From an uncultured Clostridia bacterium (GTDB taxonomy: Bacteria; Bacillota; Clostridia; Oscillospirales; Ruminococcaceae), in assembly GCA_945829235.1 (NCBI GenBank), contig CALZUA010000007.1:1-64000 (forward strand): DNA of 64,000 nt, in the 5' to 3' direction. Below the pieces are notes generated by a model. That model did no database searches. It saw nothing but the letters and a program-made list of their open reading frames with translations, and was not told the DNA's origin. Shown here in pieces: positions 1 to 64,000 of this stretch. Both the position numbers and the translations under genes were made by a program. Position 1 is the first letter of the stretch. The number at the start of each line of letters is the position of its first letter.

Positions 1-75
1 AAAACGGACGCTTGGACAAAGCATTACAGGGGCGTTGATATGCCGCATTTCAGGTTTGTTGCGTATCGAAACTAA
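1..75 (+). CDS. C-terminal end of an unidentified protein (cut by window edge)
   Basis: From base 1 the first frame is open for 24 codons and ends in a TAA at 73-75. The residues end in ...PHFRFVAYRN, and codon choice (gcg, ggc, gtt) matches neighbouring genes. It converges on the minus-strand genes, with a hairpin terminator between them at 94-120. Too little is present to name a family, and the start lies outside the window. Moderate confidence that it is a real gene end; no functional claim. Confidence 0.5.
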   Translation, partial: KTDAWTKHYRGVDMPHFRFVAYRN

Positions 76-93
76 AGTAATCAGAAACACTAA

Positions 94-120
94 AATCCCG
101 AGAAACACGCTCTCGGGATT
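94..120. terminator. bidirectional intrinsic terminator
   Basis: A perfect 10-bp stem (94-103 with 111-120) with a 7-nt loop (104-110) sits between two converging genes. Short T-rich tracts follow on both strands. It probably ends the pth-mfd-Cys-rich transcript on the minus strand and the partial gene on the plus strand. Confidence 0.75.
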
Positions 121-125
121 TCGCT

Positions 126-314
126 TTATTTACCTTTTTTCATCGAAGAACAGCCGCTACCGCCTGAACAGCCGCCGCATTTTGAGCAGTCGCCGTAGCA
201 GCCTTTTCGGGAACGTTTATTTCGCGCAATAACCGTAACGGCAATCACCACCGCCGCAAGCAAAACTCCGCCGATGATGATATTTATCCAGTTGTTTGCG
301 AGAAAATCAAGCAT
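126..314 (-). CDS. FeoB-associated-type Cys-rich small membrane protein
   Basis: A 62-residue protein starting MLDFLANN. One hydrophobic helix (about residues 9-30) is followed by a basic stretch and a Cys/Gly-rich tail (CYGDCSKCGGCSGGSGC). This is the architecture of the small membrane proteins often found beside the FeoB ferrous iron transporter. The chosen ATG overlaps the end of mfd by 8 bases, as expected for translational coupling; a longer start inside mfd is possible but adds only charged residues. No feoA or feoB is in the window, so a role in iron or metal handling rests only on family resemblance. Confidence 0.7.
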   Translation of the reverse strand: MLDFLANNWINIIIGGVLLAAVVIAVTVIARNKRSRKGCYGDCSKCGGCSGGSGCSSMKKGK

Positions 315-3300
315 TTTGTTCACCCGAATTTTTTTCAGCCGCGTCATACATCGCCGTGATAACCGTTTTCATCACAGAAAGCGCGTCCTTGTCCTTGCCC
401 GCCGCAACCAGCATTCTCGGTCTGCCGACAGTTTCAAGCCGCATTTTCTTCCCGACAGCCTGCGTTACCGCCGACAGCCTTTGCATATCGAATTTCGACA
501 TATAGAAAATCAAATCCTCGCCGGTCTGCGAAATTTCCGAGATATTGCAGTCCGCCGCCATATTCCTCAGCCGCGCAACCTCAATCAGCCCGACAACCGA
601 TGAGGGCGGGTCACCGAAGCGGTCAATCAGCTCATCGGTGATATCCTCGGCATCGCTCTGCGTCTTAATCCGCGCAATTTTTCGGTAACAGTCAACGCGC
701 TGTGCCTGATTTGAAATATAATCCTCGGGAATAAACGCGTTAATTCTGATATCAACAAGGCATTCTTCCTTGTGAACATTCTTCTCGCCGCGTTCCTCGC
801 GCACTGCCTCGTCCAAAAGTTGCAAATACATATCGTAACCGATGTTTGCGAGATGACCGCTCTGCGATGCACCCAAAATGCTTCCCGCACCGCGTATCTC
901 GAGGTCACGGAGAGCAATCCTGAATCCGCTTCCGAACTGCGTGAACTCGCGGATTGCGTCAAGTCGGCGTTGCGAAATCTCCGAGAGCACTTTCCCCGGC
1001 TTGAACGTGAAATAAGCAAACGCGCGCTTGTTGGTTCTGCCGACGCGCCCGCGAAGCTGATGGAGCTGAGCAAGTCCCATATAATCAGCGTCCTCGATAA
1101 TCAGCGTGTTTACGTTCGGCACGTCAACTCCCGTTTCGATTATCGTTGTACACACAAGAACGTCAAGCTCCCCGTCAAGCAGTTGCCGCCAGACCTCCAA
1201 AAGCTCGTTTTCCGACATTCTGCCGTGCGCGACACCGATTTTTGCTTCGGGCAACAGCGACTGCAACTTTTCCGCGCAGCCGTAAATGCTCTCAATCCTG
1301 TTGTGGATATAATACGCCTGTCCGCCGCGCCGCAACTCCTTTTGAATTGCGCCCGCGATAATACCCCAGTCGTGCTCCAGAACGTAGCTTGAAACAGGCT
1401 GTCTATCCTGCGGCGGCTCGTCAAGCACGCTCATATCGCGAATCCCGCTCATTGCCATATTCAACGTTCGCGGAATGGGTGTTGCCGAAAGCGACAGGAT
1501 ATCCACACCGTTGAACGTTTCTTTGAATTTCTCCTTGTGGGCAACGCCGAAGCGCTGTTCCTCGTCAATTATAACAAGTCCCAAATCCTTGAAAACAACA
1601 TCGTTTTGCACAATTCTATGCGTTCCGATAACGAAATCAATTCTCCCCGAAGCAAGACTTTTCAGGATTTCTTTCTGTTCCTTCGGTGTTTTATAACGTG
1701 ACAACAGCGCGATATTAACGGGAAAACCTTCCATTCGGGCGGTTGCCGTCTGATAGTGCTGCCATGCGAGGACGGTTGTCGGAGCGAGAAGCGCGCATTG
1801 CTTGCCGCTCTCGATGCACTTAAATGCCGCGCGCAAGGCAACCTCGGTTTTTCCAAATCCAACATCGCCGCACAAAAGCCGCTCCATGGGCTGTTCCTTT
1901 TGCATATCGGACTTGATTTCGTCAATGCAACGCATTTGCGAGTTGGTTTCGATATAGGGGAAATGTTGCTCGAAATCGTCCTGCAAATCGTCGTCCTCGG
2001 GGAACGCAAAGCCCTTCGATTTCATTCGCTTGGCGTAAAGCTCGATAAGCTCGGAAGCCATTTCCTTTGCGGCAGCCTTGGCTTTTGCCTTGGATTTTTG
2101 CCACTGCTCCGAGTTCAGCTTGTTCAGCTTAACCGTGGAAACATCGCCCGTGCCGATATATCTCGACACCAAATCGAGCTGAGTTACGGGAACGTGCAGA
2201 ACGTCCGCGCCCGCGTATTTTATGCGGATATAGTCCTTGGAAACGCCGCCCGCGTCAATCTTGTGAACACCGTCAAAAACGCCGATTCCGTGCGCGTAAT
2301 GCACCACAAGGTCACCCACGGAAATGTCCTCAAGCGAGCGGATTTCCTCGCCGGCACTCTTGCGTTTCGGTGCTTTTTTGCGCTCAGCGTGAACGGAAGT
2401 GTGCGTGAAAACGGCAAGCCCTTGTTCGCGGTACTCTGCACCCGCCGAAAGCGTTCCCGCGGCAACAACAATCTTCCCGCAAATTATATCCTCGGGATTC
2501 TCGTAAAAATCGGCAGGGAAGCCGTCATCGCGCAAGTCATCGGCAAGATTTTGTGCACCTTTTTTCGTTCCCGCAAAAATGAAACAGCAGTAATTTTTCT
2601 CGAGCAACCCGCGCATTTCGTCCTCGAGAATTTTGTATTCACCGCTCCACGAAGCTGTTTGAACAGCATCGCCGACGTTAACGGAAATTCCAAGCTCCAG
2701 TCCGCCGCCGCTCAAAAACGACTCGAAATAAACGCGCGTTTTCTCCTTAATCAGCGCGGTTGCTTCGTTTTTCGTGAGCATAAAGCGGTCGATACCCTTG
2801 CAGATTTTCGACTCATCGAGGAGTATTTTTATATCTTCGGAATGTTGGAGAGAAGCCGCACGGATACCCTCGCGAACAGCCGTGTTTTCGCACACAAACA
2901 CGTTTTCCGCGTAATCGAAAACGGTTGCCTCGTTGTCGTAGCAAAGCGGGAAATAGCGGTCGATGTTGCTCGGAAAACTGCCGTCCTTTATCTTCTGAAC
3001 GTCCTTTTCAAGCCGTTCGCGAACCTTTTCCGCGCTCTTTCCGCGCAGCTTTTTCGACAGCGCCTCGATTTTCCCGCAAAGAATTTCACCGCTCTCGAAA
3101 AGCGTTTCGCGCGCGGGTGAAATCACGATTTTATCAAGCGACTCGGTTCTGCGCTGGGATTCGAGGTCGAATTGCCCGAGGCTGTCGATTTCATCGCCGA
3201 AAAATTCCATACGAAACGGCACATCGCTGCTCGGGGGAAACACGTCCACGATACCGCCGCGCACCGAAAACTGCCCGTTTCCGTCAATCTGACTTGCGCG

Positions 3301-3795
3301 CGAATAACCCGCCGAAATCAGCTTTTTCACAAGCTCGTCCTTGTCGATTTCATCGCCGATAGATATCTCAAAAGTGTGATTTTTCAGCTCCTCGGGCGGA
3401 ATTGTGAGCTGAATTGCCGCCGATGCCGAGCAGACAATCGCCCTGCATTTCCCCGCAACAAGCGCCGAAAGCGCGTTTATCCGCTTGTGCTCGTACTCCT
3501 TTGACGAAGCCTCGGTATCCGCGAGAATCATCTCTTTTTCGGGGCAGAGCAACGCCGCGTTTTCACCGAGCATCATATTTATATCCGCGCAGAGCTTCAC
3601 GGCATCGCTCTCGTTTTTCATCACGACAACCGTTTTCCGCGCGTTCTCCTCGCCGAGCAGTCCCGCGATAAAATGCGCCTTGTGAATAGCCGAAACGCCC
3701 GTTACAAGAGCGGGCAGGGGGTTATTTCCGTTAAGGTATTTCTCAAGTCGTGAAAAATCCTTGTTTTGCCTTGCGGCGTTTATAAAAAAGTTCAT
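307..3795 (-). CDS. mfd: transcription-repair coupling factor Mfd
   Basis: A 1162-residue DNA translocase, full length for Mfd. The family displaces stalled RNA polymerase and recruits UvrA at lesions. The N-terminal third is the UvrB-like module. A CarD/RID-type polymerase-binding segment (VGDLVVHYAHGIGVFDG) lies near residue 490. The RecG-like motor follows, with Walker A GDVGFGKTE near 642, a DEEQ box (IIDEEQRFGV) near 742 and SATPIPRT. The C-terminal TRCF domain is present. A GAGG ribosome site overlaps the end of pth, 7 bases upstream, so the two are almost certainly co-transcribed. Confidence 0.97.
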   Translation of the reverse strand: MNFFINAARQNKDFSRLEKYLNGNNPLPALVTGVSAIHKAHFIAGLLGEENARKTVVVMKNESDAVKLCADINMMLGENAALLCPEKEMILADTEASSKEYEHKRINALSALVAGKCRAIVCSASAAIQLTIPPEELKNHTFEISIGDEIDKDELVKKLISAGYSRASQIDGNGQFSVRGGIVDVFPPSSDVPFRMEFFGDEIDSLGQFDLESQRRTESLDKIVISPARETLFESGEILCGKIEALSKKLRGKSAEKVRERLEKDVQKIKDGSFPSNIDRYFPLCYDNEATVFDYAENVFVCENTAVREGIRAASLQHSEDIKILLDESKICKGIDRFMLTKNEATALIKEKTRVYFESFLSGGGLELGISVNVGDAVQTASWSGEYKILEDEMRGLLEKNYCCFIFAGTKKGAQNLADDLRDDGFPADFYENPEDIICGKIVVAAGTLSAGAEYREQGLAVFTHTSVHAERKKAPKRKSAGEEIRSLEDISVGDLVVHYAHGIGVFDGVHKIDAGGVSKDYIRIKYAGADVLHVPVTQLDLVSRYIGTGDVSTVKLNKLNSEQWQKSKAKAKAAAKEMASELIELYAKRMKSKGFAFPEDDDLQDDFEQHFPYIETNSQMRCIDEIKSDMQKEQPMERLLCGDVGFGKTEVALRAAFKCIESGKQCALLAPTTVLAWQHYQTATARMEGFPVNIALLSRYKTPKEQKEILKSLASGRIDFVIGTHRIVQNDVVFKDLGLVIIDEEQRFGVAHKEKFKETFNGVDILSLSATPIPRTLNMAMSGIRDMSVLDEPPQDRQPVSSYVLEHDWGIIAGAIQKELRRGGQAYYIHNRIESIYGCAEKLQSLLPEAKIGVAHGRMSENELLEVWRQLLDGELDVLVCTTIIETGVDVPNVNTLIIEDADYMGLAQLHQLRGRVGRTNKRAFAYFTFKPGKVLSEISQRRLDAIREFTQFGSGFRIALRDLEIRGAGSILGASQSGHLANIGYDMYLQLLDEAVREERGEKNVHKEECLVDIRINAFIPEDYISNQAQRVDCYRKIARIKTQSDAEDITDELIDRFGDPPSSVVGLIEVARLRNMAADCNISEISQTGEDLIFYMSKFDMQRLSAVTQAVGKKMRLETVGRPRMLVAAGKDKDALSVMKTVITAMYDAAEKNSGEQNA

Positions 3796-3802
3796 ACAAA
3801 CC

Positions 3803-4429
3803 TCAAGAATTGTACTTGTTCATCGCTTCATCGATTTTCCCGTTAACCATCAGTTCTATCGCCGAAACCGCGTTCCCAAAGCACTTTTCAAGCGCTTCGC
3901 CGTCCTCTTTTTTGAAATGCCCGAGAACCCAGTCCGCGAGATTATAGTCGGGGTGCGGCTTTGCGCCGACACCCATTTTGATGCGGGGAAATGCGTCGCT
4001 CCCCGAAAGATAGATGATATTTTTTATGCCGTTGTGACCGCCGTCGCTGCCTTTTCGGCGAATACGCAGATGACCGGGTTCAAGCGAAATGTCGTCAAAC
4101 ACGATTATACAGCGCTCCGGCGGGACTTTGTAAAAGCTCATCGCCTCGGTTACAGCCTCGCCGCTTTTGTTCATAAAAGTGGTCGGCTTCATTATCAGAC
4201 AGCGCTTTCCCGATATCATTGCGTCACAAGTCAGCGACTTGAACTTCAGCTTTTTACAGCTCACTCCGTACTTCTCGCAAAGCGTGTCGATTGTCATAAA
4301 ACCGATATTGTGGCGGGTGTTTTCGTACTCCGTGCCCGGATTTCCCAAGCCGCAGATAATGTACTCCACCGCACCGACAGGCGTGTTTTTTTCACTTTCC
4401 AGCTTTTTGAATATATCAAATACCGACAT
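3803..4429 (-). CDS. pth: peptidyl-tRNA hydrolase
   Basis: A 208-residue Pth that recycles peptidyl-tRNA dropped from ribosomes. Family signatures are visible: GLGNPGTEYENTRHNIGF (catalytic His in TRHN), MKPTTFMNKSG, and DDISLEPGHLRIRRKGSDGGHNG. The frame is open up to 4501, but the ATG at 4429 is preferred. It has an AAGGTG ribosome site 6 bases upstream, and a perfect promoter places the transcription start at about 4503, leaving no room for a longer leader. About 28 residues precede the usual Pth N-terminus (VEYIICGLGNPG), a small family-atypical extension. First gene of the pth-mfd unit. Confidence 0.95.
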   Translation of the reverse strand: MSVFDIFKKLESEKNTPVGAVEYIICGLGNPGTEYENTRHNIGFMTIDTLCEKYGVSCKKLKFKSLTCDAMISGKRCLIMKPTTFMNKSGEAVTEAMSFYKVPPERCIIVFDDISLEPGHLRIRRKGSDGGHNGIKNIIYLSGSDAFPRIKMGVGAKPHPDYNLADWVLGHFKKEDGEALEKCFGNAVSAIELMVNGKIDEAMNKYNS

Positions 4430-4509
4430 TTTTTCACCTTTTTCATATTTTTTCACAACAACAAATTCCGCTCGTAAAACAATACGGGCGGTCTTTTTCA
4501 AGCATTTCT

Positions 4510-4538
4510 ATTTTAACACATTCTGTTCGTTTTGTCAA
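4510..4538 (-). promoter_or_regulatory. sigma-A promoter of pth-mfd
   Basis: On the minus strand, TTGACA (4538-4533), a 17-bp spacer and TAAAAT (4515-4510). It lies about 80 bases upstream of the chosen pth start and just after the terminator of the SPFH gene. Confidence 0.85.
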
Positions 4539-4542
4539 GCAA

Positions 4543-4576
4543 AATTCCCCCGAAAAAAGCACATTTCGGGGGAATT
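4543..4576 (-). terminator. intrinsic terminator of the SPFH gene
   Basis: A perfect 13-bp stem (4543-4555 with 4564-4576) with an 8-nt loop. On the minus strand a TTTT run follows. It separates the SPFH gene from the pth promoter. Confidence 0.85.
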
Positions 4577-4650
4577 ATCTTGTTTAATTTTACGATAACT
4601 TTTTCGGCAAATTCCGAGCAACAACGCGGGGAATTGTCAAGAAAAAATCA

Positions 4651-5976
4651 TCAAACGATATCGTCCGCGTCAAACGGGTCGCCGCACTCGGGGCAGAATT
4701 TCGGGGGATTAGCGGGGTCTGCGGGTTCCCAGCCGCACTTGTCGCACTTGTAGAGCGGGACACCTGCGGGCTTCGGCTTGCCGCAATTCATACAGAACTT
4801 GCCCTTGTTAACCGTGCCGCAACCGCAAGTCCAGCCGTTATCCGCAGCGGGCTTTTTCGTTCCGCATGACATACAGAAATTGCCGGTGTTCTTTGCACCG
4901 CACGAGCAAGTCCACTCGTTTGCGGCGTTCTGTTGAGCTTGCATTTGTGCTTGCTGTTGAGCCTGCTGTTGCGCCGCCATATTGTACAAAGTGTTGGTGT
5001 TCAGACCGCCGTTCTGCTGAGCCATATTCATTCCCATAAAGCCCATCATAGCGCCGCCGGAGTTGCCCGCGGCAATCTTCATAGCATCGCCCTGCGACAT
5101 CGCGAGATTTGCGGCAGCCATACCGGGGTCGCGCATAACCGCAGTTTTCTGCAGCTGCTTAATCATTTCCTGATCCTCGGGCGGGAGCGTCGGCGCGTTC
5201 ATATTGAACGAGCTGATTGTCATACCGCGAAGGTTGCCCCATTTCTGCGAGAGCTGTTCATTGAGCGCGTCGCAGATTTCCAAGGTGTGAGAGGGGAGAG
5301 CGCTCGGTCTTACGCCGATATCCGAGAGTTTGCCGAGAGCGGGCTGAAGCGCGGTTAAAATCTCGCTTTTCAGCATACTGTCGATGTTGCTTCTCGTGAA
5401 TGTATCCGTGAAATTCGCGCAAACGTTTGTGTAGAACAAAATCGGGTTTACAATTCTGTACGAATACTCGCCGTTGCAACGAAGCGAAACGTCAACATCA
5501 AGCCCAATTCTGTTATCGACAACACGGAACGGAATGGGATTTGTCGTGCCGTAGCGGTTGCTCATAATTTCCTTGGTGTTGATGAAGTAAATTCTCTGGT
5601 CAACGGGCGCCGTGCCGCCGAATGTAAAGCGCTTGCCGATTTCCTTGAAGGTCTGTTTAATCGAGTCGCCGAGCTTTCCGTAGAAAATGGACGGCTCGCT
5701 GGACTGGTCGTAAACAAACTCGCCCGCTTCCGCGCACACCTCGGCAACCTTGCCGCTGTCGATGATAAGCGCGCACTGTCCCTCGTTTACGTTGATAATC
5801 GAACCGTTCGAGATAACGTTGTCCGAGCCTTTTGTATTCGAGCTTTTCTTGTCAACCTTTTTAAACCCGCGCGCCGCAAGAACGTCCGAGCTTAATGCGT
5901 CACAATAAAAATAATCTCTCCAAGAATCCGCGAGAACTCCCGAAAGAGCGCCTATACCTGCTTTTAATAAACCCAT
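4651..5976 (-). CDS. SPFH/Band-7-like protein with C-terminal zinc ribbons
   Basis: A 441-residue protein of the virion-core-like or YdjI-like SPFH group. Residues 1 to about 310 resemble the SPFH fold seen in bacterial stress and membrane-scaffold proteins. A Gln/Ala-rich linker follows (AAQQQAQQQAQMQAQQ). Three Cys4 zinc-ribbon-like segments end the protein: CSCGAKNTGNFCMSCG, CGCGTVNKGKFCMNCG, and CDKCG...CPECG. There is no signal peptide and no clear membrane helix. An AGGAG ribosome site precedes the ATG, and the gene is a single transcription unit with its own promoter and terminator. Function unknown; in Bacillus a related protein acts with PspA-type membrane-stress proteins. Confidence 0.8.
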   Translation of the reverse strand: MGLLKAGIGALSGVLADSWRDYFYCDALSSDVLAARGFKKVDKKSSNTKGSDNVISNGSIINVNEGQCALIIDSGKVAEVCAEAGEFVYDQSSEPSIFYGKLGDSIKQTFKEIGKRFTFGGTAPVDQRIYFINTKEIMSNRYGTTNPIPFRVVDNRIGLDVDVSLRCNGEYSYRIVNPILFYTNVCANFTDTFTRSNIDSMLKSEILTALQPALGKLSDIGVRPSALPSHTLEICDALNEQLSQKWGNLRGMTISSFNMNAPTLPPEDQEMIKQLQKTAVMRDPGMAAANLAMSQGDAMKIAAGNSGGAMMGFMGMNMAQQNGGLNTNTLYNMAAQQQAQQQAQMQAQQNAANEWTCSCGAKNTGNFCMSCGTKKPAADNGWTCGCGTVNKGKFCMNCGKPKPAGVPLYKCDKCGWEPADPANPPKFCPECGDPFDADDIV

Positions 5977-6017
5977 GGTGAAAACTCCTTTCTGAAATGA
6001 AAAATTCCGCTATTTTT

Positions 6018-6046
6018 ATTATACAACACTTTTTCCCAAAAGTCAA
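6018..6046 (-). promoter_or_regulatory. sigma-A promoter of the SPFH gene
   Basis: Minus strand TTGACT (6046-6041), 17-bp spacer, TATAAT (6023-6018). It is followed about 40 bases later by an AGGAG site and the ATG at 5976. Confidence 0.85.
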
Positions 6047-6059
6047 TAACAAAAATAAC

Positions 6060-6082
6060 TCCCCCGCGTAAAAAGCAGGGGA
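6060..6082 (-). terminator. intrinsic terminator of the proBA operon
   Basis: An 8-bp GC-rich stem with one G.T pair (6060-6067 with 6075-6082). On the minus strand it is followed by AGTTATTTTTG. It lies just after the last gene of the minus-strand operon that begins with proB. Confidence 0.7.
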
Positions 6083-6095
6083 ACGAATGTAAAAT

Positions 6096-6428
6096 TTAGA
6101 TTTTCTCGATTTTGTAATAATAGGTGTACATTTTCTGCACGGAGTTTTCGAGAAAATAGTAGTGCTTTATATACGGCACGAGAAGCCCGAGAAACAGTAT
6201 CGTGAGGGTTATCGGACCCCAGCCGCCCACGGTCAGCATAAGCGCAAGAGAAATCAGAAAAAACACCGCGAAAAACAGCATAACCAGCAGGTGAACGAGC
6301 CGCTCGTGCTGATAAAACGCGATGCGCTGAAGCAACTCGCCGCGCACTTTTATCAGTTCCTCGTCCTCGTGTTCAACCGAGAAAAACTGCTCCAAAAGCG
6401 CGAGATAAGCCTTGATTTGTTTAGTCAT
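6096..6428 (-). CDS. small two-helix membrane protein, unknown function
   Basis: A 110-residue protein starting MTKQIKAYL. The N-terminal half is charged and probably cytosolic. Two hydrophobic helices follow (about residues 43-63 and 68-86), then a Tyr/Lys-rich tail. The ATG at 6428 overlaps the end of the ABC-F gene by 8 bases, suggesting coupled translation. An upstream start at 6548 is possible but would encode a highly basic stretch inside the ABC-F gene and is less likely. No family recognised. Confidence 0.7.
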   Translation of the reverse strand: MTKQIKAYLALLEQFFSVEHEDEELIKVRGELLQRIAFYQHERLVHLLVMLFFAVFFLISLALMLTVGGWGPITLTILFLGLLVPYIKHYYFLENSVQKMYTYYYKIEKI

Positions 6429-8325
6429 CGAACTCCTCCAAAGCCGCTGTTGCCGCTTCCCATTCTTCCATAGCCGCTTCCTGACGCTTACGGATTTCCT
6501 CAAGCTCCTCGGACATCTCAAGCGCCTTCTGATAATCGGAAAGCTCACTCAATGCCGCGTTCAGCTCGTTGATTTTCCCGTCAAGCTCCTCGATTTCGTT
6601 CTCAAGCCGCGAAACCTTTGTCGTGAGCTTTCGCCGCTCGGATTCGCGCTCTTTTTTCTGCTTGTAATCAAGCGCGTTGTCGGATTTTTTCGGCTTTTTC
6701 TCCTCAACCTTTGGTGCAATCTCAACCGATTTTTCAAGGTAATAATCATAGTTTCCGAGATAATTATCCGCGCCGTTTCGTTTCAGCTTGTAAACCCTGT
6801 CCGCGAGCTTGTTTATCAGATAGCGGTCGTGGCTTATAATGAACAGCGTTCCGTCGTAGTTCAAAAGCGCGTTTTCAAGCGCCTCGCAGGACGAAATATC
6901 GAGATGGTTTGTCGGCTCATCGAGGAGCAGGAAATTCGCTCCCGACAGCATCAGCTTCAACAGCGCAACTCGCGCTCGTTCACCGCCCGAAAGCTCCGAG
7001 ATTTTCTTGAACACGTCGTCGCCCTTGAACAAAAACGCCGCTAGCGCTGTTCGTACAGCCGTTTCGGTCATTCTCGGATACTCGTCATGTATCTCGCTGA
7101 ACGCAGTTTTTTCCTCGTGCAACCCGCGTTGCGATTGGTCAAAATAACCCGTCTGAACGCGTGAACCAAACTTGAATTCACCGCAGTCCGCGTTGTATTC
7201 ACCGGTCAAAATCCGGAACAGCGAGGTTTTTCCGCAACCGTTTCCGCCGATAAGGAAAACGCGCTCGCCCTTTTTTATCTCAAGATTAACGTTTGAAAAC
7301 AGCTGTTTTTCATCGAAAGACAACGCAAGATTTCTCGCTGTAAGCACATCATTTCCGCAGCCGTCAGCGCTCTTGAACGAGAATTTTATCGCATCGGGAG
7401 CGTCCTCGGGTTTTTCGAGATTTTGGGCAATTCGGTCAATCTGCTTTTGTTTCGAGGCAATCGTGACGTAGTTGTGCGCTTGATTCCAGCGCTTTTGTTG
7501 CTCGATGATACCCTCAACGCGGTTGATTTCCTTCATCGCCGCGTCATATTCCTTCTGTTTGCGTTCGAGGTACTCAGCTTTGAGTTCCAAAAACCGCGAG
7601 TAGTTGCCCTTGTAATCGCGAACGTGACCGTTTTCCAGCTCAATCGTGCGCTCGGTTGTTTTGTCGAGAAAATAGCGGTCGTGCGAGATAACGAGGTAAG
7701 CGCCGCGGTAGTCGCCGAGGAACTTTTCCAGCCACTCGACCGACTCGATATCCAAATGGTTTGTCGGCTCGTCAAGCAACAGCAGGTCCGCGCCCGACAA
7801 CAACAGCTTTGCCAACTGTAATTTGGAGCGCTGTCCGCCGCTCAACACTGCGGTTTTCAGCGAAAAATCGTTCTCCGAGAAACCAAGTCCGCAAAGTGCC
7901 GCGGCAGTTCTGCTTTTGTAGGTAAGCCCGCCCTCGCGTTCAAACTGCTCGGAAAGCCGCGTTTGGCGCTCGATAGTTTCAAGCGAGTGGTCGCCGAAAT
8001 CGATTTTGTCGTGGATTTGCTCCAGCTCAAGCTCCATATCCTCAAGCTCCGCGAAAACCGACAAAGCCTCATCGTAGAGCGTTTTTTCGGAGTCCTTGCA
8101 GGCAAACTGCTCCATAAAACCGATTTTTATCCCGCCGGCAATATGGATATCGCCGCTGTCCTGGGAAAGCTCGCCCTTAATCAGCCGCAGAAGCGTTGTT
8201 TTTCCGCTTCCGTTCACCCCGACAAAGCCGATTTTGTCCTTGTCATAAATCTCGAACGTTGCGTCCGAGAACAGCGTTCTGTCCGCGAAGGACATCGAAA
8301 CGCCGCTTAAACTCATCAGCAACAT
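6421..8325 (-). CDS. ABC-F family ATPase
   Basis: A 634-residue soluble protein with two ABC domains and no membrane segment, the ABC-F architecture. Members bind the ribosome E site and relieve stalled or antibiotic-blocked translation. Walker A motifs are GVNGSGKTT (near residue 36) and GGNGCGKTS (near 355). Both halves have an LSGGQ or LSGGE signature and LLLDEPTNHLD, and the inter-domain linker is about 80 residues. A C-terminal coiled coil (about 540-634) resembles the YdiF/Uup branch rather than EttA. The gene starts 5 bases after the foldase-like gene. Whether it gives antibiotic resistance cannot be read from the sequence. Confidence 0.92.
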   Translation of the reverse strand: MLLMSLSGVSMSFADRTLFSDATFEIYDKDKIGFVGVNGSGKTTLLRLIKGELSQDSGDIHIAGGIKIGFMEQFACKDSEKTLYDEALSVFAELEDMELELEQIHDKIDFGDHSLETIERQTRLSEQFEREGGLTYKSRTAAALCGLGFSENDFSLKTAVLSGGQRSKLQLAKLLLSGADLLLLDEPTNHLDIESVEWLEKFLGDYRGAYLVISHDRYFLDKTTERTIELENGHVRDYKGNYSRFLELKAEYLERKQKEYDAAMKEINRVEGIIEQQKRWNQAHNYVTIASKQKQIDRIAQNLEKPEDAPDAIKFSFKSADGCGNDVLTARNLALSFDEKQLFSNVNLEIKKGERVFLIGGNGCGKTSLFRILTGEYNADCGEFKFGSRVQTGYFDQSQRGLHEEKTAFSEIHDEYPRMTETAVRTALAAFLFKGDDVFKKISELSGGERARVALLKLMLSGANFLLLDEPTNHLDISSCEALENALLNYDGTLFIISHDRYLINKLADRVYKLKRNGADNYLGNYDYYLEKSVEIAPKVEEKKPKKSDNALDYKQKKERESERRKLTTKVSRLENEIEELDGKINELNAALSELSDYQKALEMSEELEEIRKRQEAAMEEWEAATAALEEFDD

Positions 8326-8330
8326 TTCAA

Positions 8331-9638
8331 TCAGTTCGCCGCAGACGTGCTTTCAAGACGCTCGGGCTTGTATTTTGTATCAACGAGGTAAGAGTTTGCG
8401 TTTACGGTAAGATTTGCCGAGAAATTGTCCAGATAATCCTCGTAATCGTCATTTCTTATATTCATCAGCAGGGAAGTGCGACTGCTTTCAAGCCACTCTG
8501 TTCTCGTGGTAATGTCAAATCTCGCGATAACATAAACGTATTCATCGGTTTTGAGGGTTGCGGCTTTTCCATCGTCCTTTGCGTTGAACAGGAACTCGGA
8601 AACCTTTTCGTCAAGGGAACTGTCGCCCTTTTGGTAATAGTTGACAACGTCCTCCTCGCTTTCCGCTCTGTCAACTGTGAGCTTTGCAAGCTCCTCCGCA
8701 ACATATTCTTCCTTAGTCTTGCCTTCAACAGGTTTCTCATCGTAGTATTCCTCAATCTGTACTCTGGAGTTGTCCTGTTCTTTTTTCAGATCATAATCGT
8801 ATTTCACGTCAATCAGACTCTCACCGTTTGAAATGCGCTTTGCGTACTGCTCCGCCAAATCGTCAACAGCCTTTTTGTCGCTGTCGGAGGTGAGCGCGTT
8901 GCCCTTGTAATCCTCGTATGCGAAGCCGAAAATCACGCCGCAGGCATAGTTTTCCTTTGCATATTTATTCAGCTCGTCATCGGAAACGGGAGTTTCGCCG
9001 TCCTTGTCGTAGAGCTTTGTGAAGAGCTTGTCCTTGAGCACACCCGCGGTTTTAATCAGCGTGAAGGACTCACGGCTGATACCGTTGGACTCGTAGTATT
9101 TTCCGGCAGTATCAAAGCCGTAGAAATACTGAATATACATATTTGAGTCTTCCCAGAGGCTCTTAACCTGAGCGGAAATCTCGTCCTTTTCGGTCTGGTC
9201 AAGCGAAATACCCTTCTGCTCGCACAATCTCTGTACACCGACAAACTGTTTTACAAGACGAAGGGTTTCGTCCTTAACCCACTGAGATGTTGATTTCCCG
9301 TCAACCGATGTCGAGAAATAATCGAATGAGCTTGATGAACCGGACGAGCTTGATGAACCGGACGAGCTTGATGAACTCGATGAGCTCTCGGACGAGCTTT
9401 CCGAAGAAGTGTTGTTAAGGATTTCATCAGCGAGCTTGTCAAGCTCCTCCTGCTGAGCGGTCTTGATTTTGCTCTGCGCGTTGGAATAAGCCGTCTGCTG
9501 GTAATAGAGATAAACTCCGTTGTTGATTTCCATACCGTCAACGGTCATAATTTTTCCGTTGTCCATACAGCCGCACATTGATACTGCAACAGCCGCCGCG
9601 GCAATTGCCGCCGTTATTTTCTTAAAGCCAAGCTTCAT
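8331..9638 (-). CDS. foldase-like (SurA/PrsA-related) lipoprotein
   Basis: A 435-residue exported lipoprotein. It has a KKITAAIAAAAVAVSMCGC signal with a lipobox Cys near residue 22-24. The N-terminal half resembles the SurA/PrsA chaperone fold: a YLYYQQTAYSN helix, a Ser-rich insert at about 77-110, then WVKDETLRLVKQFV and helices with KLFTKLYDKDGETPVSDDELNKYAKENY. No clear parvulin prolyl-isomerase motif is visible, so it may act only as a chaperone. An AGGAGG ribosome site precedes the ATG. It sits between an anchored protein of unknown function and the ABC-F gene. Confidence 0.7.
   Translation of the reverse strand: MKLGFKKITAAIAAAAVAVSMCGCMDNGKIMTVDGMEINNGVYLYYQQTAYSNAQSKIKTAQQEELDKLADEILNNTSSESSSESSSSSSSSSGSSSSSGSSSSFDYFSTSVDGKSTSQWVKDETLRLVKQFVGVQRLCEQKGISLDQTEKDEISAQVKSLWEDSNMYIQYFYGFDTAGKYYESNGISRESFTLIKTAGVLKDKLFTKLYDKDGETPVSDDELNKYAKENYACGVIFGFAYEDYKGNALTSDSDKKAVDDLAEQYAKRISNGESLIDVKYDYDLKKEQDNSRVQIEEYYDEKPVEGKTKEEYVAEELAKLTVDRAESEEDVVNYYQKGDSSLDEKVSEFLFNAKDDGKAATLKTDEYVYVIARFDITTRTEWLESSRTSLLMNIRNDDYEDYLDNFSANLTVNANSYLVDTKYKPERLESTSAAN
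9334..9376. repeat. 18-bp in-frame tandem repeat in the foldase-like gene
   Basis: Two exact 18-bp units (9334-9351 and 9352-9369) plus the start of a third encode part of the Ser/Gly linker (SSSGSS-type) of the lipoprotein. Such tracts can vary in length by slippage. Confidence 0.75.
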
Positions 9639-9674
9639 TTTTCTTCCTCCTAAAATGCAATCCCAAATGGGAAT

Positions 9675-10544
9675 TTATTCCGTTTCGTTTTGAATTTCCT
9701 TAACCGACATCAGCGTGTTTTTGCCGTTGTCGCGCCAAATTGTGTAGGTCATTGTCTTTTCGGGTGCTGTTTCGATGCCGATGTTCTGCGAAACCACGCT
9801 TATTGACGGCGGGTAATACTCAACCGTGAGCGTGAAAACACCGCCGTTCTGCTCCATTTTTGCAATACCCGGCGCGTAGCTCAGATAGCGCATATTATAG
9901 GTGCAGGTGTAGGTGTGATTTTGTTCGCTGTAAATAAAACGCGTATCTGCGGTACCCGTGGACTGGTGGATAATCTCGGAATTTGCCCCGAAAAGCTCCT
10001 TGCTGGAAACGCTCACGTCATACTCGGGTATCAGCAGTTCACCGTCCGCAGTCTTTTTGTAGGCGGAAATGTCCTTGTTGAGCAAAATGTTCCACACCGC
10101 GCAACCGACCTTTGCCGAGTGAGAAATCTCGCTTTCATTCGAGAACGGCGCGATATCATTCGCAACAACCGGCAGGATAAAGCCCGTAAATTCCTCTTTC
10201 AGCGAGGTGTTATCCATAAGACTGCCGATGCCGTTCACGACAAACCGAACCGATGCGACCATACCGATAATCGCCATTATCACCACGAAAATCGCAAACC
10301 CGAAGAAAAATCTATGCTTCACGGGATTATCCGCAACAATCGTTCCGTCGTCCTCGTCCGTACCGAGGTCAGCGATATCGTCCTCGATTTCCGTCTGCGC
10401 GCCAAGCTCGCCGAACAGCTCGTCAAGCACGTTTTCGCTCGTTTTTTTCTTCTCCTCGCGCCGAAAAGTCTGAGTTTCCTCGGGCTTTTGTAGCTCCTCT
10501 TTTATCTCCTCGGCGGCGCGATTTTTTTTATTCTTTTTCGACAT
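9675..10544 (-). CDS. single-pass membrane protein of unknown function
   Basis: A 289-residue protein. The first 75 residues are cytosolic: Lys/Glu-rich, then Asp/Glu-rich (EDDIADLGTDEDD). One hydrophobic helix (about 80-105, FFFGFAIFVVIMAIIGMVAS) precedes an extracellular domain of about 180 residues. Its ribosome site AGAGGTTGA lies within the last codons of proA, 3 bases upstream, so it is in the proBA operon. Topology and its position before a foldase-like lipoprotein suggest an envelope role, but no family was recognised. Confidence 0.75.
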   Translation of the reverse strand: MSKKNKKNRAAEEIKEELQKPEETQTFRREEKKKTSENVLDELFGELGAQTEIEDDIADLGTDEDDGTIVADNPVKHRFFFGFAIFVVIMAIIGMVASVRFVVNGIGSLMDNTSLKEEFTGFILPVVANDIAPFSNESEISHSAKVGCAVWNILLNKDISAYKKTADGELLIPEYDVSVSSKELFGANSEIIHQSTGTADTRFIYSEQNHTYTCTYNMRYLSYAPGIAKMEQNGGVFTLTVEYYPPSISVVSQNIGIETAPEKTMTYTIWRDNGKNTLMSVKEIQNETE

Positions 10545-10547
10545 AAA

Positions 10548-11792
10548 TCAACCTCTGATTTGTCCCTCTCCGTTTATTAAATATTTGTAGGTGGTGAGCT
10601 CCTTCAGTCCCATCGGACCTCTTGCGTGCAATTTTTGAGTTGAGATACCGATTTCCGCGCCCAATCCGAACTCAAATCCGTCCGTGAACCGAGTTGACGC
10701 GTTGACGTAAACCGCCGCCGCGTCCACGAGCTTCTGGAATTTCTCGGCGTTTGCAAGCGAGCCTGTGACAATGCACTCGCTGTGTCCCGTGCCGAATTTA
10801 TTGATGTGAGCAATCGCCTCGTCAACGCTCTTGACAACCTTTGACGACAGCTTCAGCGCGAGAAACTCCGTGCGATAGTCAACATCATCTGCGATTTTTG
10901 AAACCGAGATGTTCTCGGCAGTTTTGTTGTCGCCGACAATTTCAACCTTGCCGTTCCAGCGCTCGTTCAGCGCCGTGAAAAATTCCTTCGCGATTTTCTC
11001 GTGAACGAGAATGCTCTCGATAGCGTTGCAGACGGAAGGACGCTGGGTTTTCGCGTTATCGACAATATTCACCGCCATTTCGATATCCGCACTTTCGTCA
11101 ACGAAAACGTGGCAGTTGCCCTCGCCGGTCTGAATAACGGGAATTGTAGCGTTCTCGATAACCGCATGAATAAGCCGTCCGCCGCCGCGCGGAATAAGCA
11201 GGTCGATGTACTTGTTGAGGCGCATCATTTCGTTTGCGGTTTCGTGGGAGGTGTCCTCGACAAGCTGAACGCAGTTCTCCTCCGCGCCAACCTCGGCGAG
11301 CGCCTTTCTCATCAGATTAACGAGCGCCTTGTTGGAATTTATCGCGTCCGAGCCGCCGCGCAGAATAACCGCGCTTCCAGCCTTAAAGCAAAGCGCCGCC
11401 GCGTCCACAGTAACGTTCGGACGGCTCTCGAAAATTATCCCGATAACGCCGATAGGAACGCGCTTTTTCACGATGCGAAGCCCGTTTGCAAGCTCGCCGC
11501 CGCCGATAACCTCGCCGACAGGGTCATCGAGCGAAATCACCTTATCCACGCCCTCAGCCATAGCCTCAATGCGCTTTTCGTTTATCTCAAGACGGTCAAT
11601 CATCGCCTCGGACATACCGTTTTTGCGTGCGTTTTCGATATCGATTTTGTTCTCGGAAATCAGCTCCTGCTTATTCGCACGCAACAGCTCCGAAATCTTC
11701 GCCAGCGCCTTGTTCTTCTCGCCGGAACCAAGGCTTGCCAAAAACGGCGCGGCAACCTTGGCATTTTTTCCCAAATCTTCAATATAACTCAT
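10548..11792 (-). CDS. proA: gamma-glutamyl phosphate reductase
   Basis: A 414-residue aldehyde-dehydrogenase-fold enzyme, usual length for ProA. It reduces gamma-glutamyl phosphate to glutamate semialdehyde with NADPH in proline synthesis. Visible signatures are KKRVPIGVIGIIFESRPNV, the catalytic Cys in RPSVCNAIES (near residue 254) and the C-terminal GLGAEIGISTQKLHARGPMG. It lies 12 bases after proB, its pathway partner. ProC is not in this window. Confidence 0.97.
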   Translation of the reverse strand: MSYIEDLGKNAKVAAPFLASLGSGEKNKALAKISELLRANKQELISENKIDIENARKNGMSEAMIDRLEINEKRIEAMAEGVDKVISLDDPVGEVIGGGELANGLRIVKKRVPIGVIGIIFESRPNVTVDAAALCFKAGSAVILRGGSDAINSNKALVNLMRKALAEVGAEENCVQLVEDTSHETANEMMRLNKYIDLLIPRGGGRLIHAVIENATIPVIQTGEGNCHVFVDESADIEMAVNIVDNAKTQRPSVCNAIESILVHEKIAKEFFTALNERWNGKVEIVGDNKTAENISVSKIADDVDYRTEFLALKLSSKVVKSVDEAIAHINKFGTGHSECIVTGSLANAEKFQKLVDAAAVYVNASTRFTDGFEFGLGAEIGISTQKLHARGPMGLKELTTYKYLINGEGQIRG

Positions 11793-11804
11793 ATCAATAC
11801 CTCG

Positions 11805-12599
11805 TCAATGTTCGCGTTTTTTGAAATATGTACACTTTGCACAATCGCTCTCGAACAGCTCGTAGAGTATCTTCGGGTCGCGGTTTCCTACGATAACCGT
11901 GTCAATTCCCGCCTCCGTGGCAATCTGTGCCGCCTCAATTTTCGTGAGCATACCGCCCGAACCGAGCGCGCCTCCCGAGCCTTGCGCGAGAGAAATAATC
12001 TCGGGCGTTATCCGCTCAACCTCGGGAATAAGCTTTGACTCGGGCAGGGAAGGGTCGCCGTCGTAAAGCCCGTCAACGTCCGTCATCATTATCAGAAAAT
12101 CCGCATTGCAAAGCGTTGCGACGATAGCTGAGAGCGTGTCGTTCTCGTCGAAATCAAGCTGTTTTATCGACACAACGTCGTTCGCATTTATAATAGGTAC
12201 AACCCCCAACTCGAACAGCTTGTTAAACGTGTTGATAACATTTGTGCGGCGGGTTTCGTTGCTGATAACATCGCGCGTGAGCAAAAGCTGAGCAACCTTG
12301 TGGTTGTACTGCTCAAAGCTCTCGGAGTAGAATTTCATCAGCTCGCTCTGACCGATAGCCGCGCAAGCCTGCTTTGACGGCGTATCCTGCGGTTTTTTGA
12401 GAAAACCGCCCTTTGCCGCACCAACGCACTGCGCGCCGCTTGTCACGAAAACAATCTCTTTCCCCGAATTTTTCAAGTCCGCAAGCACCTCAACAAGCGC
12501 GCGGCTTTTGCGTATGTTCAGGCTACCCGTTTCGGGATAAGCAAGCGAGCTACTTCCAATTTTTACCACAATTCTCTTTTTGTCGTTAAAGCAAGGCAT
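11805..12599 (-). CDS. proB: glutamate 5-kinase (short form without PUA domain)
   Basis: A 264-residue amino-acid kinase that makes gamma-glutamyl phosphate, the first step of proline synthesis. It has RIVVKIGSSSLA at the N-terminus, the VTSGAQCVGAAKGG loop, NANDVV and GTGGMxTK-like GSGGMLTKIEAA. The C-terminal PUA domain of the E. coli enzyme (367 aa) is absent, as in many Firmicutes. The ATG at 12599 is chosen because an AAGAGGA site lies 5-6 bases upstream; the frame is open to 12653 but that part forms a leader with a hairpin (about 12615-12650). First gene of a six-gene operon. Confidence 0.95.
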   Translation of the reverse strand: MPCFNDKKRIVVKIGSSSLAYPETGSLNIRKSRALVEVLADLKNSGKEIVFVTSGAQCVGAAKGGFLKKPQDTPSKQACAAIGQSELMKFYSESFEQYNHKVAQLLLTRDVISNETRRTNVINTFNKLFELGVVPIINANDVVSIKQLDFDENDTLSAIVATLCNADFLIMMTDVDGLYDGDPSLPESKLIPEVERITPEIISLAQGSGGALGSGGMLTKIEAAQIATEAGIDTVIVGNRDPKILYELFESDCAKCTYFKKREH

Positions 12600-12669
12600 A
12601 AAACGTCCTCTTTCTTTCGGGCGCGGATTACTCGTTTTGACAAATCCGCCCATTTTTCATATACATTTT

Positions 12670-12698
12670 ATTATACCATTTTTCAACACGAATTTCAA
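12670..12698 (-). promoter_or_regulatory. sigma-A promoter of the proBA operon
   Basis: Minus strand TTGAAA (12698-12693), 17-bp spacer, TATAAT (12675-12670). It gives a leader of about 60 bases that can form a GC-rich hairpin ahead of the proB ribosome site. No T-box is visible. Confidence 0.8.
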
Positions 12699-12791
12699 CA
12701 CTTTACATAAAATTATCATCTATTTTTTATCAAGCCGATATATTTTGAAAAAAAATTCGGAAGAATTTATATAAAATAGATAAAAACCCCC

Positions 12792-12820
12792 TTGATTATT
12801 GTCGAAAAATGTGCTATAAT
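12792..12820 (+). promoter_or_regulatory. sigma-A promoter upstream of 12857
   Basis: TTGATT (12792-12797), 17-bp spacer, TATAAT (12815-12820). A GGGAG ribosome site (12844-12848) and the ATG at 12857 follow. Divergent from the proB promoter. Confidence 0.8.
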
Positions 12821-12856
12821 AAATTATAATAATAAATTATTTTGGGAGCAGTGTAG

Positions 12857-13369
12857 ATGGATAATATCTGTGAACAGCTTGTTACAAAAGCCCATTCAAA
12901 GAGCGATACCGCAAAGGCGGCGGCGATAATAACAGCGATGTTGCTTATTGTGGGGGTATGTGTTTTTTTCACATTTCAGGGCTGGATTATACTGCCGGTG
13001 ATTGCTTTCGGCATTGTCTGGTGCGGAGTTTGGCTGCTCAAAGGCATTGATGTTGAATATGAATATATTGTCACCAACAACGAGCTTGATATCGACAAAA
13101 TTTCCGGCAAAAGAAAGCGCACCAGAATGATAACCGTTGATTTGTCGCAGTCTGAGGACTTTTATGAGTACCACGATAAAGACGGCGAGTGTGACACAAC
13201 AGTTTATGCTACTAACGGTCTTGAAGCCGACGCTTATTGTCTTATTGTACATCATTCCGATTATGGTAAAGTAAACATCATTTTCAATCCGAACGAATGC
13301 ACAAGGGAGGCAATCGCGCGGGAGTTTCCGATAATTCTCCGCTCGAGATTAAATCAAAATGTCAAGTAA
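12857..13369 (+). CDS. membrane-anchored protein of the DUF6106 type
   Basis: A 170-residue protein. Two close hydrophobic helices (about residues 21-40 and 43-63) are followed by a cytosolic domain. That domain contains EYEYIVTNNELDIDKISGKRKRT, a pattern I associate with the clostridial DUF6106 family; the name is from memory and was not searched. The start is well supported by promoter and ribosome site. The AcpS-like gene begins inside its last codons (11-base overlap), so the two are translationally coupled. Function unknown. Confidence 0.75.
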   Translation: MDNICEQLVTKAHSKSDTAKAAAIITAMLLIVGVCVFFTFQGWIILPVIAFGIVWCGVWLLKGIDVEYEYIVTNNELDIDKISGKRKRTRMITVDLSQSEDFYEYHDKDGECDTTVYATNGLEADAYCLIVHHSDYGKVNIIFNPNECTREAIAREFPIILRSRLNQNVK

Positions 13370-13736
13370 TCTTTTTATTCGCACGGGAACCGCTATTATT
13401 GAGATGAAGCGCATCAAGAAAAGTTGCCGAAATAAGCGCTTTCTGTCGAACTATTTTTCTGCCGATGAAATCAGATTTTTCGTTGCGCACAAGCTGTCAA
13501 CGGCGCTTATTGCGGAGAATTTCTGCGTGAAAATCGCGGTTGCAAAGGCAATCGGCACGGGTTTTCGCATAATTCGCGCGCAGGATATCACGGTTTTGCG
13601 GGACAGGCTCGGTTCGCCGTTCATCATTACCGAGGGCAACGCGAAAAAGCTTGAGCAACGCGAGGGCTATGTCTTTAACGTTTCGGTTGACCATTCGCGG
13701 CACTATGCGGTTGCAAGCGTCATCATCAACAGGTAA
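13359..13736 (+). CDS. holo-ACP synthase-like protein lacking both metal ligands
   Basis: A 125-residue protein of AcpS length and order. Recognisable blocks are GTAIIEMKRI, FSADEIRFF, FCVKIAVAKAIGTGF, AQDITVLRDRLGSPFI and VSVDHSRHYAVASVII. AcpS uses Mg2+ to move phosphopantetheine from CoA to acyl-carrier protein. Its two usual Mg ligands are Asp in GxD(I/L)xE and Glu in FxxKEA; here they are Ala (GTAIIE) and Ile (FCVKIA). The later His is kept. The reading frame is otherwise intact. The ATG overlaps the upstream gene and has no clear ribosome site. It may be inactive or a repurposed homolog, so no symbol is given. Confidence 0.75.
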   Translation: MSSNLFIRTGTAIIEMKRIKKSCRNKRFLSNYFSADEIRFFVAHKLSTALIAENFCVKIAVAKAIGTGFRIIRAQDITVLRDRLGSPFIITEGNAKKLEQREGYVFNVSVDHSRHYAVASVIINR

Positions 13737-13827
13737 ATCGAAACTATGCGGTCGATAACTTGCCGCGTGAGTTATCATTTTAAAACGGTTTCTCGAAAAC
13801 TGAAAACATTATTTTTAATATCAATTG

Positions 13828-13857
13828 AGCTATGCCGCAAGACATAGCTTTGTTTTT
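13828..13857 (+). terminator. intrinsic terminator or attenuator before the GTPase-NYN gene
   Basis: A 7-bp stem (13828-13834 with 13843-13849) with an 8-nt loop and a TTTGTTTTT tail, ending 14 bases before the GTG start of the next gene. It may simply end the acpS-like transcript. Because it lies in the leader of a TetM-type gene it could also attenuate. A possible 33-codon leader ORF (13746-13847) ends inside the stem. Confidence 0.6.
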
Positions 13858-13871
13858 GAGGGGGGAGCAGT

Positions 13872-16367
13872 GTGAAACGGCTGGTTATCAGCATGGCGGC
13901 GCACGTTGATGCGGGCAAAACCACACTTTCCGAGGCGCTTTTGTATCACGCGGGTGAAATTCGCCGACAGGGGCGCGTAGACAACGGCGATGCATTTCTT
14001 GACACCAACCCCCAAGAGCGTGCGCGGGGAATTACAATTTTTTCCAAGCAAGCGATAATGCGCTTCAACAACGCCGAGTACACGCTCCTCGATACCCCGG
14101 GGCACGTTGATTTTGCCGCGGACGCGGAACGAGCTTTTTCGGTAGCGGATTGCGCTGTGCTGGTAATCAGCGGCACGGACGGTGTTCAAAGCCACACGAA
14201 AACCTTGTGGAAACTGCTTTGCAGAGCGGGTTTGCCGACTTTTGTATTCGTCAACAAGATGGACATTTCGCATAAAACCAAGCCCGAGATTATCCGCGAC
14301 CTGCAGGCGCTTGACAAGAATTTCGCCGACTTTTCCGAGAACATCGGAGAAACTGCCGCCGAGTATGACGAGGACTGTATGAATGCGTTGCTTGAAACGG
14401 GAGAAGTGCCCGAAAACCGCATTGCAAAGGCGATTTCCGAGCGCAAAATCTTTCCCGTGCTGTTCGGCTCGGCACTCAAAAATGACGGTATCTTGCAGAT
14501 TTTGGAAATTCTCGATAAATTTTCCCTGCCGAAAAACCGCTTTGACAGCTTTGCCGCGCAGGTTTTCAAGATAACCGATGAGGGCGGCGCGCGGCTCACT
14601 CACCTTAAAATCAACGGCGGCGAGCTAAAGGTGCGCGAAACGCTCGGTGAGGAAAAAATCACGCAAATCCGCTTGTACAGCGGCGCGAGGTTCACCGCAA
14701 CCGATACCGTTTACGCAGGACAGCTCTGCGCGGTAACCGGACCTACGCAGACGTTTGCGGGGGAGTGCTTCGGCGAACAAAAGCGCTCTGTTAAGCCAAT
14801 TATCGAGCCTGCGCTGAGTTATCGGGTAATTTTGCCCGAAGGCGCGGACGTTGTGAAAACGCTGGCGTTGCTGAAAAAAATCGAGGAAGAGGACCCGCAA
14901 ATCAGGTTTTCGTGGAGCGAAAGGTTGCGCGAAATCCACGTTGGGATAATGGGCGAAATTCAGCTTGAGGTGCTCAAAAACCTGATTGCAGAGCGGTTTT
15001 CGCTGAACGTGGAGTTCGGCGAGGGGCAGATTTCGTACAGGGAAACAATTCTCGAGCCGGTCGAGGGTGCGGCGCATTTCGAGCCGCTTCGGCACTACGC
15101 CGAGGTGCATTTGCTCCTCGAGCCGTTGCCGCGCGGAAGCGGAGTTGTGTTCGCGCGCGACTGCCGAAACCTTGACGAGAACTGGCAACGGCTGATTATG
15201 TCAAATTTGCGCGAGAAGCGGCATCTCGGCGTGCTCACGGGTTCGCCGATAACCGACTTGAAAATCACGCTCAAATCGGGGCGCGCACACCTGAAGCACA
15301 CCGAGGGCGGCGATTTTCGTGAAGCCGCTTGGAGAGCTGTTCGGCAGGGGCTTGCTTCGGCAAAATCCCGCCTACTTGAACCGTTTTACGAGTTTTCGCT
15401 GGAGATACCCGCTGAGTGTGTTGGACGCGCGATGACCGACTTACAGCAAATGGGCGCGGAATTTTCCACGCCAACAGGTGAAGAAATGCGCCAAATTGAC
15501 GGAATTTGTCCCGTGTCCGAGATGCGCGGCTATCAGAAGGAAGTTGTCGCGTACACGCGCGGTCTGGGGCGGATTTCCTGCAATTTCAAGGGGTATTTTC
15601 CGTGCCACAACGAGTCTGAGGTTATCGAAAAAATCGGCTACAATTTCGAGTCGGACGTTGAAAACACCGCCGACAGCGTGTTCTGTTCACACGGCGCGGG
15701 GCATCTTGTCAAGTGGGACGAAGCGCCGCGGAAAATGCACCTCGCGAGTGTTCTCGAGAAGCCGCGAAGCGTGTCGCAGAGCGAAATTCTGTCCTATAAG
15801 CAACGTGCGGCAACCGACAAAGAGCTGATGGAAATTTTCGAGCGAACCTACGGCAAAATCAAGCGTCCCGAGCGCTCGGCAATGCGCCGCAACAAGCCCG
15901 CCGAGCAGAATTACAAGTCGCCGAAGCTGAAAACGGGCGAGGAGTACCTGCTGGTTGACGGGTACAACATCATTTTTTCGTGGGAAAATCTCGCTTCGCT
16001 TGCGCGCGAGAGTCTTGATTTTGCGCGGGCAAAGTTAATCAACATTTTGTGTAATTATCAGGCTTTTCGGCGGTGCAACCTCATTCTCGTTTTTGACGCG
16101 TACAAGGTGAAAAGCGACAGGGAAGTGGAAGAATATGGAAATATCACCGTTGTTTACACCAAGGAAGCCGAAACCGCCGATATGTTTATCGAGAAAACCG
16201 CGCACAAATTAAGTCCCGAAAATCGCGTTCGTGTTGCCACATCGGACGGCACCGAGCAACTCATAATCCTCGGAAGCGGTGCTACGAGAGTATCCGCGGA
16301 GGTTTTTCGGCTGGAGGTTGAAGAGGTTGAACGGGCAATTCGTGATGTTTTGGACTCTTTGCATTGA
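13872..16367 (+). CDS. TetM-like ribosomal-protection GTPase fused to a YacP/Rae1-like NYN nuclease domain
   Basis: An 831-residue fusion. Residues 1 to about 650 are an EF-G/TetM-type translational GTPase: G1 AHVDAGKTTL, G2 region ERARGITI, G3 DTPGHVDF, G4 NKMD, then EF-G domains II-V including the GIMGEIQLEVL and FSLEIPAECVGRAM blocks. Residues about 690-831 form a NYN/PIN-like domain matching YacP/Rae1: LLVDGYNIIFSWENL, LVFDAYK, KEAETADMFIEK and VATSDGTEQLII, with the acidic residues kept. Rae1 of Bacillus cuts mRNA in the ribosomal A site. The fusion implies that the GTPase brings the nuclease to ribosomes (inference). A GTG start follows a strong GGGGGGAG site. Confidence 0.88.
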   Translation: MKRLVISMAAHVDAGKTTLSEALLYHAGEIRRQGRVDNGDAFLDTNPQERARGITIFSKQAIMRFNNAEYTLLDTPGHVDFAADAERAFSVADCAVLVISGTDGVQSHTKTLWKLLCRAGLPTFVFVNKMDISHKTKPEIIRDLQALDKNFADFSENIGETAAEYDEDCMNALLETGEVPENRIAKAISERKIFPVLFGSALKNDGILQILEILDKFSLPKNRFDSFAAQVFKITDEGGARLTHLKINGGELKVRETLGEEKITQIRLYSGARFTATDTVYAGQLCAVTGPTQTFAGECFGEQKRSVKPIIEPALSYRVILPEGADVVKTLALLKKIEEEDPQIRFSWSERLREIHVGIMGEIQLEVLKNLIAERFSLNVEFGEGQISYRETILEPVEGAAHFEPLRHYAEVHLLLEPLPRGSGVVFARDCRNLDENWQRLIMSNLREKRHLGVLTGSPITDLKITLKSGRAHLKHTEGGDFREAAWRAVRQGLASAKSRLLEPFYEFSLEIPAECVGRAMTDLQQMGAEFSTPTGEEMRQIDGICPVSEMRGYQKEVVAYTRGLGRISCNFKGYFPCHNESEVIEKIGYNFESDVENTADSVFCSHGAGHLVKWDEAPRKMHLASVLEKPRSVSQSEILSYKQRAATDKELMEIFERTYGKIKRPERSAMRRNKPAEQNYKSPKLKTGEEYLLVDGYNIIFSWENLASLARESLDFARAKLINILCNYQAFRRCNLILVFDAYKVKSDREVEEYGNITVVYTKEAETADMFIEKTAHKLSPENRVRVATSDGTEQLIILGSGATRVSAEVFRLEVEEVERAIRDVLDSLH

Positions 16368-16381
16368 GGAAATTTTTGGAA

Positions 16382-17035
16382 ATGATTATCGAACCTGTTG
16401 CTCATATTGAGAATGATTTTAAGGAAAAATTTGGTATTCCGCGCCAAAGTGGGCTTTGTGATTTACCGTCAAAAATTGTCTTTGAACCAAAATTTCGCGA
16501 CAAAAACGCAATTCGCGGAATCGAAGATTTTTCGCATTTGTGGTTAATTTGGGGCTTTTCCGAGTTTGACGGGAAATTTTCGCCGACTGTTCGTCCGCCG
16601 CGACTTGGCGGCAACGTCCGAAAAGGCGTTTTTGCCACGCGTTCCCCGAACCGCCCGAACCCGCTCGGATTAAGCGTGGTGCGGCTTTGCGAGATTTGTG
16701 CGGACGGCACGCTTGTGGTTTCGGGCGCGGACCTGATGAACGGCACGCCCATCTTCGACATCAAGCCGTATCTCCCGTATGCCGACAGCGTTCCCGAAGC
16801 ATCAAACGGTTGGTCGTTGAGCGAAAAAACGCCTGTTCTCGAGGTGAATTTTCCCGATGAACTGCTGGAAAAAATACCCGAAAACAAGCGAAATTTCCTT
16901 GTTCAAATTCTCGCGCAGGACCCGCGACCGCAGTACCAGAACGCTCCCGAGCGCATCTACACAATGGCTTTCGCGGAGCGGCAGGTGAGCTTTCGGGTTG
17001 ACGGGAACACGCTTTTTGTTGTTAAAATCGAATAA
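16382..17035 (+). CDS. trmO: TrmO/TsaA family tRNA (N6-threonylcarbamoyladenosine-A37) methyltransferase
   Basis: A 217-residue SAM-dependent enzyme that methylates t6A37 in tRNA. It has the N-terminal beta-barrel pattern IIEPVAHIENDF, KFGIPRQSG, IRGIEDFSHLWLIWGFS, and the signature RPPRLGGN...GVFATRSPNRPNPLGLS. The C-terminal part (YTMAFAERQVSFRV) completes the family. The ATG at 16382 is preferred, with GAGGA about 11 bases upstream at the end of the GTPase-NYN gene; a TTG at 16364 would overlap that stop codon. The last plus-strand gene before a shared terminator. Confidence 0.88.
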   Translation: MIIEPVAHIENDFKEKFGIPRQSGLCDLPSKIVFEPKFRDKNAIRGIEDFSHLWLIWGFSEFDGKFSPTVRPPRLGGNVRKGVFATRSPNRPNPLGLSVVRLCEICADGTLVVSGADLMNGTPIFDIKPYLPYADSVPEASNGWSLSEKTPVLEVNFPDELLEKIPENKRNFLVQILAQDPRPQYQNAPERIYTMAFAERQVSFRVDGNTLFVVKIE

Positions 17036-17063
17036 AAAAGCACGGCTCGAAAACCGTGCTTTT
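17036..17063. terminator. bidirectional intrinsic terminator
   Basis: A perfect 10-bp stem (17036-17045 with 17054-17063) flanked by A and T runs. It lies between the converging trmO and DHH genes and serves both strands. Confidence 0.85.
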
Positions 17064-17067
17064 GTTT

Positions 17068-18000
17068 TTAGGAGTGATATTTATCGTAGTTAACCAGCTC
17101 GTCGATGAGCTTCGGCACCATCTCGTCCTCTGTTTCATCGGTAAACTGGCAGGTGCCGACCGCCATGTGACCGCCGCCGCCGTATTTCAGCATTGTGCTT
17201 CCGACGTTAACGTGCGAGGTTCTGTTGATTATCGAGTAGCCGACTGCGCAGGAGCAACCCTTGCCGCCCTTACCGTCAACTATCCAGCAACTCAAATTCT
17301 GCTCGGGGTAAAGCGAATAAATCAAGAAACGGTTGCCCGTGTAAATCGGGTTCACGCCGCGCAAATCCGTGATGATAACATCGCCCTCGATGCGCGTGTA
17401 CTTATGTACCATTTCCTTGAAAAGCTCGGTCTGCTCGTTGTACAGCTTAATTCTTTCCTTGATATCGGGCATCGCGAGAATTTCTTCCGTTGTCATATAA
17501 GAGCAACATCTAAGCAATTTTTCCATAAGCTGGTAATTGCTTATCGTAAAATTCCTGAATCTTCCAAGACCGGTTCTGGGGTCCATCAAAAAACCGACAA
17601 GAATCCAGCCCTGCGGGTTGAGGATTTCATCGCGGGTGAGATTACCACTGTCAACCTTATCCACGGCTTCCATTATATCGTCAAAGTTCGGGAACCGCTC
17701 TTTGCCGCCGTAATACTCGTAGATAATTCTCGCGCAACTCGGCGTAATGCGGCTTTCACCCTTGTATTTACCTTTATAACGGCAACGTTCTTCTTCACTT
17801 GAATGGTGGTCAAACCAAAGACCGCAACCTTCAACAAACGGCACGTTTGCCAAACAGTCGTTTTCAGTCACGGGGATAAGACCGTCCTGTAAATCCTTAG
17901 GGTGAGCGAATGTCCAGCTGTCAACAACTCCCGCGCTAAGCAAAAGCGCTCCGCAGGCAAGTCCGTCAAAGTCCGAACGGGTAATCAATCTCATTGCCAC
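17068..18000 (-). CDS. DHH/DHHA1 family phosphoesterase
   Basis: A 310-residue protein with DHH superfamily motifs. Motif I is RSDFDGLACG (residues 8-17), the DHH triad is in LWFDHHSS (64-66), motif IV is DKVDSGN, and a DHHA1 end carries KYGGGGHMAVG. Relatives cleave phosphodiesters or phosphoanhydrides in substrates such as cyclic dinucleotides, nanoRNA or polyphosphate using two metal ions. The substrate here cannot be assigned. It is soluble with no membrane part. A GTG start is used with GAGGAG 10 bases upstream; an ATG lies two codons later. It is a single-gene unit with its own promoter. Confidence 0.85.
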   Translation of the reverse strand: MAMRLITRSDFDGLACGALLLSAGVVDSWTFAHPKDLQDGLIPVTENDCLANVPFVEGCGLWFDHHSSEEERCRYKGKYKGESRITPSCARIIYEYYGGKERFPNFDDIMEAVDKVDSGNLTRDEILNPQGWILVGFLMDPRTGLGRFRNFTISNYQLMEKLLRCCSYMTTEEILAMPDIKERIKLYNEQTELFKEMVHKYTRIEGDVIITDLRGVNPIYTGNRFLIYSLYPEQNLSCWIVDGKGGKGCSCAVGYSIINRTSHVNVGSTMLKYGGGGHMAVGTCQFTDETEDEMVPKLIDELVNYDKYHS

Positions 18001-18041
18001 GATTTAATCACTCCTCAATCTCCAGAAATTGTGTTACTTCC

Positions 18042-18070
18042 ATTATATCACTTTTTGTGGTGAAAATCAA
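18042..18070 (-). promoter_or_regulatory. sigma-A promoter of the DHH gene
   Basis: Minus strand TTGATT (18070-18065), 17-bp spacer, TATAAT (18047-18042), about 40 bases ahead of the GTG at 18000. Confidence 0.8.
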
Positions 18071-18092
18071 CACTTTTTTTCAAAAAATGGAA

Positions 18093-20750
18093 TTATTTTT
18101 TTGTAAGTATACTTAAGCGCAGTTTAAAGCGGTCCATTCGGTTCAACTTTTTATCTGCGGCATTGAAAATGCTCTCGAGAAGCCGCGCAAGCTCAGCAAT
18201 TTCGGTTTCATCGGTTTCGCTTGCAAACGCCGCCTTGAGTAAGACATTTTTGTGCGCGGTTATCGGAACGAACAGCTTGTTTTCGCAACGCTCGTAGAAT
18301 TGCTCGGGGAGTTCACCGGCGGCGGGTGTAAGTCCGCAGAGTGCAAGCACCGCAAGCGTTTTCTCGTAAACAGGCTCGGCGCTTTCGCTCTTGTACAGCT
18401 TTTTGAGCGCTTTTCTCGCGTTTTTGTCGAACGATTTCAGCTTAACCGAGGTCAACACAACCGCGCCGATTACCAGCAAAATTCCAACAACCGTGAGAAT
18501 AATCGGTGACGCGTCAACGAGTGTATTTTCCTCGGGCAAGATTGGGTTGTTGGAGGAATTTTCGGTTGTGTTATCGGAACTTTGGGAGTTCTCGGAACTT
18601 ACCGTGCTTGAGTCGATATCGGAGCTGTCGGAGCTTGATTTTTCGCTCTCTTCCGAAGATGCCTCGGAGGACTCTGAGCTTTCCGACGATGACTCCTCCG
18701 ATGAGTTATCGATTATAACCGTGTTGGCAAGCGAACTGCTTGTCGGGTCGAAGGTAACCCAGCCGATTTCATCAAAATACGCCTCGCACCAAGCGTGGAG
18801 GTTTTTCGAGCGCAAAATCGCGTAATTATCGCCGTCTGTTTTTGGGGCAACAAACCCCGTGCAGTAACGCGCGGGAATACCCAGCTCGCGCAACATAAGC
18901 GTCATTGAGCTTGCAAAAAGCGCGCAGTGACCGCTTTTAACCTCGTTCAGGAAGCTGATAATCGGATTTTTCATATTGATTTTCGCGTCAAGCGAATAGG
19001 TGTAGTTGTTTATGAGAAAATCCGTGATGTCAAGCGCCGCCTTGTAGCCGGTTTTCGCGTCAACTTTTCCGTCTTTATATACATTATAAAATAGGTTGTT
19101 GTTTAAAAGATAGCGTTTGATGTCCGCTTTAATGTTCTCGGGCACCGCGAGATAGGTTTTGTAAACGTAATCCTTATAATCCTCGTAAAGCCCGCTTTCG
19201 CCAAGATAAGAGTCGAAAACCTCGTCCATCGGGTATTTTTCGCCGATAGTGTTCAGGTAATCAATCGTTTCAAGAAGGCTTTCGCGATTGCTTCCGGTGT
19301 AGTTTATCGGCGGGACAAGCGCGGCGCATTTTACCGTATTGATTTTTTCGTAATTATGGTTAACGCGCACCGAATAATCGCCGTAAACATCGAACATTTC
19401 GTTTTCGAAGAAACCGAACTCCGATGTATAAGACGGCAGAAAAACAACGTCCGTCGGGCAAAGATAATCGACAATTATCTCACTTTCGTTTATTCTCTTA
19501 AACGAGGAGGAGTCGGAATTTTCAACGTCATCTTTCCAAGCGGACTGCGTTTGCAACATCATTTGCAAAATTCGCATTTCCGCAGGACGATAAACCGCCG
19601 AAAGCCTGCTTTTTTTCCACAAATCGGGTTCGTGCCTTATCGGAGAAGTCCAGGAGTTTCCCGTGAACTCGATTCCGATATCGCCGCGAAGATAAACCTC
19701 GCTTGCGGGACTGCTCACCCGAAGAATTTCCTGATTGCTTTTGCCGGGGGAAATTATGTTGAGCGATGAATTTGCACCCGTTCCGTAGCTCGAAAAATAC
19801 TCGGAAACCGGTCCGTTTTCAAACGGCGAGGTTATGCCGGAGCTTTGACCGAGATTGTTCAGAAAGTTGTAGAACTCGCTGTAATCGAAGCCTTCCTTGA
19901 CGGGCGCAAAGCTGTTTGCGATAAGCGCACAAGCCGTGAAAAGCGCAGCCGCCCAGCAAGCCGAAGCGAGATATTTCGAGTAGAAAATCCCGTTCATTCG
20001 CGCGCGTTTAACAAAGGTTGACTTTGCCGCTTTGTTGCGGAATTCGCGTTCTTCCTTGCGGGTATCCGAGCGAAATGTGCCGAAAAATCCTTTCTTGATT
20101 GCCACGCCCTCGGAATAGGTTTTAGACAGCGAAATCGCGCCGGTGTACAGCGCAAGAGCCGGAATTATCCAGAAATTGAACTCGAAATTTCCCGCAACCG
20201 CAACCGGTGCGCTCAGCAAAATAAACAAGATAAACGATGGGTAAATCACGGGCTTTCGGAACATTGTCGCGGCAGTTATCATCGCGAAAATGCACGCGAA
20301 CGCGCCAACACCCAGCAACACTCCGTCCGTGCAGGGCGGGTAGGTTCCCAAGAGCTGAGCGTCCGTGTGGAACGTGAATTTCTCGGTATAGAACATCACA
20401 CCGTTCATTCGCATAATTATCAGGTCGGTAAAGTAGGATATGCGCTCCCAAAGGCTTTCACGGTTGAAAAATATTATAATTCCGCCGAAAAACACAAAAA
20501 TCGGTATCGCGATTTTCTTTTTCACCAAGCTGAAAACCGTGCTGAAAAAGATGCCGAAAAGCGCGCAAATTCCCGCCGCCGCCCATAAATTCACGGGCAT
20601 TTTGTATTCGACTATCAAGAAAAGCGCGGCGCACACGCAAAGCGCGGTGCAGTAGAGCGCCTTTTTCAGCGTCTGAACAAGCGCAGACGGCTTTTTGCCG
20701 TAATATCTGTCGTAAACAAGTACTATCCCCGATTGCTTTTTTGTTTTCAT
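18093..20750 (-). CDS. polytopic membrane transglutaminase (TgpA-like), with Ser/Glu-rich linker
   Basis: An 885-residue membrane protein. About six N-terminal hydrophobic helices (residues 30-205) and one near 265 precede a large extracellular region. The transglutaminase-like core follows, with Cys609 in SGHCALFAS, His652 in NLHAWCEAYF and Asp668 in VTFDPTSS, so the catalytic triad is complete. A Ser/Glu/Asp-rich linker (about 680-735), one more helix (about 750-770) and a cytosolic tail end it. This resembles TgpA/DUF3488-transglutaminase-DUF4129 proteins. It starts 21 bases after the tubulin-like gene and is the last gene of a three-gene unit. Its substrate is unknown. Confidence 0.85.
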   Translation of the reverse strand: MKTKKQSGIVLVYDRYYGKKPSALVQTLKKALYCTALCVCAALFLIVEYKMPVNLWAAAGICALFGIFFSTVFSLVKKKIAIPIFVFFGGIIIFFNRESLWERISYFTDLIIMRMNGVMFYTEKFTFHTDAQLLGTYPPCTDGVLLGVGAFACIFAMITAATMFRKPVIYPSFILFILLSAPVAVAGNFEFNFWIIPALALYTGAISLSKTYSEGVAIKKGFFGTFRSDTRKEEREFRNKAAKSTFVKRARMNGIFYSKYLASACWAAALFTACALIANSFAPVKEGFDYSEFYNFLNNLGQSSGITSPFENGPVSEYFSSYGTGANSSLNIISPGKSNQEILRVSSPASEVYLRGDIGIEFTGNSWTSPIRHEPDLWKKSRLSAVYRPAEMRILQMMLQTQSAWKDDVENSDSSSFKRINESEIIVDYLCPTDVVFLPSYTSEFGFFENEMFDVYGDYSVRVNHNYEKINTVKCAALVPPINYTGSNRESLLETIDYLNTIGEKYPMDEVFDSYLGESGLYEDYKDYVYKTYLAVPENIKADIKRYLLNNNLFYNVYKDGKVDAKTGYKAALDITDFLINNYTYSLDAKINMKNPIISFLNEVKSGHCALFASSMTLMLRELGIPARYCTGFVAPKTDGDNYAILRSKNLHAWCEAYFDEIGWVTFDPTSSSLANTVIIDNSSEESSSESSESSEASSEESEKSSSDSSDIDSSTVSSENSQSSDNTTENSSNNPILPEENTLVDASPIILTVVGILLVIGAVVLTSVKLKSFDKNARKALKKLYKSESAEPVYEKTLAVLALCGLTPAAGELPEQFYERCENKLFVPITAHKNVLLKAAFASETDETEIAELARLLESIFNAADKKLNRMDRFKLRLSILTKK

Positions 20751-20771
20751 ATTACCCCGTTAGAATTTTGG

Positions 20772-23054
20772 TTAAACGTTCTTGAAGATGTGAATACCGT
20801 GTTTTTTGAGAGAGTCGTTGACGTAGGCGTAACGCATATTTTCCCACTGATTGTAGTCCTTAAATCCGTCAAATTTCACGCCGCCTTTTATCTGAACCAC
20901 AACCGTTGCGTTGAACAACGGCGAAACGTTCCATATATAATTTATCCCCTGCCGCGAGGCTTTGAGCTGCGCGACATCGCCCTGCTTGATGTTTTTCGGG
21001 CAGAGTATCCTCGTGAGCGGCTGTTCGTCAAGCGTTGGCGTTTTCACGTTCACGCTGTCAAAACAGCTTTGGAGCGCGTCCCGAACCGAGCTGTCCGCAC
21101 CGAAATATTCGCAGAAATCGTTGTAACCCATCAGCAAAAAACCGCCGAAGCACCTTGCCGCTAGATTTACAATTTCCGCGGCAAACTGCGCGCCGTCCTC
21201 GCCGTCATCGAGCATTTTCATCTTCTTGAAAGCAAGCGTTCTCGTGGTTTCGGGAATTTCCTCGACAAGCTTGTCCAGCTTCTCGAGCACCTTTGGCGTG
21301 TTCACCTCAAACGCTTCCTTTATACAGCTTTCCTCCTCGCTTTCAAAATGCGCGAGAAACTCCGACGCGTTAAGCGAGAAAATTTTCACCTTTTCCGAGA
21401 GCGTTTTTTCCGAATACTCGCTGAGCCGTTCGTGCGCAGATGTGTAAAAATCCAGCATTGTATCAACGGTTTTCTGCTGTTTAAGATAATTCGCGTACTC
21501 CGAGAGCGATGAAATATACAGCCGAACCGCGTTTCCCGCCATCAGCGAGGGTGTGCTCTTGAGCTTGCGGTAATCGCTCTGCACAAGGCGTTCCTCGCGC
21601 AAAATTTGCTCGTCAATATCCTCTTTCTCGGTTTTTGTGCGTTTAATCAGCGCTTTCAGCTCCGACAGGCATTTGTTAACGATTTCGGTTGCGCAAAACG
21701 GACCTTTTTCAAAGTGATTAAGCGCGTCATCGCAGTCAGCGATAATGCTCTCAATCGCTTCGGGCAACACAATTGCCGCGCCTTCTTTAACAAGCCGCGC
21801 GTATTCCTCAACCTTTTCGTTAACGTAATTTTTGCTTGCTTCCGAGCCCTTTTTCAGCGATTTCATCGAGAAAAGGGGATTGTATTTCTCATCAAACTCA
21901 ATCTTCGGAATTGCTCCCGCGCGTGATGCAAGGAACATCGCATCGGGAGTAATTTTGCTGGTGCAGATGCCGAGTTGCATTTGACCAACGGTGTTTTGCT
22001 TGAGGTAACTGCAAAGGCTTGAGAACAGCTTTACCGACAGATACGAAACGATTTTCCCGAGCGGAATTTCCATTCCCGTGACATCGTAAGCCAGATATCT
22101 GAACGAGTGTGAGCCGCTTTGCCCGAGCATATTGTAGGACACAACCTTGTCCGCATCGTCGTCCTTTTTGTAGATAAACTCGCCCGCCGAGAGTATTTTT
22201 TCCGCGGCAACAGCAAGCGTTTTTTCGTAGGTTTTTTCCGCCGACGCAACATAGCAAGCGTTAAACGGGGGCTTGTCCGAGGTTATCTCGAAAGCGCCCG
22301 TGTACTTCTGCGAAAACTTGGCTTTGCGGCTCTGGAACGCGTCAAGCTCGCCCTTTGTGATAATCGTGTTCGCGTAATAATTCGCGAGGTCGCGCGCGTC
22401 CTTCTCGAAAAGCTGAGCAGTATCGCCGACAAACATCAGCGAGTTGATTTTCACGGGGAAGCCGGTTGTTTTGAACAGCGCCGTGAGAATGTAACCAAAG
22501 TCAACGACAGTTCCCCCGAAAAACGGGTCGCCCATATTGCCGACAACCGTTATTTCAAGCGGATTTTCGCTCTTGGAGAAATGGTTTATCAGCTCGTCAA
22601 GACGGTTGAGCAGGGTGCCTATGTAGTGAAACAGCGCAATTCTCCCGCACTGCCGCTTTTGCAGACCGTATTTCGGCACAGCGGGATTGTAGTTCTTCAA
22701 GCCCATATCAAACCATTCCAGCGCTTGCGGCGACAGAAGGTCGGGTTGGTCGAGGTAACGGTAGATTGCCTCCTCGGGATTTATCGCGATTTTTTCGCTC
22801 TCCGAAAGCACCGAGCCGCAAAACTCCGCGTTTTCAAGATATTCCTCCAAGCCAAACGCGAGATAGCGAATATTATCGGTTTTCGCGTTAAAGCGGTTTT
22901 CGGCGGCGTGCTTTGCTCTCAAAAGGCAATCAATGCCGTTTTTGCCGACGCCGATTATCAGCAGTCTGTTCATTCCGAGCATATTTTTTTCGCCGTCATA
23001 CAGCTTCAAAATCCTGTCGGGCTTGAGCCATTCAATTTGCTTTTGAATATCCAC
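20772..23054 (-). CDS. tubulin/FtsZ-superfamily-like protein (tubulin_2 or FtsZl-type), divergent
   Basis: A 760-residue cytosolic protein with no signal or helix. Its N-terminal half follows the order seen in bacterial tubulin-like (tubulin_2/FtsZl) proteins: LLIIGVGKNGIDCLL (31-45), YGLQKRQCGRIALF (129-142), and VVGNMGDPFFGGTVVD (170-185) where relatives carry a GGTGSG phosphate loop. Further on are FEKDARDLANYYANT and FNACYVASAE. The third motif is degenerate, so GTP binding is uncertain. The rest (about 430-760) is helical, with a possible coiled coil at 560-650. A GTG start follows AGAAGGT. It lies between a secreted lipoprotein and a membrane transglutaminase. Related families have been linked to membrane remodelling; this assignment is by eye. 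Confidence 0.55.
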   Translation of the reverse strand: MDIQKQIEWLKPDRILKLYDGEKNMLGMNRLLIIGVGKNGIDCLLRAKHAAENRFNAKTDNIRYLAFGLEEYLENAEFCGSVLSESEKIAINPEEAIYRYLDQPDLLSPQALEWFDMGLKNYNPAVPKYGLQKRQCGRIALFHYIGTLLNRLDELINHFSKSENPLEITVVGNMGDPFFGGTVVDFGYILTALFKTTGFPVKINSLMFVGDTAQLFEKDARDLANYYANTIITKGELDAFQSRKAKFSQKYTGAFEITSDKPPFNACYVASAEKTYEKTLAVAAEKILSAGEFIYKKDDDADKVVSYNMLGQSGSHSFRYLAYDVTGMEIPLGKIVSYLSVKLFSSLCSYLKQNTVGQMQLGICTSKITPDAMFLASRAGAIPKIEFDEKYNPLFSMKSLKKGSEASKNYVNEKVEEYARLVKEGAAIVLPEAIESIIADCDDALNHFEKGPFCATEIVNKCLSELKALIKRTKTEKEDIDEQILREERLVQSDYRKLKSTPSLMAGNAVRLYISSLSEYANYLKQQKTVDTMLDFYTSAHERLSEYSEKTLSEKVKIFSLNASEFLAHFESEEESCIKEAFEVNTPKVLEKLDKLVEEIPETTRTLAFKKMKMLDDGEDGAQFAAEIVNLAARCFGGFLLMGYNDFCEYFGADSSVRDALQSCFDSVNVKTPTLDEQPLTRILCPKNIKQGDVAQLKASRQGINYIWNVSPLFNATVVVQIKGGVKFDGFKDYNQWENMRYAYVNDSLKKHGIHIFKNV

Positions 23055-23100
23055 GATAATTACCTTCTTTGTTGAATTTTAGTTTAAATAGCAAATTATT

Positions 23101-24381
23101 TCAGTTAAGCGAGTTTATTTCAGCAATTGCCGTTTCAATTGCCGATATGTCAACGGGCGAGTCCTCGTTTTGCGCCAGCGGCGAGCCGAGATAAGCGGCA
23201 ATCACAGTGTTTGTTTCGGAATTGAAACAGTAATTCTCCTCGGGAACCGCCGTCAGTCCGTTTGCACGCATTTTCGCGAGAACGCTGTCCGTTTCTTCGG
23301 CTTCCGCTTGGCGAGCGGTTATTCTTCCGCAGTTTATAAAGCAAGCCGCACCCTTAACGTTTTTCGCGCCTTTTGGTACAAGAAAACCATCGCAACTTGC
23401 CGCGCAATAATAAATATCGCTTTCATCACTTCTCGGGATAGGAACAACACCGTAGGTTTTCCCCGAATCAATTTTCAGAAGCTCCTCGTAGCCCTTGTCG
23501 TCAATCAGCAAAAACGCCGCGCGCCCGTTTATAATCTTGTCGTAGCCGGTGAAATTTTCCGTGTTCATTTTTTCGGACAACTCGTTTTTCAGGAAATCAA
23601 AAACCTCGGTGATTTTTGCGCCGTTTAAGTTGCACACAAGCTGTCCGTTCTCGGACTTTGCAAAAACGGTTTCGCCGGAAGCCGAGATGAAGCCGTCCGT
23701 GATGTAATCGCCGTAAACTCCCACGCCGCCCATTGCCCCACAAAACGTTCTTGCGGCGCTGACAAATTCGGTTCTTGTCCACTTGTTCTCGTAGAACAGC
23801 TTTTCGGGGTCGGTTATCCCGAGCGTTGAAAAGCGCTCCTTGCAGTATACGAGAAAACGCGGCGCGGCGGTGACGGTTTCGGGGTAGAAGAAGTGGTTTC
23901 CGTTGTAGCTGTAATACTCGATGTACGGCGCGTATTCTTCCCATTGCGGCGCGCTTCTGTCGAGATATTGCGTCAAGTCCTCGTAATAATTTTTCGACAT
24001 CAGGTAAGGATAGCTGTTCGGGAGCTTGTCCGTGAGGTCGGGTGAACGGTCGGAGGAGATTTTCTCCGAAAGCGCATCCGCAAGCCGATATTCCGAACAG
24101 TACTCGCGAATCAGCGTTTCCGACTCCGAATAATCCGCGGCAAACGTCTTTTTGTAAAGCGAGAGCGCGTCCGAGCTTTTCAGGTCGCGCCGTCCGAGAT
24201 AGGTCAAAACGGGAGTGTCGGGCTTAATTTCGGGGTAATAGTCATCGAACGGCAGAACGCTTTCCGATGAGTCATCGACAATGTTTGGCGATAAATACGA
24301 GCTTGCCCCGTTTTGATGGGAACCGGCACTGCAACCGCACAAAAGCGCCGCTGTTGCCAGCAACAAAAGCCGCTTTTTCAA
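23101..24381 (-). CDS. extracellular solute-binding-protein-like lipoprotein
   Basis: A 426-residue lipoprotein (signal KKRLLLLATAALLCGC, lipobox Cys near residue 15-17). After a short Ser/Asp-rich tether it resembles ABC sugar-type binding proteins: SPDLTDKLPNSYPYL, YYEDLTQYLDRSAPQWEEY, LVYCKERFSTLGI, NKWTRTEFVSAARTF, INGRAAFLLID and YGVVPIPRSDE. No permease or ATPase is nearby; the two following genes encode the tubulin-like and transglutaminase proteins. A TTG start is used (24381-24379), supported by a strong AAAGGAGGAG site and a consensus promoter. It may be a sensor or ligand-binding part rather than a transporter component. Confidence 0.75.
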   Translation of the reverse strand: MKKRLLLLATAALLCGCSAGSHQNGASSYLSPNIVDDSSESVLPFDDYYPEIKPDTPVLTYLGRRDLKSSDALSLYKKTFAADYSESETLIREYCSEYRLADALSEKISSDRSPDLTDKLPNSYPYLMSKNYYEDLTQYLDRSAPQWEEYAPYIEYYSYNGNHFFYPETVTAAPRFLVYCKERFSTLGITDPEKLFYENKWTRTEFVSAARTFCGAMGGVGVYGDYITDGFISASGETVFAKSENGQLVCNLNGAKITEVFDFLKNELSEKMNTENFTGYDKIINGRAAFLLIDDKGYEELLKIDSGKTYGVVPIPRSDESDIYYCAASCDGFLVPKGAKNVKGAACFINCGRITARQAEAEETDSVLAKMRANGLTAVPEENYCFNSETNTVIAAYLGSPLAQNEDSPVDISAIETAIAEINSLN

Positions 24382-24424
24382 GAAAACTCCTCCTTTCCGA
24401 AAATTTTTACTTATAATTATTTTT

Positions 24425-24453
24425 ATTATACCACAATTATTGCATTAAGTCAA
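24425..24453 (-). promoter_or_regulatory. sigma-A promoter of the lipoprotein/tubulin-like/transglutaminase unit
   Basis: Minus strand TTGACT (24453-24448), 17-bp spacer, TATAAT (24430-24425). Intergenic gaps of 46 and 21 bases downstream, with no terminator seen, suggest that one transcript covers all three genes. Confidence 0.85.
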
Positions 24454-24491
24454 TAAAGTAAATACAAAATCTTCGATTTTTGCGATAACGG

Positions 24492-24520
24492 TTGACAAAA
24501 TATAGGAAATATGCTAAAAT
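24492..24520 (+). promoter_or_regulatory. sigma-A promoter of 24537
   Basis: TTGACA (24492-24497), 17-bp spacer, TAAAAT (24515-24520). It is divergent from the lipoprotein promoter, with the two -35 boxes about 40 bases apart. Confidence 0.85.
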
Positions 24521-24536
24521 AACAAAGGGTGATTTT

Positions 24537-24974
24537 GTGGAATATGTAATAGGCTTCGGGCTGGTTGCCGTGCTGATGCTTTGTCTGGGGTTCGGGTTTG
24601 GCGATGTGGCGATGCTGGTGATGTGGATTTTGGCAGGCGCGGTTGTGCTCACGGCGCTGTTTTTCGCCGCGGCGCTGTTCCTTCTCGTCACCTCAAAGCC
24701 TGTAAAAGCCGAGTTTCTCCGCCTTGACGACACAAAACGCTTTCCCGCCGCAGTTTACCGTATCGGTGAACAAGAGTTCCGAAATATCTTCCCTAGTGAA
24801 ATGATGATGAAAAAGAAGCTCTACGTTGAGGGGAAGAGGAAACGCGTGCTGAAAAGCAGGATTTTCGGATTTGTTATCGACGGAAACGCCCTCGCAACAA
24901 TAATTATCGGTGCGTGCGTGTTTATTCCGTCGGCTTGTGGAACAATAATTTGGATGACTAACTTTTTTCGTTAA
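24537..24974 (+). CDS. small membrane protein of unknown function
   Basis: A 145-residue protein. Two N-terminal hydrophobic helices (about 3-25 and 28-53) precede a soluble domain of about 65 residues rich in Lys/Arg. One more hydrophobic segment (about 118-142) ends it. The GTG at 24537 is chosen because AAAGGGTGA lies just upstream and the longer frame start at 24492 is the promoter -35 box itself. It ends 9 bases before the HD-domain gene, so the two are co-transcribed. No family recognised. Confidence 0.7.
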   Translation: MEYVIGFGLVAVLMLCLGFGFGDVAMLVMWILAGAVVLTALFFAAALFLLVTSKPVKAEFLRLDDTKRFPAAVYRIGEQEFRNIFPSEMMMKKKLYVEGKRKRVLKSRIFGFVIDGNALATIIIGACVFIPSACGTIIWMTNFFR

Positions 24975-24983
24975 GGAGATTTT

Positions 24984-25676
24984 ATGAGCAATATAACCTA
25001 CGATTACATCAAGATTAACAGCGATGTTCAGACGTATATTAAGTTCGCGGACGCGGCGCTTTCGGCTATCGGCTACACCGAGCACTCAAAAGCGCACGTT
25101 GAGCGCGCGGCAACAAACGCGTTTATGATTTTGAACACGCTCGGCTATGACGCGAGAACCTGTGAGCTGGCGCAGATTGCCGCGTATCTTCACGATATCG
25201 GCAATGTCGTGAACCGCGTCGGTCACGCGCAGACGGGCGCTGTTATGGCGTTTCGACTGCTTGACAAGCTCGGAATGCCCGCCGAGGAGATTTCTCGCGT
25301 GGTTTCGGCTATCGGCAACCACGACGAGGGTAGTGCTTATCCGGTTACGCCGATTGCCGCGGCGCTGATTATAGCGGACAAATCCGATGTCCGCAGAACG
25401 CGTGTTCGCGGAAAGGACGGGCAACCGTTTGTCCCGAGCAGTGAAAACCTCGCCGCCGATATTCACGACCGCGTGAACTACGCTGTTGAAAGCTCCGAGC
25501 TGATGTTCGCGGAGGACAACAAGGAGCTTATCCTGAGCCTCAAAATCGACCTCAAAATCAGCTCCGTTATGGAGTATTTCGAGATTTTCCTCTCCAGAAT
25601 GAGCGTCTGCCGTACCGCGGCTCACTCTCTCGGGGTAACCTTCGGCGTGGTTATAAACAACTCAAGAATACTCTGA
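24984..25676 (+). CDS. HD-domain metal-dependent phosphohydrolase
   Basis: A 230-residue cytosolic protein with the HD pattern: His38, His70-Asp71 (AAYLHDIGN), His113 (IGNHDEG) and Asp132 (IIADKSD). The family hydrolyses phosphate esters of nucleotides or cyclic dinucleotides. The C-terminal 90 residues (from about KIDLKISSVMEYFEIFL) look like a small extra domain. The ATG follows AAGGAG, 7-8 bases upstream. It shares a promoter with the membrane protein at 24537. No substrate can be named; the HD residues make the enzyme class secure. Confidence 0.85.
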   Translation: MSNITYDYIKINSDVQTYIKFADAALSAIGYTEHSKAHVERAATNAFMILNTLGYDARTCELAQIAAYLHDIGNVVNRVGHAQTGAVMAFRLLDKLGMPAEEISRVVSAIGNHDEGSAYPVTPIAAALIIADKSDVRRTRVRGKDGQPFVPSSENLAADIHDRVNYAVESSELMFAEDNKELILSLKIDLKISSVMEYFEIFLSRMSVCRTAAHSLGVTFGVVINNSRIL

Positions 25677-25709
25677 TTTCACCGTTTTTGAAAAAATTTT
25701 AAAAACCCC

Positions 25710-25738
25710 TTGCAATTTCGGGAGATTTATAGTAAAAT
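25710..25738 (+). promoter_or_regulatory. sigma-A promoter of the purine cluster
   Basis: TTGCAA (25710-25715), 17-bp spacer, TAAAAT (25733-25738). It lies 210 bases before purE and opens a long leader with a terminator hairpin. Confidence 0.8.
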
Positions 25739-25803
25739 AATAATGAGGGTTTATTTGTTGCTTTTAGTGTAAAAATACCAAATTTTGACAGGAGAACAGA
25801 GCG

Positions 25804-25896
25804 ATGTTTTGGAAAAAATGTTTTTCGTGTGAATTATTGAGTTATTTTTACGGAATAGTTGCACAAAAAACCGGATTTTATCCTGTAGCTGTATAG
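25804..25896 (+). CDS. putative 30-codon leader peptide of the pur cluster
   Basis: A small ORF with ATG at 25804, an AGGAGA site 8 bases upstream and a TAG at 25894-25896. The peptide (MFWKKCFSCELLSYFYG...PVAV) is rich in aromatic residues and Cys but has no run of one amino acid. Its stop codon lies inside the 5' arm of the terminator at 25886-25909. A ribosome finishing it would therefore cover the arm and could prevent termination. Real ribosome site and placement favour translation; it may still be chance. Confidence 0.45.
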   Translation: MFWKKCFSCELLSYFYGIVAQKTGFYPVAV

Positions 25897-25919
25897 CATT
25901 ATACAGCTATTTTTATTTG
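25886..25919 (+). terminator. leader terminator (attenuator candidate) of the pur cluster
   Basis: A perfect 10-bp stem (25886-25895 with 25900-25909) with a 4-nt loop (GCAT) and the tail TTTTTATTTG. It lies after the promoter and before purE with no other gene between, so transcripts must read through it. I could not recognise a purine, PRPP or ppGpp riboswitch consensus in 25739-25885. Confidence 0.8.
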
Positions 25920-25948
25920 AAACTAATTTTTTGAAAGGAAGTTTGAAT

Positions 25949-26455
25949 ATGGCAGCAAAAAAAGTTGCGGTAATTATGGGTAGCGACAGCGATTTGCCCG
26001 TTGTTAAGAAGGCTCTCGATAAAATCAAGAGCTTCGGTTTGGAGTACGAGTGCCGGATTATGTCCGCGCACAGAACCCCGAGAGCGGTTTGCGAGTTCGC
26101 GGAAAAGGCGAGAGGCAACGGCTTTGGCGTGATAATCTGCGCGGCGGGTATGGCGGCGCACCTCGCGGGGATTGTTGCCGCGCACACAACGCTTCCCGTT
26201 ATCGGAATTCCTTGCTCGGGCAAGAATTTTGACGGACTTGACGCGCTTTTGTCCACCGTTCAGATGCCCTCGGGAATCCCCGTGGCAACGGTTGCCGTGG
26301 ACGGCGCGGAAAACGCGGCTATTCTTGCCGTTGAGATACTCGCTCTCAGCAACGAGGCTCTCGAGGCTCAACTCAGCGTTGAAAAGCGCAAGATGATTGA
26401 GAAAATCAACGAAAAGGACAGAAAGCTCCAAGAACAGCTTCAGTCCGAGGACTAA
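25949..26455 (+). CDS. purE: N5-carboxyaminoimidazole ribonucleotide mutase
   Basis: A 168-residue class I PurE that converts N5-CAIR to CAIR in purine synthesis. Signatures are [12 protein letters not shown] (substrate loop), [11 protein letters not shown] (catalytic His), [19 protein letters not shown], and [20 protein letters not shown]. The ATG at 25949 with AAAGGAAG upstream is preferred over a codon at 25931. A PurK partner is not in this window, so whether the substrate is N5-CAIR or AIR/CO2 is undecided. The Asp/Asn-type signature fits class I. Confidence 0.96.
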
Positions 26456-26513
26456 ACTTATGACTTTACTCGGCTTTGCCGTGAACGTTAATCAAAGAAA
26501 AGGAGAATTTATT

Positions 26514-27230
26514 ATGAACTGCACAAAAAAGGAACAGCTTTACGAGGGAAAGGCAAAAAAGGTTTTCGCAACCGATAATCCCGACTACGTTATTGTTGAC
26601 TACAAGGACGACGCAACCGCTTTCAACGGCGAAAAGAAAGGCACAATCGTCGGCAAGGGTGTCATCAACAACAAGATGACCAACTATATGTTCAGCCTGC
26701 TTGAAAAAGAGGGCGTTCCCACGCACCTTGTCGAGGAGCTTTCCGACAGAGAAACGCTGGTTAAGAAAGTTGAAATCGTTCCGCTTGAGGTTATCGTGAG
26801 AAACGTTGCCGCAGGTAGCTTCTCCAAGAAGCTCGGCATCGCAGAGGGTACTCCTCTCAAGTGCCCGACGCTTGAATTCAGCTACAAGAACGACGAGCTC
26901 GGCGACCCGTTCATCAACGATTACTACGCGCTTGGTCTCGGTCTTGCAACCAAAGAGGAAATCGATGAAATTGCAAAGTATGCGTTCAAGGTGAACGAGT
27001 TTATGCTCGGCTTCTTCAAGAAGCTCAACATCGATTTGATTGACTTCAAGATTGAGTTTGGTCGCTTCCACGGCAAAATCCTCCTCGCGGACGAGATTTC
27101 TCCCGATACCTGCCGTTTCTGGGACTCCACAACTCACGAGAAGCTCGACAAGGACCGTTTCCGTCGCGATATGGGCGGCGTTGAGGACGCGTACAACGAG
27201 ATTATGAAGAGAATTATGTCTACAAAGTAA
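26514..27230 (+). CDS. purC: SAICAR synthetase
   Basis: A 238-residue ligase that joins CAIR with aspartate using ATP. Family blocks: [93 protein letters not shown]. The ATG at 26514 has AAAAGGAGAA upstream; the frame runs back into purE but that part is not family-like. It follows purE by 58 bases and is part of the same transcript. Confidence 0.97.
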
Positions 27231-27271
27231 TTCGGTAAAATAATGAAAAAACTCGGAATGTGGTGAAATAA

Positions 27272-28699
27272 ATGGGCGGATTTTTTGGAGCGGCTTTGAA
27301 AAGAAGCTGCGTTGAGGACGTCTTTTTCGGAACGGACTATCACTCGCACTTGGGAACAAGACGCGGCGGTATGACCGTGTATTCACCCGAAAAGGGCTTT
27401 CAGAGGGGAATTCACAGCATCGAAAATTCCCCGTTCAGAACAAAATTTGAACAGGATATCGAGGGTATGTCGGGAAATATCGGCATCGGCTGCATAAGCG
27501 ATACCGACCCGCAGCCCATTCTCCTACGGTCAAAGCTCGGCAGCATTGCCGTCTGTAACATCGGTATCATCAACAACGCGGACGAGCTTTGCGATGAGTT
27601 TTTCGACAGCAGGCTGGCAAGCTTTGAAACTATGAGTAGCAGCAAGGTGAACTCCTCGGCGCTTATCGGCGCGCTGATTGCTCAGAAGGACAGCTTCGCC
27701 GAGGGTATTCGCTACGCGCAGGAGCGAATTGACGGCACAATGTCGTTGCTTATCCTCACGGAAGACTGCATTATCGCGGCGCGCGACAAGTTCGGACGTT
27801 TGCCTATTATAATCGGAAAGAGCGACGACGGCTACTGCGTTTCGTTCGAGAGCTTCGCGTTCCAGAAGCTCGGCTACAAGACCTATCGCGAGCTTCAGCC
27901 GGCTGAAATCGTGAAAATTACCGCAGACGGTGTTGAGGTTATCGGCGAGGGCAATCCCGATGCGCTGCGTATCTGCACGTTCTTGTGGACTTATTACGGC
28001 TATCCGAACTCGGTGTACGAGGGCGTGAACGTTGAGGTTATGCGCGCGAAAAACGGCGAGATTATGGCTGAATACGATATCGAAAACGGAACGCTACCCG
28101 ATGTTGACTATGTGTGCGGCGTGCCGGATTCGGGTATTCCTCACGCAATCGGTTACGCAAACCGCAGCGGTATCCCGTTCGCGAGACCTTTTATAAAGTA
28201 CACTCCCACTTGGCCGCGCAGTTTTATGCCGCAAAGTCAGGCGATGAGAAACAAGGTCGCGAAGATGAAGCTGATTCCCGTACACGAGCTTATCGAGGGG
28301 AAGAAGCTCCTTTTCGTTGACGACAGCATTGTCAGAGGAACGCAGATGCGCGAAACCGTTGAGTTCCTCTACGAAAACGGCGCAAAAGAGGTTCATATGC
28401 GCTCGGCTTGCCCGCCGATAATGTACGGCTGCAAGTACCTCAATTTCTCGCGCAGCACCTCCGAGCTTGACCTTATCGCGCGCAGAATTATTCACGAATA
28501 CGAGGGCGAAGAGGGCGTAAAATACATACGGGAATACGCCGACTCCAAAACCGAACGCGGCAAGCGTCTGAGAGATGAAATCTGCCGCCGCTTGAAGCTC
28601 ACTTCGCTTGAATTCCAGTTCCTCGAGGGCACGGAAAAGGCAGTCGGACTTCCTGAATGCAAGCTCTGCACCTACTGCTGGAACGGTAAACAGGATTAA
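27272..28699 (+). CDS. PurF paralog without the glutaminase nucleophile
   Basis: A 475-residue homolog of amidophosphoribosyltransferase lying directly before the true purF. The phosphoribosyltransferase half is intact: VCGVPDSGIPHAIGYANRSG and the PRPP loop KKLLFVDDSIVRGTQ. The glutaminase half is altered. The expected N-terminal Cys (ECGVFGI in purF) aligns with Gly in MGGFFGAA, and LQHRGQES is replaced by LGTRRGGM. Glutamine hydrolysis through the usual Cys therefore seems impossible; it could use ammonia, partner with purF, or have another role. C-terminal Cys residues (CKLCTYCW) match those in PurF. Spacing from purC is 41 bases. Confidence 0.85.
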   Translation: MGGFFGAALKRSCVEDVFFGTDYHSHLGTRRGGMTVYSPEKGFQRGIHSIENSPFRTKFEQDIEGMSGNIGIGCISDTDPQPILLRSKLGSIAVCNIGIINNADELCDEFFDSRLASFETMSSSKVNSSALIGALIAQKDSFAEGIRYAQERIDGTMSLLILTEDCIIAARDKFGRLPIIIGKSDDGYCVSFESFAFQKLGYKTYRELQPAEIVKITADGVEVIGEGNPDALRICTFLWTYYGYPNSVYEGVNVEVMRAKNGEIMAEYDIENGTLPDVDYVCGVPDSGIPHAIGYANRSGIPFARPFIKYTPTWPRSFMPQSQAMRNKVAKMKLIPVHELIEGKKLLFVDDSIVRGTQMRETVEFLYENGAKEVHMRSACPPIMYGCKYLNFSRSTSELDLIARRIIHEYEGEEGVKYIREYADSKTERGKRLRDEICRRLKLTSLEFQFLEGTEKAVGLPECKLCTYCWNGKQD

Positions 28700-28747
28700 C
28701 AGATAGATATATTTAAATGTGTGCGGGATAAGAAAGGATATGATTTT

Positions 28748-30172
28748 TTGTCCGGAAATCTTCATGAGGAGTGCGGCGTTTTCGGGATTTACTCAAACAA
28801 GCCCGCGAACGTTGCGTCCTCGGTATATTTTGGGCTGTACGCTCTTCAGCACCGCGGTCAGGAGAGCTGCGGTATCGTTGTAAACGAGCGCGGCGTGTTT
28901 AAAACTCGCAAGGGCGTTGGTTTGGTGAACGAGGTGTTCAACGAGAAAAATCTCGGCGAATTTGAGGACGGAAAAATCGCAATCGGTCACGTCCGCTACT
29001 CGACAACAGGCGGCGTGAACACCGAAAACTGCCAGCCGCTCACGGTTCGGCACGTCAAGGGCTCGCTTGCCATCGCTCACAACGGAAACCTCATCAACGC
29101 GCTTGATTTACGCAGGGAATTTGAGCTTCACGGCGCGATTTTCCACACAACAAGCGATACCGAGGTTATTTCCTACGCGATTACAAGAGAACGTCTGGAG
29201 TGCGGTTCAATTCAGCAGGCGGTTGAGCGCGCGATGCACCGCATTAAGGGCGCGTACTCGCTTGTTATAATGTCGCCGAAAAAGCTGATTGCCGCGCGCG
29301 ACCCGAACGGTTTTCGACCGCTTGTGCTGGGTGAACTGCCCGACGGCGAGGGCTGGGTTGTCGCAAGCGAAACCTGCGCGTTTGACTGCATCGGCGCGAA
29401 ATTTGTCCGCGACATCGACCCGGGAGAAATCATCGTTATCGATGAAAACGGCATCGACAGCATAAAAACCCACTGCGGCGGAAAAAGCTCGCTTTGCGTG
29501 TTTGAGTTCGTGTATTTTGCGCGTCCCGACTCGGTTATCGAAGGCGCTTCGGTTCACAAGGCAAGACTTCGCGCGGGACATTTTCTCGCGCAGCAGCACC
29601 CGGTTGACGCGGACGTGGTTATCGGCTGTCCCGACAGCGGACTTGATGCGGCGCTCGGCTATTCGCAGGAGTCGGGTATTCCGTATGGCGTTGGCTTCAT
29701 CAAAAACCGATACATCGGCAGAACCTTTATTCAGCCGACTCAGGGACAGCGCGAAAATTCCGTTAAAATCAAGCTGAACGTTCTCAGCGAAACGGTCAAG
29801 GATAAACGAGTTGTTCTTGTTGACGACAGCATTGTTCGCGGAACAACCTCGGCAAAGGTTGTAAAACTCCTGAGAAACGCGGGTGCTAAGGAAATTCATA
29901 TGCGGATTTCCTCGCCGCCGTTTATCAGCGAGTGCTATTTCGGCACCGATATCGACAACAAGAAAAATCTTATCGCAAATCATCACACGGTTGAGGAAAT
30001 CGCAAAAATTATCGGCGCGGACACGCTCGGTTTCTTGAGCCCCGAGAGCGTTGTCGAGATTGCGGAAAACGCGAAATGCGGTTTTTGCAAGGGCTGTTTC
30101 ACGGGAAAATATCCTATTGACGTTCCCGATGAAATTCCTAAGGACAAGTTTGAAACCAAGTTTGAAGAGTAA
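28748..30172 (+). CDS. purF: amidophosphoribosyltransferase
   Basis: Catalyses the first committed purine step, glutamine plus PRPP to phosphoribosylamine. The propeptide precedes the nucleophile Cys (EECGVFGIY), followed by YALQHRGQESCGI, GHVRYSTTG, AHNGNL and the PRPP loop RVVLVDDSIVRGT. C-terminal Cys residues (CGFCKGC) fit the Fe-S type. A TTG at 28748 has AGAAAGGA 9 bases upstream and gives an 8-residue propeptide, so it is preferred. A GTG at 28721 lacks a ribosome site and would add 9 residues. Total length is 474 residues. Confidence 0.95.
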   Translation: MSGNLHEECGVFGIYSNKPANVASSVYFGLYALQHRGQESCGIVVNERGVFKTRKGVGLVNEVFNEKNLGEFEDGKIAIGHVRYSTTGGVNTENCQPLTVRHVKGSLAIAHNGNLINALDLRREFELHGAIFHTTSDTEVISYAITRERLECGSIQQAVERAMHRIKGAYSLVIMSPKKLIAARDPNGFRPLVLGELPDGEGWVVASETCAFDCIGAKFVRDIDPGEIIVIDENGIDSIKTHCGGKSSLCVFEFVYFARPDSVIEGASVHKARLRAGHFLAQQHPVDADVVIGCPDSGLDAALGYSQESGIPYGVGFIKNRYIGRTFIQPTQGQRENSVKIKLNVLSETVKDKRVVLVDDSIVRGTTSAKVVKLLRNAGAKEIHMRISSPPFISECYFGTDIDNKKNLIANHHTVEEIAKIIGADTLGFLSPESVVEIAENAKCGFCKGCFTGKYPIDVPDEIPKDKFETKFEE

Positions 30173-30217
30173 ACAATTTTTATCAATCATACAGCAGCTA
30201 CTAAAAAGGAGAGAAAA

Positions 30218-31255
30218 ATGAACAGTTACAGTGAAAGCTACAAGGCGGCGGGCGTTGACGTAACGGCGGGTTACGAGAGTGTAAGGCTGATGAAGGACGA
30301 CGTTGAGCGCACCAAAATCCCCGGTTGCATTTCGGGTATCGGCGGCTTCGGCGGTCTGTTTCAGCCCGATTTAAGCGGAATTTCCGAGCCGGTTATGGTT
30401 TCGGGCACGGACGGCGTTGGCACAAAGCTGAAAATCGCAATGCTCATGAACAAGCACGACACCATCGGTATCGATTGTGTTGCTATGTGCGTGAACGACA
30501 TTATTTGTTGCGGCGCGAAACCGCTCTGGTTCCTTGATTACATCGCAATCGGCAAGAATATTCCCACAAAGGTTGCCGAGATTGTAAGAGGTGTGGCGGA
30601 CGGCTGCGTTTTGGCGGGCTGCGCGCTTATCGGCGGCGAAACCGCAGAGCACCCCGGTATGATGGCTGAGGACGAGTACGATATCGCGGGCTACGCAACC
30701 GGCGTTGTTGACAAGAAGAAAATCATCGACAGCTCCAAAATCAAGCCCGGCGACGCTATTATCGGCATCGCATCGAGCGGCGTTCACTCAAACGGCTTTT
30801 CTCTCGTTCGTAAGGTGTTCAACCTTAACGAGCAGAAACTCAAGGCGCTTATCCCCGAGCTTGGAAAATCGCTCGGCGAAACCTTGCTCACGCCGACAAA
30901 AATTTACGTTAAATCCGTGCTCAACCTGATTGAAAAAATCAACGTAAAGGGCATTTCGCACATCACCGGCGGCGGCTTCTACGAGAATATTCCGAGAATG
31001 CTCCCCAACGGAATTTCCGCAAAAATCAAGCAGGGAAGTTTCCCCGTGCCGCCGATTTTCGAGCTTATCCAAAAGGAAGGCAACATCAGCGAGCATGATA
31101 TGTACAATACCTTTAATATGGGTATCGGTATGGCGGTTGTTGTTGACCAAGCGGACGCGGAGAAGGCAGTCGAAATTCTTCGCTCAACGGGCGAGGACGC
31201 GTTCATAATCGGTTCAACCGTTGAGGGAACGGTCGGCGTGCTTTTCAACTATTGA
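30218..31255 (+). CDS. purM: phosphoribosylformylglycinamidine cyclo-ligase (AIR synthetase)
   Basis: A 345-residue ATP-dependent enzyme that closes the imidazole ring. Signatures are [65 protein letters not shown] and [24 protein letters not shown] lies upstream of the ATG. It follows purF by 45 bases. Length and blocks match ordinary bacterial PurM with no oddity. Confidence 0.97.
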
Positions 31256-31274
31256 TAAAGTAAAGCGGTAAAAA

Positions 31275-31321
31275 AAGGAGCAGTCCCCGATTTCGGTACT
31301 TGAATTGAGGGATTACTCCTT
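31275..31321 (+). terminator. imperfect hairpin after purM, possible weak terminator
   Basis: A 13-bp stem with one mismatch and one G.T pair (31275-31287 with 31309-31321), followed by TTGATTTGC. The T tract is short, so read-through into the downstream genes is likely. A -10-like TATAAT lies at 31331-31336 without a good -35. Confidence 0.5.
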
Positions 31322-31391
31322 GATTTGCTGTATAATATTTCTGATATACAACGTTTTCAGGAGCATAGAAAAGCCGGAGTAAAAGGGAATT

Positions 31392-31937
31392 ATGGGATTT
31401 TGGGACAAGCTTTTCGGCGGAAACAAACAGCCCGATGTTGAGATAGAAAGCATCAACTTTACCGAAAACGGCGTTGAAATAAACGGCACTCTCGTGGATA
31501 TTCCAACGCATCTTTCTGCGCTGGCAAATCTGCTCGGGAAGCCGCGCGCAATCGGGTTTGAAACGGACAACGAAATCCGCGAGTTTCTCGAAAAGAGCGA
31601 GGGCGCGGGTATGGTTACAAAGCGCGTCAATTACGCTTGGGACGAGCTAGGGTTGCTTGCCTACACGCATAACGGTTCTGTCGTGAACTGTTTCAGTATT
31701 CAGCTGAAGCCGTCAACCTCGAAGAATGCGCCGCGCGGCGTTTTCGGCGGTGTGGCGACAATTAACGGCGAGGACTGGTTTTCGGTTATGAAAAGCGGCA
31801 AGGACGGAATGTTTCTCGCGGAATACAGGCTCGGGAATTACAAGATAATTTCCGAAAAATCCGATTTCAAAAAGAGTCTTGCCGATAGTGGGCGAGAGGA
31901 TTTCAACTGCGTTGATATCCAGCTTTACCGCGAGTGA
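31392..31937 (+). CDS. unknown protein, first of a tandem paralog pair
   Basis: A 181-residue soluble protein starting MGFWDKLFGGNK. It shares with the next gene an N-terminal GF(W/F)xKLFGG motif, NG(T/K)xVDIPxHLS, LLGKPR or IFGKPR, WD(E/D)LG and xxNGSVVNC or KGNSVVYC blocks, so the two arose by duplication. There are no membrane helices or catalytic motifs that I can name. A GGAGTAAAAGGGAATT site lies upstream. It sits inside the purine cluster, but nothing in it suggests purine chemistry. Confidence 0.7.
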   Translation: MGFWDKLFGGNKQPDVEIESINFTENGVEINGTLVDIPTHLSALANLLGKPRAIGFETDNEIREFLEKSEGAGMVTKRVNYAWDELGLLAYTHNGSVVNCFSIQLKPSTSKNAPRGVFGGVATINGEDWFSVMKSGKDGMFLAEYRLGNYKIISEKSDFKKSLADSGREDFNCVDIQLYRE

Positions 31938-31947
31938 GAGGACAATT

Positions 31948-32454
31948 ATGGGATTTTTCGGAAAACTTTTCGGCGGGAAAAAGCCGAATATAAACGCGCG
32001 CGAGCTTGTTCTTGACATAACCGAGGGCAAGATGGTTGTAAACGGCAAGCCTGTCGATATCCCGTGTCATCTCTCGGTGCTCACGAATATTTTCGGTAAA
32101 CCGAGAAAATTTGTCGGCAAAAATCGCGAGAATATCAATTTTACTTGGGATGATCTGGGAGTTTACTGTTATACAAAGGGAAACAGCGTTGTTTATTGCA
32201 TTGGCGTTAAGGTCAACCTCGGCGATATCTCAACCGATTTAGACCCCAAAAACACCTTCACCGGTACGCTCACCATCGGTGGTGAACCGTGGGAGGAGTT
32301 TATGGCAGGCGGCGAGGATTTTGAGGTTGCGCGGCAGAGGGATTATTGCGGATATTCGCTGTTCAGCGAGTACACCGATATGGAAAACGGCGACAAAAAC
32401 GGTTGTCACGGCGCTTATTCGGGCGTGGAAATCCAGCTTCCGCTCGACAACTAA
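31948..32454 (+). CDS. unknown protein, second of a tandem paralog pair
   Basis: A 168-residue paralog of the upstream gene. Shared features are MGFFGKLFGGKK at the start, NGKPVDIPCHLSVLTNIFGKPR, and FTWDDLGVYCYTKGNSVVYC. The ATG at 31948 has AGAGGACAA upstream and lies 10 bases after the upstream stop; a longer start at 31879 would overlap that gene and add non-family residues. The WDDLG/YCY pattern recalls a group of small bacterial proteins with no known function. No function claimed. Confidence 0.7.
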   Translation: MGFFGKLFGGKKPNINARELVLDITEGKMVVNGKPVDIPCHLSVLTNIFGKPRKFVGKNRENINFTWDDLGVYCYTKGNSVVYCIGVKVNLGDISTDLDPKNTFTGTLTIGGEPWEEFMAGGEDFEVARQRDYCGYSLFSEYTDMENGDKNGCHGAYSGVEIQLPLDN

Positions 32455-32472
32455 TTTGTAAAAGGAGCAACT

Positions 32473-33099
32473 ATGAAAAATATTGCGGTTCTCGTGTCGG
32501 GCGGCGGCACGAATTTGCAGGCTCTTATTGACGCGGAAAAACGCGGCGACATCAAAAACGGCAAAATCACCTGCGTTATTTCCTCGAAAGCGGACGCTTA
32601 CGCTCTTGAAAGAGCAAAGCAAAACGGCATAAAAACGCGCGTTCTCGTGAGGAAGGATTTTCCCGATGTTGCCGCTTACACAAAGGCAATGACCGAGGCG
32701 CTTCTTGAGGAAAAAGCGGATTTGGTTGTGTACGCGGGATTTATGACAATTCTCGATGAGCAGATTTGCAAAGCGTTCCCGTACAAGATGATGAACGTTC
32801 ACCCCGCGCTTATCCCGAGCTTTTGCGGAAAGGGATTTTACGGTCTGCACGTTCACGAGGAGGCGCTGAAAAAGGGCGTGAAAATCACGGGAGCAACCGT
32901 TCACTTTGTTACCGAAGTGTGCGACGGAGGACCGATTATCTTGCAAAAAGCTGTTGAAGTTCAGAACGGCGATACTCCCGAAATTCTCCAAAAACGTGTG
33001 ATGGAGCAAGCCGAGTGGAAGATTTTACCGCAGGCGGTTTCCTTGTTCTGCGAGGACAGGATTACCGTAAAAGACGGAAACGCTTATGTCGATTTGTGA
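32473..33099 (+). CDS. purN: phosphoribosylglycinamide formyltransferase
   Basis: A 208-residue formyl-tetrahydrofolate-dependent enzyme that formylates GAR. Key parts are VLVSGGGTNLQALID at the N-terminus, the catalytic Asn and His in MMNVHPALIPSF, GATVHFVTEVCDGGPIILQ with the catalytic Asp, and a Gly-rich GKGFYGLHVHE loop. A ribosome site AAAGGAGCA precedes the ATG. The last 14 bases overlap the small Cys protein gene, so translation is coupled. Confidence 0.96.
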   Translation: MKNIAVLVSGGGTNLQALIDAEKRGDIKNGKITCVISSKADAYALERAKQNGIKTRVLVRKDFPDVAAYTKAMTEALLEEKADLVVYAGFMTILDEQICKAFPYKMMNVHPALIPSFCGKGFYGLHVHEEALKKGVKITGATVHFVTEVCDGGPIILQKAVEVQNGDTPEILQKRVMEQAEWKILPQAVSLFCEDRITVKDGNAYVDL

Positions 33100-33409
33100 G
33101 AATTGCGGTGAAATTCGGCTGGTTGAGCTGTTTCAGTCACCCTATGAGTATTTGCAGTGCATTGAGTATATCAAGGCTTTGGTTGAGGACGGCGGGTTTG
33201 AGCTTGTTGAGGGGAATTGCACTCTCGATGAGGTTAAGGACGAAAACGGGCAATGGGCTGATGATATAGTTTATCATTTAATTAAGTGCAAAAAGTGGGT
33301 AAAGAGTATTCCTGCTGTTGCAACACTTATCGCGGCGGCGGGGGCATTTTGGCGGGGAGATAACTTGGATATGCTTGGTTTCGCGAAAATTATTCAAGGA
33401 GAATTTTAG
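33086..33409 (+). CDS. small Cys-containing protein, apparently frameshifted
   Basis: The frame encodes 107 residues starting MSICENCGEIRLVELFQSPYEY. The first CxxC and the middle (VEGNCTLDEVKDENGQW, VYHLIKCKKW) look zinc-protein-like. After codon 70 the residues become VKSIPAVATLIAAAGAFW, unlike the rest. In the next frame the same bases read GKEYSCCCNTYRGGGG and stop at 33361-33363. That would complete a CKKCGKEYSCCC-type zinc site, so one base seems to be missing near 33297. It overlaps purN by 14 bases. Either a pseudogene or a sequence error; function unknown. Confidence 0.6.
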   Translation: MSICENCGEIRLVELFQSPYEYLQCIEYIKALVEDGGFELVEGNCTLDEVKDENGQWADDIVYHLIKCKKWVKSIPAVATLIAAAGAFWRGDNLDMLGFAKIIQGEF

Positions 33410-33491
33410 GATAAATTCCGGAACTACCTCACCAAGCTATGATTTTGGCAACTATTGAAATTAACATAAATTACGGATTCAGGAGGTTTTT

Positions 33492-34202
33492 ATGATTACA
33501 CTTGACAAGGAGTTGAATTCTCTTGCTTATCACGGCAGGGGAATAGTTATCGGCAGAAGCGGAAAAAATGCTGTTATCGCGTACTTTATTATGGGCAGAA
33601 GCGAGAATAGCCGCAACCGCGTTTTCGTTGAGGACGGCGAGGGTATCCGCACGCAGGCGTTCGACGAGAGCAAAATGACCGACCCGCACCTTATAATTTA
33701 CGCACCGGTGCGTGTTCTCGGCAACAAAACCATTGTCACCAACGGCGACCAGACCGATACCATTTACGAGCTTATGGACAAGCAGATGAGCTTTGAGCAG
33801 TCGCTTCGCGGACGCTTTTTCGAGGACGACAAGCCGAACTTTACTCCGAGAATTTCGGGTATCGTACACCTTGAAAACGGCTCGATGAACTACGCAATGT
33901 CAATTCTCAAGAGCGCAAACGGAAACCCCGATTCATGCCGCCGCTACACCTTTGCTTACAGCGAGCCGCTTGACGGAGCCGGCAGCTTTATCCACACCTA
34001 TTCCGGTGACGAAAAGGACGGGCGTTTGCCGAGCTTTGAGGGCGAGCCGAAAGAGGTTGTTATCCCCGAAATGAGCATCGATGAGTTTACCGATTTCGTT
34101 TGGAATAACCTCAATAAGGACAACAAGGTTTCGCTTTTCACCCGATATATCGATATCGAAACAGGCAAGTACGAGAGCAGAATTGTAAACAAGAACAAGT
34201 GA
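33492..34202 (+). CDS. purO: IMP cyclohydrolase, PurO type
   Basis: A 236-residue protein of the archaeal-type IMP cyclohydrolase family, which closes FAICAR to IMP, the last step to IMP. Family-like blocks are LAYHGRGIVIGRS, AYFIMGRSENSRNRVF, TDPHLIIYAPVR, TNGDQTDTIYELM, FEDDKPNFTPRISG and RRYTFAYSEPLDGAG. It replaces the N-terminal domain of bifunctional PurH and is directly followed by a stand-alone AICAR transformylase. AGGAGG lies 6 bases before the ATG. Confidence 0.87.
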   Translation: MITLDKELNSLAYHGRGIVIGRSGKNAVIAYFIMGRSENSRNRVFVEDGEGIRTQAFDESKMTDPHLIIYAPVRVLGNKTIVTNGDQTDTIYELMDKQMSFEQSLRGRFFEDDKPNFTPRISGIVHLENGSMNYAMSILKSANGNPDSCRRYTFAYSEPLDGAGSFIHTYSGDEKDGRLPSFEGEPKEVVIPEMSIDEFTDFVWNNLNKDNKVSLFTRYIDIETGKYESRIVNKNK

Positions 34203-34215
34203 TGGAGGAAGATTT

Positions 34216-35394
34216 ATGAACGAACTTGAACTCAAATACGGTTGCAACCCCAACCAAAAGCCGTCAAGAATTTTTATGGAAGGCGGCGCGGATTTGCCGA
34301 TTGAAGTGCTCAACGGCAAGCCCGGTTATATCAACTTTATGGACGCTTTCAACGGCTGGCAACTTGTCAAGGAGCTTAAAGCGGCAACCGGTATGCCCGC
34401 GGCAACCTCTTTCAAGCACGTTTCTCCCGCGGGTGCGGCTATCGGCAGACCGCTTACCGAAACGCTTGCTAAGATTTACTGGGTTGACGATTTGGGCGAG
34501 CTTTCTCCGCTTGCCTGCGCGTATGCAAGAGCAAGAGGTGCCGACAGAATGTCCAGCTTCGGTGATTTCATCGCGCTTTCGGACGTTTGTGACGCTTCAA
34601 CCGCGAGAATTATTCAGCGCGAGGTAAGTGACGGAGTTATCGCGCCCGGCTATGACGCGGACGCTCTCGAAATCCTCAAATCCAAGCGCAAGGGCACCTA
34701 CAATATCATCAAGATTGACCCGAACTACACGCCCGCTCCAATTGAGCGCAAGCAGGTGTATGGAATAACCTTTGAGCAGGGCAGAAACGAGCTTGTCATC
34801 AACGACGCGCTTTTTGCAAACCGTCCTACTAAGAACAAGGATATCCCGCAGAGCGCTCTCGATGACCTTGCAATCGCTCTGATTACGCTGAAATACACGC
34901 AGTCCAACTCGGTTGCTTACGCGTCGGGCGGACAGGCAATCGGTATCGGTGCGGGACAGCAGTCGCGTATTCACTGCACGCGTCTTGCGGGAACAAAGGC
35001 GGACAACTGGTATCTCCGTCAGTCGCCGATGGTTATGGATTTGCAGTTTGTTGACGATATCCGCCGTGCAGACCGTGACAATGCTATTGATTTGTATATC
35101 GGTGAGGATTATATGGACGTGCTTGCCGAGGGCGAGTGGCAGAAGATTTTCAAGGTTAAGCCCGAGGTGTTCACCAAGGAAAAGAAGCGCGAGTGGCTTG
35201 ACACGATGACCGACACGGCGCTTGGCTCGGACGCGTTTTTCCCGTTTGGCGACAACATCGAGCGTGCTCATAAGAGCGGCGTAAAGTATATCGCTCAGCC
35301 CGGCGGTTCAATCCGCGATGATAACGTTATCGAGGTTTGCGATAAGTACGGCATTGCGATGGCGTTCACGGGAATTCGACTTTTCCATCACTAA
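34216..35394 (+). CDS. stand-alone AICAR transformylase (PurH C-terminal domain)
   Basis: A 392-residue protein corresponding to the transformylase half of PurH, with no IMP-cyclohydrolase half. It starts ELELKYGCNPNQKPSRIF, like the second domain of PurH. It contains TSFKHVSPAGAAIG (catalytic Lys-His), KYTQSNSVAYASGGQAIGIGAGQQSRIHCTRLAG and FFPFGDNIERAHKSGVKYIAQPGGSIRDD. It formylates AICAR with 10-formyl-THF. With the PurO-type gene 14 bases upstream it forms a two-gene replacement for purH. The last gene before a strong terminator. Confidence 0.92.
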   Translation: MNELELKYGCNPNQKPSRIFMEGGADLPIEVLNGKPGYINFMDAFNGWQLVKELKAATGMPAATSFKHVSPAGAAIGRPLTETLAKIYWVDDLGELSPLACAYARARGADRMSSFGDFIALSDVCDASTARIIQREVSDGVIAPGYDADALEILKSKRKGTYNIIKIDPNYTPAPIERKQVYGITFEQGRNELVINDALFANRPTKNKDIPQSALDDLAIALITLKYTQSNSVAYASGGQAIGIGAGQQSRIHCTRLAGTKADNWYLRQSPMVMDLQFVDDIRRADRDNAIDLYIGEDYMDVLAEGEWQKIFKVKPEVFTKEKKREWLDTMTDTALGSDAFFPFGDNIERAHKSGVKYIAQPGGSIRDDNVIEVCDKYGIAMAFTGIRLFHH

Positions 35395-35410
35395 TAAATA
35401 TGATAATAAT

Positions 35411-35441
35411 CGCGCCTCCCGAAAAAGGGGGGCGCGTTTTT
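35411..35441 (+). terminator. intrinsic terminator of the purine cluster
   Basis: A 10-bp GC-rich stem with one G.T pair (35411-35420 with 35427-35436), a 6-nt loop and a TTTTT tail, 16 bases after the last pur gene. Confidence 0.9.
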
Positions 35442-35501
35442 GTAAATTATTTGCATTTAGCGTGATTGCGCCGCGAAGCGAAAAAAGTCTTTTTGGAGGT
35501 C

Positions 35502-35688
35502 AAGGAACCTTTTTCTTCAGAAAAAGGTTCCTTGTCGCCGGAGGCACTCGGCGCGAAGCGCCGCCACTCGCGGCGAAGCCGCGGACTTCGCGCGAAGCGC
35601 GGGAAACTCGTTAGCAAGCGCTAAAGGGGTTCAAGGGAGGAAAGGTGTTCCCCCAAGCATTCTCGTTGGCTAAACGCCAAAGAGAATG
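35502..35688. repeat. array of palindromes (BIME/REP-like intergenic element)
   Basis: No gene lies in 35442-35745. This stretch holds consecutive hairpins. One 14-bp perfect stem (35502-35515/35520-35533, TTCA loop) comes first. Three mini-hairpins with GAA triloops follow: 35550-35562, 35569-35583 and 35589-35601. Then come TTAGC/GCTAA (35611-35624) and a long stem around 35658-35688. The GC-rich palindromes contrast with the flanking AT-rich DNA. It looks like a dispersed, non-coding clostridial repeat element; other copies are not in this window. Confidence 0.7.
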
Positions 35689-35745
35689 AGGATATCCGCA
35701 ATTCCGAAAAAAATGCTTGAACTAATAACCATAGCTACTTTGTCA

Positions 35746-35808
35746 ATACTAAAATAGTACCAAATTAAAGCTAGATAATTTATGCATTTTTATGTACTAT
35801 TTTAGTAT
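35746..35808. promoter_or_regulatory. paired operator-like sites upstream of the RHH gene
   Basis: Two 15-bp sequences (35746-35760 and 35794-35808) are exact reverse complements, and each is itself a near palindrome (TACTA-TAGTA type). Centres are 48 bp apart. The second ends just before the GGAGGTGG ribosome site. The first follows TTGTCA at 35740-35745. The pattern suits DNA binding by the encoded ribbon-helix-helix protein and autorepression (inference). Confidence 0.65.
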
Positions 35809-35822
35809 GGAGGTGGTACAGA

Positions 35823-36011
35823 ATGAGTACGGTTTTTTTTAATTTGAGGATTGACGAAACGCTGAACGATCAGCTCGTCAAAATCGCCGCAGAGGAGGGC
35901 AGAAGCAAGAACAAGCAGACTGAGTATATCCTCAAGGATTATGTAAAGCGATATATTCAAGCAAACGGTGAAATACCCGCTGACAGTGCCGAGAATAATT
36001 CCCGAAAATAA
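35823..36011 (+). CDS. ribbon-helix-helix DNA-binding protein
   Basis: A 62-residue protein of Arc/CopG type. A beta strand TVFFNLRID is followed by helix ETLNDQLVKIAAEEG, a turn with SKNKQTEY and helix YILKDYVKRYIQAN. A GGAGGTGG ribosome site sits 7 bases before the ATG. No toxin, partition or mobilisation partner lies next to it; gdhA on the other strand is the next gene. Likely an autoregulated repressor acting on the paired sites upstream. Confidence 0.75.
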   Translation: MSTVFFNLRIDETLNDQLVKIAAEEGRSKNKQTEYILKDYVKRYIQANGEIPADSAENNSRK

Positions 36012-36016
36012 AAAAA

Positions 36017-36046
36017 GCGGAGAGCGATTGCCCTCCGCAATTTTTT
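36017..36046. terminator. bidirectional intrinsic terminator
   Basis: A stem of nine positions with one mismatch (36017-36025 with 36030-36038) and a TTTTTT tail on the plus strand; A-rich DNA on the other side gives a T run for gdhA. It separates the RHH gene and gdhA. Confidence 0.8.
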
Positions 36047-36065
36047 GTTTAATTATGCGTTTGAA

Positions 36066-37457
<1,392 letters not shown>

Positions 37458-37468
37458 CTACGTTATAG

Positions 37469-37497
37469 ATTATACAACAATATTCTTCAATTTGCAA
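37469..37497 (-). promoter_or_regulatory. sigma-A promoter of gdhA
   Basis: Minus strand TTGCAA (37497-37492), 17-bp spacer, TATAAT (37474-37469), about 50 bases before the ATG. Confidence 0.8.
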
Positions 37498-37727
37498 GAA
37501 TTTTTTTTAATTTTTTCAAGGATTTTTTAAAGTTTTGTATAAAACTAACAGTATGTGATGTGTTGACTTGTTGAATACTCACAAAAAACCGTGATTTATG
37601 AAATTCAAAATGAAGCAAGTCAAAAAATAAACTGCACTTTCGCACGTGAAATTACAAGATTTGTCAACCGTAAAATTCATTGGCATAAATTACCGCTTTT
37701 TTTCATAAATTTTTCACGCATAAACCC
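37498..37727. other. AT-rich intergenic stretch between divergent promoters
   Basis: Together with the gdhA and peptidase leaders this is a 417-base gene-free region. It is AT-rich with several short direct and inverted matches (for example around TTGACTTGTTG, 37562-37572), but I see no clear hairpin, ORF or riboswitch. Confidence 0.4.
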
Positions 37728-37756
37728 TTGACAAGAGTTGTCGAAAACGGTATAAT
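37728..37756 (+). promoter_or_regulatory. sigma-A promoter of the M23 peptidase gene
   Basis: TTGACA (37728-37733), 17-bp spacer, TATAAT (37751-37756), followed 80 bases later by the ATG at 37836. Confidence 0.85.
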
Positions 37757-37835
37757 TAGGATAGATATCGGTGAAATTTTGGCTTTGGGGAAAGCCGTTC
37801 GCCGAAAGGACAAGCGTGTATAAAGAGAGGTTTTT

Positions 37836-39218
37836 ATGGGGATTTTAAAAAAGTTGAAGAAGCCTGCGTTATGGACAAAGGTTGGCGCAGTGGTTTGTGC
37901 GGCGGCTTTGTTGGTTATTCCGTCTGACGGGTTGATTGGCAAAAACGCTCACGGAAGCTCGTCAATGCAGGATATTCAGGATCAAATGAACAAAATTCAA
38001 AAGGAAAACGAGCAACGCAAACAGCAAATCGAAAAGCTCGGTGGCGATATTGCCGACAATGAAGAAGCGATGTCTATTGTCAGCGACTTGATTGACGGCG
38101 TGAACGCGGAAATCACAGCCAACGGTCAGCTTATTATCGCAAAGCAGGAGGATATTGACGCGAAAAAGCTGGAAATCGAGGCTGTTGAGGGGAAGATTGC
38201 CGAAAAGGAAAAGACAATCGAGAAGAAAAGGTCCGATATTGCCGATATGCAGGTTGAGAACAAGCGCAATCTCGATAAATTCGCAAAGCTCGCGAGAGCG
38301 CTTTATATGACCGATTCTTCGAGCAAGCTCCCCATTCTGAACGGCTCGGACGATTGGTACAATTATTACGTTTACTCTGATGTTGTCAAGAACATAAGCG
38401 GTCAAAATCTCAACTTTATGAAAAATCTTCTCGCATCAATCGAGGAACAGGAGAAGATGATTGACGACCTCAACGTTGAAATTGACGGTCTTGAGCAGGA
38501 CAAGAAAAATCTTCAAAAGCAAAAGGAACAGCTCGAGAGCGATATGAAAAATCTTGAGGACGATAAAGCCGCTCTTGAAACGAATGCGAAAGAGCAGAAA
38601 GACTATCTGTACGGGCTTGCCGCGCAGAACGAGTCGCTCAAGAACAGGGTTGACGGTCTGGAGTACGATATCGCGGTGTCCAACAGCAAGCTTGACGAGC
38701 TGGACAAGGAGCTTCAGGAGCTTATCAGGAAGGCTCAGCAGGAGGGCTCGGGCAGTCAGGGCGACTACAGCAGCGGCTTCAGGTGGCCGCTTGACAAGCA
38801 GTTCCACAATATTACTACATATTACGGCTGGGATAACAATTTCGGCGGACGTAACCACGGCGGTATCGATGTAATAGGCTACGGAGTGCCCATCGGAAGC
38901 GCGAACATCTACACGGTACAATCGGGAACAGTCATCAAGGTTTCCAACACCTGCCCGCATGATTCAAGCAAGTGGTATTCGTGCGGTTGCGGCGGCGGCT
39001 GGGGCAACTATGTTGTTGTTGACCACGGCGGCGGAGTTTCCACGCTTTACGCACACTGCCGCAAGATTTTCGTCTACGAGGGACAGCAAGTCACAAGGGG
39101 CGATGTAATTGCACTTGTTGGCTGTACAGGCTGGTCTACGGGCGACCATCTGCACTTTGAGGTGCGCGAAAACGGTTATCGTGTTGACCCGTTTAAATAT
39201 GAGTATAGCGATTATTGA
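37836..39218 (+). CDS. secreted M23 peptidase with coiled-coil (EnvC-like)
   Basis: A 460-residue exported protein. A basic start and hydrophobic segment (about residues 15-32) form a signal or anchor. A long coiled-coil (about 42-310) follows. A C-terminal LytM/M23 metallopeptidase domain carries the zinc motifs NHGGIDV (near 342) and HLHFEV (near 437), plus YAHCRK. Such proteins cut peptidoglycan cross-bridges or activate amidases in cell separation. An extra Cys pair segment (CPHDSSKWYSCGCGGG) is inserted in the domain. It is a single transcription unit. Confidence 0.9.
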   Translation: MGILKKLKKPALWTKVGAVVCAAALLVIPSDGLIGKNAHGSSSMQDIQDQMNKIQKENEQRKQQIEKLGGDIADNEEAMSIVSDLIDGVNAEITANGQLIIAKQEDIDAKKLEIEAVEGKIAEKEKTIEKKRSDIADMQVENKRNLDKFAKLARALYMTDSSSKLPILNGSDDWYNYYVYSDVVKNISGQNLNFMKNLLASIEEQEKMIDDLNVEIDGLEQDKKNLQKQKEQLESDMKNLEDDKAALETNAKEQKDYLYGLAAQNESLKNRVDGLEYDIAVSNSKLDELDKELQELIRKAQQEGSGSQGDYSSGFRWPLDKQFHNITTYYGWDNNFGGRNHGGIDVIGYGVPIGSANIYTVQSGTVIKVSNTCPHDSSKWYSCGCGGGWGNYVVVDHGGGVSTLYAHCRKIFVYEGQQVTRGDVIALVGCTGWSTGDHLHFEVRENGYRVDPFKYEYSDY

Positions 39219-39225
39219 TAAAAAT

Positions 39226-39259
39226 GTGCGGGAAAGCTTTGGTTTTCCCGCGCTTTTTT
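39226..39259 (+). terminator. intrinsic terminator after the M23 gene
   Basis: A 10-bp stem including a G.T pair (39226-39235 with 39244-39253) and a T6 tail (39254-39259). Confidence 0.85.
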
Positions 39260-39280
39260 AACAATATGTTGAAATAGCAC

Positions 39281-39309
39281 TTGACAAAAATACAAGTATT
39301 TGTTATAAT
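39281..39309 (+). promoter_or_regulatory. sigma-A promoter of ilvBNC
   Basis: TTGACA (39281-39286), 17-bp spacer, TATAAT (39304-39309). The leader is only about 70 bases and holds no T-box or leader-peptide attenuator that I can see. Confidence 0.85.
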
Positions 39310-39383
39310 AAGGGGAGCGAGAAAATTTAGTGTGATTTTCGTTACCTGTTGAAATTATACATAGAATTGTTGGAGTGTGGACG

Positions 39384-41021
39384 ATGGAAAGAATGACAGT
39401 CGCAAAGGCGATGACAAAGTGCCTTGAAGCCGAGGGGATAAAAGACATCTTCGGCTATCCCGGCGCGGCAATCTGTCCGTTTTACGATGAACTGTACAAA
39501 AGTGATATAAACCATATTCTCGTGCGCCACGAGGTTAACGGCGGTCACGCGGCTTCGGGCTACGCGAGAGTTACGGGAAAACCCGCTGTGTGTGTTGCCA
39601 CAAGCGGTCCCGGCGCACTGAACCTGATTACCGCGATTGCTACGGCTTATATGGACTCCGTGCCGATGGTTATCATCACGGGGCAGGTTAATTCCGACCA
39701 AATCGGTCGAGATGTCTTTCAGGAAGCCGATATCACGGGTTCTGCGGAGCCGTTTGTTAAACATAGTTATCTGTTAAAGCGCCCCGAGGACACCGCCGAG
39801 GTGTTCAAGAGAGCGTTTTACATCGCGGGCACGGGCAGAAGAGGACCGGTGCTGATTGACGTGCCGTGCGATATCCAGAAGGCTGAGATTGACTTCGAGT
39901 ACCCGGAAACCGTGGATATCAGAAGCTATCGTCCGAGTTCAAAGGGCAACGGCTATCAGATAAAGAGAGCAGTTACCGCTATGATGAACGCCGAAAAACC
40001 GCTTATTATTGCGGGCGGCGGACTTTTCACGGGAAACGGCGCGGAGCTTATGAGAACGCTTGCGGAAAAGCTGGATATTCCCGTTATCTCTACGCTGATG
40101 GGACTTGGCGCGATGCCAACCGACAGCCCGCTTTATTATGGTATGCTCGGAATGCACGGGTGCGTTTCGGCAAAATGCGCGGTAAACAACTGCGACACGC
40201 TTATTCTGCTCGGCGCACGTCTGAGCGACAGAACAAGCGCGCCGATTGCAAGAAAAGAAAATCTCACCGTTGTACATATTGATATAGACCCCGCGGAAAT
40301 CGGGAAAACTGTTGAAACGAGCGTGCCGATTGTCGGGGATATAAGCGTGGTTCTGGGACAGCTTCTCGAGCAGGTTGAAACTATCGAGAGTGAAAAGCTC
40401 CCGCATCACGATGCTTGGAAAAAACAGCTTGACGAAAGCCGTTACGACGCGCCGATTAAGCCCGTGGAAAAGGGCTTTGTCAACCCGAAGTGGTTTATCC
40501 GCGAGCTGAATAAGTATCTCCCGACTCGTTCGATTGTTGTCGCGGACGTTGGCGAAAACCAATTTTGGACAGCATCTAACATCGAGCTGAAAAACGGGCG
40601 CTTGCTCACATCGGGCGGTATGGGAACAATGGGTTACTCGCTTCCCGCGGCTATGGGCGCGAAGCAAGCCGAGCCGAACGCCGAGGTTATCGCGGTTTGC
40701 GGCGACGGCTCGTTCCAGATGGAGATGCCCGAGCTTGCGACCTGCGTTCAGCACAACATTGCCGTGAAGGTTATCGTGATGAGAAACAAGTATCTCGGAA
40801 TGGTTCGCGAGTATCAGACAAATCACTACGGGAACAGGCTGTACGCGGTTTCGCTTGACGGCAGCCCGAGTTACACGAAAATTGCCGACGCTTACGGCAT
40901 CGAAAATATGCTCGTTGACAGCGAGGAGAGCGCTATCGAGGGAATTAAAAGGCTAACCGCTTCGGATAAGCCGTTTTTGCTCGAAGTTGCTGTTCCCGAG
41001 TTGCTCGAAACGATTTTGTAA
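39384..41021 (+). CDS. ilvB: acetolactate synthase large subunit
   Basis: A 545-residue ThDP enzyme that makes acetolactate or acetohydroxybutyrate for Val, Leu and Ile. Visible are GYPGAAICPFYDEL, the catalytic Glu in RHEVNGGHAASGYARV, TSGPGALNLITAIATAYMDSVPMV and the ThDP-Mg motif GDGSFQMEMPELATCVQHN. An FAD-binding middle domain is present. The ATG at 39384 with GGAG 9 bases upstream is preferred over a GTG at 39375. First gene of ilvBNC. Confidence 0.96.
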   Translation: MERMTVAKAMTKCLEAEGIKDIFGYPGAAICPFYDELYKSDINHILVRHEVNGGHAASGYARVTGKPAVCVATSGPGALNLITAIATAYMDSVPMVIITGQVNSDQIGRDVFQEADITGSAEPFVKHSYLLKRPEDTAEVFKRAFYIAGTGRRGPVLIDVPCDIQKAEIDFEYPETVDIRSYRPSSKGNGYQIKRAVTAMMNAEKPLIIAGGGLFTGNGAELMRTLAEKLDIPVISTLMGLGAMPTDSPLYYGMLGMHGCVSAKCAVNNCDTLILLGARLSDRTSAPIARKENLTVVHIDIDPAEIGKTVETSVPIVGDISVVLGQLLEQVETIESEKLPHHDAWKKQLDESRYDAPIKPVEKGFVNPKWFIRELNKYLPTRSIVVADVGENQFWTASNIELKNGRLLTSGGMGTMGYSLPAAMGAKQAEPNAEVIAVCGDGSFQMEMPELATCVQHNIAVKVIVMRNKYLGMVREYQTNHYGNRLYAVSLDGSPSYTKIADAYGIENMLVDSEESAIEGIKRLTASDKPFLLEVAVPELLETIL

Positions 41022-41036
41022 GGCGGAGGTGCGTAT

Positions 41037-41534
41037 ATGAAACATACAATTTCCGTTTTGGTTGAAAACCACGCGGGTGTTCTCGCGAGAGTTGCGGGAC
41101 TTTTCGCGCGGCGCGGTTTCAATATCGACAGCCTTGCCGTTGGTGTAACCGATGATGTTAACGTTTCGAGAATTACAATAGTTGCCGACGGAAGCGACTA
41201 TACTCTTGAACAAATCGAAAAACAGCTCAACAAGCTGATTGACGTAATCAAGGTCAAGACTCTTGCGCCCGAGAATATGGTTTCGCGCGAGCTTATTCTG
41301 ATTAAGGTAAGTTGCACCGCGAAACAGCGCTCGGAGATTATCAGCATCTGCGACCTTGCTCACGGAAAGATTTCGGATATTTCCGCAAATTCGATTACAA
41401 TCGAAATTTCCGACAGCGCGCAAAACCTCAACAATTTCGAGGAGTTGCTCCGTCCTTACGGCATCAAGGAAATCGTGAGAACGGGCACAATCGCAATTCA
41501 AAAGGGAGAACAGGCTGTTTCCGTGAGAAACTAA
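41037..41534 (+). CDS. ilvN: acetolactate synthase regulatory small subunit
   Basis: A 165-residue ACT-domain protein that binds IlvB and confers valine feedback. The N-terminal ACT domain reads HTISVLVENHAGVLARVAGLFARRGFNIDSLAVG. The second half has ELILIKVSC and GKISDISANSITIEISD and ends FEELLRPYGIKEIVRTGTIAI. A GGAGGTG site lies before the ATG, and the gene starts 15 bases after ilvB. Confidence 0.95.
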   Translation: MKHTISVLVENHAGVLARVAGLFARRGFNIDSLAVGVTDDVNVSRITIVADGSDYTLEQIEKQLNKLIDVIKVKTLAPENMVSRELILIKVSCTAKQRSEIISICDLAHGKISDISANSITIEISDSAQNLNNFEELLRPYGIKEIVRTGTIAIQKGEQAVSVRN

Positions 41535-41561
41535 TTTGTCCACAACGCTTAAAAGCGCTAA

Positions 41562-42608
<1,047 letters not shown>

Positions 42609-42632
42609 TAAGCTTTCTGAAATCCGATATTC

Positions 42633-42662
42633 AAGCCGTTTTTCTTCGGAGAAACGGCTTTT
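42633..42662 (+). terminator. intrinsic terminator of ilvBNC
   Basis: A 12-bp stem with one G.T pair (42633-42644 with 42649-42660), TTCG loop, and a short T tail. The tail is weak, so some read-through into the GNAT gene is possible. Confidence 0.7.
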
Positions 42663-42699
42663 CGGTTATTCGGGAATTTGATGAAAACGGGGTGCGGTT

Positions 42700-43143
42700 A
42701 TGGAGATAAAAGAGTACTGCGGGAACAAAAAACGGCTGCTTTCGCTTTTGCTGTTGGCGGACGAACAGGAGGATATGATTGACCGATATCTTGACAGAGG
42801 GACAATGTATGTGCTGGACGATGACGGGATAAAATGCGAATGTGTGGTAACGGACGAGGGGGACGGCGTGCTTGAAATCAAAAATCTTGCCGTAGAGCCG
42901 GAATGTCAGGGAAAGGGCTACGGCAGGGCGATGATTGATTTCATTGCCGCGAGATATAAGGGGCAGTTTTCCGTGCTGCAAGTCGGAACGGGTGACAGCC
43001 CGCTTACCGTGCCGTTTTACGAGAAATGCGGTTTTGTCCGTTCGCACCGCGTGAAAAATTTCTTCACCGAAAACTACGACCACCCGATTTTTGAGTGCGG
43101 AATTCAGCTTGTTGATATGATTTATCTGCGAAGAATACTGTAA
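42700..43143 (+). CDS. GNAT-family N-acetyltransferase
   Basis: A 147-residue acetyltransferase-fold protein. Acetyl-CoA loop QGKGYGRAM follows EIKNLAVEPEC (motif A). VPFYEKCGFVRSHRVKNFF is the C-terminal part of the fold, with the family's Tyr. The substrate cannot be predicted. There is no strong ribosome site (GGGGTG 5-6 bases upstream). It is followed 11 bases later by a membrane protein gene. No promoter was found, so it may depend on read-through from ilvC. Confidence 0.85.
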   Translation: MEIKEYCGNKKRLLSLLLLADEQEDMIDRYLDRGTMYVLDDDGIKCECVVTDEGDGVLEIKNLAVEPECQGKGYGRAMIDFIAARYKGQFSVLQVGTGDSPLTVPFYEKCGFVRSHRVKNFFTENYDHPIFECGIQLVDMIYLRRIL

Positions 43144-43154
43144 AGGAGAACGCT

Positions 43155-43583
43155 ATGAGCCCGTGGCATTATTTGTTTTTGTCGATAGGAATAACGGCTT
43201 TGCTAGCAATCGGAATGGTTGTCTGCATTATTTTTCTTGTCAGAAGCATTGTTAAAAAGACAAGAAAAAAGCCGATAGTTATTGTGGCTGCTGTAAATAC
43301 GGCTTTGCTGTCGGCGGTGCTGCTGTTCAACGCTTCTCATGCGACATACTACAAGTACAACGACTGGTTCATTCTGAATAACGATATTCACGCGGTTGAA
43401 CAGAGATACGGCGAGTTTGATTTGGGAGAATTTCACGATAATCACAAGGGCAGAGTCGGTTATTACATTTACACCGATAACGGTCCGATTATGCCCGACC
43501 ATTTGCCCCATTATTACTATATAGAATACGATGAAAAGGGAATTGTCCGTAAGGTTTATGACGGCGTTTGCCCCGGAGGATAA
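43155..43583 (+). CDS. small membrane protein of unknown function
   Basis: A 142-residue protein with two hydrophobic helices (about residues 7-30 and 41-60) joined by a basic loop (RSIVKKTRKKP), then an extracellular domain rich in Tyr and His (HYYYIEYDEKGIVRKVYDG). An AAAGGAG site lies upstream. It is likely translated with the GNAT gene. No family recognised. Confidence 0.7.
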   Translation: MSPWHYLFLSIGITALLAIGMVVCIIFLVRSIVKKTRKKPIVIVAAVNTALLSAVLLFNASHATYYKYNDWFILNNDIHAVEQRYGEFDLGEFHDNHKGRVGYYIYTDNGPIMPDHLPHYYYIEYDEKGIVRKVYDGVCPGG

Positions 43584-43593
43584 AAATTATTAC

Positions 43594-43624
43594 GCCCGAG
43601 CGTTTTGCGTTCGGGCAGTTTTTT
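43594..43624 (+). terminator. intrinsic terminator
   Basis: A 9-bp stem with a G.T pair (43594-43602 with 43608-43616), a 5-nt loop and AGTTTTTT tail. Confidence 0.85.
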
Positions 43625-43636
43625 GCGTAAAACTAC

Positions 43637-43665
43637 TTGAATTTTCCCACAATATATAGTATAAT
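43637..43665 (+). promoter_or_regulatory. sigma-A promoter of prmA
   Basis: TTGAAT (43637-43642), 17-bp spacer, TATAAT (43660-43665), 30 bases before the ATG. Confidence 0.8.
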
Positions 43666-43695
43666 AAAAATAAGTATTGCACATCGGAGGGAGTT

Positions 43696-44664
43696 ATGGA
43701 TAATTTTTATCAGGTTGATATTTACACGTCAAGCGAGGCGATTGACGGGATAACGGGCGCGCTTCAGGATTACGGCGTGACCGGCTTTATTATCAAGGAC
43801 GGCGCGGATTTTGAGGACTTTCTTGCCGACAAAAACGCGAATTGGGATTATGTTGACGACAGCTTGATGGCGCTCAAAAACGCAGAGCCGTGTATCACGG
43901 TTTACGTTCACGAAAACGCTCAAGGGCGCGAAACTCTCGAGGCAATTCGTGCGCTTGTCGAGAGCTTTAAGGCGAAGAATTCCGACGGATTTTACGGGAA
44001 TATCCGAATGGAGCTTGCAAACGTCAGGGAAGAAGATTGGGCGAATAACTGGAAGCAGTACTACAAGCCGTTTCGTGTGGGAAAAAGCCTTGTTATAAAG
44101 CCGTCTTGGGAGAATGTTGAGCCGAAATCGGGCGACAAAATCCTTGAAATCGACCCCGCGTCAACCTTCGGCACGGGACAGCACCACACCACGAAAATGG
44201 TTATGGAAACGCTTGAAACCGTGATAAAAGGCGGGGAGCGCGTGCTTGACCTCGGTTGCGGAAGCGGAATTTTGTCGATTGCGGCACTTCTGCTCGGAGC
44301 GGAGAACGTAACCGTTTGCGATATCTTCGAGAACGCCGTGAAAACCGCGTCCGAGAATATCGAGAAGAACAATTTCACAGCCGAGAAATACCGCGCGTTT
44401 TGCGGCGATATTATCAGCAATTCTGCGCTTCGCGGGCAAATCGGCGGCGGCTTTAACGTGATTTGCGCGAATATTGTCGCCGATGTTATTATCGGAATGA
44501 GCGGGCTTTTCGCGGATTTTCTTGCCGAGGGTGGAGTATTGATAGTATCGGGAATTATCGACGAGCGGCTTGACGAGGTTCTCGAAGCGCTTTCCGAAAA
44601 CGGCTGGAAAAAGGTTTCCGAGCTTAATGAAGAAGGCTGGAACTGCGTTTTGCTTTCGCGCTGA
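43696..44664 (+). CDS. prmA: ribosomal protein L11 methyltransferase
   Basis: A 322-residue SAM-dependent enzyme that methylates ribosomal protein L11. An N-terminal substrate-binding domain is followed by DPASTFGTGQHHTTKMVMETLE, the SAM motif VLDLGCGSGILSIAA and NVICANIVADVIIGM. AGGGAG precedes the ATG. A compact unit with its own promoter; the next genes (44711, 44986, 47180) follow closely and may be in the same transcript. Confidence 0.93.
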   Translation: MDNFYQVDIYTSSEAIDGITGALQDYGVTGFIIKDGADFEDFLADKNANWDYVDDSLMALKNAEPCITVYVHENAQGRETLEAIRALVESFKAKNSDGFYGNIRMELANVREEDWANNWKQYYKPFRVGKSLVIKPSWENVEPKSGDKILEIDPASTFGTGQHHTTKMVMETLETVIKGGERVLDLGCGSGILSIAALLLGAENVTVCDIFENAVKTASENIEKNNFTAEKYRAFCGDIISNSALRGQIGGGFNVICANIVADVIIGMSGLFADFLAEGGVLIVSGIIDERLDEVLEALSENGWKKVSELNEEGWNCVLLSR

Positions 44665-44710
44665 CATTTTGCTCGCCTTCTGCATATAGTGCAGAAAAGG
44701 GGGCGAAATT

Positions 44711-44989
44711 ATGCAGTTTCTATACGTTTTCGGGCTGATGTTTCTGGCAATTTTCGGGGCTGCTATGCTTGCCGAGATTTTTTGCAAGGCAATTTTCAGA
44801 AGCTCCTTGAGGAGCGTTGACATCTACGTCAAACCCTCGGAGGACTTGGCTGAGTTTATTGAACACGCCCGTAAAAGCGAGATTATCGGCGAGATTAACA
44901 TAATTGACGGTGACAGGGACGAGCAGGCGGTTTTGCTTGCGGAGAAATATGACAATGTGCATTTGTGCGGATATGGTGAAAAAGATTGA
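44711..44989 (+). CDS. small membrane-anchored protein
   Basis: A 92-residue protein. One N-terminal hydrophobic helix (about residues 3-28) is followed by a small soluble domain (SVDIYVKPSEDLAEFIEHARKSEIIGEINIID). A GGGGGCG site lies upstream. Its TGA overlaps the TTG start of recD2, indicating coupled translation. The domain is short and unknown; a possible role with RecD2 is only positional. Confidence 0.65.
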   Translation: MQFLYVFGLMFLAIFGAAMLAEIFCKAIFRSSLRSVDIYVKPSEDLAEFIEHARKSEIIGEINIIDGDRDEQAVLLAEKYDNVHLCGYGEKD

Positions 44990-47187
44990 CTGAAACAAAT
45001 TTGAAATGCGTCACGGGCGGCGTTGAGGACGTTGTGTACTACAACGAGGACAGCGGCTATATCGTGCTGGATATGGACGTTGACGGCGTGCTGATAACCG
45101 CTGTCGGGAATATGGGTGACGTGCGCGAGGGTGAACAACTCACGCTGTACGGCGATTATGTCACAAACGCGAAATACGGCAGGCAGTTTAAGGTTGAAAT
45201 ATTCGAGCGTTCTTTGCCGTCCGATGTGAACGCGTTTCGGAAATACCTCGGCTCGGGGGTTATACGCGGCGTTGGACCATCGATGGCGAAAAAAATTGTT
45301 GAGGCTTTTGGTGAAAAAACGCAGGAAATTCTCGAAAACGACCCGCAACAGCTCTCGGTTATCAAGGGAATTACCGCGGAGCGCGCGTTTGAAATCGGAC
45401 AGGAGTTTCACAATATCACGGGGCTTCGCAAGGCAATGACGTTTTTCTCGAAATACGGGATTGCTCATTCGTACATCGCGGCGGCTTGGAAATTTTACGG
45501 CGGCGAGCTTATCCGCGCGGTTGGCAAAAACCCGTATTTGCTTTGTGAGAGCGGCATTGAGTTGCCTTTTCCCGAAGCCGATAGAATTGCACGAGATTTG
45601 AATTTTCCTGCCGACAGCGTGTACCGTCTGGCGGCGGGAGTTCTCTGGCAGCTTCGGCTTGCGGCAAACGATGGAAACACTTGCGTTCGCGAAAATGTGC
45701 TTTGCAACGAGGTTACGCAAATGCTTTTCATTGATGTTAAACAGTACACCGCGGCGCTTGATTACCTCAAAGAGCGCGGCGATGTCATTGACTTTGATAA
45801 ATTCGGCGAGCGGTTTATTTATCTTGTGGAATATTATCAGGCTGAGTGTTATATCGCGGACAAAATTGCCGAGATGATTAAACTTTCCGGCGGCGAGGAA
45901 ACCGATTTTTCCGAGGAAATCGAGGGCGTTGCGTGGACAACCGGCATCGAGTACGAGGAGCTTCAGAAAAAGGCGATAAACGGCTGTTTGAACAACCGCG
46001 TCTTTATCCTCACGGGCGGCCCCGGCACCGGAAAAACCACAACGCTGAACGCGGTCATTGAGCTTTGTCGCCAGCGTAAGCAGAAAATCAAGCTTGCCGC
46101 TCCCACGGGGCGTGCGGCAAAGCGGGTTGCCGAGCTTACGGGCGCGCCCGCGCAGACTATACATAGATTGCTTGAGGTGGACTTTGCCGCGGGCGGAAAC
46201 AGCTTCAAGCGCAACGAGGAAAACCCGCTTTCGTGCGATGTGCTGATAATTGACGAGATGTCGATGGTGGACGCACAGCTTTTCGCTTCGCTTCTGAAAG
46301 CGGTGAAAACAAGCACGCGGCTGATTATGGTCGGCGACAGCAACCAGCTCCCTTCTGTCGGTGCGGGAAATATTCTGCGCGATTTGATTGACAGCAAAAG
46401 AGTGCCGACAGTCGAGCTTGTCGAGATTTTCCGTCAAGCCGCTCAGAGCCTTATTGTCACAAACGCGCACAAGATTATCAAGGGCGTGTACCCCGAGCTC
46501 AACGACAGGAAAAACGACTTTTTCTTTATGTACTCGGACAGCGAGGAAGCGACGCTTCGGCTGGTCGTTGACCTTTGTGCAAGGCGGCTCCCGAAAAGCT
46601 ACGGCTATGACGCGCTTGACGATATACAGGTGCTGTGTTTGTCGAGAATAGGCACGCTCGGCACGGGAAACCTCAACAAGGAGCTTCAGCTTGCGCTGAA
46701 CCCGCCGTCAAAGGACAAGCGCGAGTTGAATTATATGAACACGCTTTTCCGTGACGGCGACAAGGTTATGCAGACGAAAAATGATTATGACGTGGAATGG
46801 CGGCGCGGCGCGGAAAAATCGCACGGCGTGTTCAACGGCGATATCGGGAAAATTTCCGACGCGGACAGGGTAAATTCGCGCTGTACAATCGACTTTGACG
46901 GGAGAAAAGCGTTTTACGACAGCGAGATGCTGAAAAAAATCGAGCACGCTTACGCCGTGACCGTTCACAAAAGTCAGGGAAGCGAGTATCCCGCGGTGAT
47001 AATCCCGCTCCCGAACCGAATGGACAGGCTCTCTTACAGGAATTTGCTGTACACGGCGGTAACTCGCGCGAAGAAAACGCTTATCATAATCGGCACGGAA
47101 AACAAAATCCGCGAGATGGTTGACAACAATCGGAAAACCGTGCGGTGTTCGTGTTTAAAAGAAATGTTAGAGGACTATTTTGATTAA
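44986..47187 (+). CDS. recD2: RecD2-type ATP-dependent DNA helicase
   Basis: A 733-residue SF1B helicase acting 5'-3' in DNA repair, with no RecBC partner here. The N-terminal OB-like part (CVTGGVEDVVYYNEDSGYIVL) and helix-hairpin-helix region (VIRGVGPSMAKKIVEAFG) are followed by Walker A LTGGPGTGKTTTLNAVI (near 343), DVLIIDEMSMVDA, GDSNQLPSVGAGNILRDL, HKSQGSEYPAV and YTAVTRAKKTL. This matches Firmicute RecD2. The TTG start overlaps the stop of the preceding small gene. It is followed by comF with an 8-base overlap. Confidence 0.93.
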   Translation: MTETNLKCVTGGVEDVVYYNEDSGYIVLDMDVDGVLITAVGNMGDVREGEQLTLYGDYVTNAKYGRQFKVEIFERSLPSDVNAFRKYLGSGVIRGVGPSMAKKIVEAFGEKTQEILENDPQQLSVIKGITAERAFEIGQEFHNITGLRKAMTFFSKYGIAHSYIAAAWKFYGGELIRAVGKNPYLLCESGIELPFPEADRIARDLNFPADSVYRLAAGVLWQLRLAANDGNTCVRENVLCNEVTQMLFIDVKQYTAALDYLKERGDVIDFDKFGERFIYLVEYYQAECYIADKIAEMIKLSGGEETDFSEEIEGVAWTTGIEYEELQKKAINGCLNNRVFILTGGPGTGKTTTLNAVIELCRQRKQKIKLAAPTGRAAKRVAELTGAPAQTIHRLLEVDFAAGGNSFKRNEENPLSCDVLIIDEMSMVDAQLFASLLKAVKTSTRLIMVGDSNQLPSVGAGNILRDLIDSKRVPTVELVEIFRQAAQSLIVTNAHKIIKGVYPELNDRKNDFFFMYSDSEEATLRLVVDLCARRLPKSYGYDALDDIQVLCLSRIGTLGTGNLNKELQLALNPPSKDKRELNYMNTLFRDGDKVMQTKNDYDVEWRRGAEKSHGVFNGDIGKISDADRVNSRCTIDFDGRKAFYDSEMLKKIEHAYAVTVHKSQGSEYPAVIIPLPNRMDRLSYRNLLYTAVTRAKKTLIIIGTENKIREMVDNNRKTVRCSCLKEMLEDYFD

Positions 47188-47881
47188 ATCTGTCAAGCTT
47201 TACGAGTATTTTCGCCGAGCGGTTTCGGTTGTTGCGCCGAACCGTTGCCCGTTTTGCGGGGACGTTATCGCGGCGGAAAAATACTACTGCCTGCGCTGTT
47301 TCGAGCACCTGCCGTTTGTGGAAAAGGAGCTTGTGCCGCCGGAAAATATTTCGCGGCTGATTGCTTGCTGTTATTACCGTCACCGCGCGCGAAAAGCCGT
47401 TTTACAGCTCAAATACGGTTGCCTTGTTTACCCAGCGGACGCTTTTGCGCTGATGATATCGGAGAAGCTGTCGGGAGTTTCTGCGGATTTTATTGTGCCG
47501 ATTCCGAGTAGTCGCGCGAGCATCAAAAAGCGCGGTTTTGCCACGGCAGAGCTTATCGGGAAAACGGTTTCGCTGAGGACGGGCGTGCCGATGGTGAAAG
47601 CTCTCGGCGCAAACCGCGATAAAAAGGAACAAAAAGGGCTTTCCGCGAAAAACCGCCTGATAAATGCACAAAGCGCGTTCTTCATCAAAAAAGACGTTGA
47701 CCTTCACGGGAAAACGGTTGTTCTTCTCGACGACGTTTGCACAACGGGCGCAACCTTGTCGGTTGCCGCAAAGCTGCTGATTGACGCGGGTGCTGAGGAG
47801 GTTATCGCGGCGGTTTTCGCGAAAACAATGAACTGCGGAAATATCGAACTCACGCGAAAAAAGTACAGGCTGCGCGGTTGA
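47180..47881 (+). CDS. comF: ComF-family phosphoribosyltransferase-like protein
   Basis: A 233-residue protein. An N-terminal Cys4 zinc-like unit (CPFCGDVI...CLRCF) is followed by a phosphoribosyltransferase fold with VPIPSSRASIKKRGF and the PRPP loop TVVLLDDVCTTGATL. ComF proteins are needed for DNA uptake in competent Bacillus and occur widely without competence. The TTG start overlaps the recD2 stop and has AGAGGA upstream. Function as a DNA-uptake factor is by homology only. Confidence 0.85.
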   Translation: MIKSVKLYEYFRRAVSVVAPNRCPFCGDVIAAEKYYCLRCFEHLPFVEKELVPPENISRLIACCYYRHRARKAVLQLKYGCLVYPADAFALMISEKLSGVSADFIVPIPSSRASIKKRGFATAELIGKTVSLRTGVPMVKALGANRDKKEQKGLSAKNRLINAQSAFFIKKDVDLHGKTVVLLDDVCTTGATLSVAAKLLIDAGAEEVIAAVFAKTMNCGNIELTRKKYRLRG

Positions 47882-47906
47882 TTTTTTTCAACAATTGTGT
47901 TATAAT
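47878..47906 (+). promoter_or_regulatory. sigma-A promoter of miaB-ylbF
   Basis: TTGATT (47878-47883), 17-bp spacer, TATAAT (47901-47906). The -35 overlaps the comF stop codon. Confidence 0.75.
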
Positions 47907-47935
47907 AAAATGATGAATAAATAACGAGGATTTGT

Positions 47936-49336
47936 ATGACGATAAAAATTTCTCAGGAAGAAACGCAGCGGCAGCGTGAATTTGCACAAAAAGTCCGCGA
48001 GCTTAACCAAAATCTCGAAACCCCGCCGACAGCGCACGTTCGCACTTTCGGCTGTCAGCAAAATATGAGCGACGGCGAAAAGCTCAAGGGAATGCTTGCC
48101 GAGATGGGTTACGGGATTGTTGGTGAGCCGGACGGCGCGGACGTGATTATCTTCAACACCTGCGCGGTTCGCGAAAACGCCGAGGACAGAGTTTTCGGCA
48201 ATCTCGGCGCTCTCAAACACGAAAAACGCCGCAACCCAAACGCAATTATCGCGGTTTGCGGGTGTATGGTTGAGCAGGAGCACATCACCGAGCGCATCAA
48301 AAAGAGTTTCCCGCACGTCAGTCTTGTTTTCGGCACGAACGCGCTTTACACGCTCCCCGAGCTGATTTACGGTCAACTTACCGAGCACGCGCGTGTGTTC
48401 TCCGTACCGAAAAACGATGGGGTTATCGCCGAGGGTATCCCGCTTCGGCGCGAGAGCAAAATTCTGGCTTCAATTCCGATTATGTACGGCTGCAACAACT
48501 TTTGCAGTTACTGCATTGTCCCGTATGTGAGAGGAAGAGAGCGTTCGCGCGAGATGAACGATATCGTGAACGAGGCGAAAACGGCTATCGAAAGCGGCGC
48601 GAAAGAGCTTTTGTTGCTCGGGCAGAACGTAAACTCTTACGGCAAGGAGCACGGCACGAGTTTTGCCGAGCTTTTGAGGAAAATCAACGCGCTTGACGGC
48701 GAGTTTCGGATTTGTTATATGTCGAGCCACCCGAAGGACGCAACGTGCGAGCTTATTGACGCAATCGCCGAGTGTGAAAAGGTTACACGGCATTTTCATC
48801 TGCCCGTGCAAAGCGGCTCGTCGAGAGTTTTGGAGCTGATGAATCGAAAATACACGCGCGAGGATTATATAAAAATCGTGGATTATATCCGCGAGAAAAT
48901 ACCCGATGCGGCGCTCACTTCGGACATTATCGTCGGCTTTCCGGGTGAAACTCGCGAGGACTTTGAGGAAACGCTTTCGCTTATCGAGCAAGTCAGGTTC
49001 GACAGCCTGTACACCTTTATTTACAGCCCGCGAAAAGGCACAAAAGCCGCCGAGATGGACGACCCGATTTCCGAGGAGGAGAAGGGAAAGTGGTTTAGGG
49101 AACTGCTTGACGTGCAGGGTGAAATCGGTATGAATTTGTACGAAAAGTACGTCGGGCAAACCTTTCGCGTCCTTTGCACGGGAACGGGAAGAACCGGCAG
49201 CGGAACGCTTACGGGCAAAACTCCGCAAGATGTTATTGTTGATTTTGACGGTGACGAGGCGCTTATCGGCAGTTTCGTCAACGTTAAGATAGAAAAGGCG
49301 CTTAACTGGGCGCTTTTGGGAAAAATTACTGATTAA
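47936..49336 (+). CDS. miaB: tRNA-2-methylthio-N6-dimethylallyladenosine synthase
   Basis: A 466-residue radical-SAM enzyme that thiomethylates i6A37 of tRNA. N-terminal Fe-S domain Cys occur in RTFGCQQNMSD, NTCAVRENAEDRVFG and AVCGCMVEQ. The radical SAM triad is in MYGCNNFCSYCIVPYVRGRE (near 184-191). A C-terminal TRAM domain ends the protein. miaA, which makes its substrate i6A, is 5.5 kb downstream. RBS is short (AACGAGG). It is followed by ylbF with a 12-base gap. Confidence 0.95.
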   Translation: MTIKISQEETQRQREFAQKVRELNQNLETPPTAHVRTFGCQQNMSDGEKLKGMLAEMGYGIVGEPDGADVIIFNTCAVRENAEDRVFGNLGALKHEKRRNPNAIIAVCGCMVEQEHITERIKKSFPHVSLVFGTNALYTLPELIYGQLTEHARVFSVPKNDGVIAEGIPLRRESKILASIPIMYGCNNFCSYCIVPYVRGRERSREMNDIVNEAKTAIESGAKELLLLGQNVNSYGKEHGTSFAELLRKINALDGEFRICYMSSHPKDATCELIDAIAECEKVTRHFHLPVQSGSSRVLELMNRKYTREDYIKIVDYIREKIPDAALTSDIIVGFPGETREDFEETLSLIEQVRFDSLYTFIYSPRKGTKAAEMDDPISEEEKGKWFRELLDVQGEIGMNLYEKYVGQTFRVLCTGTGRTGSGTLTGKTPQDVIVDFDGDEALIGSFVNVKIEKALNWALLGKITD

Positions 49337-49348
49337 AGGAGAAAAATT

Positions 49349-49768
49349 ATGACGGTTATTGATGCGGCAAGACAGCTCGGAGCGGTTGTTCAGACCGACC
49401 CGCGTTATATCGAGTACGTTAAGGCAAAGACGATGAATGACGCTGACGAGGAGCTTCAGAAGCTTATCGGCGATTTCAACCTTATTCGCCAAAATCTCAC
49501 GATGGAAACCAACAAGGAGCCGGAAGAAGCTAACGGCGAGAAAATCAAGGAGCTGAACCTGAAAATGCAGGAGGCTTACGAGAAGATTATGGCGAACGAG
49601 AATATGGCTATGTTCACCGTGGCAAAGCAGGGAATGGATAAGCTAATGAGCGAAATCAACACGATTTTGACCTATTCCGTTGAGGGAATGGACCCCGCGA
49701 CCTGCCCGAGCGAGCCGCCCGCCGCTGAGTGTACGGGAAGTTGCTCAACCTGCGGAGGTTGCGGTTAA
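49349..49768 (+). CDS. YlbF-family protein with C-terminal Cys cluster
   Basis: A 139-residue helical protein of the YlbF/YmcA family: DAARQLGAVVQTDPRYIEYV, the middle helix LQKLIGDFNLIRQNL, and FTVAKQGMDKLMSEINTIL. In Bacillus, YlbF and YmcA form an Fe-S complex affecting RNase Y processing, sporulation and competence. The C-terminus CPSEPPAAECTGSCSTCGGCG has several Cys that could bind a metal or cluster (inference). AAAGGAGAAAA precedes the ATG. Confidence 0.85.
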   Translation: MTVIDAARQLGAVVQTDPRYIEYVKAKTMNDADEELQKLIGDFNLIRQNLTMETNKEPEEANGEKIKELNLKMQEAYEKIMANENMAMFTVAKQGMDKLMSEINTILTYSVEGMDPATCPSEPPAAECTGSCSTCGGCG

Positions 49769-49789
49769 GTAATTTTGTGAATTTGACTG

Positions 49790-49817
49790 CCGAACGTCTG
49801 TTTTTGCGGACGTTCGG
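49790..49817 (+). other. stable hairpin between ylbF and mutS
   Basis: An 11-bp stem (49790-49800 with 49807-49817) with a T5G loop. There is no T tract after it, so it is better called a hairpin than a terminator; it could still slow RNA polymerase or protect mRNA ends. Confidence 0.6.
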
Positions 49818-49855
49818 TAAAATTATCAAGGCAGTAAATTGAGGTGATGAGAGGA

Positions 49856-52453
49856 ATGGCAGAGGAAAAGACCGTGGAAAAAGAGTCGCCGATGCTCAAG
49901 CAGTACAAGGAAATCAAGGAAAAATATCCCGATTACATACTGTTTTTCCGTCTAGGTGATTTTTACGAAATGTTCTTTGAGGACGCTTTGACGGTTTCGC
50001 GGGAACTGGAGCTGGTGCTGACATCAAGAGCGGGTTCGCCGATGTGCGGAGTGCCGTTTCACAGCGCGGAAATCTACATAAAACGGCTTATCGACGCGTC
50101 CTTTAAGGTGGCAATCTGCGAGCAGCTTTCCGACCCGCACGCCTCAAAGGGCTTGGTTCAGCGCGGGGTAATCCGCCTTGTCACAGCGGGAACGGTTATC
50201 GAAGCGTCAATGCTCTCCGAGGACAGAAACAACTACATCACCAGCATTTACGCTTGTGAGGACGGAATAGGTCTTGTTTTTGCGGACATTTCCACGGGTG
50301 AAATTCACGTTTTCGAGAAAAATGGCAAGCACCGCGAAAACGAGGTTATCTCGGAGCTTTCGCGTTTTCACCCGGTTGAGTTGCTGATAAACCGCGATTT
50401 TGTGGATTTGAAAGAGGTTTCGCGGTTTGTTTCGGAGGGTTTGAAGAAATGCGTCTGCGAAATGCGCGACGACGGTGAGTTTGACAACTCCGATTTGTCC
50501 GTGATAACCGAGCAGTTCGAGAACAGCGCAGACGTAAATTCTCTCGGTATCGCCGCGCTTCCTCTTGCTCAAAAGGCGCTCTGCGCGCTTTTCAGATATG
50601 TCGGAAATTCTTATAAGGCAACCGTAAAGCGCTTCACGGGAATTTCCGCGCACACAACAGAGGAGTTTATGGAGCTTGGCTTAACCACGCGCCGCAACCT
50701 TGAGCTTTGTGAAACGCTCCGTTCGGGCGAAAAACGCGGTTCGCTTTTCAGCGTTCTCGACAAAACGTCCACGGCAATGGGCAGAAGAAAGCTCCGCTCG
50801 TGGATTGAGCGCCCGCTTATCTCTCACGCGAAAATTATCGACAGGCTGAACGCTGTCGAGGAGCTGATGAAAAATTCGGCGGTGTTAAGCGATTTGCGGG
50901 AGCTTTTGCGGAATGTTTACGACCTTGAGCGGCTCTTGTCGAGAATTGCCTACAAAACCGCTTCACCAAAGGACGTTCAGGCGATGGGAAAAACACTCGG
51001 CGTACTCCCTGCGATTAAACAGGAGTTGAGCGGCTTGAACTCACGGCTGTTGCGCGAGCTGAACGACAGCATAAGCGACCTCACGCAGACTGCTTCGCTT
51101 ATCGAAAACGCGCTGAATGACGAGCTTCCTGCGAATATTCGCGACGGCGGCGTTATTCGGGACGGCTTCAACGAGGATATCGACCGCCTTCGCGATATCT
51201 CATCGGGCGGTGAAAAGATACTGCACGAGATTGAGGAACGCGAGCGCGAGGCTACGGGTATCCGCACGCTGAAAGTCGGAAACAACCGTGTTTTCGGCTA
51301 TTACATCGAGGTTTCCAACAGCTTCAAGGACAAGGTTCCCGAGAATTATATCCGCAAGCAAACCCTCACAAACGGCGAGCGTTACATCACCGAGGAGCTG
51401 AAAAAAATTGAGGGCGAGATTTTCACGGCAAACGAGCGTCTGCTTGCTCTCGAGCAGAGCATTTTCTCGGAAATCCGCGATTTTATCGGCACAAAGCTGA
51501 ACGAAATTCAGAAAACCTCGGTTGCGCTGTCGGAGGTGGACGCGCTGTGCAGTTTCGCGCAGGTGAGCCTTGAAAACAACTACACAAAGCCCGAAATCAC
51601 GATGGACAGCGTTATCGACATAAAAGACGGTCGGCACCCTGTTGTCGAGAATTTGCTTTTGGACTGTCAGTTCACGCCGAATGACGTTTATCTTGATTCA
51701 ACCGACAACAAGCTGTTGATTATAACAGGTCCGAATATGTCGGGAAAATCCACGTTTATGCGGCAGACCGCGATTATCGTGCTGATGGCGCAGATAGGCT
51801 GTTTTGTGCCCGCGAGGTACGCGAAAATCGGCGTTGTTGACAAGATTTTCACGCGCGTGGGAGCGTCCGATGATTTGACCGCAGGGCAGTCAACGTTTAT
51901 GGTGGAGATGAATGAGGTTGCGGAAATCCTCAAAAATGCCACGAAAAACAGCCTTGTTATCCTCGATGAAATCGGGCGCGGCACGTCAACCTTTGACGGA
52001 ATTTCCATAGCGAAATCGGTTGCCGAGTACATCTGTAACAAAATCGGCGCGAAAACGCTGTTTGCCACGCATTATCACGAGCTTATCTCAATGGAAAAGG
52101 AGCAGCGCGGTGTAAGGAATTTCAGCGTTGCCGTCACAAAGCGCGGCGATGATATCAAGTTTTTGCACAAAATTGTTGAGGGCGGCACGGACGACAGCTA
52201 CGGTATCGAGGTAGCAAAGCTCGCGGGTTTGCCGAACAAGGTTGTTCAGCGGGCAAAGGAAGAGCTGAAGGAGCTTGAAATCAGCGGCAAGGTGAGAATG
52301 GCGGAAGCTATCGAAAAGAGCCGCGATAATCAGTTCAGCCTTACAGCTGTCGAGGAGCAGAACGCGATAGCAAGGCTGAGAGCCGCGGATTTGAACTCAA
52401 TGACGCCGCTTGACGCGATGATGCTGATAAAGGATATCAAGGAAACTTTGTAA
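49856..52453 (+). CDS. mutS: DNA mismatch repair protein MutS
   Basis: A 865-residue mismatch-recognition ATPase. The N-terminal mismatch motif is FRLGDFYEMFFEDA with the Phe-x-Glu signature. The connector and lever follow, then the ATPase: Walker A ITGPNMSGKSTFMRQTA (near 622-638), VILDEIGRGTSTFDG-type SLVILDEIGRGTSTFDG, and FATHYHEL. The ATG at 49856 is chosen, with GAGGTGA 8 bases upstream; GTG at 49844 and ATG at 49847 have no usable ribosome site. Length and domains are normal. Confidence 0.97.
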   Translation: MAEEKTVEKESPMLKQYKEIKEKYPDYILFFRLGDFYEMFFEDALTVSRELELVLTSRAGSPMCGVPFHSAEIYIKRLIDASFKVAICEQLSDPHASKGLVQRGVIRLVTAGTVIEASMLSEDRNNYITSIYACEDGIGLVFADISTGEIHVFEKNGKHRENEVISELSRFHPVELLINRDFVDLKEVSRFVSEGLKKCVCEMRDDGEFDNSDLSVITEQFENSADVNSLGIAALPLAQKALCALFRYVGNSYKATVKRFTGISAHTTEEFMELGLTTRRNLELCETLRSGEKRGSLFSVLDKTSTAMGRRKLRSWIERPLISHAKIIDRLNAVEELMKNSAVLSDLRELLRNVYDLERLLSRIAYKTASPKDVQAMGKTLGVLPAIKQELSGLNSRLLRELNDSISDLTQTASLIENALNDELPANIRDGGVIRDGFNEDIDRLRDISSGGEKILHEIEEREREATGIRTLKVGNNRVFGYYIEVSNSFKDKVPENYIRKQTLTNGERYITEELKKIEGEIFTANERLLALEQSIFSEIRDFIGTKLNEIQKTSVALSEVDALCSFAQVSLENNYTKPEITMDSVIDIKDGRHPVVENLLLDCQFTPNDVYLDSTDNKLLIITGPNMSGKSTFMRQTAIIVLMAQIGCFVPARYAKIGVVDKIFTRVGASDDLTAGQSTFMVEMNEVAEILKNATKNSLVILDEIGRGTSTFDGISIAKSVAEYICNKIGAKTLFATHYHELISMEKEQRGVRNFSVAVTKRGDDIKFLHKIVEGGTDDSYGIEVAKLAGLPNKVVQRAKEELKELEISGKVRMAEAIEKSRDNQFSLTAVEEQNAIARLRAADLNSMTPLDAMMLIKDIKETL

Positions 52454-52462
52454 GGAGCGCGT

Positions 52463-52858
52463 ATGAATGGGAAAAGCAAATCCTTTCGGATAATTACCGC
52501 ATTTGTAGCGGTTGTTATATTTGTGTGCGCTTTCGGCGGAGGATTTGTTATAGGAAGAACCACCGCAAAGCCGCAAGATGAGCCGAACTGCGAGGTTGTT
52601 TACGCCGAGATAATTACCGTAAACGGCGCAAATTTTCACGTCAAAGGGCTTGATGTCAACGATATCAACGGGCGCGGCGAGTTTACTTTTTCAGCAAAGG
52701 AAAACACCCGACTTGTGTGGCGGGGAACGGAAGTTCCTTTGTCGGACTTTCAAGCGGGGGACAGGATTGCCTTTTACTGGCGCGGAATGATTTTGGAGAG
52801 CTATCCCGCGCAGGTGCAGAATGTCGTGATGATAAAACTGCTGAACGATGAGCGTTAG
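52463..52858 (+). CDS. small exported or anchored protein of unknown function
   Basis: A 131-residue protein. A basic N-terminus and hydrophobic helix (about residues 9-31, ending in GGGFVIGR) form a signal or anchor. The rest is a small beta-rich domain (VVYAEIITVNGANFHVKGL, FTFSAKENTRLVWRGTEVPLSDF, GDRIAFYWRG), resembling the OB-like fold of YobA/DUF3221-type proteins. It lies 9 bases after mutS and 12 before mutL, so it is co-transcribed with repair genes though it faces outside. Confidence 0.7.
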   Translation: MNGKSKSFRIITAFVAVVIFVCAFGGGFVIGRTTAKPQDEPNCEVVYAEIITVNGANFHVKGLDVNDINGRGEFTFSAKENTRLVWRGTEVPLSDFQAGDRIAFYWRGMILESYPAQVQNVVMIKLLNDER

Positions 52859-52870
52859 AACGGAGAAAAA

Positions 52871-54844
52871 ATGCCGAAAATAAACCAACTTGACAAAAGT
52901 GTATACGAGCTGATTGCCGCGGGCGAGGTTATCGAGCGACCGGCTTCGGTTATCAAGGAGCTTTGCGAAAACTCGATTGACGCGGGCGCGCTGAATATTT
53001 CCGTGGAAATAAAGCGCGGCGGCATCACTTATATGCGTATAACCGACGACGGCTGCGGGATATCCTATGACGATATGCCGCTTGCTTTTCGCCGTCACGC
53101 GACAAGCAAGGTGCTGGAAGTCGCCGACCTTGAGAATATCGTAACGCTGGGATTTCGCGGGGAAGCGCTGGCTTCGGTGTGCGCGGCGGCGCGGGTTGAA
53201 ACCGTGAGCAGACGCGGTGTGGACAAGCTCGGCGTGCATTATCGGATAGAAGGCTCGATACCTTTGGAGTACGAAAAAACGGGCTGTGCGGAGGGTACGA
53301 CAATCATTATCCGCGACTTGTTTTACAACACGCCTGCGCGCCTGAAATTCCTCAAAAAAGACGTGACCGAGGGCAACTACTGCGCGCAGGTTGTGGAAAA
53401 ACTCGCGCTTTCGCACCCGAACATCTCGTTTCGGTTTATCCGCGACGGCAAGCAAACGCTCCTCACATCGGGCGACGGTAGCTTTTACAGCGCAATTCAC
53501 GCGGTTTTCGGGAAACAGTTTGCGGCTTCTATGATACCTGTCGAGAATGTTTATCGTGAAATCGAGGTTGCGGGTTTTGTCAGCTCGCCGCTTTTCACAA
53601 AATCAAACCGCACAATGCAGAATTTTTTCGTCAACGGAAGAAGCGTGAAAAGTCCCGTGTGTTGCGCGGCGCTTGAGGAGGCTTTCCGCAACAACATAAT
53701 GGTCGGGAAATTTCCCGCGTGTGTTTTGTGCATAAATCTTGACCCGGTTGACCTTGACGCAAACATTTCTCCCGCAAAAACCGAGGTTCGTTTTGCGAAT
53801 GAAAAAGCGGTGTTTGACGCGATTTATTTTGCGGTGAAAAACGGCATTTTGGGCTATGACGAAAGCCGCGAGATTAAGCTGGACGACTCGCCCGAGGAGG
53901 ACGAAAAGCCGACTGTTTCGATACCGGTGGGGCGGGAGATTTTCTCCGTTCCGACAGCGAAGCCCGATATCGAGAGCTTCTACAAGAAAAACGTGCCGTT
54001 TGAGTTCCCCGAGGTTAAACAGGAAGCCGAGCAGGCGGTAATTGCCGAGGTTATCACGCCGCTTGCCGCAAGCAAGGTTGAACCCGTTGATGAAATCAAG
54101 CCGGAAAGCGTTGGAGCAAGCAAGCCCGAGAGCGTTGAACCGAGCAAGCCGGCGGTTGTTGAGGACAGCCAGCCGAGCCTTGCGGGATTTACGTTTATCA
54201 CGGAAAAATCCTTCGAGAAGCGCGAGAAGCCGGAAACTCCTCCCGCAGAAATTCCCGAAGAATCCGAGATTTCCGCCGAAAATATACGCGTTATCGGCGA
54301 GCTTTTCAAGACGTATATCCTTTGCGAGAGCGAAGAAACGCTGATTTTGATTGACAAGCACGCGGCTCACGAGCGGATAAATTTCGAGCTTTTCAAAAAG
54401 AGTTCAAACATTCACGGGCAGTTACTTATCGAGCCGTGTCCCGTGTTTCTTGCACCCGAGGAGTATGACGCGGTGAAGCTGTTCGCGGATAAGCTCGAGA
54501 ACGTTGGTATTCTGCTGAAATTCGAGGAGGGCGGGAAAGTGCTTGTTGAGGGCGTTCCGCAGTCGCTTGAGGAGTGCGACCCCGAGGACTTGCTCCAAAG
54601 CATCTCGGAAACGCTTGCTCTCGGGAGCGACAACGCCGAGGGAATGCTGTTCGATGATGTTCTGCACACGATGGCTTGCAAGGCGAGTATCCGCGCGAAC
54701 GAAAATCAGAGCATTTCGGAGCTTGCGTACCTCGCGAAAATGGTTCTCGGCAACAGAAATATCCGATATTGTCCGCACGGACGACCTGTGATAACGCAGA
54801 TTTCCAAAAAGCAGATTGAGAAATATTTTGGGAGAATTGTCTGA
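52871..54844 (+). CDS. mutL: DNA mismatch repair protein MutL, endonuclease type
   Basis: A 657-residue GHKL ATPase. The N-terminus has ELIAAGEVIERPASVIKELCENSIDAGA, then DDGCGI, RHATSK and GFRGEAL. The long linker (about 330-475) is low-complexity and Glu/Pro/Ser-rich with repeated KPESVGASKPESVEPSK. The C-terminal domain has DKHAAHERINFE (near 495) and a CPHGRP motif, the endonuclease signature with Lys in place of the usual Gln. That indicates nicking MutL, not the E. coli type. An 11-base stretch with GGAGAAAAA precedes the ATG. Confidence 0.95.
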   Translation: MPKINQLDKSVYELIAAGEVIERPASVIKELCENSIDAGALNISVEIKRGGITYMRITDDGCGISYDDMPLAFRRHATSKVLEVADLENIVTLGFRGEALASVCAAARVETVSRRGVDKLGVHYRIEGSIPLEYEKTGCAEGTTIIIRDLFYNTPARLKFLKKDVTEGNYCAQVVEKLALSHPNISFRFIRDGKQTLLTSGDGSFYSAIHAVFGKQFAASMIPVENVYREIEVAGFVSSPLFTKSNRTMQNFFVNGRSVKSPVCCAALEEAFRNNIMVGKFPACVLCINLDPVDLDANISPAKTEVRFANEKAVFDAIYFAVKNGILGYDESREIKLDDSPEEDEKPTVSIPVGREIFSVPTAKPDIESFYKKNVPFEFPEVKQEAEQAVIAEVITPLAASKVEPVDEIKPESVGASKPESVEPSKPAVVEDSQPSLAGFTFITEKSFEKREKPETPPAEIPEESEISAENIRVIGELFKTYILCESEETLILIDKHAAHERINFELFKKSSNIHGQLLIEPCPVFLAPEEYDAVKLFADKLENVGILLKFEEGGKVLVEGVPQSLEECDPEDLLQSISETLALGSDNAEGMLFDDVLHTMACKASIRANENQSISELAYLAKMVLGNRNIRYCPHGRPVITQISKKQIEKYFGRIV

Positions 54845-54845
54845 A

Positions 54846-55781
54846 ATGAACAGGATAATTGTGGTTTGCGGGCCGACGGCTTCGGGGAAAACGGCGCTTG
54901 CGGTTGAACTTGCGAAAATTTACGGCGGGGAGGTAATTTCCGCCGATTCTATGCAGATTTACACCGATATGGATATCGCGTCCGCAAAGGCAACTCCCGA
55001 GGAACAGCAGGGTATCCCGCATCACTTGATGAATTTTCTTGAACCGACCGAGAGCTTTTCGGTTGCGGATTACGTTGGCTTGTGCAACGAAAAGGCGCGG
55101 GAAATCATCGCTCGCGGGAAAATCCCGATAATCTGCGGCGGAACGGGGCTTTACATCTCGTCGTTTGTGGATAATATCGAGTTTGATGAAAGCGAACAGG
55201 ATTTTGAGTTCCGCGAGAAAATGCGTAAATTTGCCGAGGAAAACGGTGCGGCGGCTCTGTTGGAGAAACTTCGCGAGGTTGACCCGGAAACTGCTTCAAC
55301 GCTTCACGAGAACAACATCGGGCGGGTTATCCGAGCGCTCGAGGTTTACAAAACAACAGGTCACACGATTGCCGAGGCTAAACGAAATTCTCGGAAAAAT
55401 CCGTCGCCGTTTGAATTTGCGATGATAACGCTGGAATACGCCGACCGCGAGCAACTCAAAAACCGCATAAACAAGCGGGTTGACCGAATGGTTGAGATGG
55501 GGCTGGTTGACGAGGCGAGAGCCTGCTTCGAGCAGAAAAACCGCCCGACCGCCGCGCAGGCAATCGGTTGCAAAGAGCTTTACCCGTATTTTCGCGGTGA
55601 AAAAACGCTTGCGGAGTGCATTGAGGAGCTGAAGCTCCGCACCCGTCAATACGCGAAAAGGCAGATGACGTGGTTTCGACGGGATAAGAGAATAATCCCT
55701 GTTGTTGTCGAGCCAAACGACAACTTTCAACAAATTGTTGAAAAAGCAAGGTCAATTATCGACGAGAAGTTTTACAAATAG
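54846..55781 (+). CDS. miaA: tRNA dimethylallyltransferase
   Basis: A 311-residue enzyme that adds dimethylallyl to A37 of tRNA, the substrate for MiaB. The N-terminal P-loop is VCGPTASGKTALAVELA, followed by ISADSMQIYTDMDI and GTGLYI, and NNIGRVIRALEVYKTTG. The ATG at 54846 follows the mutL stop within 2 bases, with GGGAG upstream; 54816 lies inside mutL. Length fits the family. Confidence 0.96.
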   Translation: MNRIIVVCGPTASGKTALAVELAKIYGGEVISADSMQIYTDMDIASAKATPEEQQGIPHHLMNFLEPTESFSVADYVGLCNEKAREIIARGKIPIICGGTGLYISSFVDNIEFDESEQDFEFREKMRKFAEENGAAALLEKLREVDPETASTLHENNIGRVIRALEVYKTTGHTIAEAKRNSRKNPSPFEFAMITLEYADREQLKNRINKRVDRMVEMGLVDEARACFEQKNRPTAAQAIGCKELYPYFRGEKTLAECIEELKLRTRQYAKRQMTWFRRDKRIIPVVVEPNDNFQQIVEKARSIIDEKFYK

Positions 55782-55886
55782 CTTACAATTTCAGGAAATT
55801 ATGGAATAAACAGGATAATTGGAGCGATTTTTTGCAAATTTTTTTGAAAATATTCCTGAAAATTTTAAAAAAATAGTAGCATTTTT

Positions 55887-55915
55887 TTGAAAAGTATGTT
55901 ATACTATTATATATA
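55887..55915 (+). promoter_or_regulatory. candidate sigma-A promoter of hfq
   Basis: TTGAAA (55887-55892), 17-bp spacer, TATATA (55910-55915). The -10 is imperfect. It lies in an AT-rich stretch after miaA and is followed by a leader of about 130 bases. Confidence 0.55.
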
Positions 55916-56049
55916 GTTGGGGAGTGTCTGCTTTTTTACAAAGCGGCTTTTCACCACACGGGCGGTTCGTTAGGATACCGGCGGTTGCTTCAAACGATTG
56001 CATAAGGGTTTTGGCGGTTCGCTCATAAGACAGAGAAAAGGTGATTTTT
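55916..56049 (+). other. hfq 5' leader with repeated GGCGGTT
   Basis: The leader is gene-free. It holds three GGCGGTT copies, each within a G-rich stretch (at about 55963, 55981 and 56015), and short imperfect hairpins. Ribosome site AAGGTGA lies just before hfq. No known riboswitch was recognised. Confidence 0.4.
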
Positions 56050-56295
56050 ATGGCAAAAGATATCAATCTTCAGGACGTTTTTCTGAATCAGGCGAGAAAG
56101 GACAGAATTCCTGTTACGATTTACATCACAAACGGATTTCAGTTCAAGGGCGTTGTCAAGGGCTTCGACAACTACACTGTTATCCTCGATACCGACGGAA
56201 AGCAGAATTTGATATACAAGCACGCGATTTCTACGATTACTCCGTTCAAGCCTGTATCAATTCTTGACGCATACGATAAGGAAGAAGAGGTTTAA
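56050..56295 (+). CDS. hfq: RNA chaperone Hfq
   Basis: An 81-residue Sm-fold protein, likely a hexamer that binds RNA. Sm1 is [30 protein letters not shown], and Sm2 contains the Hfq signature YKHAIST (Lys57, His58). The C-terminal tail is short, as in Firmicutes. The ATG at 56050 has AAGGTGA 5 bases upstream; a start at 56041 would overlap that site. It follows miaA as in many bacteria but has its own likely promoter. Confidence 0.95.
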
Positions 56296-56352
56296 TCCGC
56301 TTCGTTTCCCGAGAGGGAAAATGTTGCCTTTGATACACGAGGGGTGAACGTA

Positions 56353-57564
56353 TTGAATTCGGCGTGGACAAGAGCGATTGTCGCTATTTTGTCTGTTTTC
56401 GTTATTTTGGTCGCGATAGGACAGGTTTTCTTCGCGGGCGGAGCGAAAATCACAACCGAAACAGCGTATAATTACGGCTATGACGCGGAAATACCGTTTG
56501 AGGGGGTTATCCTCCGTGATGAAACGGTGATTTACAACTCGGGCTCTGGCGTTTTGAGCTACGAGCACGAGGACGGAGTTAAGGCGGGAAAAAGCACGGT
56601 TATCGCGCGGCGCTACAAGAGCGACAGCGATATCGCTTATCTTCGTGAAATAGAACAGCTCAAAGAGCAGATTGAGATGCTCGAGAGCGCGGAAATGCTT
56701 ATCGGCACCGACAATTCTCAACTCGAGGCAATCTCGGCGCAGATTAACGAGAGCCACTCGCAGATGATAAGCAGTATTCTCGATGGTGATTTCGCGGCGG
56801 CTTCGGAGCAACGAAGCAAGTTGCTTTGTGCAATGTGCAAGCGCGAGATAACGCTGAAAGAGAGCGGCGGTTACGCCGAGAAGAAAAAGGAACTGCAAAA
56901 CCGGATTTCCGAGCTTGAGGTTAAGATTTCGGGCGATGTTAAGGAAATTCAGGCGGGCGGTACGGGTTATTTCGTAAGCTCGGTTGACGGGTACGAGGGT
57001 GAGTTTGGCTACTCGGACGTTGACAAAATGACCGAGGAAACGATTGCAAAGGTTATCGAAAATCCGACAAAAGCGGGTGCAAAAAACGCGATTGGAAAGC
57101 TGGTTTCCGATTATCATTGGAGAGCGGCGGCGGTTATCGAGAACGAGAAGATGATTGGGATTTACGAGGGCGGCAAAGCAACGCTCCGCGTGGGTTCCGA
57201 GCAAAGGCAGTATGAAACCACTGTTGTCGCGGTCAACAAGTGCGGCGATGGGAAATCGGTGTATATATTTGAGGGCGACAATTTCGTTTCAAACGCGGTG
57301 GAAAGCCGAACGGCGAGCTTCAAGCTCGTGGTGAACAGCTACGGCGGACTTCGGGTGCCGAGAAAGGCGCTCCGCTACGATGATAACGAGCAACGCGGCG
57401 TGTTTGTTCTGCGAGGACAGACGCTTCAGTTCAAGAAGGTAAACGTCGTTTACTGGGGCGAGGGCTATGTGATTTGCTCACAGGAAAAGGACGATGAGTA
57501 CTTAAAGCTGTACGATAAAATTGTTGTCGAAGGCAAGGATTTGTACGATGGAAAGGTTATTTGA
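56353..57564 (+). CDS. HlyD-like membrane-fusion/adaptor family protein
   Basis: A 403-residue protein with one N-terminal hydrophobic helix (about residues 5-25), a lipoyl-like half-motif (EIPFEGVILRDETVIYNSGSGVLSYEHEDGVKAGKSTVIA), a coiled coil (about 95-195) and a beta-rich C-terminal half. This matches HlyD-type adaptors. The TTG at 56353 with GAGGGGTGA 5 bases upstream is preferred over GTG at 56344. No ABC or RND transporter is next to it; it is next to cell-division genes, so its partner is unclear. Confidence 0.75.
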   Translation: MNSAWTRAIVAILSVFVILVAIGQVFFAGGAKITTETAYNYGYDAEIPFEGVILRDETVIYNSGSGVLSYEHEDGVKAGKSTVIARRYKSDSDIAYLREIEQLKEQIEMLESAEMLIGTDNSQLEAISAQINESHSQMISSILDGDFAAASEQRSKLLCAMCKREITLKESGGYAEKKKELQNRISELEVKISGDVKEIQAGGTGYFVSSVDGYEGEFGYSDVDKMTEETIAKVIENPTKAGAKNAIGKLVSDYHWRAAAVIENEKMIGIYEGGKATLRVGSEQRQYETTVVAVNKCGDGKSVYIFEGDNFVSNAVESRTASFKLVVNSYGGLRVPRKALRYDDNEQRGVFVLRGQTLQFKKVNVVYWGEGYVICSQEKDDEYLKLYDKIVVEGKDLYDGKVI

Positions 57565-58261
57565 CGGCGGCGAATTTGATGACGTTCGCGAGAATTACAA
57601 GAGAATTTCCGAGAATATCCAAAACGCCGTTTTGAAATCGGGCAGAACCGATAAAGTGAGATTTATGGCGGTAACCAAAACCGTGCCGCCCGAGCGCGTA
57701 AACTGCGCGATAAATCTGGGAGTTGACTTGCTGGGTGAGAACCGCGTTCAGGAGTTTCTCGAAAAACGCGATGCTTACGCACCCGCTGAGGTGCATTTTA
57801 TCGGCGCTCTCCAGACCAACAAGGTCAAGTACATTATTGATAAGGTATCGATGATTCACTCCGTGGACAGCATTCATCTGGCGGAAGAGATAAACCGCAG
57901 AGCAAGCCAGCACGGACTGACTATGGATATACTCGCCGAGATAAATATAGGCGAGGAGGAAACAAAAAGCGGCATTTCATCGGAAAGCGCAAAAGCTTTC
58001 TGCCGCGAGCTTGACGGGCTTTCAAACATAAGGCTCCGCGGGCTGATGACAATCCCCCCTCCAAACTGCGAAGAAAGGCTCTACGCCGAGATGCAGGAGC
58101 TTTTCGAGGGCATTCGGGGTACGCTTTCGGGCGAAAAATGGGGCGCGTTCGATACTCTTTCGATGGGGATGTCGGGAGATTACGAAACCGCGATAAGATT
58201 CGGGGCAACCATTGTCCGAATAGGTTCAGCACTTTTCGGTCAAAGGAAAAAACCTGTGTAA
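57548..58261 (+). CDS. YggS-family PLP-binding protein
   Basis: A 237-residue single-domain PLP protein with the alanine-racemase-like barrel. The Lys of the cofactor is in FMAVTKTVPPERV. Further blocks are LGENRVQEFLEK, HFIGALQTNKVKYII, HSVDSIHLAEEIN, VNIG-like EINIGEEETKSGI, LRGLMTIPP and LSMGMSGDYETAIRFGATIVRIGSALFG. The family maintains PLP homeostasis. The ATG at 57548 overlaps the upstream gene end by 17 bases and has AAGGA 8 bases upstream. Confidence 0.93.
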   Translation: MERLFDGGEFDDVRENYKRISENIQNAVLKSGRTDKVRFMAVTKTVPPERVNCAINLGVDLLGENRVQEFLEKRDAYAPAEVHFIGALQTNKVKYIIDKVSMIHSVDSIHLAEEINRRASQHGLTMDILAEINIGEEETKSGISSESAKAFCRELDGLSNIRLRGLMTIPPPNCEERLYAEMQELFEGIRGTLSGEKWGAFDTLSMGMSGDYETAIRFGATIVRIGSALFGQRKKPV

Positions 58262-58297
58262 ACAGGAAAATATAAAATAATTGGGAGGAAATTAAAA

Positions 58298-58750
58298 ATG
58301 GGCAACTTTTTCAAGAACATCTTCGGTACGGGTGACGAAAACGAGGGCTTCGTAGATTACGAGGAGAATAGCGGCTCCTACGATACCACATCTAATGCGG
58401 TAACAAACGAGGAAGCAAGCTACACCTCCGACTATAGCTCAACCAAGAGCGACAGCTACGGAACAAGCTCCAAGTACATCAATCTTCATAGTGCCGGTTC
58501 ACCTAAGATTGCAATTCTCAAGCCTAAGAGCTATGAGGAGGTTATGAGTGAAGCTGTTGATTTGCTTCGCGATGGCACAATCATTATTCTTAACCTTAAC
58601 GATATCAGCAGTGATATCAGTATGAGAATTGTTGACTTTATGACAGGCGTAACAGCGGCTTTTGAGGGCAGAATTAAGCGTATTGATGAAGCCTTCTGCT
58701 ATGCGGCTGCACCGAAGAATACCGATTGGATTAACAATATCGAAGACTAA
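58298..58750 (+). CDS. sepF: cell division protein SepF
   Basis: A 150-residue protein that anchors FtsZ to the membrane. The N-terminal amphipathic segment MGNFFKNIFG is followed by a Ser/Thr/Tyr-rich linker (about 20-58) and the SepF core with KIAILKPKSYEEVMSEAVDLLRDG, IIILNLND and RIVDFMTGVTAAFEGRIKRI. AGGAGG precedes the ATG. It sits between yggS-like and ylmH genes, as in Gram-positive division clusters. Confidence 0.94.
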   Translation: MGNFFKNIFGTGDENEGFVDYEENSGSYDTTSNAVTNEEASYTSDYSSTKSDSYGTSSKYINLHSAGSPKIAILKPKSYEEVMSEAVDLLRDGTIIILNLNDISSDISMRIVDFMTGVTAAFEGRIKRIDEAFCYAAAPKNTDWINNIED

Positions 58751-58770
58751 TCCCTTAACGGAGATTATTT

Positions 58771-59535
58771 ATGGCATTGGAACAAAACGAGCGGTATCTG
58801 TCCGCGCATATTTCGGACTTGTGCAGGAAAAGTGCAGGTTCGGGAGTGCCGCGTTTCTCATCGTTTCTGAACGAAAGGGAAGCGATGATTGCAGGCGAGG
58901 CGGCACGGACAGAACGCTCTTGTCCCGTGTTTTACGGGGGATATGACGGTGCAACGCGGGTGGTCTGCGGTTTTTTCGAGAACACCTACGCTGAGGAATT
59001 TGACGAGGTTGCCAAAAACAACCTCTTTCCCGTGCGCGCCGTTACGTTTTCGTTCCGAAGCCGCGACAAGCTCTCTCATCGTGACTTTCTCGGTGCAATT
59101 TTGGGTATCGGGTTAAAACGCGAGGTTATCGGGGATATTGTTGTTTTTGAGGGCGGTGCCGTTGTGTTTTGTCTGGAAACGGCAGTCGAACTGGTGCTTG
59201 GGATTGAAAAAGTCGGGAGGACAGGCGTTGAAGCTGAAAGCGGCGTCACAAAGCCGATTATTAAATCCGAACCGCTCAAGATTGAAACTACTGTATCGTC
59301 AATGAGGTTGGACTGCATTGTCGGTGCTTGCACAAACTCTTCAAGAGATAAATCCGCGTCGCTCGTTAAATCGGGGCAGGTAAGTGCGGATTTTTCGGTG
59401 TGCTTGGAAGTAAGTTTTGTGGTAAAGGAAGAAACCGTGCTTTCAATAAGAGGGTACGGCAGGTTTCGTGTGTCGAAAATTGTCGGGAAAACCCAAAAAG
59501 GACGGCTTAAAGTCCTTATCGAAAAGTTTGTTTAG
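58771..59535 (+). CDS. YlmH-family S4-domain RNA-binding protein
   Basis: A 254-residue protein. The N-terminal part contains RFSSFLNEREAMIAGEAA and VFYGGYDGATRVVCGFF, followed by LSHRDFLGAILGIGLKREVIGDIVV, characteristic of YlmH. The C-terminal S4 domain (about 180-254) reads SSMRLDCIVGACTNSSRDKSASLVKSGQVSADF. In Bacillus, YlmH binds ribosomes and helps rescue stalled or split ribosomes. It follows sepF by 20 bases. Fairly sure. Confidence 0.9.
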   Translation: MALEQNERYLSAHISDLCRKSAGSGVPRFSSFLNEREAMIAGEAARTERSCPVFYGGYDGATRVVCGFFENTYAEEFDEVAKNNLFPVRAVTFSFRSRDKLSHRDFLGAILGIGLKREVIGDIVVFEGGAVVFCLETAVELVLGIEKVGRTGVEAESGVTKPIIKSEPLKIETTVSSMRLDCIVGACTNSSRDKSASLVKSGQVSADFSVCLEVSFVVKEETVLSIRGYGRFRVSKIVGKTQKGRLKVLIEKFV

Positions 59536-59545
59536 GGCTGTTTTT

Positions 59546-59594
59546 ATAGGAATTATGCACAACTTCAAACTCTACTTTTGTCTATAATTCCTAT
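59546..59594. repeat. perfect 11-bp inverted repeat between ylmH and divIVA
   Basis: 59546-59556 and 59584-59594 are exact reverse complements separated by 27 bases. The 3' arm follows a TATAAT-like hexamer. It could be a regulator site or RNA hairpin with a 27-nt loop. No poly-T follows. Confidence 0.6.
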
Positions 59595-59703
59595 GAACAT
59601 AGCTTGATGAATGGACAAAACTGCTTAAAGACAGAATTTGGTAGACCGTTTACCGAGAGCAGTTTGGGCATTTTTACCAATTTTTTACGGAAGGGAAAAA
59701 CGT

Positions 59704-60612
59704 ATGAACGCAAAGGAAATACTTAACAGAAAGTTTGAGAAAGCGGCATTCAACGGTTACAAAACCGAGGACGTTGACGAGTTCCTCAAGGAAGTTTCCG
59801 ATGAGTTTGCAATGCTTCAGAAGGAAAAATCCGAGCTGGAGCGCAAGCTTGAGGTACTCGCAGACAAAATTCGCGAGTACCGCGAGGACGAGGACGCGCT
59901 CAAGGACGCGCTTCTTATCGCGCAGAAACAGGGTAACGCGATTGTTGCCGAGTCGAAAGCGTCTGCTGAAAAGCTGACAAAGGAAACCGATGAGGCGATT
60001 GAGAAGAAGCTCGCCGAAACCAAGGCAAGAGTTGACAGAACGGTTGGCGATGCGGACGAGTATTCCCGTAAAACGCGTCAGAATGCCGATGAAACCGCTG
60101 CTAAGATTATCAAGGACGCAAACGACAAGGCTGCCGAAATCAAGGCTCTGATGGACAAGCAGCAGGAAATTCAGGAAAATATTCTTCAGGAAACCAGAAA
60201 GAACGTCAACGAGTACAGAGCGAGAATTCTCGACGAGTACAACAAGCATATCGCGTTGCTCGAAGCGCTTCCCGACAAGTGCGAGGACGATTATGTGAAG
60301 AGAGTTTCCGAAGAGGTTGAAAAGCGCGAGGCAGAGCGTCGCAAGCAGAAGGCTGCCGAGGACGCAAAGGCGGCAAAGGCGGCTGCCGAGGCGAAGGCTG
60401 CCGCGCAGAAGAAGGCTGAGGCGGAGAAGAAAAAGGCTGCTGAAAAGCAGGCAGAGGCTGAGCAGGAGCCGTTTAAGGCAGTTGAGGAAACCGATGAAAA
60501 GAACTCCTCCGAGAAGCCTTCGGACAGTCTTCCGTTCTTCAACTCGGCTTCCGATGCCAAGCCCCAGCGTCACAACGACCTGAAATTCGGCAAGAATAAC
60601 GGCAATAAGTAA
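59704..60612 (+). CDS. divIVA: DivIVA-family cell-division or polarity protein
   Basis: A 303-residue coiled-coil protein. The N-terminal membrane-curvature domain reads MNAKEILNRKFEKAAFNGYKTEDVDEFLKEV. A long coiled-coil (about 35-210) follows, then an Ala/Lys/Glu-rich region (about 215-265) of low complexity and a short tail. GGAAGGGA lies 8 bases before the ATG at 59704; a longer start at 59638 would be non-family. Twice as long as Bacillus DivIVA, as in many clostridia. Confidence 0.92.
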   Translation: MNAKEILNRKFEKAAFNGYKTEDVDEFLKEVSDEFAMLQKEKSELERKLEVLADKIREYREDEDALKDALLIAQKQGNAIVAESKASAEKLTKETDEAIEKKLAETKARVDRTVGDADEYSRKTRQNADETAAKIIKDANDKAAEIKALMDKQQEIQENILQETRKNVNEYRARILDEYNKHIALLEALPDKCEDDYVKRVSEEVEKREAERRKQKAAEDAKAAKAAAEAKAAAQKKAEAEKKKAAEKQAEAEQEPFKAVEETDEKNSSEKPSDSLPFFNSASDAKPQRHNDLKFGKNNGNK

Positions 60613-60646
60613 TCAAAAATTAAAAAATACAACCGAGGAGATAACT

Positions 60647-63451
60647 ATGTCAGTAGACCTTAACAATACGGTCAATCTTCCCAAAACGGAGTTTCCGATG
60701 AGGGCAAATCTTCCCAAAAGAGAGCCGGAGATGCTCGAAAAGTGGGAGAAGGAGCGCATTTTCTACGCGCTTGCCGAGAAAAACAAGGACAAGAAGCCGT
60801 ACGCGCTTCACGATGGCCCTCCCTACGCTAACGGCAACATTCACCTTGGCACCGCTTTAAACAAGGTGCTGAAGGATATTATTGTAAAATACAAGGCAAT
60901 GACCGGTTACAACGCTTACTATGTACCCGGCTGGGATTGCCACGGCTTGCCGATTGAGCTGAAGGCAATCAAGCAGCTCGGCGTTGACAGCGGCTCGGTT
61001 GACCCGGTGACGCTGAGAAAGAGTTGCCGCGAGTTTGCGCTTTCTTGCCTCGATGACCAAAAGGCGCAGTTCAAGCGTCTTGGCGTTTGGGGCGATTTCG
61101 AGAACCCGTATCTGACAATCCGTCCCGAGTTCGAGGCGAAGCAGGTTGAGGTTTTCGGCGAAATGTACAAAAAGGGGTACATTTACAAGGGTTTGAAGCC
61201 CGTTTATTGGTGTGCGGACTGCAACACGGCGCTTGCTGAAGCGGAAATCGAGTATCAGGACGACCCGTGCTATTCGATTTACGTCAAGTTCCCGCTTGCC
61301 GATGACAAGGGCAAGTTCGCTGACCTCGGAATTGATTTGAGCAAGGCATACGTTGTTATCTGGACAACCACAACCTGGACTTTGCCCGGAAACCTCGCAA
61401 TCTGCCTCGGTCCGAACTACGACTACACTTTTGTTAAGGTTGAGGACGAGAACAGCAAGTCTTTCGGCGAGTATTTGTTGATGGCAACCGAGCTTGTTCC
61501 CGAGGTAATGAAGGCGGCTGAAATCGCGAAATATTCGACTGTCGGCAGTTTCAAGGGCGCTGATTTGGAGCTTATTGAAACAAATCACCCGTTTATGCCG
61601 AGAAAATCTCCGCTTATCGTCGGAAACCATGTTACTCTCGACAGTGGTACCGGTTGCGTTCACACGGCACCCGGTTTTGGTGTAGAGGACTTTGAGGTTT
61701 GTCAGAAGTATAAGGGAATGTTCAAGATTATCGTTCCTGTGAATGAAAAGGGCGTGCTCACGGAAGAGGCGGGCGATTTCGCGGGGCTGAAAACAGCGGA
61801 TGCGAACAAGGTTATCGCACAGCGCCTTGAGGACGACAACACGCTTCTCAAAATGCAGAAGATTGTTCACCCGTACCCGCACTGCTGGCGTTGCCACGAG
61901 CCGATTATCTATCGTGCAACCGACCAGTGGTTCTGCAATGTTGATATGTTCAAGCCCGAAACCATCAAGGCTATCGAGCAGGTTCAGTGGATTCCCGATT
62001 GGGGCGAGGAGCGCATCAAGAATATGGTTAATATGCGCTCTGACTGGTGCATTTCCCGTCAGAGAAGATGGGGCGTGCCGATTCCGATTTTGTACTGCGC
62101 AGACTGCGGCAAGCCCGTCATCAACGACACGACTATCGGCGCGATTTCCGATATGTTCCGCAAGGAAAGCTCGGATGCGTGGTACGCGAAGGAGCCTGCT
62201 GAGTTTATTCCCGCCGATGTAAAGTGCGAGTGCGGTTGCGGTAAATTCACCAAGGAAATGGATATTTTTGACGTCTGGTTCGACAGCGGCTGTACGCACG
62301 CGGCTGTTCTTCAGGAACGTCCCGAGCTTTCGTGGCCCGCGGACTTGTACCTCGAGGGTTGCGACCAGTATCGCGGCTGGTTCCAGTCGAGCCTGCTCAC
62401 GTCCGTGGCAACAACGGGCAAAGCGCCTTATAAAGCGGTTTGCACTCACGGCTGGGTTGTTGACGGAAACGGTCAGCAGATGCACAAATCCAAGGGAAAT
62501 GTAATTCTTCCCGAGGAGGTTATCAAGGATTTCGGCGCGGACGTTCTGCGTTTGTGGGTTGCTTCGCTTGATTATCACGCTGATATCCGCGTGTCGAACG
62601 ATATGCTTAAACAGCTTTCCGAGAGCTACCGCAAAATCCGCAACACGGCGCGTTATATTCTCGGCAACCTCGGCGACCGTGAGGGCTTTAACCCCGACAC
62701 CGAGATGGTTGAGCTTTCGCAACTCCGCGAGCTTGACAAGTGGGCGCTGGCGCGGCTTGACGAGGTTATCGAAAAGGTTAGAAACGCGTATGAAACGATG
62801 GATTACTACCTCGCTTATCACGCGATAATCAGTTTCTGCGTTGTCGATATGTCGAATTTCTACCTCGATATTGTCAAGGACACGCTTTACTGCGAGGCAC
62901 CGAATTCGCCGCTCCGCAAGTCGGTTCAGACCGCGATGTACATTATTTTGGACTCGCTGGTTAGACTGATTGCGCCGATTTTGTGCTACACGGCGGACGA
63001 GATTTGGGGCTTTATGCCGCATAAAAAGACCGATGATATGCGAAGCGTTATCTTCAACCCGATGCCCGAAAAGACGGGAGTTACCGCGGACGAGGAAAAA
63101 TGGGCGAAAATTCACGCGGTTCGCGATGACGTTTTGGCGGCTCTCGAGCAAAAGCGCGCCGATAAGATTATCGGCAAGCCGCTTGAAGCAGAGGTTGCGA
63201 TTTTCACCGATGACGAGTCGCTGAAGGCGCTTGAAAGCGACCTTGCGGACGCTTGCATTGTGTCGAAGGCTGTCGTAAATATCGGCGGCGAGGGCGAGTA
63301 CAAGGGAAGCGCTTGCTCGGTTACCGTCAAGAAGAAGGCGGGCGAGCCTTGCGCACGTTGCTGGAAGTTTGACGACAGCGTTGGTTGCGATGAAAAATAT
63401 CCAAATCTCTGCAAGCGTTGTGCCGAGGTTATCAGGCTTAATTTTGAATAA
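60647..63451 (+). CDS. ileS: isoleucyl-tRNA synthetase
   Basis: A 934-residue class I enzyme. HIGH-type PPYANGNIHLGTALNKVLKD near residue 50, WTTTTWTLPGNLAI and HTAPGFGVEDF in the editing domain, QRRWGVPIPI, MHKSKGNVI near 612 in the KMSKS position, and C-terminal zinc Cys (CARCWKF...CKRC). It is the bacterial type by length and zinc finger. It starts 34 bases after divIVA with CCGAGGAGA upstream; no T-box precedes it, so regulation by tRNA-Ile is not evident here. Confidence 0.97.
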   Translation: MSVDLNNTVNLPKTEFPMRANLPKREPEMLEKWEKERIFYALAEKNKDKKPYALHDGPPYANGNIHLGTALNKVLKDIIVKYKAMTGYNAYYVPGWDCHGLPIELKAIKQLGVDSGSVDPVTLRKSCREFALSCLDDQKAQFKRLGVWGDFENPYLTIRPEFEAKQVEVFGEMYKKGYIYKGLKPVYWCADCNTALAEAEIEYQDDPCYSIYVKFPLADDKGKFADLGIDLSKAYVVIWTTTTWTLPGNLAICLGPNYDYTFVKVEDENSKSFGEYLLMATELVPEVMKAAEIAKYSTVGSFKGADLELIETNHPFMPRKSPLIVGNHVTLDSGTGCVHTAPGFGVEDFEVCQKYKGMFKIIVPVNEKGVLTEEAGDFAGLKTADANKVIAQRLEDDNTLLKMQKIVHPYPHCWRCHEPIIYRATDQWFCNVDMFKPETIKAIEQVQWIPDWGEERIKNMVNMRSDWCISRQRRWGVPIPILYCADCGKPVINDTTIGAISDMFRKESSDAWYAKEPAEFIPADVKCECGCGKFTKEMDIFDVWFDSGCTHAAVLQERPELSWPADLYLEGCDQYRGWFQSSLLTSVATTGKAPYKAVCTHGWVVDGNGQQMHKSKGNVILPEEVIKDFGADVLRLWVASLDYHADIRVSNDMLKQLSESYRKIRNTARYILGNLGDREGFNPDTEMVELSQLRELDKWALARLDEVIEKVRNAYETMDYYLAYHAIISFCVVDMSNFYLDIVKDTLYCEAPNSPLRKSVQTAMYIILDSLVRLIAPILCYTADEIWGFMPHKKTDDMRSVIFNPMPEKTGVTADEEKWAKIHAVRDDVLAALEQKRADKIIGKPLEAEVAIFTDDESLKALESDLADACIVSKAVVNIGGEGEYKGSACSVTVKKKAGEPCARCWKFDDSVGCDEKYPNLCKRCAEVIRLNFE

Positions 63452-63465
63452 TTTTGAGTAATCTT

Positions 63466-63511
63466 AATAAGGAAAGGAACGCGATTTTGAATAAATTCCT
63501 TTCCTTATTTT
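63466..63511 (+). terminator. intrinsic terminator after ileS
   Basis: A perfect 14-bp stem (63466-63479 with 63496-63509) with a 16-nt loop and a TTATTTTACTTT tail. It lies before lspA, so lspA may depend on read-through or its own start. Confidence 0.8.
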
Positions 63512-63532
63512 ACTTTGAAAGGGCAAATTCCG

Positions 63533-64000
63533 GTGAAAATTAAAAATTATCTTCAATACATCTGGCTTTTATTCGCGGCGGCAATGGTCGGAATTGACAG
63601 GCTGACAAAGTGGCTTGTCGTGTCAAATATGGAGCTTAACAATACTATTCACATCATAAAAGTTGGCGATGCCGAGGTGCTGAACCTGTACTATTGCCTG
63701 AACAACGGCGCGGCGTTCAGCAAGCTAAGCGGGCAGACAATTTTTCTGATTGTGATAACGTCGATTGTGATTTTGGGGCTGTTGTTTCTGATGGTGACAA
63801 AGCGGGTGAAGCGCCCTGTTTATATGGCGGCGGTTTCGCTGATAATCGGCGGCGGCATCGGCAACCTTATCGACAGAATTTTTAACGACGGTCTGGTGGT
63901 TGATTTCATCGATTTTCGCATCATCAACTTCCCGATTTTCAATTTCGCCGACATTTGTGCGGTTTGCGGAGCGGGATTGCTGATGATTATGGTGATTGTT
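63533..64000 (+). CDS. lspA: signal peptidase II (lipoprotein), N-terminal part
   Basis: A partial gene running to the window end, 156 codons visible, from GTG 63533 (AAAGGG site upstream). Family motifs are GIDRLTKWLV, NNGAAFS, GGGIGNLIDRIF and VVDFIDFR...NFADICAV, with the two catalytic Asp in NLIDR and NFAD. Four hydrophobic segments are seen. It cleaves lipoprotein signal peptides, so the lipoproteins at 8331-9638 and 23101-24381 are potential substrates. The C-terminus lies beyond the window. Confidence 0.92.
   Translation, partial: MKIKNYLQYIWLLFAAAMVGIDRLTKWLVVSNMELNNTIHIIKVGDAEVLNLYYCLNNGAAFSKLSGQTIFLIVITSIVILGLLFLMVTKRVKRPVYMAAVSLIIGGGIGNLIDRIFNDGLVVDFIDFRIINFPIFNFADICAVCGAGLLMIMVIV

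Follow-up and report, generated by a model that had tools for sequence, protein, structure and literature searches.

A divergent Tubulin_2 protein and a membrane transglutaminase form a conserved two-gene unit in a genus of Ruminococcaceae

The window, the whole stretch of 64,000 nucleotides analysed here from an uncultured Clostridia bacterium, carries three consecutive genes on the reverse strand, where all features of the locus given below also lie. The first encodes a lipoprotein with a substrate-binding-protein fold (SBP; 23101-24381, TTG start, 426 amino acids), the second a tubulin-fold protein which is a divergent derivative of the Tubulin_2/FtsZl1 family (TUB; 20772-23054, GTG start, 760 amino acids) and the third a polytopic, TgpA-like membrane transglutaminase (TG; 18093-20750, ATG start, 885 amino acids). 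The coordinates of the open reading frames confirmed the three genes, their starts and the gaps of 46 bases (SBP-TUB) and 21 bases (TUB-TG) given in the initial annotation. The promoter placed there at 24425-24453 was recovered as a sigma-70-like site (TTGACT-17-TATAAT, with TG before the -10) showing 11 of 12 matches, and it was among the two best of 20 promoter-like sites in a scan of 16000-27000 where shuffles averaged 9.6. As annotated, no terminator-like site was listed in either gap, in a scan running near the chance rate (24 found, 19.0 expected), and no ABC permease model matched any of the eight window proteins scanned with Pfam between 13872 and 25676. Around the locus, a forward-strand gene at 13872-16367 encodes an EF-G-like GTPase to which a YacP/NYN domain is fused C-terminally (PF00009, EFG domains, PF05991) and adjoins the locus in many loci of the genus. 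Two tandem PurF-like amidophosphoribosyltransferase genes were seen by eye on the forward strand at 27272-30172.

HMM searches of the three proteins upheld their assignment to the substrate-binding fold, Tubulin_2 and Transglut_core. The initial annotation had also read the three genes as one system, and this part did not hold up. The lipoprotein carries a lipobox (LLCGC) and has the fold of family-1 solute-binding proteins. Compared with the solute-binding proteins of ABC systems (UgpB, MalE, CbpB), it scores below the Pfam cut-off (SBP_bac_1, 1.2e-4, 22.7 bits, cut-off 26) and its locus has no permease among the eight scanned proteins. Of 39 loci examined, five ended before the upstream gene, and in 14 of the remaining 34 the lipoprotein was the nearest upstream frame of at least 100 amino acids, ten times on the strand of TUB and four times on the opposite one. 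Two cases fall outside this count, one with the lipoprotein about 1 kb from TUB and one gene between (L085), the other with the lipoprotein adjoining TUB on a separate fragment (G163). Genes upstream of TUB turn over among the genus loci, and elsewhere the slot is taken by different genes, among them a nitrilase-like one in five loci (by eye). Twelve of the 43 genus genomes, each of them with TUB, gave no homologue of the lipoprotein at 1e-10; some of the 31 genomes with a match have weak ones only, which may be other solute-binding proteins. The lipoprotein is thus an accessory neighbour in some species and no core part. As a layout, TUB and TG are common to the genus loci and the lipoprotein is not.

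The window TUB matched Pfam Tubulin_2 (PF13809) at 1.8e-18 with 67.3 bits (cut-off 27), and all 37 TUB proteins matched this model at 1e-3. The structure prediction of TUB alone gave a tubulin/FtsZ fold across both domains, in line with the tubulin-like nature proposed for the middle protein. In the model secondary structure, residues 405-560 (21375-21842) form long helices where the coiled coil of FtsZl1 has been described, and residues 680-750 (20805-21017) are predicted as strand-helix-strand-strand-helix, which we take to be the element order of the tubulin C-terminal domain. VIA alignments of the TUB model extend to model residues 746-760; since large models entered the search undivided, scores of single domains may be too low. 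A profile built from TUB scored 121 and 107 bits on two ordinary members (L207 and L122) over about 640-670 positions. No NCBIfam model matched the window TUB at 1, and a sequence search of solved structures gave nothing at 1, or one chance match at 0.54. Weak matches to porphobilinogen synthase in three of the 37 members (best 1.3e-4), and to FabV, DUF2532 and ALAD in one member each, were read as chance. The same holds for the weak PADLOC matches to defence systems, LeoBC (4.7e-4, TUB 455-640) and PD-T4-6 (1.3e-3, TG 689-807).

Loops of TUB were compared with those of ordinary Tubulin_2 proteins from the same order and class. At the position of loop T1, TUB has GVGKNG (residues 35-40, 22935-22952) where aligned ordinary members have G[LI]GG[TI]G, and the 35 TUB rows readable at this site have G-[IVL]-G-x-[ND]-G. 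Loop T4 is GGTGSG or GGTGAG in 24 of 24 ordinary proteins and in none of 12 TUB representatives, and the GTP-binding loop GGTG[ST]G of Tubulin_2/FtsZl1 is absent from TUB. In its place stands GNMGDPFFGG (residues 172-181, 22512-22541), the first five residues of which are GN[LMI]GD in all 36 readable rows among 37 TUB sequences (one gapped). Such strict conservation of the new T4 loop argues for constraint and not decay. In a tree of the first 400-460 residues with 12 TUB rows, TUB formed a clade with 100/100 support, with 3.16 changes per column along its stem; L207 and L122 were the closest ordinary proteins, and their position beside it was weakly supported (57/87). Judged by sequence, TUB is a derivative of Tubulin_2/FtsZl1 that has lost the ordinary GTP-phosphate loop and gained a strictly conserved new one.

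TG matched Transglut_core at 1e-23, and its catalytic residues C609, H652 and D668 (18747-18926) are the same in all 19 TGs aligned, which bears out the annotated polytopic transglutaminase. The TgpA_N domain scored 24.6 bits against a Pfam cut-off of 30, and the TG core was matched at 4.7e-11 by the solved protein-glutamine gamma-glutamyltransferase 6g49, presumably TgpA itself. Residues 9-21, IVLVYDRYYGKKP (20688-20726), are predicted to be cytosolic and are conserved in the genus, with a mean column identity of 75% compared to 50% in the membrane region and 48% in the tail; a patch of the ectodomain near residues 350-364 stands above this segment with 85%. The N-termini of the seven MoxR-linked TGs shown differ from residues 9-21. 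The C-terminal tail, about 117 residues long, is a further cytosolic part.

TUB was found in 41 of the 43 genus genomes, and in each of the 41 TG lies directly downstream in the same orientation (38 loci, the window, and L162 and L164, assigned by coordinates to G164 and G157). The gap between the two genes is at most 100 bases in 37 of 39 loci measured, 188 and 332 bases in the other two, and likewise at most 100 bases in L162 and L164. G154, one of the two genomes that lack TUB, also has no TG match at 1e-20; in the other, G153, TG starts at base 60 of its contig, so that TUB may be cut off. The alignment of TUB sequences omits L135, whose stretch overran the stop codon, as well as L154, L162 and L164. 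TUB and TG are thus a conserved two-gene unit, and their near-universal adjacency in the genus suggests a new internal partner for TG.

A scan of named records with two C-terminal peptide patterns, which could miss distant relatives, gave 40 loci of at least 38% identity, apparently mostly overlapping the fetched genus loci. All came from metagenome-assembled Clostridia or Oscillospiraceae/Ruminococcaceae, several bearing rabbit or deer gut names. A set of 148 family genomes yielded two strong TUB matches, each from a member of the genus, and three weak matches in frames above 1100 amino acids, while 391 class genomes gave the window's own TUB and one weak ordinary member; no protein of the TUB type was seen outside the genus in these two sets. 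Tubulin_2 matches of any kind occurred in 27 of 295 order genomes, including the window's own and one more of the genus, and one genus genome (G094) has both an ordinary Tubulin_2 gene (L119) and a divergent TUB (L072). Partial Tubulin_2 matches of 427-454 amino acids occurred in another genus of the family, g16; two of these loci, inspected by eye, lie beside cell-wall and ftsW-like genes and look like ordinary FtsZ.

Downstream of TG lies a further conserved neighbour of 310 amino acids (17068-18000) with its own promoter-like site at 18070-18042. Its product had no Pfam match at 0.1, and by motif we take it to be DHH-like. In each of the 37 loci that reach far enough (34, the window, L162 and L164) the gene comes after TG in the same orientation, and it is 86-97% identical across the genus loci, compared to 32-83% for the neighbouring TG. 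It has no evident role in a TUB-TG partnership and is as constant a neighbour as TUB, which was counted against the proposal made below. In 20 further stretches around this gene from other family genomes, several of them limited by contig ends, no TG, MoxR or DUF58 match was found.

To place TG among its relatives, 26 TG loci outside the genus were analysed, drawn from 56 family genomes of other genera with a TG match and chosen mostly as best-scoring, not at random. DUF58 lies upstream on the same strand in 25 of the 26 (about 0.9 kb away in L273) and MoxR in 23 of them as well; the exceptions are L209 and L208, where the contig starts, and L270, where no MoxR was found. In the genus, neither MoxR nor DUF58 matched at 1e-3 in the window, in 38 further loci or in the 40 loci from named records, the last two sets being largely the same. 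In a tree of 14 of the 19 TG rows aligned and 32 other loci, the 14 genus TGs formed one clade (100/100) joined to the MoxR-DUF58-TG locus of G099 (95/93, a join spanning long branches), and both fall inside one 100/100 clade with genus g16. In three of eight g16 genomes (L198, L260, L261) TG is followed by the same DHH-like gene and a second MoxR; L198 has MoxR-DUF58 in front of TG, and L260 and L261 show the TG end only. The second MoxR comes directly after TG in the other five, and G099 gave no DHH-like match at 1e-30.

The window's genome, the one genome searched for a stand-alone MoxR-DUF58 pair, has Transglut_core matches at nine places and two Pfam DUF58 matches, one in L204, which is a complete MoxR-DUF58-TG operon of a different type, and one in a pair lacking TG (L287:10339-12469, contig C12 of G000). 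Our own DUF58 profile added a DUF58-like gene behind another TG (L205). The stand-alone pair stands amid chemotaxis- and flagella-like genes (by eye), and no Transglut_core match occurs on its contig nearer than about 45 kb. Its MoxR groups with G099 and two g16 loci (95/96). Its DUF58, flagged as a long branch, groups with G099 and three g16 loci (98/95), with two more g16 loci in a wider fork (93/90). The simplest history would be a split of the operon which set MoxR-DUF58 apart and left TG behind TUB; we infer this order of events, for which the pair comes from a single genome.

The reading we put forward, with moderate confidence, is that the locus belongs to a split MoxR-DUF58-TG system in which the tubulin-derived TUB serves as cytosolic scaffold or regulator of TG. 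The TG gene of an ancestral MoxR-DUF58-TG envelope system would have been separated from MoxR-DUF58 in the genus, and MoxR-DUF58 may persist as the stand-alone pair found elsewhere in one genome, acting on TG in trans. The FtsZl1-derived TUB would have become the cytosolic partner of TG, binding its N-terminal VLVYDRYYxKKP segment, its tail of about 117 residues, or both. So bound, TUB could place or gate the extracytoplasmic transglutaminase. The linkage, the predicted fold, the loss of the loop and the operon context of the relatives are established; from these we infer the physical binding of TUB to TG, the gating and the cooperation in trans. A presumably cytosolic TUB beside a TG with a tail and a conserved N-terminal segment favours a scaffold or regulator, for which binding is presumed, and TUB is probably that and not an ordinary GTPase filament. 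More tentative is the full form of this proposal, in which a tubulin-superfamily protein devoid of ordinary GTP binding would serve a transmembrane transglutaminase as its assembly platform in the cytosol; crosslinking or remodelling of the envelope would then be controlled from inside by a cytoskeletal fold, within a split MoxR-DUF58-TG system.

Among the alternatives, TUB may still bind nucleotide and form cytomotive filaments that move or cluster TG along the membrane, as other filaments of the superfamily do. The tubulin fold over both domains, the GxGxxG spacing retained by T1 and residues 298-302, mostly DDDA[DE] and presumably resembling the T7 loop of FtsZ, are in accord with this. Against it, GGTG[SA]G occurs in none of the 36 readable TUB rows and model confidence is low around residues 290-310, and we consider such filaments unlikely. 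Somewhat less probable again is that TUB functionally replaced MoxR-DUF58 as regulator of TG. TUB does occupy the position that these genes hold in relatives and no MoxR or DUF58 match was found in the scanned genus loci, but the matching pair on another contig of the window's genome makes full replacement less favoured. The reading of the three genes as an outside sensor or cargo binder, a cytosolic filament and an envelope enzyme could draw on the close packing of the window genes behind one promoter-like site, the substrate-binding fold and the adjoining lipoprotein in 14 of 34 loci; it is largely refuted in the genus by the TUB-bearing genomes that lack the lipoprotein and by the loci where it is reversed or replaced, and is now very improbable. 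Least probable are mere co-inherited neighbours with no functional link, a view in keeping with the confinement to one genus, the equally constant DHH-like gene and a distance-matrix test over 14 loci in which no clear extra TUB-TG signal emerged (partial r 0.16 beyond the species signal, reached in 372 of 2000 permutations, and higher for the control neighbour TrmO against TUB at 0.35, 101 of 2000), but at odds with adjacency in 41 of 41 despite reshuffled genes upstream of TUB and with a genome, G154, that lacks both genes.

MoxR-DUF58-TG operons are common in the sampled family and represent a widespread envelope enzyme system in which the action of the cytosolic parts on the transglutaminase outside is poorly understood. 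A genus with many members from animal guts, in which a tubulin-like protein is kept beside TG, offers a new handle on that enzyme.

The FtsZl1 family (Pfam Tubulin_2, PF13809) and its coiled coil were described by Makarova and Koonin in 2010 (PMC2875224), in the main text of which no word beginning "transglut" appears. Like members of this family, TUB has a tubulin-type N-terminal domain, a long helical middle and a C-terminal domain. It differs in length, with 760 amino acids compared to 985-1297 in the 24 ordinary proteins, and in standing in an operon with a transglutaminase and not with vWA and other proteins; no vWA model of Pfam was matched among the eight proteins scanned at and beside the window locus. 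In five ordinary FtsZl1 operons of the order (L102, L103, L104, L116, L119), a secreted-looking protein, which in four of the five shows DDSGSM or DDSTSM within the sequence displayed, precedes an FtsZl1 of 1141-1240 amino acids, which is followed by a protein of about 660-740 amino acids and a very long membrane-like protein (all by eye). No paper joining a Tubulin_2 protein with a transglutaminase was seen in the literature searched, and as far as this search reached, the family is known while the TUB branch, its loop loss and its operon with TG are undescribed. For the transglutaminase side, we take PA2875 and PA2874 of Pseudomonas to be MoxR and DUF58 proteins. MoxR-DUF58-transglutaminase operons are represented by PA2875-2874-tgpA of Pseudomonas, where the transglutaminase TgpA is reported to be essential and the text uses neither "MoxR" nor "DUF58" (PMC3507681), and by the PFNA cluster of bifidobacteria, with MoxR genes often followed by DUF58 and transglutaminase genes in other bacteria also (PMC6803598). 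The polytopic window TG belongs to this kind of transglutaminase, and its relatives in the family sit in such an operon; the window locus differs in lacking MoxR and DUF58 and in having a tubulin-like protein in front of TG.
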